Source of the DNA: an uncultured Nocardioidaceae bacterium
GTDB lineage: Bacteria > Actinomycetota > Actinomycetes > Propionibacteriales > Nocardioidaceae
Length of the DNA stretch: 32,751 nt
NCBI GenBank assembly: GCA_902805855.1
Contig: CADCUJ010000048.1
Coordinates: forward strand, 1 to 32,751
Reading direction: 5' to 3'
Shown here: positions 1 through 32,751 of the stretch, piece after piece
Position numbering within the stretch: the first letter of the stretch is position 1
Layout of the letters: every line of letters begins with the position of its first letter
Made by a program: the position numbers and the translations under genes
The notes under the pieces: model-generated
Database searches by the model: none
What the model was told of the DNA's origin: nothing
The model's input: the letters and a program-made list of their open reading frames with translations, nothing else

Positions 1-437
1 AGCGAGAGGATCACCGCGTGACGGCGGGACTGCTCGGTGAGCCCCTGCCGGGCGTCGACGAGCACGAGGCCGAGGTCGGCGGTGGAGGCGCCGGTCACCA
101 TGTTCCGGGTGTACTGCACGTGACCCGGGGTGTCGGCGATGATGAACTTGCGGGAAGGCGTCGCGAAGTAGCGGTAGGCGACGTCGATGGTGATGCCTTG
201 CTCTCGCTCGGAGCGCAGGCCGTCGGTCAGCAGGGCGAGGTCGGTGTAGTCGTAGCCGCGGGACTTCGAGGTCGACTCGACGGCCTCGAGCTGGTCCTCG
301 AAGATCGCCTTGGAGTCCAGCAGCAGCCGCCCGATCAGCGTGGACTTCCCGTCGTCGACCGAGCCCGCGGTAGCAAACCGGAGCAGGTCCATCTCGGACA
401 TGACCTCGGTGGGTGATTCAGTCATCGAGTCGGTCAT
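1..437 (-). CDS. cysN: Sulfate adenylyltransferase subunit 1 (CysN), N-terminal part
   Basis: Large GTPase subunit of ATP sulfurylase, which with CysD makes adenosine 5'-phosphosulfate (APS) from sulfate and ATP in the cytoplasm. Only the first 145 codons lie in the window; the rest runs past base 1. The visible part is an EF-Tu-like GTPase domain: P-loop GSVDDGKST at residues 25-33, the switch region [15 protein letters not shown] and the G3 motif DTPGH. The ATG at 437 overlaps the cysD TGA (TGATG, one shared base), so translation is coupled to cysD. Last gene of the minus-strand cys operon as seen here. A CysN-CysC fusion cannot be excluded because the C-terminus is missing, but a separate cysC lies upstream. 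Confidence 0.96.
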
Positions 438-1351
438 CAGAAGTAACCCTCACGCTTCCGGTCTTCCATGGCGGCTTCGGAGAAGCGGTCGTCGCCGCGG
501 GTGGCGCCTCGCTCAGTGACCTTGGCGATGGCGATCTCCTCGATGATCTCGTCGATGGTGGCCGCCGAGGACTCCACGCAGCCGGTCAGCGTCAGGTCCC
601 CGACGGTGCGGAAGCGCACCTGGCGCTCCTCCACGGTCTCGCCCGGCCGCAGCGGGTTGTGCTCGCTCTCGCTGAGCAGCATCCGGTCCCGCAGGAAGAC
701 CCGACGCTGGTGCGCGAAGTAGATCGAGGGGATCTCGATCTGCTCCCGGCCGATGTAGTGCCAGATGTCCAGCTCGGTCCAGTTCGACAGCGGGAAGATC
801 CGCATGTGCTCGCCGCCGTGGATCCTGCCGTTGTAGAGCGACCAGAGCTCGGGTCGTTGGTTCTTGGGGTCCCACTGGCCGAAGTCGTCGCGGTGGGAGT
901 ACACCCGCTCCTTGGCTCGCGCCTTCTCCTCGTCGCGGCGGCCACCGCCGAAGGCGGCGGTGAAGCCCTCCTCCTCGATGGCGTGGAGCAGGGTGCCGAT
1001 CTGCAGTCGGTTGCGGCTGGTCTTGCCGTCGTCCACGACGACCTTGTTGGCGATCGCCTCCTCGACCGAGGCGACGATCAGCCGGACGCCCAGCCGCTTG
1101 ACCCAGTTGTCCCGGGTCGCCAGCACCTCGGGGAAGTCGAAGCCGGTGTCCACCTGGAGCACCGGGAACGGGATCTTCGCCGGGTAGAACGCCTTCTCCG
1201 CCAGCCGCATCATCGTGATCGAGTCCTTGCCGCCGGAGAACATCAGCACCGGCTTCTCGAACTCGGCCGCGACCTCGCGGAAGATGTGGATGGACTCGGC
1301 CTCGAGCTCGTCGAGCTGGCTCAGGCGGTAGTCCGCATGGGTGGTGCTCAT
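437..1351 (-). CDS. cysD: Sulfate adenylyltransferase subunit 2 (CysD)
   Basis: Catalytic adenylyl-transferring subunit of the heterodimeric ATP sulfurylase; partner of CysN. The 304-residue length is normal for the family. The PP-loop SGGKDS is at residues 39-44, following the typical [20 protein letters not shown] lead-in, and the conserved [12 protein letters not shown] stretch is near the middle. The C-terminus ends KREGYF, the family's usual tail. The ATG at 1351 gives the usual N-terminus. It is separated by 39 bases from the TSUP transporter gene upstream and shares one base with cysN downstream, so all four genes from 3597 to 1 probably form one transcript. Confidence 0.97.
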
Positions 1352-1390
1352 CAGGTGATGGGGCCTCTCGTCGACAAGTCAGGCGCCATA

Positions 1391-2341
1391 CTACCGACGG
1401 CGGGTCTTGTCCCTGTCAGGCACTCGCCACGCAGAGGCATCGTTGTCGAAGGCCGGCAGGCCACGGGTCTGCCGCACGAACCCCCACGCCAGTGGACCCA
1501 GCAGCAGCAGTCCAGCGCCGATGATGCCGACTGCGATGGGCGGCACCCCGAGCAGGGTCAGCCCGGTCAGCGTCAGCACGATCACGATGCCGCGTCGGAT
1601 CACCGACTGTGAGACCCAGTTGGCCACCCGTGCCCCGAGGAACGTGCCGGGCGAGCCACCGACGATCAGCGGGATGAGGATCGCCCAGTCGACGCCTTCG
1701 ACGATGATGTGGCCGATCGCGGCCGACAGCACCAGCGGCACCGCCTGGACCAGGTCGGTGCCGACGAGGCGTACGGCGGACAGGGTGGGATAGAGCAGCA
1801 GTAGCGACACCATGATCAGCGACCCGGACCCGACCGAGGTGATGCCGACCAGCAGCCCGCCGATCGCCCCGACCATGAGGGTCGGGATCGGCTTGACCGG
1901 CGGGTCGTCCTCGGGCAGGGCGTTGCCTCCGGTGACGTACTTCAGCTGGAGATACATCCTCAAGGCGTACGTCGCCGCCGTGAACAGCAGCGCGAACCCG
2001 AGCGCCTGTTTCACGAAATCCTGCTGCTCTGAGCCCTCGCCACCGACGGCGCGGATGATGAACGCGCCGGCGAATGCGGTGGGGACCGAGGCGATCATCA
2101 GCAGGCCGGCCAGCTTGAGGTTGGGCTTGCCGAACCGCCAGTGCACCGCGGCGCCGACCGATTTGTTGACCGACGCAGCGACCAGGTCGTTCGCCACCGC
2201 GGTCGTGGGAGGAACGTTGAGGAAGATGAGCGCAGGCGTCATCAACGCACCGCCGCCCATGCCGGTCAGGCCGACCACGATGCCGACGCCGAAGCTGACG
2301 ATGAGGACGGAAAGCGCGTCGATGGTGAGCAGGTCGTTCAC
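1391..2341 (-). CDS. TSUP (TauE/SafE) family membrane transporter, probable sulfate/sulfite carrier
   Basis: A 316-residue integral membrane protein with a run of hydrophobic helices and the two TSUP half-repeats: GLTGMGGGALMTPALI near residues 25-40 and IGGLLVGITSVGSGSL in the middle. TSUP proteins move sulfite, sulfoacetate, sulfate or other small anions. The position between cysC and cysD argues for a sulfur oxyanion, but direction and substrate cannot be read from sequence. The start is GTG at 2341, overlapping the cysC TGA by four bases (GTGA), so it is translationally coupled. The C-terminal tail after the last helix is short and rich in Arg and Asp, probably cytoplasmic. Confidence 0.9.
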   Translation of the reverse strand: MNDLLTIDALSVLIVSFGVGIVVGLTGMGGGALMTPALIFLNVPPTTAVANDLVAASVNKSVGAAVHWRFGKPNLKLAGLLMIASVPTAFAGAFIIRAVGGEGSEQQDFVKQALGFALLFTAATYALRMYLQLKYVTGGNALPEDDPPVKPIPTLMVGAIGGLLVGITSVGSGSLIMVSLLLLYPTLSAVRLVGTDLVQAVPLVLSAAIGHIIVEGVDWAILIPLIVGGSPGTFLGARVANWVSQSVIRRGIVIVLTLTGLTLLGVPPIAVGIIGAGLLLLGPLAWGFVRQTRGLPAFDNDASAWRVPDRDKTRRR

Positions 2342-3597
2342 GGGTTTCCCTTCAGATAGCCCTGCTCATCCAACACCCTCATCACCTCTCCGAGCGTGTC
2401 CTCGATGCTCCGCCCGGTCGTGTCGACTCGCACCGCGGCGTCCACCGGCTCGTCGTAGGGCGAGGAGATGCCGGTGAACTCGGGGATCTCCCCGCGCCTC
2501 GCCTTCGCGTAGAGCCCCTTACGGTCTCGTCGCTCACACTCCTCGAGCGGGGTCGCGACGTGCACCAGCACGAACGCTCCGCCCGCGTCCTCGACCATCG
2601 ACCGCACCTGCTTCCTGGTCGAGTCGAAAGGAGCGATCGGGCTGCAGATCGCCATCCCGCCGTGGCGACTCACCTCAGCCGCCACCCAGCCGATCCGAAG
2701 GATGTTGGTCTCCCGGTCCTCCTTGGAGAAGGTGAGCCCCGCGGAGAGGTTTCGGCGTACGACGTCGCCGTCCAGGCTGGTCACGGTCCGCTCGCCGCGC
2801 TCGAGGATCACATCGTGCACGGCGCGGGCCAGCGTCGACTTGCCGCTGCCGGACAGGCCGGTGAAGAACAGCACCAGACCTTGATGCCGGCGGTCGGGCC
2901 GGTCGCCGGCGACGACGGCAGCGACCTGATCGGGCAGCTCACCTTCGCCGGTGACCTCCGCGACCTCACCGGCTGCGTACGCGGCGATCACTCGCTGCCT
3001 GAGCTCGTGGTCGGTCCGGGCGTCCCCTCGGGAGGCGAGCGGCACCGCTACTACCCGGGCATCGGGAAGTGACTGCGCCGCGGCGAGGGTGGCCCGAAGC
3101 AGGCCAACCGGCGAGACGCCCTGCGGTGTTCCGGTGCCCATCAGTGCCAGCAGCACGACCGGCCGGTCACCGGCGGACTGGGTGACCTGCCTGAGGTCTT
3201 CGACGCTGAGGGGGGTCACCACCGGCACGGTGAGGGCAGCGCCGTACCGCTCCCGCACCTTTTCCGGTGACAGGTGCAGCCGTCGGAACGGGCCGAACTC
3301 CTGGTGCGCCAGCGGCAAGACCTCGCCGGTGATCCCCAGCCTGCCGCCCGTCTCGTACGTCGCCTCCACCGTCACCCGGGCCAGCGGGACGCCTTCGGGG
3401 TCGACCAGCTCCAGCGCGCCGGCGCGGTCCGCTGCTTGTCCCACCGACGGCGGAACCCGCAACGTCACCGCGCCGCCGGGTCCCTCGAAGCCGGTGACCG
3501 GGACCAGCGCCCCACTGCTCAACAGCTCCAGGTCGTCGAGCTCACGTGGGCTGGGACAGTGCTGGGGCGGAGCCGGCGAGGCAGTGGATTCAGGCAC
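2338..3597 (-). CDS. cysC: Adenylylsulfate kinase (CysC) with degenerate ATP-sulfurylase-like N-terminal domain
   Basis: Phosphorylates APS to PAPS. The C-terminal part (about residue 240 on) is a complete APS kinase: P-loop GLSGSGKS at 247-254, TSLDGDVVRRNLS, and the KGLYAKARRGEIPEFTG region. The protein is 419 residues, about twice a plain CysC. Residues 20-130 resemble the N-terminal domain of single-chain ATP sulfurylase (DDLELLSSGALVPVTGF), but the following region lacks the catalytic QxRNP and HxxH-type motifs, so sulfurylase activity is not expected; the activity is supplied by CysDN in the same operon. The start is GTG at 3597. First gene of the visible operon, divergent from the asparaginase gene with only 29 bases between starts. 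Confidence 0.93.
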   Translation of the reverse strand: MPESTASPAPPQHCPSPRELDDLELLSSGALVPVTGFEGPGGAVTLRVPPSVGQAADRAGALELVDPEGVPLARVTVEATYETGGRLGITGEVLPLAHQEFGPFRRLHLSPEKVRERYGAALTVPVVTPLSVEDLRQVTQSAGDRPVVLLALMGTGTPQGVSPVGLLRATLAAAQSLPDARVVAVPLASRGDARTDHELRQRVIAAYAAGEVAEVTGEGELPDQVAAVVAGDRPDRRHQGLVLFFTGLSGSGKSTLARAVHDVILERGERTVTSLDGDVVRRNLSAGLTFSKEDRETNILRIGWVAAEVSRHGGMAICSPIAPFDSTRKQVRSMVEDAGGAFVLVHVATPLEECERRDRKGLYAKARRGEIPEFTGISSPYDEPVDAAVRVDTTGRSIEDTLGEVMRVLDEQGYLKGNP

Positions 3598-3613
3598 CGG
3601 CCAATGGTGCCAC

Positions 3614-3619
3614 TAGCCT
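3614..3619 (+). promoter_or_regulatory. -10 element TAGCCT for the asparaginase gene (likely leaderless)
   Basis: TAGCCT fits the actinobacterial TANNNT -10 and ends 7 bases before the ATG at 3627. No Shine-Dalgarno sequence lies in between, which suggests transcription starts at or next to the start codon. No good -35 is visible. Confidence 0.5.
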
Positions 3620-3626
3620 CGACGGC

Positions 3627-4586
3627 ATGAGCGCTCCTGTGGTCGTGGCCGAGGTCATCCGGTCCGGGTTCGTCGAGGGCCACCACTACGGGTCGGTGGT
3701 CGTGCTGGCCCGGGACGGGAGCGTGGACTGGTCGGTGGGGGACGTCGAGTCGCAGATCCTCCCGCGATCTTGCAACAAGCCGCTCCAGACGGTGGCCATG
3801 CTGCGGGAGGGTCTCGATCTGGACGGTGAGCTGCTGGCGCTGGCCAGCGCCTCGCACTCCGGCGAGCCGTTCCACCTCGACGGGGTGCGCCGCATCCTGG
3901 CCGCTGTTGGCCTGGACGAGTCCGCGCTGCAGAACGCACCCGGCTACCCGCTCGACGACCAGGCCCGCGAGGATCTGCTCCGCACCGGCGGAGGGCCTTC
4001 CTCGATCGCCGGGAACTGCTCGGGAAAGCACGCCGCGATGCTGGCCACCTGCTGCGCGAACGGATGGGACCCGGCGACGTACACCTCCCCCGACCACCCG
4101 CTGCAGGTCGCGATCCGGGACCATTTCGAGCAGCTGACCACCGAGCCGGTCAAGACGGTCGCCGTCGACGGCTGCGGTGCACCGCTGTTCTCCACCTCCC
4201 TGGTCGGCCTGGCGCACGCCTTTCGGACCCTTGCGCTCGCGAAGGACGGTCCGGAGGCAGGGGTGGCCCAGGCGTTTCGCGACCACCCGGAGTTCGCGTC
4301 CGGGACCCGGCGCGACGAGGCGGAGCTGCTTCGTGCAGTCCCGGGAGCAGTCGCGAAGGCGGGCGCGGAGTCCTGCTATGCGTTGAGCCTGCCCGACGGT
4401 CGGGCGGTGGCGATGAAGGTCGACGACGGGGCCGCTCGGGTACGTCCGGTCCTGATGGCTGCCGCCCTCCGGCGGATGGGCGTGGACACCGAGCCGGGCG
4501 TCGATGCGGACGCCCTGCGCCGCACGGGCGAGGTCGCGTTGCACGGAGGCGGCCGCCGGGTGGGCGGTGTCCGGTCCACGATCTGA
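3627..4586 (+). CDS. Asparaginase II family protein
   Basis: A 319-residue protein of the Asparaginase_II family (distinct from the bacterial AnsA/AnsB type), proposed to hydrolyse L-asparagine. Family signatures are the opening VVVAEVIRSGFVEGHHYGSV, the RSCNKPLQTVAML segment, SHSGEPFHLDGVRRIL, and GNCSGKHAAMLATC near residues 125-140. ATG at 3627 is chosen because it follows a -10 element at leaderless spacing and starts the conserved region; an in-frame upstream extension would overlap the divergent cysC. No signal peptide, so cytoplasmic. It is a single-gene unit followed by a nested hairpin. The biochemical role of this family is less secure than its identity. Confidence 0.9.
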   Translation: MSAPVVVAEVIRSGFVEGHHYGSVVVLARDGSVDWSVGDVESQILPRSCNKPLQTVAMLREGLDLDGELLALASASHSGEPFHLDGVRRILAAVGLDESALQNAPGYPLDDQAREDLLRTGGGPSSIAGNCSGKHAAMLATCCANGWDPATYTSPDHPLQVAIRDHFEQLTTEPVKTVAVDGCGAPLFSTSLVGLAHAFRTLALAKDGPEAGVAQAFRDHPEFASGTRRDEAELLRAVPGAVAKAGAESCYALSLPDGRAVAMKVDDGAARVRPVLMAAALRRMGVDTEPGVDADALRRTGEVALHGGGRRVGGVRSTI

Positions 4587-4603
4587 GCCACCCCCCGATG
4601 GTC

Positions 4604-4654
4604 CGCGGCTGCGGTCTAGCCGTCGGCTAGCAGGAGACTCCGGCCGCAGCCGTG
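4604..4654 (+). terminator. Nested hairpins after the asparaginase gene
   Basis: CGGCTGCGG (4606-4614) pairs with CCGCAGCCG (4644-4652), and inside it CTAGCCG (4616-4622) pairs with CGGCTAG (4624-4630) across one base. There is no T-tract, as is usual for actinobacterial hairpin terminators. It separates the asparaginase gene from the XRE-hbhA unit. Confidence 0.55.
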
Positions 4655-4701
4655 GCTGCACCGGCCCACTGTGTCCGGACTCACGTTCCATCGGCTTGCG
4701 G

Positions 4702-4721
4702 GTGCTAGCAAGAGTTAGCAC
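4702..4721. promoter_or_regulatory. Dyad GTGCTAGC-AAGA-GTTAGCAC before the XRE gene, candidate operator
   Basis: An 8-base inverted repeat with one imperfect position around AAGA ends 9 bases before the ATG at 4731. Its position over the promoter and the fact that the next gene encodes a DNA-binding regulator suggest autoregulation; this is inference. It could also be a small mRNA hairpin. Confidence 0.4.
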
Positions 4722-4730
4722 GATGGGGGA

Positions 4731-5171
4731 ATGGCCAGGTCCAAGGTCGGCAAGACCGTCGACACGCTCGGTGGCTATCTGCACGAGCAGCGGGTGGCCG
4801 CCAAGCTGTCGCTGCGTCAGCTCGCCGAGCAGACCGGCGTGTCGAACCCCTACCTCAGCCAGATCGAGCGGGGACTGCGTCGGCCCTCGGCCGAGGTTTT
4901 GCAGCAGCTCGCCAAGGCGCTGCGGGTCTCGGCCGAGACCCTCTACATCCACGCGGGGATCCTGCGACCAGAGGACGGGGAGGTCCGCTCCGTGGAGCTG
5001 GCCGTCCTCGCCGACACAGGTCTGACCGAGCGCCAGAAGCAGTCCCTGCTGGACGTGTACGCGTCCTTCCGGAGCGCCAACGGGGCCGGAGGGCCCGGTG
5101 GGGAGCCCATCGACGGGGACCGGGGCCAGCAGAACGTGACAACCATCCAGGCCCGGCGCACACCGCGCTGA
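4731..5171 (+). CDS. XRE-family helix-turn-helix regulator (Rv0474-like)
   Basis: A 146-residue DNA-binding protein. Residues 12-68 form an HTH_XRE domain: GGYLHEQRVAAKLSLRQLAE, then GVSNPYLSQIERGLRRPSAE, then LAKALRVSAETLYIHAG. The C-terminal part (LTERQKQSLLDVYASFR, then a Gly/Pro-rich tail) has no recognisable ligand domain. The same regulator precedes hbhA and a DUF2516 gene in mycobacteria (Rv0474-Rv0475-Rv0476), so this is a conserved block. ATG at 4731 is followed directly by the family's usual MARSKVGKTVD opening; GGGGGA sits immediately before it, which is too close for a standard ribosome binding site. It probably regulates itself and the next gene. Confidence 0.9.
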   Translation: MARSKVGKTVDTLGGYLHEQRVAAKLSLRQLAEQTGVSNPYLSQIERGLRRPSAEVLQQLAKALRVSAETLYIHAGILRPEDGEVRSVELAVLADTGLTERQKQSLLDVYASFRSANGAGGPGGEPIDGDRGQQNVTTIQARRTPR

Positions 5172-5193
5172 GCACATCAGGAGGTAACCAAGA

Positions 5194-5790
5194 ATGGCAA
5201 CGACCAGGAACCGTCAGATCAAGCTCGACGCGACCCGTCCGCTCTACGCCGGCGTAGGCGTGGTGGACCTCGCGGTGCGGCTCGCGCGCACCACCGCCAC
5301 TGACGTCCAGGCACGGATCAACAAGGTGGAGCTGCAGCCCAAGGCTCTCCGCGACCAGGCGCGCACCGTGGTCGCCACCCGGGTCGACGACTTCTCCACC
5401 GACGCGAAGAAGCTTCCAGGCCGTGTGGAGAGCTTGGTGAACGAGACGGTCGCCGAGGCGAGCGAGACCTATGGGGACCTCGCCGCCCGAGGGAAGAACC
5501 TCGTCGGCCGGATCCGTCGTCAGCAGGCCACCCAGGACGCGCAGGCCGCGGCCAACACCACCGTTGCGAAGGCGAAGACCACCCGGACCCAGACCGGCAA
5601 CGCCGCGAAGGGCTCGACCACCGCGGCCAGCAGCAGTGCTCGCAGCACCGCCCGGACCAGCAAGTCCGCTGCGAAGAAGACCGGCTCGACCGCGAAGCGG
5701 AACGCCAAGGCGACCCGCACGTCGGCGAAGAAGACTGCCAGCGCGGCGGCTCGGGCCACCGCCGACGGTGCGTCGAAGGTGGGCAACTGA
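5194..5790 (+). CDS. hbhA: HbhA-like protein (heparin-binding haemagglutinin family)
   Basis: A 198-residue homologue of mycobacterial HbhA. The N-terminal half (DATRPLYAGVGVVDLAVRLA, then a long predicted helix with AQINK-like and LPGRVESLVNETVAEASETY segments) is the conserved coiled-coil region. The C-terminal half from about residue 115 is low-complexity, rich in Lys, Ala, Ser, Thr and Arg, like the Lys/Ala/Pro tail that binds heparin in mycobacteria. In a presumably environmental organism the role is unknown; binding of nucleic acid, cell wall polymers or membranes are options. A perfect AGGAGGT ribosome binding site (5179-5185) sits 8 bases before the ATG, 22 bases after the XRE stop. 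A strong hairpin follows. Confidence 0.85.
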   Translation: MATTRNRQIKLDATRPLYAGVGVVDLAVRLARTTATDVQARINKVELQPKALRDQARTVVATRVDDFSTDAKKLPGRVESLVNETVAEASETYGDLAARGKNLVGRIRRQQATQDAQAAANTTVAKAKTTRTQTGNAAKGSTTAASSSARSTARTSKSAAKKTGSTAKRNAKATRTSAKKTASAAARATADGASKVGN

Positions 5791-5818
5791 CCCGCTCGAC
5801 CCGCCTCACCAGCGACCC

Positions 5819-5855
5819 GGCAGCGCCCCGGACCTCCTCGGTCCGGGGCGCTGCC
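5819..5855 (+). terminator. Perfect 16-bp hairpin terminator after hbhA
   Basis: GGCAGCGCCCCGGACC (5819-5834) pairs perfectly with GGTCCGGGGCGCTGCC (5840-5855) around a 5-base loop TCCTC. No T-tract follows. It ends 12 bases before the -10 of the next gene. Confidence 0.85.
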
Positions 5856-5867
5856 GTGCTCCCCCGG

Positions 5868-5873
5868 TAGTCT
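5868..5873 (+). promoter_or_regulatory. -10 element TAGTCT for the DUF2516 gene
   Basis: TAGTCT, preceded by GG, ends 6 bases before the GTG at 5880. This is the same spacing as several other genes in the window and supports a leaderless start at 5880 rather than at the GTG at 5874, which abuts the -10. Confidence 0.5.
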
Positions 5874-5879
5874 GTGAGC

Positions 5880-6182
5880 GTGTCCGACGCGATCGTCTAC
5901 CAGGTGTTCAGCTTCCAGAACGTGGTCGTCTCGGTGGTCTCCCTCGGCCTGTTCGTCCTCAAGGCCTGGGCTTTCCTCGACGCCTTGACGCGTCGCAAGG
6001 AGGAGTACGTCGCCGCCGACAAACTCACCAAGCCGGCCTGGACCATCATCCTCGGTGTCGCGCTCGCCGCACACATGCTGTTCTGGGACCCGATCAACCT
6101 GCTCGGGATCATCGGCACCATCGCCGCGATCGTGTACCTGGTCGACGTACGCCCGGCCATCAGGTCCCTGACCCGACGCTGA
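5880..6182 (+). CDS. DUF2516 family membrane protein (Rv0476-like)
   Basis: A small integral membrane protein of about 100 residues with three hydrophobic segments: VVVSVVSLGLFVLKAWAFLD near the N-terminus, WTIILGVALAAHMLFW in the middle and LLGIIGTIAAIVYLVDV near the end. The DxxxRRxEEY loop (DALTRRKEEYVAADKLTK) between the first two is the family's conserved stretch. Function unknown. It is the third member of the XRE-hbhA-DUF2516 block conserved in actinobacteria, but here has its own promoter after the hbhA terminator. GTG at 5880 chosen on the leaderless pattern; GTG at 5874 would add two residues. Confidence 0.85.
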   Translation: MSDAIVYQVFSFQNVVVSVVSLGLFVLKAWAFLDALTRRKEEYVAADKLTKPAWTIILGVALAAHMLFWDPINLLGIIGTIAAIVYLVDVRPAIRSLTRR

Positions 6183-6221
6183 GCTCCGGACCGGCGCCCG
6201 TTTGCGCCGCCGGATTCCGGC

Positions 6222-6227
6222 TACCTT
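6222..6227 (+). promoter_or_regulatory. -10 element TACCTT for the topoisomerase IB gene
   Basis: TACCTT ends 5 bases before the ATG at 6233, with no ribosome binding site between; probable leaderless transcript covering the topoisomerase and macro-domain genes. Confidence 0.45.
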
Positions 6228-6232
6228 GCGCC

Positions 6233-7279
6233 ATGCCACGGCTGCGCACCGTCTCCCCGCGCTCGTCCGGCTGGACGCGAAGGCGGGTCGGCAAGGGCTT
6301 CACCTACCTGGACGAGCAGGGCAACCGCCTCAGCCGACAAGACGTCGAGCGGATCAAGTCCCTGGTCATCCCGCCTGCCTGGGAGAACCTGTGGATCTGC
6401 CCCCATCCGAACGGCCACATCCAGGCGGTCGGCCAGGACGCGGCCGGGCGTCGTCAGTATCTCTACCACCCCGACTGGCGGGCCAAGCGCGACGCCATGA
6501 AGTTCGACCGGGTGGCCGAGGTGGCCACCAGGCTGCCTCGAGCGAGGGCATCGATCCTCGAGCACATCGCGCTGGACGGCATGCCGGTCGAACGCGCCGC
6601 AGCGACCGCCGTGCGTCTGCTCGACCTCGGCTACTTCCGGATCGGCTCCGACTCCTACGCCGACGAGAACGGCAGCTTCGGGCTGACCACGATTTTGAAG
6701 CGGCACGTACGTCGTCACGGCGACCGGTTGGTGTTCTGCTTCGAGGGGAAGTCCGGCATCGAGCACTCCATCGAGATCGACGACCCCCTGGCCGTGGCCG
6801 CGGTGGAGACGATGCGTCGGCGCCGCGGCGGCGGTGCGGAGCTGTTGGCCTACCGGCAGGGGAGACGCTGGATGGACGTGAAGGCCGACACGGTCAACGA
6901 CTACCTGCGGGAGACCGCGGGAACCGAGATCACCGCGAAGGACTTCAGGACCTGGCACGCAACCGTCCTGGCGGCCGAGTCCCTGGCGACCTCACCGGAG
7001 CCGGGTGACTCGAAGACGTCTCGCAAGCGCGCCGTGAGGGAGGCGTTGCTGGAGGTCGCCGAGTACCTCGGCAACACCCCGGCCATCGCGAAGTCGTCGT
7101 ACGTCGACCCGCGGGTGATCGACCTGTACGAGGACGGTACGACGATCGCCGCCACCACCGCACGCAGGTTCGGCAGCGACGACGACCGGCAACGAGCCGT
7201 CGAACGAGCGGTACTCCGGATGCTGGCGGGGTCACCGAAGTCCTCGCTGCGCAAGAAGGACGCCAAGGCGATGAAGTAG
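6233..7279 (+). CDS. DNA topoisomerase IB (eukaryotic/poxvirus type)
   Basis: A 348-residue monomeric type IB topoisomerase, which relaxes both positive and negative supercoils through a 3'-phosphotyrosyl intermediate. The catalytic set is visible: Arg136 in YFRIGSDSY, Lys173 in FEGKSG, Arg239 and His242 in KDFRTWHAT, and the nucleophile Tyr290 in KSSYVDPRVIDLY. The N-terminal VGKGFTYLDEQGNRLS and IPPAWENLWICP motifs are typical of bacterial TopIB. Length and tyrosine position closely match the Deinococcus enzyme. ATG at 6233 starts the family's usual N-terminus. Two bases separate it from the macro-domain gene, so the two are co-transcribed. The enzyme has a patchy distribution in bacteria and is not essential. 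Confidence 0.93.
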   Translation: MPRLRTVSPRSSGWTRRRVGKGFTYLDEQGNRLSRQDVERIKSLVIPPAWENLWICPHPNGHIQAVGQDAAGRRQYLYHPDWRAKRDAMKFDRVAEVATRLPRARASILEHIALDGMPVERAAATAVRLLDLGYFRIGSDSYADENGSFGLTTILKRHVRRHGDRLVFCFEGKSGIEHSIEIDDPLAVAAVETMRRRRGGGAELLAYRQGRRWMDVKADTVNDYLRETAGTEITAKDFRTWHATVLAAESLATSPEPGDSKTSRKRAVREALLEVAEYLGNTPAIAKSSYVDPRVIDLYEDGTTIAATTARRFGSDDDRQRAVERAVLRMLAGSPKSSLRKKDAKAMK

Positions 7280-7281
7280 CC

Positions 7282-7785
7282 ATGGACCTGACCGTCGTCG
7301 AAGGGGACATCACCGCCCAGGACGTCGACGCCGTGGTCAACGCGGCCAACCGCCGGATGCGTGGCGGAGGTGGCGTCGACGGAGCGATCCACGCCGCGGG
7401 TGGGCCGGCCGTGCTCGAGGACTGCGTCGCCCGGTTTCCCGCTGGCCTGGGGACCGGGCAGGCCGGCTGGACAACTGCGGGTCGGATGCGCGCTCGCTGG
7501 GTGATCCACGTGGTCGGCCCGAACTACGCAGCGGGTGAGCGCGACCGCTCGCTGCTGGTCTCCTGCTATGCCAACGCCCTGGCCGTCGCCGACTCGCTGG
7601 GGGCGTCCTCGGTGGCCTTCCCGCTGGTGTCCGCCGGGATCTACGGCTGGCCGCGCGAGGACGCCATCGCCACCGCGGTGGACACCCTGCGATCGACGCC
7701 GACCGACGTCAGGAGTGTCCGGATCGTCGCGTTCGGCCGGGCGTGGTACGACGACATCTGCGCCGCGGTGACCGAATCCCACTGA
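7282..7785 (+). CDS. Macro-domain protein (O-acetyl-ADP-ribose deacetylase-like)
   Basis: A 167-residue single macro domain. The ADP-ribose pocket motifs are VEGDITAQDVDAVVNAANRR, then GGGGVDGAIHAAGG, and SAGIYGWP near residue 118, as in MacroD-type and YmdB-type hydrolases, which remove ADP-ribose or deacetylate O-acetyl-ADP-ribose. Conserved Asn (NAAN) and the GGGGVDGAI loop are intact, so catalysis is plausible. Translated right after topoisomerase IB (2-base gap). A NAD-dependent deacylase (13611-14381), whose product O-acetyl-ADP-ribose is a macro-domain substrate, lies 6 kb away, but a link is only inference. Confidence 0.93.
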   Translation: MDLTVVEGDITAQDVDAVVNAANRRMRGGGGVDGAIHAAGGPAVLEDCVARFPAGLGTGQAGWTTAGRMRARWVIHVVGPNYAAGERDRSLLVSCYANALAVADSLGASSVAFPLVSAGIYGWPREDAIATAVDTLRSTPTDVRSVRIVAFGRAWYDDICAAVTESH

Positions 7786-7823
7786 AAACTTTACTCAGGA
7801 ATACGGATTTCGTGGTACCCGGG

Positions 7824-7829
7824 TAGGTT
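7824..7829 (+). promoter_or_regulatory. Possible -10 TAGGTT upstream of the small membrane protein
   Basis: The unusually A/T-rich stretch 7786-7850 contains TAGGTT (7824-7829), which would start a transcript near 7836. That is about 100 bases before the ATG at 7935 and would place the G-rich leader in the mRNA. TATCGT at 7839 is an alternative. Confidence 0.3.
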
Positions 7830-7834
7830 TGCAG

Positions 7835-7928
7835 CCGTTATCGTCGTTGTCGGGGAGAGTCGGTGCCGCGGGGAGGCGCAGGCTCACACAGTCCGGACGG
7901 GGGAACCGGCCGGGGGGAAGTAACAGGT
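7835..7928 (+). ncRNA. Candidate structured 5' leader, possibly c-di-AMP (ydaO) riboswitch-like
   Basis: The leader contains GGACGGGGGAACCGGCC followed by GGGGGGAAGTAAC (7897-7924), an arrangement resembling the conserved GGGGAACC and GGGGUGAA blocks of the ydaO class. The ends can pair: CCGTTA near 7835 with TAACaGG at 7921-7927 (one bulged A). ydaO elements in actinobacteria usually precede cell-wall hydrolases, which this downstream gene is not. I matched this by eye from memory of the motif; it may equally be coding sequence from a GTG at 7863 or chance G-richness. Confidence 0.3.
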
Positions 7929-7934
7929 GTCGAC

Positions 7935-8174
7935 ATGGTTCCAGCCATGCCCGACCAGCGGCGTCGGCTCTCGCGGGCCTCGGCTTTGCTGGTGGTGGCT
8001 TCGGCGTCGGTCGCAGGGGGACTCGCAGCGGCCGACCCTAGCCTTCGAGCAGCCCTGCTGCCCGATCGCGGGACGGCTGGCTTGGTCGGCACCGTCGGAG
8101 CGTTCGGACTGGCGCTCGCCCTGGGGGAAGTGCTGCACGGCCGCTCGCGCCGGCCGCGGTACGAGAAGGGCTAG
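7935..8174 (+). CDS. Small hypothetical membrane protein
   Basis: Not recognised. From the ATG at 7935 it is 79 residues: a basic start (MPDQRRRLSR), a first hydrophobic stretch (ASALLVVASASVAGGLAAA), a short loop, a second one (GLVGTVGAFGLALALGEVLHG) and a basic tail (RSRRPRYEKG), consistent with two helices with both ends in the cytoplasm. A GTG at 7863, with GGGGAG 5 bases before it, would add 24 hydrophilic residues with no hydrophobic character; I prefer 7935 because those residues look like leader sequence. It is a single-gene unit followed by a strong hairpin. No function is proposed. Confidence 0.5.
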   Translation: MVPAMPDQRRRLSRASALLVVASASVAGGLAAADPSLRAALLPDRGTAGLVGTVGAFGLALALGEVLHGRSRRPRYEKG

Positions 8175-8194
8175 CGCCAGCCGTTCGCGACGGC

Positions 8195-8224
8195 GTGGGA
8201 GTGTCCGCACCCGGACACTCCCAC
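8195..8224. terminator. Perfect 12-bp hairpin between convergent genes
   Basis: GTGGGAGTGTCC (8195-8206) pairs with GGACACTCCCAC (8213-8224) around a 6-base loop. It lies between the ends of the small membrane protein gene (plus) and the SDR gene (minus), so it can act in both directions. Confidence 0.85.
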
Positions 8225-8251
8225 CATCACGTCCGGGGGCCATCCGGGGGG

Positions 8252-9019
8252 TCAGCGGGGGGACATCCGCAGGGCACCGTCCATCCGGATCGTCTCGCCG
8301 TTGAGGTAGTCGTGGTCGATGATCGCCAGCGCCAGGTCGGCGATCTCCTCGGGCCGGCCGAGCCGCTGCGGGAACGGCACACCCGCCGCGAGGGCCGCAC
8401 GGAACTCCTCGTTGACGGTGGCCAGCATCGGGGTCTCGACGATGCCCGGCGCGATGGTGCAGACCCGGATCCCGTACTGCGCCAGGTCACGTGCCGCCGG
8501 CAGGGTCAGCCCGACGATGCCGCCCTTGGAGGAGGCGTAGGCGGCCTGGCCGACCTGGCCGTCGTAGGCAGCGATGCTCGCGGTGTTGACGACGACCCCG
8601 CGCTGACCGTGGTCGTCGGGGTCGGTCCCGGCCATCTGCTCGGCGGCCAGGGCCAGCACGTTGAAGGTGCCGACGAGGTTCACCGAGACGACCTTCGCAT
8701 AGGCGTCGAGATCGTGGATCCCGCGCTTGCCGAGGATCCGCATCGAGGGCCCGATCCCAGCGCAGTTCACCACCGTGCGCAGTGGCCGGCCCGTGCTCGC
8801 GGCCCGTTCGACGGCGGGACGAACCTCGCTCGGGTCGGTCACGTCGGCTGCGACGTACTCGACACCTGACAACCGCTCCTCGGGGTCGACGGCCTCGACC
8901 TGCTCGGCGAGGTCGAGGGCGAAGACCCGCGCCCCCTTGGCCGCAAGCGCTCTGGATGTCGCGGCGCCGAGGCCGGAGGCCCCGCCGGTGACGATCGCGG
9001 CGGTGTTGTCGAGCTGCAT
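8252..9019 (-). CDS. Short-chain dehydrogenase, 3-hydroxyacyl-CoA dehydrogenase type II-like
   Basis: A 255-residue classical SDR. NAD binding: TGGASGLG at 11-18 with an acidic end to the second strand (ALDLAE), which favours NAD over NADP. Catalytic Ser148, Tyr161 and Lys165 (YASSK) are present, with the NCAGIG motif at 85-90. The overall pattern, especially GQRGVVVNTASIAAYDGQ and TIAPGIVETPML, is that of 17-beta-HSD10 / type II 3-hydroxyacyl-CoA dehydrogenases. The ATG at 9019 directly follows the TGA of the acyl-CoA dehydrogenase gene with no gap, so both enzymes are made together and probably act in consecutive steps of a fatty or branched-chain acyl-CoA degradation route. Confidence 0.88.
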   Translation of the reverse strand: MQLDNTAAIVTGGASGLGAATSRALAAKGARVFALDLAEQVEAVDPEERLSGVEYVAADVTDPSEVRPAVERAASTGRPLRTVVNCAGIGPSMRILGKRGIHDLDAYAKVVSVNLVGTFNVLALAAEQMAGTDPDDHGQRGVVVNTASIAAYDGQVGQAAYASSKGGIVGLTLPAARDLAQYGIRVCTIAPGIVETPMLATVNEEFRAALAAGVPFPQRLGRPEEIADLALAIIDHDYLNGETIRMDGALRMSPR

Positions 9020-10216
9020 TCAGGTCCTCTTCTCGGTGGTGACCGTGCCCCGGGCACCCTTGTCCAACGCTCGACCGATCACCATGCGCTGGATCTGGTT
9101 GGTCCCCTCGAAGATCTGCATGACCTTGGCCTCGCGCATGTAGCGCTCGACCGGGAAGTCGCGGGTGTAGCCGTAGCCCCCGAGCACCTGCACCGCGTCC
9201 GTGGTCACCTGCATCGCGTTGTCGGTGGCAACCATCTTCGCAACCGACGCCTCGGTGCTGAACGGCAGCCCCTGGTCCTTGCGGCGGGCCGCTGACAGGT
9301 ACGTCGCCCGGGCCGACTCCACCGCGGCGGCCATGTCCGCGAGCAGGAACGCGACCCCTTGGTGGTCGATGATCCTCTTGCCGAAGGTCTCCCGCTCCCT
9401 GGCGTAGGCAACAGCGTGGTCCAGTGCGCCCTGCGCGAGACCGGTCGCCACCGCGGCGATGCCGAGGCGTCCCGAGTCGAGGCCGGCGAGCGCGATCTTC
9501 AGACCCTCGCCTTCCTCTCCCAGGCGGCGCTCGACGGGCAGACGCACGTTCTCGAAGCGCATGGTCGCCACCGTCGAGGCGTCCAGCCCCATCTTGCGCT
9601 CGGGCCTGTCGGCCGAGATCCCCTCGGTATCACCAGGCACGAGGAAGCAGGAGATGCCCTCGCGGTCACCCTGCTGTCCGGAGGTACGTGCCATCACCTT
9701 GTAGAAGTCGGCTTCGCCGCCGTGCGTGATCCACGACTTCGCGCCGTTGAGCACGTAGACGGCATCGCCGCCGTCCTTCTCCAGGCGGGCGGTGGCGCGC
9801 ATCGCGGCGGGATCGGAGCCCGCGTGCGGCTCGGACAGGCAGTAGGCCCCGAGCAGGTCACCACCGACCATGTCGGGCAGCCACTGCTTGCGCTGCTGCT
9901 CGGTCCCCTTGGTGGCGAGCCCGAAGCAGGAGAGCACGTGAACCGAGACCCCCTCGCCGATGGTCGCCCAGACACTGGACAGCTCCTCGACCACCTGGAG
10001 GTACACCTCGTAGGGCTGGCCACCGCCGCCGTACTCCTCCGGGTAGGGCAGTCCGAGCAGTCCGGTCTGACCGAGCATCCGGAACATCTCGCGCGGGAAC
10101 TGCGAGCGTTCCTCGGCCTCGGCCGCCCGCGGAGCCAGCTCGTTGCGTGCCAGGTCACGGACCAGGTGGATCAGGTCGGTGGCCTCCTCGGTCGGCATCA
10201 CGCGGCTCGCAGGCAT
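9020..10216 (-). CDS. Acyl-CoA dehydrogenase
   Basis: A 398-residue FAD-dependent acyl-CoA dehydrogenase of usual family length. The N-terminal helical domain has the YPEEYGGGGQPYEVYLQVVEE region, the middle has CLSEPHAGSDPAAM and KSWITHGGEADFY, and the C-terminal helical domain ends with MQIFEGTNQIQRMVIGR, which holds the catalytic Glu. It oxidises acyl-CoA to enoyl-CoA and passes electrons to ETF; chain-length preference cannot be read. The ATG at 10216 is supported by a TAGAGT -10 on the minus strand 6 bases upstream. An internal Met at 10198 is the alternative. Co-transcribed with the SDR gene that follows. Confidence 0.94.
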   Translation of the reverse strand: MPASRVMPTEEATDLIHLVRDLARNELAPRAAEAEERSQFPREMFRMLGQTGLLGLPYPEEYGGGGQPYEVYLQVVEELSSVWATIGEGVSVHVLSCFGLATKGTEQQRKQWLPDMVGGDLLGAYCLSEPHAGSDPAAMRATARLEKDGGDAVYVLNGAKSWITHGGEADFYKVMARTSGQQGDREGISCFLVPGDTEGISADRPERKMGLDASTVATMRFENVRLPVERRLGEEGEGLKIALAGLDSGRLGIAAVATGLAQGALDHAVAYARERETFGKRIIDHQGVAFLLADMAAAVESARATYLSAARRKDQGLPFSTEASVAKMVATDNAMQVTTDAVQVLGGYGYTRDFPVERYMREAKVMQIFEGTNQIQRMVIGRALDKGARGTVTTEKRT

Positions 10217-10222
10217 GTAGAC

Positions 10223-10228
10223 ACTCTA
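10223..10228 (-). promoter_or_regulatory. -10 element TAGAGT for the acyl-CoA dehydrogenase operon
   Basis: On the minus strand TAGAGT ends 6 bases before the ATG at 10216 and no ribosome binding site lies between; likely leaderless. Confidence 0.5.
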
Positions 10229-10280
10229 GGAGGCCGGACGAGCGCCGGAATGTCGAGAGCGGCGGACCCGTTGCCCCGCA

Positions 10281-11603
10281 GTGAGCTCACCAACCGATGC
10301 CGGGCGGGTGGCCATGCTCGTCGGGTTGCTGTTCGGGCTCGCGGGGATGGGCAGCGCCTCGGTCGCCGTCGCCTTGCCGGCGCTGGCCGGCGACCTCGGG
10401 CTGAGCACCGGCGAGAGCGCCTGGGTGATCAGCCTCTACGCGCTGATGCTCGCCGTGGCGACGGCGGTGTACGGAAGGCTCTCCGACCTGGTCGGCATCC
10501 GGCTCCCTTTGCTGGGGGGCGTGCTGCTGATGGCCGTCGGCGCCGGCATCGGAGCCTGGGCGCCCTCGTACGAGCTGCTGCTGGTCGCCCGGCTGCTGCA
10601 GGGCACGGGCGCGGCTGCGGTGCCGACGCTCGGCGTGGCCATCATCAGCACTCGGTACGTCGGGTCGACCCGGGCTGCCGCGCTCGGCCGGGTCGCAGGT
10701 GTCGCCGCGGCTGTGGCCTGCCTGGGTCCGTTGGCCGGGGGTGGCCTGACCGACCTGGTGGGCTGGCGGGCCGTGATCGCGCTGCCGGCGGTGGGCCTGC
10801 TGGTCCTGCCACTGCTGTGGCGTGCGCTCTCGACGGAGGGGTCCGGCGCCCGGCTGGACCTGCCGGGTGCTGCGCTGGTGGCGGGCACGGCTGCTGGGCT
10901 GGTGCTGCTTGTCCAGTCCCCATCGGCCGGGTTCGAGGTCGCCTCCGTGGGCGCGTTGCTGCTGATCGTCGGACTTCCCAGTGTCACAGCACGCGTACGG
11001 CGCCGCCCGGAGGGCTTCCTGCCGCTGCGGGTGATCCGGAACTCGGTCGTCGTGCGCAGCGCGCTGGCTGCCTCCGCCATCCCTGCTGCATGGTTCGCGC
11101 TGCTGATCGCCGTGCCAGCGGTTCTCGTCGCCAGGGGCTGGCAGCCGTGGCACGTCGGCCTCGCCCTGGTCCCGAGCGCTGTTGCCGCGCTGGCCGCGCC
11201 CAAGGTGGCCGCACCCACCCTCCAGCGCCTCGGGCACCGCATGGCGCTCGTCGTATCCGGCAGCATCGCCTCCGGCGCACTGGTCGTCGCCGCGGTCGGC
11301 GCATCGGTCGGGTCGGCTGTCCTCCTGGTGATCGCCGTGGTCGCGGTCACCGGTGCGTTCGGGCTCGGCCAGCCCGCCCTGATCGCGGCGGTCGGTGAGT
11401 CGGTGTCGGACGACGTGCGCGGTGTTGCTCTCGGCGTGGCGACCTTGATGTTCCTGGTCGGCGGTGGCGTCGGGTCCGCTGTGGTGGGTGGCTTCGGGGA
11501 CGTGGTCGGCATCGGTTGGAGCCTGCTGCTGCTGTCGGCCCTGCCCGTCGTCGGCGTGGCCGTGCTCACCTCGCGCCGCCGGCCGGCACGTTCGGCGGCG
11601 TGA
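10281..11603 (+). CDS. MFS transporter, drug-export (DHA2-like) type
   Basis: A 440-residue polytopic membrane protein of the major facilitator superfamily with about 12-14 hydrophobic helices. The motif-A-like loop is YGRLSDLVGIRLPLL after the second helix, and helix 1 reads GLLFGLAGMGSASVAVALPALA. LLQGTGAAAVPTLGVAII and GPLAGGGLTDLVGWRAVI match motifs B and C of proton-driven drug exporters. Substrate unknown. The GTG at 10281 has no obvious ribosome binding site; GTG 10308 or ATG 10314 are alternatives that keep all helices. It is transcribed alone, divergent from the acyl-CoA dehydrogenase gene and convergent with typA (22 bases between ends). Confidence 0.88.
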   Translation: MSSPTDAGRVAMLVGLLFGLAGMGSASVAVALPALAGDLGLSTGESAWVISLYALMLAVATAVYGRLSDLVGIRLPLLGGVLLMAVGAGIGAWAPSYELLLVARLLQGTGAAAVPTLGVAIISTRYVGSTRAAALGRVAGVAAAVACLGPLAGGGLTDLVGWRAVIALPAVGLLVLPLLWRALSTEGSGARLDLPGAALVAGTAAGLVLLVQSPSAGFEVASVGALLLIVGLPSVTARVRRRPEGFLPLRVIRNSVVVRSALAASAIPAAWFALLIAVPAVLVARGWQPWHVGLALVPSAVAALAAPKVAAPTLQRLGHRMALVVSGSIASGALVVAAVGASVGSAVLLVIAVVAVTGAFGLGQPALIAAVGESVSDDVRGVALGVATLMFLVGGGVGSAVVGGFGDVVGIGWSLLLLSALPVVGVAVLTSRRRPARSAA

Positions 11604-11625
11604 CGTAGGTCGCTGCGCGTGTCGG

Positions 11626-13518
11626 TCAGCCGCGGCGGGCGCGGGCGGCGGTCTTGGCGCGCTCGTTCCGGTCCAGCACCACCTTCCGGATGCGAATCGC
11701 GTCCGGGGTCACCTCGACGCATTCATCCTCACGGCAGAACTCCAGGCACTGCTCCAGGGAGAGCCGGCGGGGAGGCACCAGCTTCTCGAAGTTGTCCGCG
11801 GTGGAGGAGCGGATGTTGGTCTGCTGCTTCTCCTTGGTGATGTTCACGTCCATGTCGTCGGCGCGGGAGTTCTCGCCGACGATCATCCCCTCGTAGACCT
11901 CGGTCGTCGGCTCCACGAACAGCGTCCCGCGCTCCTGCAGGTTGGTCATCGCGTACGACGTCGCGGCTCCCGACCGGTCCGCGACGAGAGAGCCGGAGGC
12001 ACGGGACCTGATGTCGCCGGCCCATGGCTCGTACCGCTCGAACACGTGGTGCGCGATACCGGTGCCGCGCGTATCGGTCAGGAACTCGGTGCGGAAGCCG
12101 ATCAGGCCGCGCGCCGGGACCAGGTAGTCCATCCGGACCCACCCGGTGCCGTGGTTGGTCAGCTGCTCCATCCGGCCCTTGCGGACGGCGAGCAGCTGGG
12201 TGATCGCGCCGAGGTACTCCTCCGGCGCGTCGATGGTCAGCCGCTCGACCGGCTCGTGCCTCTTGCCGTCGATCTCTCGGCTCACCACCTGCGGCTTGCC
12301 CACCGTCAGCTCGTAGCCCTCGCGGCGCATCTGCTCGACCAGGATCGCCAGTGCCAGCTCCCCACGGCCCTGCACCTCCCAGGTGTCGGGTCGCTCGGTG
12401 CTCTCCACCCGGATCGAGACGTTGCCGACGAGCTCCTTGTCGAGCCGGTCCTTGACGAGCCTTGCGGTCACCTTGGTGCCCTTCCCCCGACCGGCCAGTG
12501 GCGAGCTGTTGGTCCCGATCGTCATCGAGATGGCCGGCTCGTCGACGGTGATCAGCGGCAGTGGAACCGGGCGGTCGAGGTCGGCCAGTGTCTCGCCGAT
12601 CATGATGTCCGGGATGCCGGCGATCGCGACGATGTCACCGGGCCCCGCCTCGACGCCAGGCTTGCGCTCGAGTGCCTCGGTGACCAGCAGCTCGGTGATC
12701 TTGACCGACCGCTGGCTGCCGTCGCGTCGCATCCAGGCGACGGTCTGGTTCTTCTTCAGCGTGCCCTCGTGCACCCGAAGCAGCGCCAGCCGGCCCAGGA
12801 AGGGGCTCGCGTCCAGGTTGGTGACGTGCGCCTGCAGCGGCTTGTCGGGCGTGTAGGTCGGCGCGGGGATCGACTCGACGATGGTGCGGAACAGCGGTTC
12901 CAGGTCGTCGGAGGCGGGTAGCTCACCGTTCCCGGGCGGGTCGGTCGAGGCACGGCCGGCCTTGGCCGAGGCGTAGACGACCGGGAAGTCCAGCGCGTCC
13001 TGGCTGTGCGAGTCGTCCAGCAGGTCCAGGAACAGCTCGTAGGTCTCCTCGACGACCTCGTCGATCCGCGAGTCGGGCCGGTCGACCTTGTTGACCACGA
13101 GCACCACCGGCATGTCAGCGTTGAGAGCCTTGCGCAGCACGAACCGGGTCTGCGGCAACGGCCCTTCGGAGGCGTCGACGAGGAGAACGATCCCGTCCAC
13201 CATCGACAGGCCGCGCTCGACCTCACCGCCGAAGTCGGCGTGCCCGGGGGTGTCGATGATGTTGATCGTCATCGGGCGTCCCCCGGCGGCGTCTCCGCGG
13301 TACCTCACCGCCGTGTTCTTGGCCAGGATGGTGATGCCCTTCTCGCGCTCCAGCTCGCCGGTGTCCATCACCCGCTCTTCGGCGTCGCCAGGGGCCCGGT
13401 GCTCGGCGAACGCACCCGACTGACGCAGCATCGCGTCGACCAGAGTGGTCTTGCCGTGGTCGACGTGCGCGACGATCGCGACGTTGCGCAGGTCACTGCG
13501 CCTCATGGTTTCGGGCAT
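11626..13518 (-). CDS. typA: Ribosome-associated GTPase BipA/TypA
   Basis: A translational GTPase of about 630 residues that binds the 70S ribosome and supports ribosome assembly and stress growth. GTPase motifs: [13 protein letters not shown] (G1) near the N-terminus, [12 protein letters not shown] (switch I), [14 protein letters not shown] (G3) and [10 protein letters not shown] (G4). EF-G-like domains follow, with the BipA-specific C-terminal region ([11 protein letters not shown]-type [19 protein letters not shown] and [20 protein letters not shown]). ATG at 13518 gives [18 protein letters not shown]; the ATG at 13506 is possible. A longer in-frame start at 13599 is unlikely because it adds 27 residues not found in the family. 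Convergent with the MFS gene, divergent from sir2. Confidence 0.96.
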
Positions 13519-13598
13519 GCGGGCACGGTTTCGCTCTCGATGAGGGTTGCCGGGCCCGACCGGCCCCAGCGCGTCAAAGTGTATCGGCCGGACCGGCA

Positions 13599-13604
13599 TA
13601 TCCT
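13599..13604 (+). promoter_or_regulatory. -10 element TATCCT for sir2
   Basis: TATCCT ends 6 bases before the ATG at 13611; leaderless start likely. The same hexamer and spacing occur before the iron-regulated gene at 16734. Confidence 0.5.
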
Positions 13605-13610
13605 CGCCGG

Positions 13611-14381
13611 ATGGAGGAGCTGACCGCTCTGCTGCACAGCAGTCGGCGGATCGTCGCGTTCACCGGGGCCGGGATCTCCACGGAGTCCGGGATCCCGGAC
13701 TTCCGGTCTCCGGGCGGGGTATGGACCCGGTACGACCCGCGAGACTTCACCTTCGACAGGTACGTCGCCTCCGCGGACGTCCGGGAGCGGGCGTGGCGGA
13801 TGCGACGTGAGTTCTCCGACGCCGGCTACCGCCCCAACGCAGCACACCGCGCGCTGGCTCGGCTGGAGGAGGCCGGCCGGCTTCGCGGGGTGGTCACCCA
13901 GAACATCGATGGGCTGCACCAGCTGGCCGGGTCCTCCCGGGTCGTGGAGATCCACGGGACCGCCCGCGAGGTGATGTGCATCGGTGCGGCCCCCCGCGCA
14001 GGCATGCCCGCCGGCTGTGGGTTCACCGCGGCGCACGAGTGGGCGATCGCCCGAGTCGACGACGGGGACCCCGACCCGTCGTGCCCGGACTGCGGCGGGC
14101 TGGTGAAGTCCTCGACCGTCTCATTCGGCCAGGTGCTCGCACCCGACGTGCTCGAGGATGCGTCCCTGCTCGCCGAGTCGGCCGACCTGATGGTCGCCGT
14201 CGGCTCTTCGCTGGTGGTCCGGCCGGCGGCGGACCTGCCACTCGCGGCCGTCCAGAACGGCTCCCGTCTGGTCATCGTGAACGACGAGCCGACCCCGCTC
14301 GACGACGCCGCCGACCTCGTGCTGCGCGGCCGTGCCGGGGAGGTGCTCGGGCCGGCGGTTGAGGAGCTGCTCGGGCCATGA
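13611..14381 (+). CDS. NAD-dependent protein deacylase, Sir2 family
   Basis: A 256-residue sirtuin that removes acyl groups from lysines, using NAD and releasing O-acyl-ADP-ribose. Motifs: [16 protein letters not shown] at 19-34, TQNIDGLH at 96-103, catalytic His115 in EIHGTA, and [14 protein letters not shown] near residue 200. The zinc site has Cys123, Cys136, Cys158 and Cys161; the first pair is spaced CX12C instead of the usual CX2C, due to a short Ala/Pro/Gly insertion. No Tyr/Arg pair typical of the desuccinylase class is evident at the usual place, so deacetylase-like activity is likely. ATG at 13611 fits the -10 spacing. Confidence 0.93.
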
Positions 14382-14431
14382 CGGCCGTTCGCCGGCAGCC
14401 CGCCGGGTTTACTTCAGTCCGTGGCAGCGGG

Positions 14432-14437
14432 TAGGCC
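14432..14437 (+). promoter_or_regulatory. Possible -10 TAGGCC for the M4 peptidase gene
   Basis: TAGGCC ends 6 bases before the ATG at 14444. The last base is not the usual T, so the call rests mainly on spacing and absence of a ribosome binding site. Confidence 0.3.
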
Positions 14438-14443
14438 TGACCC

Positions 14444-15796
14444 ATGACCACGTGCCGGTTCATCCCGCCGTACCTCGTCCAGCAGATCGCCTCGGTACAA
14501 GACGACGCCGACCTGGCCCACCGGGGGCAGAGCACGCTCGCCATCGACGAGCAGCTGCGCAGGAGACGGCTCATCGGTCCGCCGAGGGTCGAGGCGGTGC
14601 CCGGGGCTGCGTCGCGGGACACCGGCGAGGACGCGTGGACGATCCACACCGCCTCGAACGGGACGTCGCTACCGGGTCGGCCGGTGCGGTCGGCCGGTGA
14701 AGACAAGTCCGGCGACGTCGTGGTGGACGAGGCGTACGCCGGCGTGGTCGCGTCCCTGGGGCTTTTCCGAGACGAGTACGGGCGATCGTCGTACGACGAC
14801 CGCGGAGCCCCGGTGGTCGCCACCGTGCATTACGAGCAGGAGTACGTCAACGCGTTCTGGGACGGGCGCCAGCTGGTCTTCGGCGACGGTGACGGCAAGC
14901 TCTTCGCGCGGTTCACCAAGCCGGTCGACGTGCTGGCGCACGAGTTCACGCACGCCGTCACCCAGCACACCTCCGGGTTCGTCTACGAGGGGCAGCCCGG
15001 AGCACTGAACGAGTCGATGTCCGACGTCTTCTCCGCGTGCGTGAAGCAGCGACTGATCGGCCAGTCTGCCGCCGAGGCCGACTGGCTGGTGGGCGAAGGC
15101 ATCTTCGCGCCGAGCGTGCAGGGCCGTGCGCTTCGATCGATGTCCGAGCCCGGCACCGCCTACGACGACCCCAAGGTCGGCCGGGACCGCCAGGTCGCGC
15201 ACCTCTCGGACTACGTGGACACCGCCGACGACAACGGGGGAGTGCACATCAACTCCGGCATCCCGAACCGGGCCTTCTACCTCGCCGCGACCGGCATCGG
15301 CGGCTCGTCGTGGGAGGTCACCGGCCGGATCTGGTACGCCGCACTCACCTCGGGCCTCGGCGCGGACGCAGACTTCGCTGCCTTCGCCGAGGCCACGGTG
15401 GCCGCCGCGGATGAGACCGGCGTGGACTCGGTGCGTGAGGCGGTCACCAATGCCTGGACCGAGGTCGGAGTGGAACCGGGTTCGCGCCGCAGCGATGCCG
15501 GTCGGCCCAGCAGACCTCGGCGACCACGTCGGCGGGTGGCGGTCCGCCGGTCCGGCGGGATCGCCGGGATGACCACGGCCGGCGAGGTCGACCTGGACAC
15601 CGATCCGCGCTCGGAGGAGGTGCGGCAGCTGGCCGAGCGCATCGACTTCGCCTCCCTTGCCGGCTCAACGGACCAGCCCGACCGGTACGTCTATGCCATC
15701 GACCTGGAGGAGGAGGAGTTCGTGGTCGGGGAGCAGGCGCTGACCCCGGAGCTGTCTCGCCTGGTCTCCCTGGTGCTCGACCAACCCCCCCGTTGA
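14444..15796 (+). CDS. M4 (protealysin-type) metallopeptidase fused to a C-terminal emfourin-like domain
   Basis: A 450-residue protein. Residues 1-50 resemble the short protealysin propeptide (CRFIPPYLVQQIA); there is no signal peptide, as in protealysins. The catalytic domain has NAFWDGRQLVFGDGDG, the zinc motif HEFTH at 166-170 with the downstream Glu in ALNESMSDVF, and VHINSGIPNRAFYL with the active-site His near 268. After an Arg/Pro-rich linker (about 345-360), residues 362-450 match the emfourin pattern: VAVRRSGGIAGM, an Asp/Glu-rich helix ending in RIDFASLA, DRYVYAIDL and a terminal helix LTPELSRLVSLVL. Emfourins are protein inhibitors of M4 peptidases, normally encoded next to the enzyme. 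Its stop codon is in the first 21-bp repeat. Confidence 0.88.
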   Translation: MTTCRFIPPYLVQQIASVQDDADLAHRGQSTLAIDEQLRRRRLIGPPRVEAVPGAASRDTGEDAWTIHTASNGTSLPGRPVRSAGEDKSGDVVVDEAYAGVVASLGLFRDEYGRSSYDDRGAPVVATVHYEQEYVNAFWDGRQLVFGDGDGKLFARFTKPVDVLAHEFTHAVTQHTSGFVYEGQPGALNESMSDVFSACVKQRLIGQSAAEADWLVGEGIFAPSVQGRALRSMSEPGTAYDDPKVGRDRQVAHLSDYVDTADDNGGVHINSGIPNRAFYLAATGIGGSSWEVTGRIWYAALTSGLGADADFAAFAEATVAAADETGVDSVREAVTNAWTEVGVEPGSRRSDAGRPSRPRRPRRRVAVRRSGGIAGMTTAGEVDLDTDPRSEEVRQLAERIDFASLAGSTDQPDRYVYAIDLEEEEFVVGEQALTPELSRLVSLVLDQPPR

Positions 15797-15872
15797 GATG
15801 GGGCCCGTGCCGGTTGAGATGGGGCCCGTGCGGGTTGAGATGGGGCCCGTGCCGGTTGAGATGGGCCCCGGG
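15791..15872 (+). repeat. 21-bp tandem repeat array, first locus (about 4 units)
   Basis: Units begin TTGAGATGGGGCCCGTGC and start at 15793, 15814, 15835 and 15856, exactly 21 bases apart. Three are near-identical; the fourth changes after TTGAGATGGG to CCCCGGG. The TGA of the first TTGAG is the stop codon of the peptidase gene, and the fourth unit runs into the TAG of the convergent SDR gene. The same unit occurs at 32634-32751. No spacers, so not CRISPR. Confidence 0.95.
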
Positions 15873-16619
15873 CTAGTCGAAGACTCGGTGCACCTTGTGC
15901 TGGGCCGCCTGCGCCCGCGGCCGGATCACCAGCTCGTCGACGTTGACGTGTGACGGCCTGGTGACCACCCAGCCGATGGCGTCTGCGATGTCCTCGGCGA
16001 CCAGCGGTTCGGCCACGCCGGCGTACACCTGATCCGCCTTCTCCTGGTCGCCACCGAACCGAACGAGCGAGAACTCCTCGGTGCGTACCATCCCCGGCGC
16101 GATCTCGGTGACCCGGACCGGCTGCCCGCACAGCTCGAGCCGCAGCGTCTCGGTGACCACCTGGGTCCCGTGCTTGGCGGCGGTGTATCCCGCGCCACCC
16201 TCGTAGGCAATCCGTCCGGCGGTGGACCCGAGGTTGACGATCACCGCGTCACCGCTCGCGATCAGCGCGGGAAGCAGAGCACGCGTCACGTTGAGCAGGC
16301 CGATCACGTTGACCTCGTACATCGCGCGCCAGTGCTTCGGGTCGGACTCGGCGACGGTCTCGGAGCCGACGGCCAAGCCGGCGTTGTTGACCAGCAGGTC
16401 CAGCCGGCTCCCCACCGCTGTGCGGAGCGCCTCGACAGACGCGGCGTCGGTGACGTCGCAGCGCACCGGCGTGCCACCGATCTCTTCGGCGAGAGCACGC
16501 ACGCGTTCGAACCGTCGCGCGGCGCAGAACACGTGGTACCCCTCGGCGGCGAGCCGGCCAGCGGTGGCCGCTCCGATCCCGCTGCTGGCTCCGGTGACGA
16601 CGGCGCTCTTGGTGGCCAT
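15873..16619 (-). CDS. Short-chain dehydrogenase/reductase (SDR family)
   Basis: A 248-residue classical SDR of unknown substrate. Cofactor loop TGASSGIG at 9-16; the second strand is followed by Arg residues (CAARRFERV), which favours NADP. NNAG at 78-81, catalytic Ser132, Tyr145 and Lys149 (YTAAKH), then IAPGMVRTEEFSLVRF. It resembles YdfG-like 3-hydroxy acid/serine dehydrogenases. ATG at 16619 is the preferred start; an in-frame ATG at 16628 adds three residues. The reading frame continues open upstream for kilobases antisense to other genes, which is an artefact of GC-rich sequence. Single gene, convergent with the peptidase, divergent from the iron-box gene. Confidence 0.88.
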   Translation of the reverse strand: MATKSAVVTGASSGIGAATAGRLAAEGYHVFCAARRFERVRALAEEIGGTPVRCDVTDAASVEALRTAVGSRLDLLVNNAGLAVGSETVAESDPKHWRAMYEVNVIGLLNVTRALLPALIASGDAVIVNLGSTAGRIAYEGGAGYTAAKHGTQVVTETLRLELCGQPVRVTEIAPGMVRTEEFSLVRFGGDQEKADQVYAGVAEPLVAEDIADAIGWVVTRPSHVNVDELVIRPRAQAAQHKVHRVFD

Positions 16620-16698
16620 GCCCCTCATCCTGCCCCGGGGGACGTCGCGCTGCGGCGGCTGGCCCGTGCGGGCACACGGCGCCGGCCTGCTCCCGCCG

Positions 16699-16727
16699 TT
16701 GCATAGGTAAGGCTTGCCTAATATCCT
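16699..16727 (+). promoter_or_regulatory. Promoter of the iron-regulated fusion gene
   Basis: -35 TTGCAT (16699-16704), 17-base spacer, -10 TATCCT (16722-16727), then 6 bases to the GTG at 16734. This is a near-ideal arrangement and implies a leaderless mRNA. The iron box fills the spacer. Confidence 0.7.
16703..16721. promoter_or_regulatory. Iron box (DtxR/IdeR operator)
   Basis: ATAGGTAAGGCTTGCCTAA matches the IdeR/DtxR consensus TTAGGTTAGGCTAACCTAA at 15 of 19 positions and is a good dyad. It overlaps the end of the -35 and the whole spacer, so iron-loaded repressor would block RNA polymerase. The gene should be expressed under iron limitation. Confidence 0.85.
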
Positions 16728-16733
16728 CGTCTG

Positions 16734-19283
16734 GTGCAGCAGGCCCTCACCGATACCGGCGTCTCCTTCGCGGCTCGGCTCTCCGCGTTCGGGGATCGGC
16801 CGGCTCTGGTGACCGCGGGCGCCGTGGTGAGCTATCAGGACCTGGCCGACCGCGTCGCAGCGACAGCCGACCGGCTCGGCACGACGCGGCGTCTGGTGCT
16901 GGTCGCCGGGACCAACGAGGTCCAAGCGATCGTGACGTACCTCGCGGCGCTGGCCGCGGGTCACCCGGTGATCTTGGTGCCCGGCGACAACCCCGGGAAC
17001 CTGAGCGAGCTGGTCTCGGCCTACAACCCGGACGTGACGTACTCCGCGGGCCGTCTCGTCGAGCGTCGCGCCGGCACCGCCCACGATCTGCATCCCGACC
17101 TGGCCCTGCTGCTCTCGACCTCCGGCTCCACCGGTTCGCCCAAGCTGGTGCGTCTTTCTGCGGCCAACGTCGAGTCCAACGCCGAGGCGATCGCGACGTA
17201 CCTTTCCATCCGGCCCTCCGACGTCGCCGCGACCACACTGCCGATGCACTACTGCTACGGGCTGTCGGTGATCAACAGCCACCTCATGAGCGGGGCGTCG
17301 CTGCTCCTCACCTCGCTCTCGGTGGTCGACGAGTGCTTCTGGGACCTCTTCAGGCGGAACCAGGCGACCACCTTCGCCGGCGTCCCGTACACCTTCGAGC
17401 TGCTCGACCGCGCGGGGTTCGCCGACCGCGACCTCCCCTCGCTCAGGTACGTCACCCAGGCCGGTGGCCGGATGTCGCCGACGACGGTGACCAGGTACGC
17501 CGAGCTGGGCCAGCGTCGCGGGTGGGACCTGTTCGTGATGTACGGCCAGACCGAGGCCACGGCGCGGATGGCCTACCTGCCCCCGGACCTGGCCCTCAGC
17601 TCGCCGTCCTCGATCGGCATCGCGATCCCGGGCGGCTCGTTCCGCCTCGAGCCGCTGCCGGAGATGCCGCTGACGAGGAACGCTGCCGTGCTCGACGAGC
17701 AGGCGACCGAGGTCGGCGAGCTGGTGTACTCCGGGGACAACGTGATGCTCGGGTACGCCACCTCTCCCGAGGACCTCGCCCGGGGTCGCGAGGTCACCAC
17801 CCTGCGGACCGGTGACGTCGCCAGGCGCAACCGCGAGGGGCTCTACGAGGTCATCGGCCGCCGCAACCGGTTCGCCAAGGTTTTCGGCCTGCGCATCGAC
17901 CTCGACCAGGCCGAGCGCGTGTTCGCCGACCACGGCATCACCGCCTGCTGCGCGGACGACGAGGAGCGGCTGGTGGTCGCCGTCGACTGCTCGGCCAAGC
18001 CCGTCGACGCCGACGCCGTGCAGGCCGTGGCGAAGCAGAGCTTCGGCGTCCCCCCGGGCGCGGTGCACGTCTCGGCCCTCACGCAGATCCCCCGGCTTCC
18101 GTCCGGCAAGCCGGACTACCGCGCCATCGTGTCGTCGGCCGCCGCGCCCGGTCGCGGCCGGCCGAGTGCGGTCTCCGCGACGGCGGACCTGTGCCGGCTG
18201 TACGGCGACGTACTGCGGCGCACCGAGGTGAGCGAGGACGACTCGTTCGTCAGCCTCGAGGGCGACTCGCTGTCCTACGTCGAGATGTCGATCCGGTTGG
18301 AGGAGGCCATCGGCCACCTCCCAGCGAACTGGCATCTCGCCCCGATCCGCGAGCTGACCCCTCGACGGCGACGCAGCGGCCTCCGCTCGGTCGAGGGGAA
18401 CGTGGTGCTCCGCGCCCTTGCCATCGTGCTGATCGTCGGCTCGCACGCCAACCTGTTCTGGCTGCTCGGGGGAGCACACGTGCTGCTCGGCCTCGCCGGC
18501 TACAACTTCGGACGCTTCCAGCTCACTGACGTGCCTCGCCGAGAACGTGTCCGTCGGCTGACGACGAGCATCGCCCGGGTCGCCGTGCCCTCGGTGCTCT
18601 GGATCGGGATCGCCGCCGCCTTCTCGGCCTACACCTGGCAGAACGCGGTCCTGCTCAACGGCATCCTGGGTCCGCGGGACTGGGCCGAGCCGCAGTGGCA
18701 CTACTGGTTCATCGAGGCGCTCGTCTACACGCTGGTGGCGCTGACACTGGTGATGGCCGTGCCTTTCGTGGACCGCATCGAGCGCAGGTGGCCGTTCTGG
18801 CTGCCGATGGCCCTCGCCGGAGCCGGGCTGTTGACCCGCTTCGAGGTGGTGACGGTGTTCGGTGGCGACGTGATCCACCGCGCGAACGTGCTCTTCTGGC
18901 TCTTCGCCCTCGGTTGGGCGACGGTGCGGGCCGAGGCATGGTGGCAGCGGCTGCTGGTGTCGGTGACGGTGGTCGCCACGGTGCCCGGCTTCTTCGACGA
19001 CCCTGCTCGCGACCTCGTGGTGATCGCGGGAATGCTTGCCCTGGTGTGGGTGCGCACCGTGCGTGTCCCCGGGTGGACCGCTCGGGTAGCCGGGGTGCTG
19101 GCGAGCGCCTCGCTCTACATCTACCTGGCGCACTGGCAGATCTACCCGCACCTCGAGGACAGCCAGCCCTTGCTCGCGACCGGTCTCTCGCTCCTTGGTG
19201 GAGTCCTCGTCTGGCAAGCGGTGAACCGGTGCTCGCCGTACGTCGAGAAGCGGTTGGCACGTCGCCTCGCCCGAACCGCCTGA
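16734..19283 (+). CDS. Adenylation domain - carrier domain - membrane acyltransferase fusion, iron-regulated
   Basis: An 849-residue three-part protein. Residues 1-475: AMP-forming adenylation domain with LLLSTSGSTGSPKLVRLS, MYGQTEATARM, GELVYSGDNVMLGY, LRTGDVARRNREGLYEVIGR and the A10 Lys in LPSGKPDYRAI. Residues about 480-545: carrier domain with phosphopantetheine Ser512 in EGDSLSYVEM. Residues about 553-840: polytopic acyltransferase-3-like domain, with the family's R-X10-H at Arg560/His571 and about ten helices. It should activate an acid, hold it as a thioester and transfer it to an acceptor at or across the membrane. Product unknown; iron control suggests siderophore or cell-surface modification. 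GTG start set by the leaderless promoter. Confidence 0.85.
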   Translation: MQQALTDTGVSFAARLSAFGDRPALVTAGAVVSYQDLADRVAATADRLGTTRRLVLVAGTNEVQAIVTYLAALAAGHPVILVPGDNPGNLSELVSAYNPDVTYSAGRLVERRAGTAHDLHPDLALLLSTSGSTGSPKLVRLSAANVESNAEAIATYLSIRPSDVAATTLPMHYCYGLSVINSHLMSGASLLLTSLSVVDECFWDLFRRNQATTFAGVPYTFELLDRAGFADRDLPSLRYVTQAGGRMSPTTVTRYAELGQRRGWDLFVMYGQTEATARMAYLPPDLALSSPSSIGIAIPGGSFRLEPLPEMPLTRNAAVLDEQATEVGELVYSGDNVMLGYATSPEDLARGREVTTLRTGDVARRNREGLYEVIGRRNRFAKVFGLRIDLDQAERVFADHGITACCADDEERLVVAVDCSAKPVDADAVQAVAKQSFGVPPGAVHVSALTQIPRLPSGKPDYRAIVSSAAAPGRGRPSAVSATADLCRLYGDVLRRTEVSEDDSFVSLEGDSLSYVEMSIRLEEAIGHLPANWHLAPIRELTPRRRRSGLRSVEGNVVLRALAIVLIVGSHANLFWLLGGAHVLLGLAGYNFGRFQLTDVPRRERVRRLTTSIARVAVPSVLWIGIAAAFSAYTWQNAVLLNGILGPRDWAEPQWHYWFIEALVYTLVALTLVMAVPFVDRIERRWPFWLPMALAGAGLLTRFEVVTVFGGDVIHRANVLFWLFALGWATVRAEAWWQRLLVSVTVVATVPGFFDDPARDLVVIAGMLALVWVRTVRVPGWTARVAGVLASASLYIYLAHWQIYPHLEDSQPLLATGLSLLGGVLVWQAVNRCSPYVEKRLARRLARTA

Positions 19284-19352
19284 GCGCGCTCCGACTGACC
19301 CGCGCGGAATGGGGAACCTGCGCGTCGGGTTGTGCTGGGAGGAGGTGTTGTG

Positions 19353-20666
19353 GTGACCGCAGCTAGAAGGCCCGGCATTCTGCGACCGGTGCACGGCCGG
19401 ATCGCGATGATCAGCCTGCACACGTCCCCTCTGGACCAGCCCGGCACCGGCGACGCCGGCGGGATGAACGTTTACGTCAGCGAGCTGTCCAAGCGGCTGG
19501 CGCAGGACAACCTCGAGGTCGAGATCTTCACCCGAGCGACCTCCTCGGAGCTTCCTCCGGTCGTGGAGACCTCTCCGGGTGTGCGGGTGCGACATGTGCA
19601 CGCCGGTCCCTTCGAGGGTCTCAGCAAGGCCGAGCTTCCGGGGCAGCTGTGCGTGTTCGCCCGCGAGGTGCTGCGCGCCGAGGCGGCGCACACGCAGGGC
19701 TGGTACGACCTGGTGCACGCCCACTACTGGCTCTCGGGCCAGGTAGGCGCCCTGGTCCGGGACCGCTGGAGCGTGCCCTTCGTGCACTCGATGCACACGA
19801 TGGCGAAGGTCAAGAACGAGGCCCTCGCCGAAGGCGACACCCCGGAGCCGATGGCCCGGCTGATCGGCGAGGAGCAGGTCGTCGAGGCGGCCGACATGCT
19901 GATCGCGAGCACCGACATCGAGGCCAGGCAGCTGATAGATCGCTACGACGCCGATCCCGCACGGGTCGAGGTGGTGCCTCCCGGCGTGGACCTCTCGGTC
20001 TTCAAGCCGGTCGGGCAGCAGGTGGCCCGCGCTCGGCTCGGGCTGCCTGCCGACGCGCACGTGCTGCTGTTCGCCGGCCGGATCCAGCCGCTGAAGGCTC
20101 CAGACGTCCTGTTGCGCGCGGTGGCCGCACTGGTCACTCGGGATCCTTCGCTGCGCTCTCGCCTGGTGGTCCCCGTGGTGGGCGGCCCGTCCGGCACCGG
20201 CCTGGAGCATCCGGAGTCGCTCGCAGTGCTCGCCGCGTCCCTGGGCATCGAGGACGTGGTGCGGTTCGTACCTCCGGTGAGGCAGGAGGTACTCGCCGAC
20301 TGGTACGCCGCCGCCACGCTCGTGTGCGTCCCGTCCTACAACGAGTCCTTCGGCCTGGTCGCCGTGGAGGCACAGGCGGCTGGTACCCCGGTCGTGGCAG
20401 CAGCCGTCGGCGGGCTGACCACCGCCGTGCGTGACGGCGTGTCCGGGTTGTTGGTGGAGGGCCACGACCCCGACGCCTACGCGCAGGTCCTCGAGTCCGT
20501 GGTCAGCCAGCCGCAGCTTCGGGCCAGGCTCGCCGCAGGCGCACTCGAGCATGCAGCGACGTTCGACTGGGAGCACACCGCGGAGCGGACGGTCGCGGCC
20601 TACCGGCATGCCTCCTCCGCAATGCGACAGGAGCTGACGGCCGGGCTCGTGCAGGTGGGTCGATGA
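19353..20666 (+). CDS. mshA: D-inositol-3-phosphate glycosyltransferase (MshA)
   Basis: First enzyme of mycothiol synthesis: transfers GlcNAc from UDP-GlcNAc to 1L-myo-inositol 1-phosphate. A GT4-family GT-B glycosyltransferase of about 437 residues. Signatures: [20 protein letters not shown] near the N-terminus, [50 protein letters not shown] and the donor-site [23 protein letters not shown] at 19353 is 7 bases after GGGAGGAGG (19337-19345); GTG 19350 is the alternative. The stop overlaps the ybjN-type gene (ATGA), as in mycobacteria (Rv0486-Rv0487). It marks a mycothiol-producing actinobacterium. Confidence 0.97.
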
Positions 20667-21160
20667 CCGACCCGGGTGCTGCCGCCGAGACCCTGCGCCA
20701 GGTGTTCACCGAGCAGGCTCTGGAGTGGACGGAGCTCGATCCCGGCGTGTTCACCGTGGTACTTCCCGGCGAACGCAAGCTGCAGACGCCCTGTCGCTTC
20801 GACGTCGGCGCACATGCTCTAGCCGTGCACGCGTTCGTCGCCCGCCGGCCCGACGAGAACCACGAGCGGGTCTACCGATGGCTGCTCGAGCGCAACCTCA
20901 AGCTGTACGGGGTCGCGTTCGCCGTGGACCACACCGGAGACATCTACCTCGACGGCCGGTTGCCGCTGTCCGCGGTCACCCCGGCCGAGATCGACCGGCT
21001 GCTCGGCGCCGTACTCAGCTACTCCGACGAGTCGTTCAACACGATCCTCGAGCTCGGCTTCGCCTCCTCCATCCGGCGCGAGTGGGAGTGGCGCCGCTCG
21101 CGCGGAGAGTCCACCCGCAACCTGGACGCCTTCCGCGGATGGCTGGAGAAGCGGGGCTGA
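20663..21160 (+). CDS. YbjN domain-containing protein (Rv0487-like)
   Basis: A 165-residue protein of the YbjN / type III secretion chaperone-like fold. Recognisable stretches are [59 protein letters not shown] and [14 protein letters not shown]. Function unknown; a general chaperone- or regulator-like role has been suggested for the family. The ATG overlaps the mshA stop by four bases, an arrangement conserved across mycothiol producers, so its job may be tied to MshA or to nearby phosphate genes. No membrane segments or signal peptide. Confidence 0.88.
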
Positions 21161-21185
21161 CCGCCGCTGAGCCGGTGCAGGTGAG

Positions 21186-21866
21186 CTAGGCGTCGAACTT
21201 GTAGCCGAGGCCGCGGACGGTGACCAGGTAGGACGGTGAGGCCGGGTCGGGCTCGAGCTTGGTCCGCAGCCGCTTCACGTGTACGTCGAGCGTCTTGGTG
21301 TCGCCGACGTAGTCCGAGCCCCACACGCGGTCGATGAGCTGTCCACGGGTGAGCACCCGGCCGGTGTTGCGAAGGAACATCTCCAGCAGCTCGAACTCCT
21401 TGAGCGGCAGCTTGGTGGTCACTCCGTCGACGGTCACCACGTGCCGGTCGACGTCCATCCGGACGGGTCCGGCCTCGAGAGCCGCCGGCTCCAGGTCCGT
21501 GGCTTCAGAGCCGCGGCGCAGCACCGCGCGAACCCGGGCCACCAGCTCGCGAGGCGAGTACGGCTTGGTGACGTAGTCGTCGGCGCCCAGCTCGAGCCCG
21601 ACCACCTTGTCCACCTCGTCGTCCTTGGCGCTGACCATGATCACCGGCACGTTGGACGTGCTGCGGATCTGCCGACACACCTCGGTGCCCGGGAGTCCCG
21701 GGAGCATCAGATCGAGCAGCACGATGTCGGCACCGTTGCGCTCGAACTCCGTCAGCGCGTCTGGTCCGGTGGCCGCGACCGCGACCTCGAAGCCTTCCTT
21801 GCCCAGCATGTACGCGAGCGCGTCGCTGTAGCTCTCCTCGTCCTCGACCACGAGCACCCGGGTCAA
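21186..21866 (-). CDS. regX3: Response regulator RegX3/PhoP (OmpR family)
   Basis: A 226-residue two-component regulator for phosphate starvation. The receiver domain has phospho-acceptor Asp52 (VLLDLMLPG), the acidic pair in VVEDEES and Lys in VTKPYSPREL. The OmpR-type winged helix follows (LPLKEFELLEMFLRNTGRVL, then VWGSDYVGDTKTLDVHVKRL). The start is an uncommon TTG at 21866, overlapping the senX3 TGA (TTGA), with AGGAGG 7 bases upstream. Called RegX3 in mycobacteria and PhoP in Streptomyces. It is expected to bind the 11-nt repeats at 23212-23255. Confidence 0.95.
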   Translation of the reverse strand: MTRVLVVEDEESYSDALAYMLGKEGFEVAVAATGPDALTEFERNGADIVLLDLMLPGLPGTEVCRQIRSTSNVPVIMVSAKDDEVDKVVGLELGADDYVTKPYSPRELVARVRAVLRRGSEATDLEPAALEAGPVRMDVDRHVVTVDGVTTKLPLKEFELLEMFLRNTGRVLTRGQLIDRVWGSDYVGDTKTLDVHVKRLRTKLEPDPASPSYLVTVRGLGYKFDA

Positions 21867-23140
21867 CGTGTGGCCTCCTGGTTGTGCGACTCGACCGTCG
21901 GCACCGGCGGCGCCACGGGTGGTGTGGGGGCAGCCTCAGCGGCTGGGCCGTCGCTGGTCTCGGCGGTCTCGGTGGTCCCGGTGGTGTCGGTGACGGGTGC
22001 GGCCGCCAGCTCGCGCCGTACCTCTTCCAGGCTGCGCCGCGGCAGCGTCATGGTGAACGAGGAACCACTGCCCTCCACCGACCACACCCGCACCTCACCG
22101 CCGTGCGAAGCCGCGACGTGCTTCACGATCGACAGGCCCAGGCCGGTGCCCCCGGTGGAGCGGTGGCGGGCCGGGTCCACGCGGTAGAAGCGCTCGAAGA
22201 TCCGGTCGATCTCCTGCGCCGGGATGCCGATCCCCTGGTCGGTGACGGTGATGCTCACCGTCTCGTCGGTTGCCTTGGTGCCGACCACCACCCGGGAGTG
22301 CTCCGGCGAGTAGGCGACCGCATTCGCGACGAGGTTGCCGACCGCCATCGCCACCTGGTCACCGTTCCCATAGAGGTGGGCGCCGTTCGTCCCGTCGCGC
22401 ACCACCTCGATGCCCTTGGTCTGAGCATCGATCGCGGACTGGTCGATCGCGAGATCGATGACCTCTTCGACCGAGACCGGCTGCGGCGCGTCGAGCGGGT
22501 CGTCACCTTGCAGCCGCGAGAGCGCGATGATCTGCTGCACAAGTCGAGACAGCCGCTCGGTCTCGGTCTGCATCCTGCCGGCGAACCTCTGCACCGCCTC
22601 GGGGTCCTCGGCTGCCTCCGCGACAGCCTCCGCGAGCAGGTTGATCGCCCCGACTGGTGTCTTCAGCTCGTGCGAGACGTTAGCCACGAAGTCACGCCGG
22701 ATCGCCTCGACCCTGCGTTCGCGGGTGCGGTCCTCGACGAGGGCGAGCACCAGCCGAGAGCTCAACGGCGCCACCCGGGCGGTGACGTGCTGGGCGGCTC
22801 GCCCGCGCGGCAGCACGAACTCCGTCTCCCGGATCTGCCCGTCACGGCGAACCGCTCTCACCAGGTCGCCCAGCTCGTCGACGCAGATCTGCTTGCCGCG
22901 TACCACCCCGAGGGAGTAGGCCGGTGCGGACGCCTTGAGCACCTCGTCGTTCTCGTTCACCACCAGCGCGCTGGAACGCAGCACCGACAGCACGGTGGCC
23001 ACCCCGATGGGCACCAGCGGCTCCTCCAGCACGGGCAGCCGCTGCTGCTGGTGCTCGCTGAAGCGCCAGGCGAAAACGACGCCCGCTCCGAGGGCAGCGC
23101 CCAGCAGCGCGAACAGCAGCGCCTGGGTCGTCGCATCCAC
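21863..23140 (-). CDS. senX3: Sensor histidine kinase SenX3/PhoR
   Basis: A 425-residue membrane sensor kinase that phosphorylates RegX3. A single N-terminal helix (LLFALLGAALGAGVVFAW, residues 8-25) is followed by a PAS-like region (40-135), then HisKA with phospho-His157 in ANVSHELKTPVGAINLL, and HATPase motifs NLVANAVAYSP (N box), TDQGIGIP (G1) and GTGLGLSIVKH (G2). The Ala/Thr/Pro-rich C-terminal tail (about 40 residues) is outside the catalytic core. GTG at 23140 is preceded by a minus-strand TACGAT -10 at 7 bases. PhoU, encoded divergently, normally restrains this type of kinase when phosphate is plentiful. Confidence 0.95.
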   Translation of the reverse strand: MDATTQALLFALLGAALGAGVVFAWRFSEHQQQRLPVLEEPLVPIGVATVLSVLRSSALVVNENDEVLKASAPAYSLGVVRGKQICVDELGDLVRAVRRDGQIRETEFVLPRGRAAQHVTARVAPLSSRLVLALVEDRTRERRVEAIRRDFVANVSHELKTPVGAINLLAEAVAEAAEDPEAVQRFAGRMQTETERLSRLVQQIIALSRLQGDDPLDAPQPVSVEEVIDLAIDQSAIDAQTKGIEVVRDGTNGAHLYGNGDQVAMAVGNLVANAVAYSPEHSRVVVGTKATDETVSITVTDQGIGIPAQEIDRIFERFYRVDPARHRSTGGTGLGLSIVKHVAASHGGEVRVWSVEGSGSSFTMTLPRRSLEEVRRELAAAPVTDTTGTTETAETSDGPAAEAAPTPPVAPPVPTVESHNQEATR

Positions 23141-23147
23141 AACCTCG

Positions 23148-23153
23148 ATCGTA
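23148..23153 (-). promoter_or_regulatory. -10 element TACGAT for senX3-regX3
   Basis: On the minus strand TACGAT ends 7 bases before the GTG at 23140. GAGG also occurs inside the spacer, so either a leaderless or a short-leader start is possible. Confidence 0.4.
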
Positions 23154-23211
23154 CGGCGCCCGGCGCCGGTGTCCCGGTCTGGCGTGCGCCTGACCTGCTG
23201 TTTCGGCGACT

Positions 23212-23255
23212 GTTCACTAACCGTTAACGCGGCGTCGCCATCTGGTCACCTCGCC
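23212..23255 (+). promoter_or_regulatory. PHO box-like 11-nt direct repeats
   Basis: Consecutive 11-base units GTTCACTAACC (23212), GTTAACGCGGC (23223) and a weaker GTCGCCATCTG (23234), followed by GGTCACCTCGC (23244). The first, second and last fit the actinobacterial PhoP consensus G(G/T)TCAYYYRSG well. The array ends 4-5 bases before the phoU -10 and covers its missing -35, the position expected for an activator. Confidence 0.7.
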
Positions 23256-23259
23256 GTCG

Positions 23260-23265
23260 TACCGT
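23260..23265 (+). promoter_or_regulatory. -10 element TACCGT for phoU
   Basis: TACCGT ends 6 bases before the ATG at 23272. No -35 match lies 17 bases upstream, consistent with activation from the PHO box. Confidence 0.55.
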
Positions 23266-23271
23266 TTTGGC

Positions 23272-23925
23272 ATGCGGGACCTCTACCACGATCAGCTCGA
23301 CACCATCGTCGACGACCTGGTTGCCATGACCCACTCGGTCAAGCACGCGGTGAGCCAGGCCACGACGGCACTCCTGACCGCGGACGCCGAGGTCGCCGAG
23401 CGGGTGATCTCCGACGACGCGGCAATCGACTCTGCAAGGGAGCAGATCGAGGAGCGCAGCTTCGAGATGCTGGCGCTGCAGCAGCCGGTCGCCGGCGACC
23501 TGCGGATGCTGGTTGCTGCGCTCCGGATGGTGGCCGACCTGGAGCGGATGGGCGACCTGTCGGTGCACGTGGCGAAGGTGGCCCGGCTACGGCTGCCCGC
23601 CGTCGCGGTTCCGGCCGAGCTACGACCCACGATCGCCCGGATGGCCGAGGTGGCCGAGTCGATGGTCGAGTCGGTGGCCCAGATCATCGCCGACCGCGAC
23701 ATCGAGGCCGCCCAGGCCCTCGAGCGGGCTGACGACGAGATGGACCAGCTGCGCCGCTCGTCGTTCCGCTTCATGCTCAGCGACGACTGGCCCTACGGGA
23801 TCGAACCGGCGGTCGACCTCGCGCTGCTGGGCCGCTACTACGAGCGGATCGCCGACCACACCGTCTCCCTGGCCCGACGGGTGGTCTTCCTCGTCACCGG
23901 TCAGACCCACACCGTCGAAGCCTGA
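23272..23925 (+). CDS. phoU: Phosphate signalling protein PhoU
   Basis: A 217-residue all-helical protein made of two PhoU three-helix repeats. The repeats are seen as two related segments, one around EEQIEERSFEMLALQQPVAG with LRMLVAALRMVADLERMGDL, the other around ALERADDEMDQLRRSSFRFM with DLALLGRYYERIADHTVSLA. The DxERMGDL / YYERIADH acidic motifs bind metal clusters in the family. PhoU links the Pst transporter to the sensor kinase and keeps the phosphate regulon off under high phosphate; it also affects persistence. It is divergent from senX3-regX3, as in Streptomyces. ATG at 23272 fits the -10 spacing. Confidence 0.96.
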   Translation: MRDLYHDQLDTIVDDLVAMTHSVKHAVSQATTALLTADAEVAERVISDDAAIDSAREQIEERSFEMLALQQPVAGDLRMLVAALRMVADLERMGDLSVHVAKVARLRLPAVAVPAELRPTIARMAEVAESMVESVAQIIADRDIEAAQALERADDEMDQLRRSSFRFMLSDDWPYGIEPAVDLALLGRYYERIADHTVSLARRVVFLVTGQTHTVEA

Positions 23926-23955
23926 CCCAGCCGTCCGTCGCCCGGACCGGTGACT

Positions 23956-23979
23956 CCCGGCCCGGCGCCATCGGCCGGG
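23956..23979. terminator. Hairpin between convergent phoU and gpmA
   Basis: CCCGGCC (23956-23962) can pair with GGCCGGG (23973-23979), with an alternative shorter stem from 23961. It lies in the 57-base gap between the two gene ends. Confidence 0.5.
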
Positions 23980-23982
23980 TGT

Positions 23983-24759
23983 TCAGCGTCCCTGGTGGGC
24001 AACCGCCTGGATCGCGTCCACGGCCGCCTCGGGGTCGAGGTACCTCCCGCCGCGCTCGAGCGGGTGCATGTTCTCGTCGAGGCGGTAGACCAGCGGGATG
24101 CCGGTGGGGATGTTCAACCCGACGACCGCGTCCTCGTCCATGTCGTCGAGGTGCTTGACCAGAGCACGCAGAGAGTTGCCGTGCGCGGCGACGCAGACCG
24201 TGAGGCCGGCACGCAGGTCAGGGACGATCGCGTCGTACCAGTAGGGAAGCATCCGGTCGACGACGTCGGCCAGGCACTCGGTGCGCGGCACGATCTCGTC
24301 GGGCAGGCCGGTGTAGCGGGCGTCGCCGACCTGTGACCACCTGTCGTCGTCGTCGAGGGGAGGCGGCGGGGTGTCATAGGAGCGGCGCCAGCGCATGAAC
24401 TGCTCCTCGCCGTACTCCTCCAGGGTTGCCTTCTTGTCCTTGCCCTGCAGCGCGCCGTAGTGGCGTTCGTTGAGTCGCCACGACCTCTTCACCGGGATCC
24501 AGTGTCGCTCGCACTCGTCGAGGGTGAGCTGTGCAGTGGTGATTGCTCGGCGCAGCACGGAGGTGTGCAGCACGTCGGGGAGCACGCCGGACTCCGCGAT
24601 CAGGCTGCCTGCGCGAGATGCCTCGGCGCGCCCCTTCTCCGTGAGCGGGACGTCGACCCAGCCGGTGAACAGGTTCTTGGCGTTCCAGTCGCTTTCCCCA
24701 TGACGAAGCAGCACGAGCGGGTACGGTCCAGCCGGCTGCGAGTGGCTGCTGGTCGGCAC
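23983..24759 (-). CDS. gpmA: 2,3-bisphosphoglycerate-dependent phosphoglycerate mutase
   Basis: Glycolytic enzyme that interconverts 3- and 2-phosphoglycerate through a phosphohistidine. 258 residues, normal length. Catalytic His20 lies in [19 protein letters not shown], followed by [26 protein letters not shown] and the second histidine in [15 protein letters not shown]. The start is GTG at 24759, giving a short Ser/Pro-rich lead before the first strand. It begins 3 bases after the stop of the lipoprotein gene and is probably read from the same transcript. A gpm gene near mshA and senX3-regX3 is conserved in mycobacteria (Rv0489). Confidence 0.97.
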
Positions 24760-24762
24760 GGG

Positions 24763-25278
24763 TCAGGACTCCTCAGCCGAACCAGGCGACTCAGCCGACT
24801 CGGGTAGTGGGACGTCCGCGTAGTCGCCGTCGTCGGTGACCACCGGTACGTCGAGGGTGACCGTCTCGCCGCTCTCGAAGGCGAAGCTCAGCGACACGAA
24901 GCGACCGGGGATGACCTGCTCACCGGTGACGCTGAACGCGCCCTCCTCGGCGAGCTGGACGAAGGCGCCTGCCGGCACGTCGGTCTGGGTGCCCTCGACG
25001 GTGACCGCCTGGTCCTCGCCGGCCCCTTGGACCTCGACCAGCGCGTCGTCCTTGGACTCGTCGTTGTTGGCCAGGCCGGCGATCACGGTGCCGCTGCCGT
25101 CGTCTCCGGAGACGATGAGCGCGTGCAGTACGTCGACACCCGCCTCGCGGTTGTTGACGCCCTCACCAGGTGTGTAGACCTGGTCCGTGGTGGCATCGAA
25201 GCCACACGACGTCAACCCGAGCGACAGCAGAGAGCCAGCGAAGGCGACGGCGATCCGACGACGGGGCGGTGCGAGCAC
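24763..25278 (-). CDS. Secreted lipoprotein, LpqE-like
   Basis: A probable lipoprotein of about 171 residues. The N-terminus has a basic stretch (LAPPRRR), a hydrophobic core (IAVAFAGSLLSLGL) and a lipobox LTSC, with the lipidated Cys at residue 25. The mature part (TTDQVYTPGEGVNNREAGVD, then a beta-rich domain and an acidic Asp/Glu/Ser tail) resembles mycobacterial LpqE, which is likewise encoded near carD (Rv3584). Function unknown. GTG at 25278 is preferred because TAGGGT lies 7 bases before it; GTG 25287 would add three residues. An upstream extension to 25350 would overlap the ubiA gene. Likely in one unit with ubiA above and gpmA below. Confidence 0.8.
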   Translation of the reverse strand: MLAPPRRRIAVAFAGSLLSLGLTSCGFDATTDQVYTPGEGVNNREAGVDVLHALIVSGDDGSGTVIAGLANNDESKDDALVEVQGAGEDQAVTVEGTQTDVPAGAFVQLAEEGAFSVTGEQVIPGRFVSLSFAFESGETVTLDVPVVTDDGDYADVPLPESAESPGSAEES

Positions 25279-25285
25279 GGCGTTC

Positions 25286-25291
25286 ACCCTA
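25286..25291 (-). promoter_or_regulatory. Possible -10 TAGGGT for the lipoprotein gene
   Basis: On the minus strand TAGGGT ends 7 bases before the GTG at 25278 and lies just after the ubiA stop, so gpmA and the lipoprotein may have their own promoter. Confidence 0.35.
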
Positions 25292-25306
25292 CTGGTCACT
25301 TCTGCG

Positions 25307-26023
25307 TCACGACTGGCCGACGCCCACGGTGAGGCCGGTGACCACGACACCGGCTGCTGCCAGCGCCGTCCAGACCAAGGAGACCAGGAGCAGCCGCGGT
25401 GCCCCCGTGCGCAGCGCTATCCGCAGCGGCAGGTGGCGCACCCCGGTCTCGTTGTCCTGCACCAGGTCCGGCAGCGTGTTGAGGAAGTGGATGCCGACCC
25501 CGAGCAGTGCCGCGCAGATCGTCATCGCCCAGGTCGGGGGCGTCCCGTGCATCCCGCCGCCGAGTCCGCCGTAGGAAAGGAAGGCCGGCAGCAGGCCGAA
25601 CGAGACTGCGAACGGCAGCCACGACAGCCACGTCCGCTTGAACACCAGGTTGTAGCTCCACGCGCTCACGACCGCGGCGAGGTGGGCGATGCCGGCGTAG
25701 GTGCCGTTGGCGACCGAGAGCGGGATCACGAGGAGTGTGGCGACTGCGATCGCGAAGGTGACCGTCCCGGGGTCGACCCAGCCCATCGCGATTGGCTTGT
25801 CCTGCCGTCCGACCTGGGTGTCGCGCTTGCGGTCCAGCAGGTCGTTGAGCCACCCGACGGTGAGCTGGCCGGTCAGGATGGTGAGCGCGACCAGGCCCAC
25901 CTCGACCCCGGTCCTGCCGGTCAGCGCCGCTGCCGCGGTCAGCGTCACCGTCATCGCCAGGGTCGGCAGCGGGTGGCTGCTCATGATCAAAGACACGGTC
26001 AACCCGCGCTGCCTGGTCGTCAT
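25307..26023 (-). CDS. UbiA-family membrane prenyltransferase
   Basis: A 238-residue polytopic protein with about eight hydrophobic helices. The two Asp-rich Mg-prenyl-diphosphate motifs are present: NDLLDRKRDTQVGRQDKPI near residues 55-73 and LPDLVQDNETG near 172-182. UbiA enzymes join a prenyl chain to an aromatic or glycerol acceptor in the membrane; the acceptor cannot be told here. It is shorter than typical MenA or UbiA. ATG at 26023 starts MTTRQRGLTVSLIMSSHPLP; upstream in-frame codons to 26161 cross the promoter and repeats and are not coding. A -10 GATACT lies 7 bases upstream. Proximity to ispD and ispF may reflect prenyl supply. Confidence 0.88.
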   Translation of the reverse strand: MTTRQRGLTVSLIMSSHPLPTLAMTVTLTAAAALTGRTGVEVGLVALTILTGQLTVGWLNDLLDRKRDTQVGRQDKPIAMGWVDPGTVTFAIAVATLLVIPLSVANGTYAGIAHLAAVVSAWSYNLVFKRTWLSWLPFAVSFGLLPAFLSYGGLGGGMHGTPPTWAMTICAALLGVGIHFLNTLPDLVQDNETGVRHLPLRIALRTGAPRLLLVSLVWTALAAAGVVVTGLTVGVGQS

Positions 26024-26030
26024 GGATCGC

Positions 26031-26036
26031 AGTATC
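26031..26036 (-). promoter_or_regulatory. -10 element GATACT for the ubiA-type gene
   Basis: On the minus strand GATACT ends 7 bases before the ATG at 26023. The decamer repeats lie directly upstream, over the spacer and -35 region. Confidence 0.4.
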
Positions 26037-26063
26037 GACCAACATTGACCAACATTGACCAAT
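26037..26063. repeat. Decamer direct repeats upstream of the ubiA-type gene, candidate operator
   Basis: AACATTGACC occurs twice in a row (26041-26060) and GACC before and AAT after extend it to almost three copies. Read on the minus strand this is TTGGTCAATG repeated at 10-base steps, one helical turn, abutting the -10. Binding of a regulator on one face of the DNA is a reasonable guess. Confidence 0.75.
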
Positions 26064-26238
26064 CCGGCCCGGCTGGGCAGTCCCGACCCGGGGTGCCGAC
26101 CCCACGCCGACGGCCCAGGACTGTCGGCGGTCAAGGTCATACTCAGAAAGCCGCAACGCACACCGAGCTATCTTCTGTCAAGCCCCAATCCGGCCTCTGA
26201 CCTGCACAAACGTGCCCGGAGCACTCTGCGGGCCGTGT

Positions 26239-26244
26239 TAGACT
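26239..26244 (+). promoter_or_regulatory. -10 element TAGACT for carD
   Basis: TTAGACT ends 27 bases before the carD ATG, leaving a leader of about 20 bases that carries the ribosome binding site GGAAGGGG (26254-26261). No strong -35 is visible. The 248-base gap before carD also holds the ubiA promoter and decamer repeats. Confidence 0.5.
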
Positions 26245-26271
26245 GGTCACCTAGGAAGGGGTACTTGCCAC

Positions 26272-26757
26272 ATGACTTTCACCGTCGGCGAAACGGTTGT
26301 CTACCCGAATCACGGGGCTGCAGTCATCGAGGACATCGAAACTCGACAGATCAAGGGCGAGGACCGGCAGTACCTGGTCCTGCGCATCGTTGCCCAACAG
26401 GATCTCGTCGTCCGGGTCCCCGCTTGCAACCTCGATCTCGTGGGCGTGCGAGACGTGGTCGACAAGGATGGGCTGGAGCGGGTCTTCGAGGTGCTGCGGG
26501 CATCGCACACCGAGGAGCCGACCAACTGGTCGCGTCGCTACAAGGCTAACCTGGAGAAGCTGCACTCCGGTGACGTCATGAAGGTGGCCGAGGTCGTCCG
26601 TGACCTGTGGCGCCGCGAGCGTGACCGCGGCCTGTCCGCCGGTGAGAAGCGGATGCTGGCCAAGGCGCGGCAGATCCTGGTCTCCGAGCTGGCGCTCGCC
26701 GAGCACACCAACGAGGACAAGGCCGAGACCCTCCTCGACGAAGTGCTCGCCTCCTAG
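26272..26757 (+). CDS. carD: RNA polymerase-binding transcription factor CarD
   Basis: Essential actinobacterial factor that binds the RNA polymerase beta subunit and stabilises open promoter complexes, notably at rRNA promoters. 161 residues, normal length. The N-terminal RNA-polymerase-interacting Tudor-like domain covers residues 1-60 ([20 protein letters not shown]), and the helical DNA-contacting domain follows, with the conserved Trp in [13 protein letters not shown] and [16 protein letters not shown]. The ATG has a ribosome binding site at 26254-26261. It begins the carD-ispD(-like) block that in mycobacteria reads carD-ispD-ispF-cysS-rlmB-type (Rv3583c-Rv3579c). Confidence 0.97.
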
Positions 26758-26846
26758 AGGCGGTCCCCACGCCGACGGCGGTCGGGCTGGTCCTTACCGA
26801 GCATCGAGGCGGCCTCCCTTTCGCCACCCTCGCCGGGCGCAGCCTG

Positions 26847-27323
26847 GTGTCGTGGGCGGGTGCTGCGCTGGCACGCTCTGGCGCCACCACGCTCGAGCCG
26901 AACCGGGCCTGGACCGAGGTGGCCGACCTGGACGCCTGCCTGGTGCTGCACGATGCCCTGTGCCCGCTGACCCCGGCTGCGTTCATCGCCGACCTGGTGG
27001 AGCGGGCGGCGGAGTCGGGGGCGGTCGTCGTCGGTGTGCAACCGGTGACCGACACGATCAAGGCGGTCGACGACGGTCAGGTCGTCGAGACCATGGACCG
27101 GCTGGCGCTGTGGGAGGTCGTCTCACCGCTCGTGCTGCCCGCGCCGGTGGTGCGCTCGTGCGAGGACTGGCCGGCCACGCGCTCCCTCGCCCGGATGTTC
27201 GCGGACCTGGCCACCGCCTTCGCGGTGCGCATGGTCGAGGCACCTGCTGCCGCTCGCCGGGTCGACGACGAGTCCGCGCTGCGGCTGCACGAGGCCTACG
27301 CGCAGGTCTCCGGTCCGCTATAG
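26847..27323 (+). CDS. Degenerate IspD-like protein, start uncertain (possible pseudogene)
   Basis: Resembles 2-C-methyl-D-erythritol 4-phosphate cytidylyltransferase and sits in the ispD slot after carD. IspD-like features kept: LVLHDALCPLTPAAF (compare HDAARPL), PVTDTIKAVDDGQVVETMDRLALW. Lost: the HDAARP Arg (now Cys), the TPQ motif (now SPLVLP) and the C-terminal NxKIT region. Homology continues upstream in frame to about 26763 (VGLVLTEHRGG, LAGRSLVSWAGAAL), where the nucleotide loop GxGxR is absent, but no ATG, GTG or TTG precedes 26847 in this frame; GTC at 26763 follows an AGAGG, and CTG 26787 is another option. Either a pseudoenzyme with an unusual start or a decaying gene. Confidence 0.65.
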   Translation: MSWAGAALARSGATTLEPNRAWTEVADLDACLVLHDALCPLTPAAFIADLVERAAESGAVVVGVQPVTDTIKAVDDGQVVETMDRLALWEVVSPLVLPAPVVRSCEDWPATRSLARMFADLATAFAVRMVEAPAAARRVDDESALRLHEAYAQVSGPL

Positions 27324-28025
27324 GGCCGGCAGCAGGCGTTCTGCCACGGCAAGGTCGGTGGGGTAGGTGATCTTCAGGTTCGTGGCCGGGCTCGGGACGC
27401 ACCGGATCGACAGATCGGTGTAGCGCTCGACGCAGCTCGCGGTGTCCGTACCGGCGAACCCGTCGTGTGCAGCGCGTCGGTAGGCCTTGAGGAGAGCATC
27501 AGCGCGGAAGGCCTGTGGTGTCTGTACGCCGACCAGCGCTCTGTGCTCGCTCGAGGCGGAGGTCGCGTCCTTGGTCAGGAGGTTCGGCCGGGACCGGCCC
27601 GGCAGGGCCCCGCCGTGCTCCGAGGCCGCCGCGATCACCGCATCGAACAGACTGCCAGCGGCGAACGGGCGGGCGCTGTCGTGGACCGCCACGACCTCCA
27701 GGTGCCCGTGCTCGATGTCGGCGGCCAGCACCTGCAACGCGTTGTGCTCCGAGCCGTGCCGTGTCGTCCCACCTGCGACCACCGTGACGCCGCGGCCAGG
27801 CAGATGTTCGCTGGCCAGGGCGACGACCTCCGCACGCTCGGGCTCCCTGGTCGTGACGACCACCCGGTCGACGTACTCGAGCGCCGCCACCGTGCGCAGC
27901 GACCATGCCAGCACCGGGATGCCGCCCAGCGGCAGCAGCACCTTGTTGGTCTCGGCACCGACCCGGCTGCCCGCTCCGGCCGCGAGGACGATCACCGCTG
28001 CGCGCGTGCGTCCTGGGCCGGGCAT
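27318..28025 (-). CDS. ispD: 2-C-methyl-D-erythritol 4-phosphate cytidylyltransferase (IspD)
   Basis: Third step of the MEP isoprenoid pathway: CTP plus MEP gives CDP-ME. 235 residues. The nucleotide loop LAAGAGSR (14-21) with Lys28, the HDSARP motif at 115-120, TPQAF at 169-173, the TD in GFAGTDTAS and Lys218 in NLKIT are intact. The dimer-arm segment that usually reads PxxDTIK is replaced by RPNLLTKDA and is shortened, an unusual feature. ATG at 28025 lies 34 bases after ispF. Its TAG stop is the reverse of the CTATAG that also ends the IspD-like gene. It presumably supplies the real activity; a related cytidylyltransferase role is less likely given ispF. Confidence 0.88.
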   Translation of the reverse strand: MPGPGRTRAAVIVLAAGAGSRVGAETNKVLLPLGGIPVLAWSLRTVAALEYVDRVVVTTREPERAEVVALASEHLPGRGVTVVAGGTTRHGSEHNALQVLAADIEHGHLEVVAVHDSARPFAAGSLFDAVIAAASEHGGALPGRSRPNLLTKDATSASSEHRALVGVQTPQAFRADALLKAYRRAAHDGFAGTDTASCVERYTDLSIRCVPSPATNLKITYPTDLAVAERLLPAL

Positions 28026-28059
28026 GTCCGGAGGCTAGCGCGCCGGGCGAGCCCGACCA

Positions 28060-28542
28060 TCACTGCCGCGGCACTATCAGCGCCGTCGCGATCGCGGCGA
28101 GGCCCTCCCCCCGCCCGGTCAGTCCGAGCCCGTCGGTCGTGGTGGCCGACACCGACACCGGAGCGCCGACGGCGGCTCCCAGGACTCGCTGCGACTCGTC
28201 CCGTCTCGGCCCGAGCTTCGGCCGGTCGCCGATCACCTGGACGGCGACGTTGCCCACGTCGAACCCGGCCGCGGTGACCCTGCGGACCGTCTCGGCCAGC
28301 AGCGCGGTACCGCTCGCCCCGGCCCACTGCGGCTGCGCTGTCCCGAAGGTGCTGCCGAGGTCACCGAGACCGGCCGCCGATAGCAGCGCGTCACAGGCGG
28401 CGTGGGCGGCGACATCCCCGTCGGAGTGGCCTTCGAGCCCCATCGGCTCGTCGAGGAACTCCAGACCGGCGAGCCACATCGGCGCACCAGCCACGAGGCG
28501 GTGCACGTCGCTGCCGATCCCGATCCGCGGAGTCTGGGCCAC
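28060..28542 (-). CDS. ispF: 2-C-methyl-D-erythritol 2,4-cyclodiphosphate synthase (IspF)
   Basis: Fifth MEP pathway step: cyclises CDP-ME 2-phosphate with loss of CMP; acts as a trimer. 160 residues, normal length. Zinc ligands Asp12 and His14 (GIGSDVHRL) and His39 in GLEGHSDGD are present, followed by [13 protein letters not shown] and the C-terminal [19 protein letters not shown]. The start is GTG at 28542. It precedes ispD on the minus strand, the reverse of the usual ispD-ispF order, and both are opposite in strand to carD, pointing to a local inversion or re-insertion. Confidence 0.96.
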
Positions 28543-28634
28543 CCGCCCAGCATGCCGCAGTCACGCTGCGCGGTCCCGAGGAGGGAACGCAGGGAGCGCC
28601 TCGACGGGTCGAGCCGCCCATCGGACTTGTCCAG

Positions 28635-30191
28635 GTGCGCGAACATAGGAGTGTGAGGAGCTCCGCGGGACGGCTGCCGCACGCCCTCGCCGGCGTGGTC
28701 GCCGGGGTGGCTGGAATCGCGGTCAGCCACGCGCTGACGATGCTGCTCAACGTCCGGGCCACCCCGTTGGTCGCGGTTGCCGAGGCGATCATCGAGGTCA
28801 CCCCGGGTGCCCTGGCCGAGGGCCTGATCCAGCTGGTCGGCCAGTACGACAAGCCGCTGCTGATCGCCGGAGTCACCCTCGGCCTTCTCGGCCTCTCGGC
28901 ACTCGCCGGCGTGCTCGGCAGCCGCAGCCTCGCGCCGGCCAACCTCGTGTTCCTGGCGATGGGCGCCGTTGCGGCAGTGGCGGTGGCGACCCGGCCCGGC
29001 TTCTTGACCTACGACCTGCTTCCGGTCGTCGCGGGGACGGCGACCTGGTTCGTCGTGCTCGGCTACCTCGTGAGCTCCTCGGCCCGCAGGCAACCCGACC
29101 GGGCGGCTGCTGGGAGCAGTGCGCCCGCCGACAGCGGACGCCGCGGGTTCCTCATCCAGGTCGGCGTCGTGGCGGCGACGGCGGCGGTGATCGGTGTCGG
29201 TGGTCATCTGCTCGGCCGGACCCGGCGAGGTGTGGAGGCGAGCCGCCGGCTGCTGCGCCTGCCGGTGAGCCGCGGAAGCGTACCCCCCGGCGCCGAGCTC
29301 GAGGTGAGCGGCATCAAGCCCTGGCGCAGCCCCAACCAGGAGTTCTACCGGATCGACACCGCGCTCGTCGTGCCCGCCATCGAGCTGGACGACTGGCGGC
29401 TCCGGATCCACGGCATGGTCGAGAACGAGATGGAACTGACCTACCGGGACCTGCTCGACCGGCAGATGACCGAAGCCTGGATCACGCTCTGCTGCGTGTC
29501 CAACGAGGTAGGCGGTGACCTGATCGGCAACGCCTACTGGAGCGGGGTGCGCATCGCCGACATCCTCGCCGAGGCGGGAGTCAGCCCGGACGCGGACGCG
29601 GTGCTCCAGACCTCGGACGACGGCTGGAACTGCGGCACTCCCCTGGCCGCGTTGACCGACGACCGCAACTCGCTGCTGGCCATCGCGATGAACGGTGAGG
29701 CGTTGCCGGTGGAGCACGGTTTCCCGGTGCGGATGGTGGTGCCCGGGCTGTACGGCTACGTGTCGGCGACCAAGTGGCTGGTCGACATCGAGGTCACCCG
29801 GTTCGACAGGTTCACCGCCTACTGGACCTCGCGCGGGTGGGCCGCGATGGGTCCGATCAAGACTCAGTCGCGGATCGACGTACCCCGCAGCGGTGCGGAC
29901 GTCTCGGCGGGAACCCGCCGGGTCGGTGGGTCGGCGTGGGCGCAGCACACGGGGATCGACAAGGTGGAGTACCGGCTCGACGGGAACGACTGGCAGCCGG
30001 CCACGCTGGGGCGTGTTCCCGGTGCGGACACCTGGGTGCAGTGGTCCGGCTCGGTCGAGGTGCCCCCTGGCTCGCACACCCTGGCGGTCCGGGCCACCGA
30101 CCGCACCGGCTACACCCAGACCCCGGTGCAGACCGAGGTGGTGCCGGACGGTGCGACCGGCTGGCACACCGTGGAGTTCAACGCCGGGTAG
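28635..30191 (+). CDS. Membrane-anchored sulfite oxidase-like molybdopterin oxidoreductase
   Basis: A 518-residue protein. Four hydrophobic helices (about 18-38, 75-95, 100-118, 127-147) precede a twin-arginine-like motif SGRRGFLIQ at 167-175 and a fifth helix (171-190). The rest is a sulfite-oxidase-type molybdopterin domain (about 225-420), with the Mo-ligand Cys in [13 protein letters not shown] (Cys286 or 287), [22 protein letters not shown], and an Ig-like dimerisation domain (about 425-518). It is expected to face the cell exterior. The substrate may be sulfite or another small sulfur or oxyanion compound. GTG at 28635 used; GTG 28653 is possible. Divergent from ispF. Confidence 0.88.
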
Positions 30192-30244
30192 CCGGGTGGC
30201 CGGGGAGCGGCCAGCGGGCAGTGTCTGTCGCACGGGGTGGTCGA

Positions 30245-30250
30245 TACCCT
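30245..30250 (+). promoter_or_regulatory. -10 element TACCCT for cysS-rlmB
   Basis: TACCCT ends 6 bases before the GTG at 30257; no ribosome binding site between. Likely leaderless. Confidence 0.5.
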
Positions 30251-30256
30251 TGCCGG

Positions 30257-31666
30257 GTGACGCTCAGGCTCTACGACTCCGCGGCCCGGGGAGTACGTGA
30301 CTTCGTCCCCCTCGAGGAGGGCAGGGCCGGGATCTACCTGTGCGGGCTGACCGTGCAGTCCGAGCCGCACGTCGGCCATGTCCGCTCCGGGGTGAACTTC
30401 GACGTACTTCGCCGCTGGATGCAGGCGGCCGGGTACGACGTCACCTTCATCCGCAACATCACCGACATCGACGACCGGATCCTCATCAAGTCCGCGGAGC
30501 AGGGTCGGCCCTGGTACAACCTGGCCTACATGATGCGGCGTGAGCTGGACGCCGCCTACGACGCGCTGAACGTGCTGCCGCCGACCTACGAGCCCGCAGC
30601 CACCGGTCACATCCCGGAGATGGTCGAGCTGATCGACAGGCTGATCGCCCGCGGGCACGCGTACCCGGCCGAGGACGGCTCCGGCGACGTGTACTTCGAC
30701 GTCGCGTCGTGGCCGTCGTACGGCGAGCTGTCCGGCCAGCGGATCGACGAGATGGCCCCCGCCGAGGACGCCGACGCCCGTGGCAAGCGCGACCCCAGGG
30801 ACTTCGCGCTGTGGAAGGGGCACAAGAAGGAGTCCGAGCCGGCGACCGCCGCCTGGCCCTCACCCTGGGGGCCCGGCAGGCCGGGATGGCACGTCGAGTG
30901 CTCGGCGATGGCGCTGAAGTACCTCGGCGCCGCCTTCGACATCCACGGCGGCGGGGTGGACCTGCGGTTCCCGCACCACGAGAACGAGCAGGCCCAGTCC
31001 CGGGGCGCGGGCTACCCGTTCGCGAGCGCCTGGCTGCACAACGCCTGGATCACCACCTCCGGGGAGAAGATGAGCAAGTCCCTGGGCAACTCGCTGCTGG
31101 TCCCGGCGGTCCTGGAGCGCGTGCGCGCCATCGAGCTGCGCTTCTACCTGGTCGCTGCGCACTACCGCTCGCACGTCGAGTTCTCCCACGAGGCGCTCGA
31201 CGAGGCCGCGGCCGGGTTCCGGCGAATCGAGGGGTTCTTGGAGCGGGCCGCGTCGCTGGTGGGGGAGGTACCTGTGGGCGCCTGGCCGGCGTCCTTCGCC
31301 GAGGCCATGGACGACGACCTCGGTACGCCGGCCGCGGTGGCTGTGCTCTACGACGCGGTCCGCGACGGCAACCGGGCCATTGCCGACGGCTCGACGGAGC
31401 GGGTGGCCGAGCTGGCCTCGTCCGCTCGCGGCATGCTCCAGGTGCTCGGTCTCGACCCTCTCGACCCACGGTGGTCCTCGCAGTCCTCGGCAGCCGAGGG
31501 AAAGCTGTCGGCCGCGGTATCGGCGCTCGTCGCCGGGCTGCTCGAGCAGCGTGCCCGGGCCCGTGCGGACCGCGACTTCGCCACCGCCGACGCGATCCGG
31601 GACCAGCTCAAGGGCGCCGGCATCGAGCTCGAGGACACCCCGCAAGGCCCCAAGTGGACGCTGTGA
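30257..31666 (+). CDS. cysS: Cysteinyl-tRNA synthetase
   Basis: Charges tRNA-Cys. 469 residues, class I synthetase. The HIGH motif is HVGH in [17 protein letters not shown], the KMSKS motif is KMSKSLGN, and the zinc ligands are Cys in YLCGLTV, Cys in WHVECSAMA and the His/Glu of [15 protein letters not shown] and [18 protein letters not shown] are diagnostic; the C-terminal helical region has [20 protein letters not shown]. This is a true CysS rather than MshC: it keeps the KMSKS loop and C-terminal anticodon-binding part. GTG at 30257 fits the promoter. The rlmB gene follows after 3 bases. Confidence 0.96.
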
Positions 31667-31669
31667 CCG

Positions 31670-32638
31670 ATGCCCGGTAACTCCTCGCGAAAGGGTGCGG
31701 TCAAGCGGACCGGCAAGGGCAACCCGACGGCGGGATCCGGTGGCCGGGTCCGGCGCGGCCTCGAAGGCAAGGGTCCGACGCCCAAGGCCAAGGACCGCGA
31801 GGGACATGTTGCCTACAAGCGCAGGCAGCGTGCCCAGAAGGGCAGCCAGCAGACGAGCCCGCGTGGCTCTCGGTCGGAGCGGGGCGCCACCGAGGCCGAG
31901 TGGATCGCGGGCCGCAACCCGGTGGTCGAGGCGCTGAGGGCACTGGTGCCGGTCACGACGGTGTACGTCGCCGAGGGCGCCGAGCGTGACGGGAGGATGC
32001 GCGAGGCGTTTGAGCTGGCCGCTTCGCGGGGGGTCTCGCTGCTCGAGGTGTCGCGCAACGAGCTGGACAGGCTGACCCGCGGAGCCGTGCACCAGGGCCT
32101 CGCCGCCAAGGTTCCGCCCTACGACTATGCCCACCCCGACGACCTGCTCGAGCTGGCGGCCAAGTCGGGTGAGCCGCCGCTGATCGTCGCGCTGGACTCG
32201 GTGACCGACCCGCGCAACCTCGGCGCAGTCGTCCGCTCGGCTGCGGGGTTCGGGGCGCACGGCGTGCTGGTCCCGGAGCGTCGTGCGGCTGGCATGACGG
32301 CGTCCGCATGGAAGGCCTCCGCCGGTGCTGCGGCTCGTCTCCCGGTGGCCCAGGCCACCAACCTCGTGCGCCAGCTGAAGGCTTACCAGTCCGCCGGGTG
32401 CATGGTGATCGGCCTTGCCGCGGACGGTGAGGTCGCGCTCCCCGCGCTGGACCTGGCCGACGGCCCGTTGGTGGTGGTGGTCGGCTCCGAGGACAAGGGG
32501 CTCTCCCGCCTGGTCGGCGAGACGTGCGACCAGCTGGTCTCGATCCCGATGGCGAGCTCGGTGGAGTCGCTGAACGCCGGGGTCGCCGCGTCGGTCGCGT
32601 TGTACGCGATCGCGCAGGAGCGCTCCCCCCTCCGTTGA
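31670..32638 (+). CDS. rlmB: 23S rRNA (guanosine-2'-O-)-methyltransferase RlmB / TrmH family
   Basis: A SPOUT-class SAM-dependent methyltransferase of 322 residues. About 75 basic residues ([22 protein letters not shown]) form an extended N-terminal tail common in actinobacteria. A substrate-binding domain then starts with [14 protein letters not shown], and the knotted catalytic domain has [31 protein letters not shown] and [19 protein letters not shown]. The ATG is 3 bases after the cysS stop. The TGA stop (32636-32638) is contributed by the first 21-bp repeat unit, exactly as in the peptidase gene at 15796. Confidence 0.94.
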
Positions 32639-32751
32639 GATGGGGCGCGTGTGCGTTGAGATGGGGCCCGTGCGGGTTGAGATGGGGCCCGTGCCCGTTG
32701 AGATGGGGCCCGTACGGGTTGAGATAGGGCCCGTACGGGTTGAGATGGGGC
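32634..32751 (+). repeat. 21-bp tandem repeat array, second locus (six units, cut by window end)
   Basis: Units starting TTGAGATGGGGC begin at 32635, 32656, 32677, 32698, 32719 and 32740, exactly 21 bases apart, and continue past the window. Variation is limited: GCGCGTG in the first, GTG or GTA after CCC, and one T-A-GGGCC change in the fifth. The unit is the same as at 15791-15872 and in the same orientation relative to the gene before it. Units with GTA contain the palindrome CCCGTACGGG. Confidence 0.97.

Follow-up and report, generated by a model that had tools for sequence, protein, structure and literature searches.

Iron scavenging in bacteria is commonly attributed either to sizeable siderophore pathways or to importers of bare Fe3+. 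In M. smegmatis, the SfuABC-type operon MSMEG_3633-36 is required for growth at low iron if siderophores are lacking (PMC6684656). Acyl transfer to the outer face of the membrane is carried out by other described systems, among them Dlt and the membrane acyltransferases of the AT3/TmAT family. The reviewed AT3 enzymes are believed to take acyl-CoA, with CoA favoured over ACP as donor in one review (PMC9558356); in published models of AT3 proteins, the pantetheine arm reaches across the membrane with its thioester (PMC9833829, PMC12423673). Here we describe an actinobacterial gene in which an adenylation domain, a carrier domain and an AT3 domain are fused (A-PCP-AT3) and which is probably part of a minimal pathway of iron scavenging that has yet to be described. 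We assign it to such a pathway because an apparent iron switch and a pairing with a ferric-iron importer are found across many actinobacteria. The gene lies in a 32,751-nucleotide stretch of DNA from an uncultured Nocardioidaceae bacterium, referred to here as the window; its features are listed in Table 1.

Table 1. Features of the A-PCP-AT3 locus (positions refer to the window)
Feature	Position	Strand	Basis or remark
A-PCP-AT3 fusion protein, 849 aa, GTG start	16734..19283	+	ORF call, Pfam, homologues
Adenylation domain, residues 1-471	16734..18146	+	PF00501; fold match to ANL ligases; pocket conservation
Predicted pocket residues C174 Y175 S178 T220 T241 A243 M269 A277 R278 K459			PheA positions 235/236/239/278/299/301/322/330/331/517
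Carrier domain, residues about 479-528	18168..18317	+	PF00550; conserved G510, S512
Predicted phosphopantetheine site Ser512	codon 18267-18269	+	G-D-S-L motif
AT3/TmAT acyltransferase domain, residues 546-849, ~10 predicted TMH	18369..19283	+	PF01757; model; motifs
Predicted DmdR/IdeR iron box ATAGGTAAGGCTTGCCTAA	16703..16721	+	15/19 vs palindromic consensus
Short-chain dehydrogenase (SDR), divergent	15873..16628	-	neighbour kept in mshA-linked subclade only
mshA, mycothiol glycosyltransferase, downstream	19389..20666	+	TIGR03449 631 bits, cut-off 462

The open reading frame had the highest codon score in the window (237). Fifty-three full-length homologues aligned with it end to end at 38-73% identity; the gene is present in Nocardioides and Micromonospora, in arthrobacters and probable mycobacteria, and in several MAGs. 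The first-pass annotation had read one chain as an adenylation domain followed by a carrier (Ser512) and an acyltransferase-3-like membrane domain (R-X10-H, here R560-X10-H571); Pfam, alignment and fold all agreed with this assignment, and the same domain order was found in the other genomes, where the three domains stay fused across the full-length family. The AlphaFold2 model of the whole protein had a mean pLDDT of 89.9. In one Nocardiaceae MAG, two diverged copies of the gene lie in tandem without a recognisable iron box (L016:4924-10191).

The adenylation domain matched PF00501 (AMP-binding) at 143.6 bits (cut-off, 29.9) and aligned with ANL ligases at a VIA-align Z of about 35-37. Its P-loop residues T129-S130-G131 and T133-G134 (TSGSTG) and the A10 lysine K459 were invariant among the 53 homologues, as befits an ANL domain. 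The carrier domain matched PF00550 (PP-binding) at 20.7 bits, 0.1 bit under the cut-off of 20.8. Ser512 of the G-D-S-L motif was nevertheless invariant (53/53), as was G510, with the G510-D511-S512 triplet invariant or nearly so, and helices typical of a carrier protein were present in the structure model at residues 479-494 and 512-526. The predicted phosphopantetheine site sits 48 residues ahead of R560, and the host genome contains one match to a 4'-phosphopantetheinyl transferase (PF01648, 51.1 bits).

The membrane domain matched PF01757 (Acyl_transf_3) at 36.0 bits (cut-off, 31), rising to 40.3 bits when this domain was scanned alone. The R560-X10-H571 motif on TMH1 was invariant in all 53 homologues. 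S793 of the SxxxY motif on TMH9, whose Y797 was kept in 38/42, and the glycine of TMH6 (G727) were invariant as well. The RxxR motif on TMH3 was partly kept (R602 in 26/42, R605 in 38/42 and R607 in 35/42). Judged by eye against the described AT3 motifs (PMC12423673), the domain deviates in two respects: the Asp of DxxR on TMH1 is missing, and the Phe of FxxxxG on TMH2 is an invariant Leu. Since a fold search with the full-length model returned adenylation enzymes only, residues 546-849 were modelled separately (AlphaFold2; pLDDT 94.1, pTM 0.90). This model aligned with HGSNAT over 257 residues at 4.7 A with a VIA-align Z of 14.2, whereas unrelated chains scored near 5; the published structural agreement between OafB and HGSNAT has a Z of 13.2 (PMC12423673). 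Foldseek alone gave HGSNAT only at an E value of 0.24 for the membrane domain. The absence of an AT3 fold from residues 553-840 had been named beforehand as the result that would overturn the first reading, and the match to HGSNAT shows that the fold is there and that the acyltransferase identification was right. The accompanying proposal of a Dlt-like logic of activation, carrier loading and membrane transfer holds in its domain order and key residues, and the transferase indeed differs in family from DltB: it has the AT3/TmAT fold, and MBOAT was absent among its Pfam matches.

In amino-acid adenylation domains, an Asp at PheA position 235 binds the alpha-amine of the substrate. Pocket positions were mapped by hand from an HMMER alignment to LgrA and the PheA numbering, and by this mapping position 235 was Cys174 in 51 of the 53 homologues and Ser in the other two, with no Asp. 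The substrate is probably not an ordinary alpha-amino acid, and a D-alanine-like substrate is unlikely because the amine-anchoring Asp of DltA-type domains is replaced by Cys174. The pocket code C-Y-S-T-T-A-M-A-R-K was near-invariant over the 53 homologues, which suggests that the pocket serves one conserved substrate; we know of no counterpart to it among described codes. The invariant Arg278 was considered as proof of a dicarboxylate substrate, and this argument was dropped, as the residue also occurs in stand-alone adenylation relatives. These relatives (L102 and L103) are 45-50% identical over the matched part and have the pocket S Y S x T A M A R K. Their loci encode a free ACP, a ketoreductase, LuxE, LuxC and a hexapeptide transferase and resemble polysaccharide loci; they perhaps represent an acyl-sugar route with acyl reduction.

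The predicted iron box was scored against the palindromic IdeR/DmdR consensus TTAGGTTAGGCTAACCTAA. It ends 12 bp upstream of the GTG codon and overlaps a possible -10 hexamer, TAATAT (16719-16724), and the transcript may be leaderless or nearly so. In 1.34 Mb of homologous loci, almost all sites matching at least 14 of the 19 positions lay directly before the A-PCP-AT3 gene or fbpA. Such a site was found upstream of 22 of the 32 homologues without a local fbpA, against none of the 707 other genes from these loci (Fisher p 8e-35, a value that overstates independence because the homologues are related). No recognisable box was present at the divergent homologues L015, L016, L092 and L097. The iron regulon of the host was surveyed by pattern search in its 2.64-Mb genome, a draft of 113 contigs that is 97.9% complete. 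Only two sites had at most two mismatches: the box before the A-PCP-AT3 gene, which was the sole site genome-wide without a mismatch to the degenerate pattern, and one with a single mismatch before an ABC importer of the ferric-iron type, complete with binding protein, permease and ATPase, on another contig (C43). As a control, the reversed pattern was searched and gave no match in the host genome. The host thus carries both a predicted 19-bp promoter box and a gene for a DtxR-family repressor, the sequence elements expected of an IdeR/DmdR regulon. By computation, the iron link of the A-PCP-AT3 gene is well supported.

The importer, which is the only other strong iron-box unit in the host genome, belongs to a type that recurs beside the gene elsewhere. 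About half of the homologous loci, from several lineages, have an SfuABC/FbpABC importer adjoining A-PCP-AT3, and the Nocardioides binding protein matched the solved YfuA and SfuA at E values of about 1e-100. At least three arrangements were seen, with the importer ahead on the same strand, divergent, or behind or around the gene. The first of these occurs in Nocardioides, in others and in three genomes that are mycobacteria-like by their neighbours, and in several of these operons (e.g., L027, L091 and L093) fbpC and the A-PCP-AT3 gene overlap by 4 bp. On a FastTree phylogeny with some weak branches, independent changes of arrangement numbered two for importer-then-gene, three for divergent and three for gene-then-importer. 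In two probable mycobacterial genomes (L091 and L093), the A-PCP-AT3 gene is the fourth, overlapping gene of an SfuABC operon, possibly related to MSMEG_3633-36; a literature search on the genes that flank MSMEG_3633 in M. smegmatis gave nothing. In Nocardioides only (L017-L027), acyl-CoA carboxylase genes of the biotin carboxylase type lie behind the importer/A-PCP-AT3 operon, and a divergent acyl-CoA dehydrogenase gene lies ahead of it.

Within the window, the A-PCP-AT3 gene sits between the SDR gene and mshA, as it does throughout the window's subclade. These two neighbours were considered as partners and rejected, because their synteny is confined to that subclade whereas the importer link recurs across the tree. 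Positions 19389-23925 hold mshA, a YbjN-family gene, a RegX3/SenX3-like pair and a PhoU-like gene in an order shared with several relatives. On the other side (14444-15796) lies a gene for an M4 (thermolysin-type) metallopeptidase with a C-terminal emfourin domain; the emfourin family is known as separate inhibitors of M4-type proteases. A profile search found no IucA/IucC (NIS) siderophore synthetase in the host genome, and no FecCD siderophore permease scored above the cut-off there. Among 58 relatives, NIS synthetases were present in 4 of 27 genomes with the A-PCP-AT3 gene versus 14 of 31 without it (p 0.02). This anti-association was not significant within the family, so a substitution of the A-PCP-AT3 system for classical siderophores is only suggested.

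We propose that A-PCP-AT3 acts during iron starvation, loading an acyl group and exporting it so that an Fe(III) ligand is formed, a reading that stands at about an even chance of being correct. Under low iron, a DtxR/IdeR-family repressor would leave the predicted box, and the gene and the SfuABC/FbpABC importer would be transcribed. The adenylation domain would activate one specific small carboxylic acid, probably a non-alpha-amino one, which would be thioesterified to the phosphopantetheine arm on Ser512. We infer that the carrier replaces CoA as donor for the AT3 domain: the tethered arm, not acyl-CoA, would enter the AT3 pore from the cytosol, and its thioester would reach His571 near the outer face. 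The acyl group would then pass to an extracytoplasmic acceptor, and the product, a small Fe(III) ligand that is either secreted or bound to the surface, would keep ferric iron available to the SfuA/FbpA lipoprotein. No chelator-precursor, exporter or acceptor gene is conserved beside the A-PCP-AT3 gene, and the chelating product is therefore a guess. Furthermore, a dedicated ligand is not strictly required, since importers of the SfuABC type are generally regarded as carriers of bare Fe3+.

The chief rival to this proposal is a Dlt-like modification of the envelope under iron control, in which a wall polymer, a glycolipid or a glycan at the surface would receive the acyl group, with a change in surface charge or metal binding and no soluble ligand. 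For most of the characterised AT3 enzymes, the acceptor is a surface carbohydrate (PMC9558356), and the stand-alone adenylation relatives lie in polysaccharide-like loci, both in keeping with such a role. However, the pocket lacks the DltA-type Asp, no conserved polymer gene was present in any A-PCP-AT3 neighbourhood, and no specific link of the gene to a wall polymer or lipid was seen. Co-location with the importer fits either explanation, but exclusive co-regulation with it would not be expected of a general envelope change and favours a direct role in iron capture. We accordingly consider envelope modification unlikely, although it comes nearest to the ligand proposal. An iron-induced acylation in support of the importer, with a membrane lipid or the lipoprotein SfuA/FbpA as its target, for example, would explain the conserved co-location with a lipoprotein-type binding protein, and the ligase matches include acyl-ACP/phospholipid acyltransferases. 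These matches fell far below their cut-offs and reflect just the common ligase fold. SfuABC systems elsewhere function without an A-PCP-AT3-type gene, so general lipoprotein maturation does not need one, and we judge this explanation improbable.

Slightly less credible again is a role in which the adenylation-carrier part feeds an unlinked enzyme, with the AT3 domain serving as an anchor or doing a separate job. Adenylation-carrier units often hand over in trans, but the catalytic residues R560, H571, G727 and S793 are invariant and the three domains remain fused throughout the full-length family, neither of which fits a mere anchor. The first-pass annotation had suggested that the gene may be a complete stand-alone module. 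Taken as a self-contained acyl exporter unrelated to iron, it would make the boxes and importer neighbours coincidental. No iron gene is adjacent within the window, as this interpretation would have it; the iron-box statistics, the operator type common to the gene and the host importer, and the adjacency of SfuABC-type importers in many relatives speak against it, and we regard it as very improbable.

A single membrane enzyme that makes an outer-face Fe(III) ligand from a common metabolite, together with SfuABC, would amount to a new minimal metallophore class, a step beyond the proposal itself that we put forward tentatively and lean somewhat against. In that case, this system would form the core of iron-regulated scavenging in small actinobacterial genomes without classical siderophore genes, and its enzyme would be the first AT3 member known to use its own carrier protein rather than acyl-CoA. 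Rules for siderophore gene clusters may overlook a pathway of this kind, which would consist of a one-gene enzyme for activation and export under predicted iron control and would suggest what partners SfuABC importers. The fusion also raises the question of whether a tethered carrier can serve AT3 enzymes as donor.

Each domain of the protein is of a known kind, while we know of no precedent for the fusion or for its apparent role; in the open-access literature searched, neither an A-PCP-AT3 fusion nor an AT3 enzyme with a link to iron was described, which is not proof of novelty. With the AT3/TmAT enzymes OafB, OatA and HGSNAT, the membrane domain shares the 10-helix fold, R-X10-H, SxxxY and the TMH6 glycine, as well as a route across the membrane by which the donor thioester would meet an acceptor on the outside (PMC9833829, PMC12423673). 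It differs from them in its altered DxxR and FxxxxG motifs and in its fused activating and carrier domains, whereas the known members use acyl-CoA, and the fusions covered by the review carry SGNH or racemase domains (PMC9558356). The Dlt system (DltA, DltC, DltB and DltD) likewise proceeds from ATP activation through a carrier to outward membrane transfer; here, by contrast, a single polypeptide with an AT3 rather than an MBOAT transferase, a pocket without the amine-anchoring Asp and predicted iron-box control are found, and no DltD-like gene was recognised beside it. The importer paired with the gene belongs to the SfuABC/FbpABC family (YfuA, SfuA; MSMEG_3633-36), but descriptions of the known systems include no enzyme dedicated to acyl transfer. 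The stand-alone ANL proteins have a closely related adenylation domain and a similar pocket, but they occur beside a separate ACP, without an AT3 domain, and no iron link was seen for them. Finally, the DmdR1-controlled siderophore loci of Streptomyces (desABCD and desJGH) share iron-box control of biosynthetic genes (PMC12161575), with a hydroxamate NIS pathway there and one NRPS-like membrane enzyme here.

Follow-up and report, generated by a model that had tools for sequence, protein, structure and literature searches.

A probable heteromeric IspD in Nocardioidaceae that would combine the nucleotide pocket of one protein with the beta-arm of another

The window, a stretch of 32,751 nucleotides from an uncultured Nocardioidaceae bacterium, lies on a contig of 70% GC in a 2.64 Mb draft genome that is 97.9% complete. 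It carries carD on the plus strand (26272-26757; Pfam CarD_C, 130.7 bits), directly downstream of it on the same strand a gene that we call D (26763-27323), and then, on the minus strand, a gene that we call I (27318-28025), followed by ispF (28060-28542; TIGR00151, 159.4 bits, above the cut-off). The convergent genes D and I share six bases at their 3' ends; D encodes a putative arm-donor protein derived from IspD (186 residues, counted from GTC at 26763), and I a putative IspD catalytic subunit of 235 residues in which the nucleotide pocket is intact but a working arm is missing. Named relatives that share the gene pair belong to Nocardioides and Marmoricola. Between ispF and cysS lies a large open frame (28635-30191, plus strand) that resembles a molybdopterin oxidoreductase by eye.

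Structural work on Escherichia coli IspD reportedly revealed an arm that reaches into the pocket of the other subunit, and for comparisons we use the residue numbering of that protein. A review assigns residues 137-159 to the arm, which links the subunits of the dimer and holds the MEP site; MEP is described as apparently bonding with Arg157 and Lys213, and the pocket residues named as strictly conserved are Gly18, Arg20, Lys27, Gly82, Asp106, Arg109 and Lys213 (PMC11770629). In another paper Thr140 bonds the hydroxyls of ME and the Francisella T141E variant is inactive (PMC3111433). The locus has in common with the known homodimers (E. coli, Mycobacterium; PF01128/TIGR00453) the fold, the pocket residues in I, the arm residues in D and the carD/ispF neighbourhood, but whereas pocket and arm are there present in every chain, two genes are found here and neither chain has both.

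The I protein matches Pfam IspD (PF01128) at 149.7 bits over profile positions 2-219 (cut-off 27), and TIGR00453 is its best NCBIfam model, yet at 160.2 bits it falls below the cut-off of 181.3 of that model; the ribitol-5-phosphate model scores 73.7 bits. Its AlphaFold model (pLDDT 93.9, pTM 0.92) has the IspD fold, with VIA-align Z scores of 29.8 to 1vpa and 29.3 to 5hs2, both of which are IspD. The nucleotide loop LAAGAGSRVGAETNK (27942-27986, minus strand) contains Arg21 and Lys28, the equivalents of Arg20 and Lys27; Lys218 (27372-27374, minus strand) corresponds to Lys213, and the TPQ motif (27513-27521, minus strand) is invariant in 50 aligned I sequences. The arm segment (27525-27602, minus strand) lacks DT.K, Arg157 and, in the model, the hairpin, strands of at least three residues being absent between residues 145 and 165. 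The preliminary description had read the minus-strand protein as an IspD that keeps the loop, TPQ and Lys218 but has a changed, short arm, and the profile match together with the absence of DT.K and Arg bears this out. PF01128 has four matches in the window genome, namely I, D, a protein that NCBIfam assigns to GlmU and one below the cut-off at 19.6 bits; since the others are partial, GlmU or below the cut-off, I is the sole full-length IspD candidate of this genome. I scores 114 bits against Bacillus subtilis IspD and 49-73 bits against mycobacterial IspDs; as to a horizontal origin, the tree described below goes only as far as giving I a separate clade.

The open frame of D extends from 26646 to 27323 on the plus strand. 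ATG, GTG and TTG are all absent between 26646 and 26847, and position 26763 is a GTC, so that D would start at a rare codon or the draft genome contains a base error; ACG at 26769, 8 nt after AGAGG (26756-26760), and GTG at 26847 are the candidate starts. Pfam IspD matches D at 53.9 bits but only over positions 88-171 of the 221 in the profile (cut-off 27). The AlphaFold model (pLDDT 95.5, pTM 0.89) adopts the IspD fold and has arm strands at residues 99-103 and 106-111, and the best Foldseek match is the mycobacterial IspD 2xwm (E 6.6e-12, TM 0.69 by query); PADLOC gave no match for D, and its relatives reach 51% identity at most. The family alignment shows a nucleotide loop that has shrunk to HRGGLPF, with Leu at the position of Arg20 and Lys27 deleted; D has neither the loop nor the catalytic residues (Arg20, Lys27, Arg109, Lys213) of an IspD. 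It does have the beta-arm, DTIK...MDR (27051-27101, plus strand; DTIK 27051-27062, DR 27096-27101), with Thr98 (27054-27056) equivalent to Thr140, Lys100 (27060-27062) and Arg113 (27099-27101) equivalent to Arg157. The earlier reading of the plus-strand protein, loss of the loop and retention of DTIK and the DR segment, thus agrees with both the partial profile match and the family alignment.

Across the family, these losses are complementary. Among 139 distinct I sequences (a frameshifted one, L130, was omitted), Gly16, Gly18, Arg20, Lys27, Ser88, Asp106 and Arg109 are each present in 139, and Gly82 and Lys213 each in 138, so that I possesses the pocket residues called strictly conserved, but does not combine them with Thr140 and Arg157 in one chain. 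Thr140 occurs in 1 of the 139, the other 138 having Leu or Val, and Arg157 in none by alignment, which places a gap or another residue there; by plain counting, three of the 139 have an Arg eight residues before TPQ. The span from HD to TPQ has a median of 54 residues in the I family (52-71), versus 61-62 in 13 IspDs that are linked to carD in the Nocardioidaceae and bear their arm in cis; these have Arg157 in 13/13 and Thr (8) or Ser (5) at position 140, and were found by a pattern that recovered 13 of the 14 chosen loci and missed L027.

DT and Arg are kept in 139 of 143 D sequences, including L136, which has DTAK; the remaining four are first copies of tandem D genes, the second copies of which keep both. 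For the 138 D sequences chosen by the arm motif, the columns of Thr140 and Arg157 are true by construction (the unbiased count being the 139 of 143 just given), and Lys27 falls in a gap in 138, Arg20 is replaced by Leu in 135, Arg109 by Cys in 138 and Lys213 by Arg in 138, with Asp106 kept in 137. Omitted from this census were proteins scoring 100 or less, that is, a frameshift fragment (L088) and four whole D proteins (L106, L107, L110, L112), all four of which have DT and Arg. Asp97, Thr98 and Arg113 are invariant among 72 aligned D sequences (alignment A3, which takes 72 of 75 D loci and omits L106 as well as L101 and L103, both listed with an armless copy; alignment A1 takes 43). The claim of two IspD-type proteins with complementary losses, originally made for the window, therefore holds over 139 I and 143 D sequences.

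The two genes also occur together. An I-type IspD, scoring at least 249 bits with profile A2 where the following match scores 148, was found in 74 of 149 Nocardioidaceae genomes, and 74/74 of these had a match to the D of the window. Another 74 had neither D nor I; 15 of these genomes gave weak D matches, which where inspected fall within their own IspD-type proteins, and 59 gave none. The one genome in which D is seen without I is G118, where the contig breaks off about 230 bases beyond D. Of 215 Nocardioides genomes, 195 had both (D at E 5e-22 or better, I at E 4e-45 or better), 20 had neither and none was mixed; the Nocardioidaceae and Nocardioides samples overlap, and the counts are of genomes and not of independent events. 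I is frameshifted in four of the 195 (G399, G415, G418, G494), its fragments lying close to D, and D is in pieces in two of the 195 (G389, G457). D is also frameshifted in G046. The preliminary description had asked whether the genes always go together and had held that genomes with the minus-strand type alone would remove the need for a partner; such genomes number 0/74 in the Nocardioidaceae, 0/195 in Nocardioides and 0/15 outside the family.

D and I are convergent neighbours at 80/80 named loci, the best 80 of 172 stretches obtained by an alignment scan (a single-sequence scan of the genome contigs gave no match); as the patterns used to find these loci were derived from D and included the arm, they support the pairing with I and not the conservation of the arm. 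Adjacency is broken at loci fetched outside the named set: I lies 1.8 kb away in G054, on another contig in G051 and G121, and on the same strand in G126. Some genomes have a further IspD-type protein beside the pair (e.g. G134, G080, G029), so that the pair may not be their only IspD; in L224, the second IspD-type protein of G479, the Arg is present, DT is absent and LPQ replaces TPQ. Second matches to the D profile occur in G075, G366, G426 and G478.

Tandem D genes were recognised in nine genomes (G033, G116, G132, G450, G486, G298, G294, G328, G468), and in 9/9 the first copy (D1) is armless and the second armed. The arm has been cleanly lost from D1 and the remainder is still conserved, which leads us to consider that the body of D may serve a function apart from the arm. 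These tandems follow carD at L100, L101, L103, L242 (on a contig shared with L202), L241, L243, L244, L245 and L248. The shortest D, that of G020 (L112, 2816-3244), has at most 142 codons and is convergent with I; it keeps the arm and little other IspD, its Pfam match covering profile positions 101-154, the arm region.

In genomes devoid of the pair, DT and Arg are present in cis in 17/17 IspD-type proteins read from 17 Nocardioides genomes (L205-L221) and likewise in one chain in G098 (L026), and a DXR match was found in all 20 Nocardioides lacking the pair. The two proteins tested against TIGR00453, the cis-armed L207 and L211, exceed its cut-off. Many Nocardioides lacking the pair (L211-L221) have an IspD domain followed by a tail of about 240 residues, which is an SDR domain in the tested L211, and the protein may serve in the IspD role or in another pathway; in these cytidylyltransferase-SDR fusions, as in the other cis-armed IspDs of Nocardioides without D and I, DT and Arg are part of the IspD domain of a single chain. 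In G485 and G491 (the latter assembly 96% complete), a search for a full-length IspD match returned only N-terminal matches, a kind that corresponds to GlmU in the window genome, and DXR is present. In other genera of the family carD is followed by a cis-armed IspD (L013, L117, L115, L116 and others), and D occupies the slot that ispD holds in these cis-armed genera.

Relatives of I exist beyond the Nocardioidaceae. The I profile was run against 188 genomes of the phylum, and the best 30 loci, plus the cis-armed L297, were read for arms, a sampling in which armless proteins of lower rank would be missed. Among the best 30 loci, I-clade proteins were found in 15 genomes outside the family; 14 other loci read are cis-armed and, except for L274, lower-scoring. 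The 15 outside proteins have Arg20, Lys27, Ser88, Asp106, Arg109 and Lys213 in 15/15 and Gly18 in 12/15; Thr140 is lost in 14/15 and the Arg eight residues before TPQ in 13/15, the exceptions being G526 and G675 for the Arg and G675 also for the Thr. Measured from HD to TPQ, their arm segments span 55-63 residues and are thus close to full length, which indicates that the motif, and not the hairpin, has been lost. In a tree built with the arm columns omitted, 37/37 sampled rows of the I type form one clade (support 100/95), and the cis-armed and SDR-fused Nocardioides IspDs form a separate clade of seven rows (100/100).

An arm-bearing partner is present in all 15 of these genomes, near I in the fetched stretch in 11 (several beside ispF), and elsewhere in a carD-ispF slot for G526 and G540; in G515 and G568 it lies on a different contig. 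Eleven partners lack the loop, three (G540, G515, G568) have an altered loop without Lys27 and one is intact, that of G526 being a whole IspD; Lys213 is kept in the partners of G540, G515 and G568, and Arg109 in those of G540 and G515. Read by eye, Arg is at the position of 157 in 15/15, and position 140 is Ala in 10, Ser in 1 and Thr in 4. Nine proteins were tried with Pfam IspD: five exceed the cut-off (L280, L284, L285, L289 and the short D of L112), three are below it (L283, L290, L293), and L294, which has no match, was recognised from a weak profile hit together with the motif. In one family, L298 (G526) and L299 (G540) both combine an armless I with a carD-linked IspD that is whole in the former and has lost Lys27 in the latter, and from their sequences these two drafts, which have 4-5% contamination, look like steps of one path. 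In another family (L291, L292), the catalytic-type copy has an arm of near full length in which NEEL or NDEL replaces DT.K and Arg157 is missing, and the partners on another contig (L315, L316) have DETLK and TVDR without Lys27.

Taken together, our results suggest that I and D probably make up a heteromeric IspD with an active site composed of the pocket of I and the arm of D. The complementary losses, the co-occurrence, the neighbourhood and the selection acting on D are observed, and to these the predicted fold of each chain is added; from them we infer a physical heterodimer of 1:1 make-up, exchange of the arm in trans and inactivity of I alone. With D lacking a pocket for its own arm and I having a pocket but no arm, the simplest account is that D completes the site of I. 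I would bind CTP through its loop and hold the equivalents of the catalytic Arg20, Lys27, Arg109 and Lys213, and D, a relic of IspD with the same fold, would dock where the second subunit would otherwise sit. Its beta-arm (Thr98, Lys100, Arg113) would then cover the pocket of I, the arm residues holding MEP, so that only the site of I would be complete, D would be without a catalytic site and the arm of I would serve nothing. The heterodimer with D as arm donor, offered as speculation in the preliminary description, thus gains support from the co-occurrence, the complementary losses, the tandem D genes and the short D of G020, the complex itself being a conclusion drawn from these. Several observations point the other way or fit less neatly: the conservation of D1, the absence of Thr140 from most outside partners, the Lys213 and Arg109 kept in some of these and the whole IspD of G526, the Arg before TPQ in the I relatives of G526 and G675, the Thr140 of G675 and the incomplete retention of Gly18, the unspecific rate covariation given below, the additional IspD-type proteins, G118 and the missing usual start codon of the window D.

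The confident prediction that I folds as a whole IspD would also suit an I that is a complete homodimer and holds MEP differently, with D as a pseudoenzyme of that pathway that acts allosterically or by stabilisation. The D1 copies, armless and conserved in nine genomes, indicate that the D body is valuable without an arm, and rate covariation is not specific to D and I: the value is 0.54 for D-I given IspF and CarD and 0.55 for D-IspF given I and CarD, values so close that I and IspF are not distinguishable as the partner of D. We nevertheless regard this account as unlikely, as it leaves unexplained why 139 of 143 D sequences keep DT and Arg but have lost the loop, Arg109 and Lys213, why each recognised tandem has exactly one arm and why several partners outside the family are reduced to little beyond the arm region.

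That I might be a TarI-like enzyme for another alcohol phosphate, D being part of that activity, is suggested by its score below the TIGR00453 cut-off (160.2 versus 181.3), but TIGR00453 is still the best NCBIfam model of I, far above the 73.7 bits for ribitol-5-phosphate, I adjoins ispF and a second full-length IspD match is absent from the window genome. Moreover, DXR is found in 212 of 215 Nocardioides genomes and HMG-CoA synthase in 0 of 215, that is, only the MEP pathway is present in this sample, and we consider such an enzyme very improbable. Least credible of all is a D that is the decaying remnant of an old carD-linked ispD, found with I through common descent alone. D does sit in the slot of the cis-armed IspD of other genera and is frameshifted in G046, G389 and G457, but the frameshifts of I in other assemblies (G399, G415, G418, G494) make sequencing errors the probable cause. 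D is under purifying selection like I, the median dN/dS being 0.30 for both proteins, against 0.11 for IspF, across 457 close pairs that are not independent (D identity 0.72-0.995, dS up to 1.5), and D is retained in 74/74 and 195/195 genomes with I; this retention and the dN/dS values disfavour D as a pseudogene.

For the phylum as a whole, we lean towards an ancient split of IspD in which a single loss of arm function produced the I clade and was followed, in many actinobacterial lineages, by a stepwise paring of second copies to dedicated arm donors, giving an obligate two-gene enzyme with composite sites. The proposed series would run from the whole partner of G526 through those that have lost Lys27 (G540, G515, G568) and the half protein of the Nocardioidaceae to those with little beyond the arm (G020, G537). 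Akin to this arrangement, the trypanosome AdoMetDC prozyme and the deoxyhypusine synthase paralogue are reported to pair a catalytically dead paralogue with an impaired enzyme (PMC5201418, PMC3663545); the AdoMetDC prozyme is there said to relieve autoinhibition, whereas the dead partner proposed here would supply substrate-binding residues, in bacteria and for another enzyme. By title and opening of the abstract, none of the open-access papers listed for this subject described a split IspD, in a body of literature that leaves most subscription journals outside its coverage.

IspD is a drug and herbicide target and is treated as a homodimer. If the heteromeric reading is true, the conserved orphan gene beside carD would be explained, and living lineages would illustrate how complementary loss can convert a homodimer with shared sites into an obligate heteromer. 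Expressing the annotated ispD alone from such bacteria may then yield an inactive enzyme.
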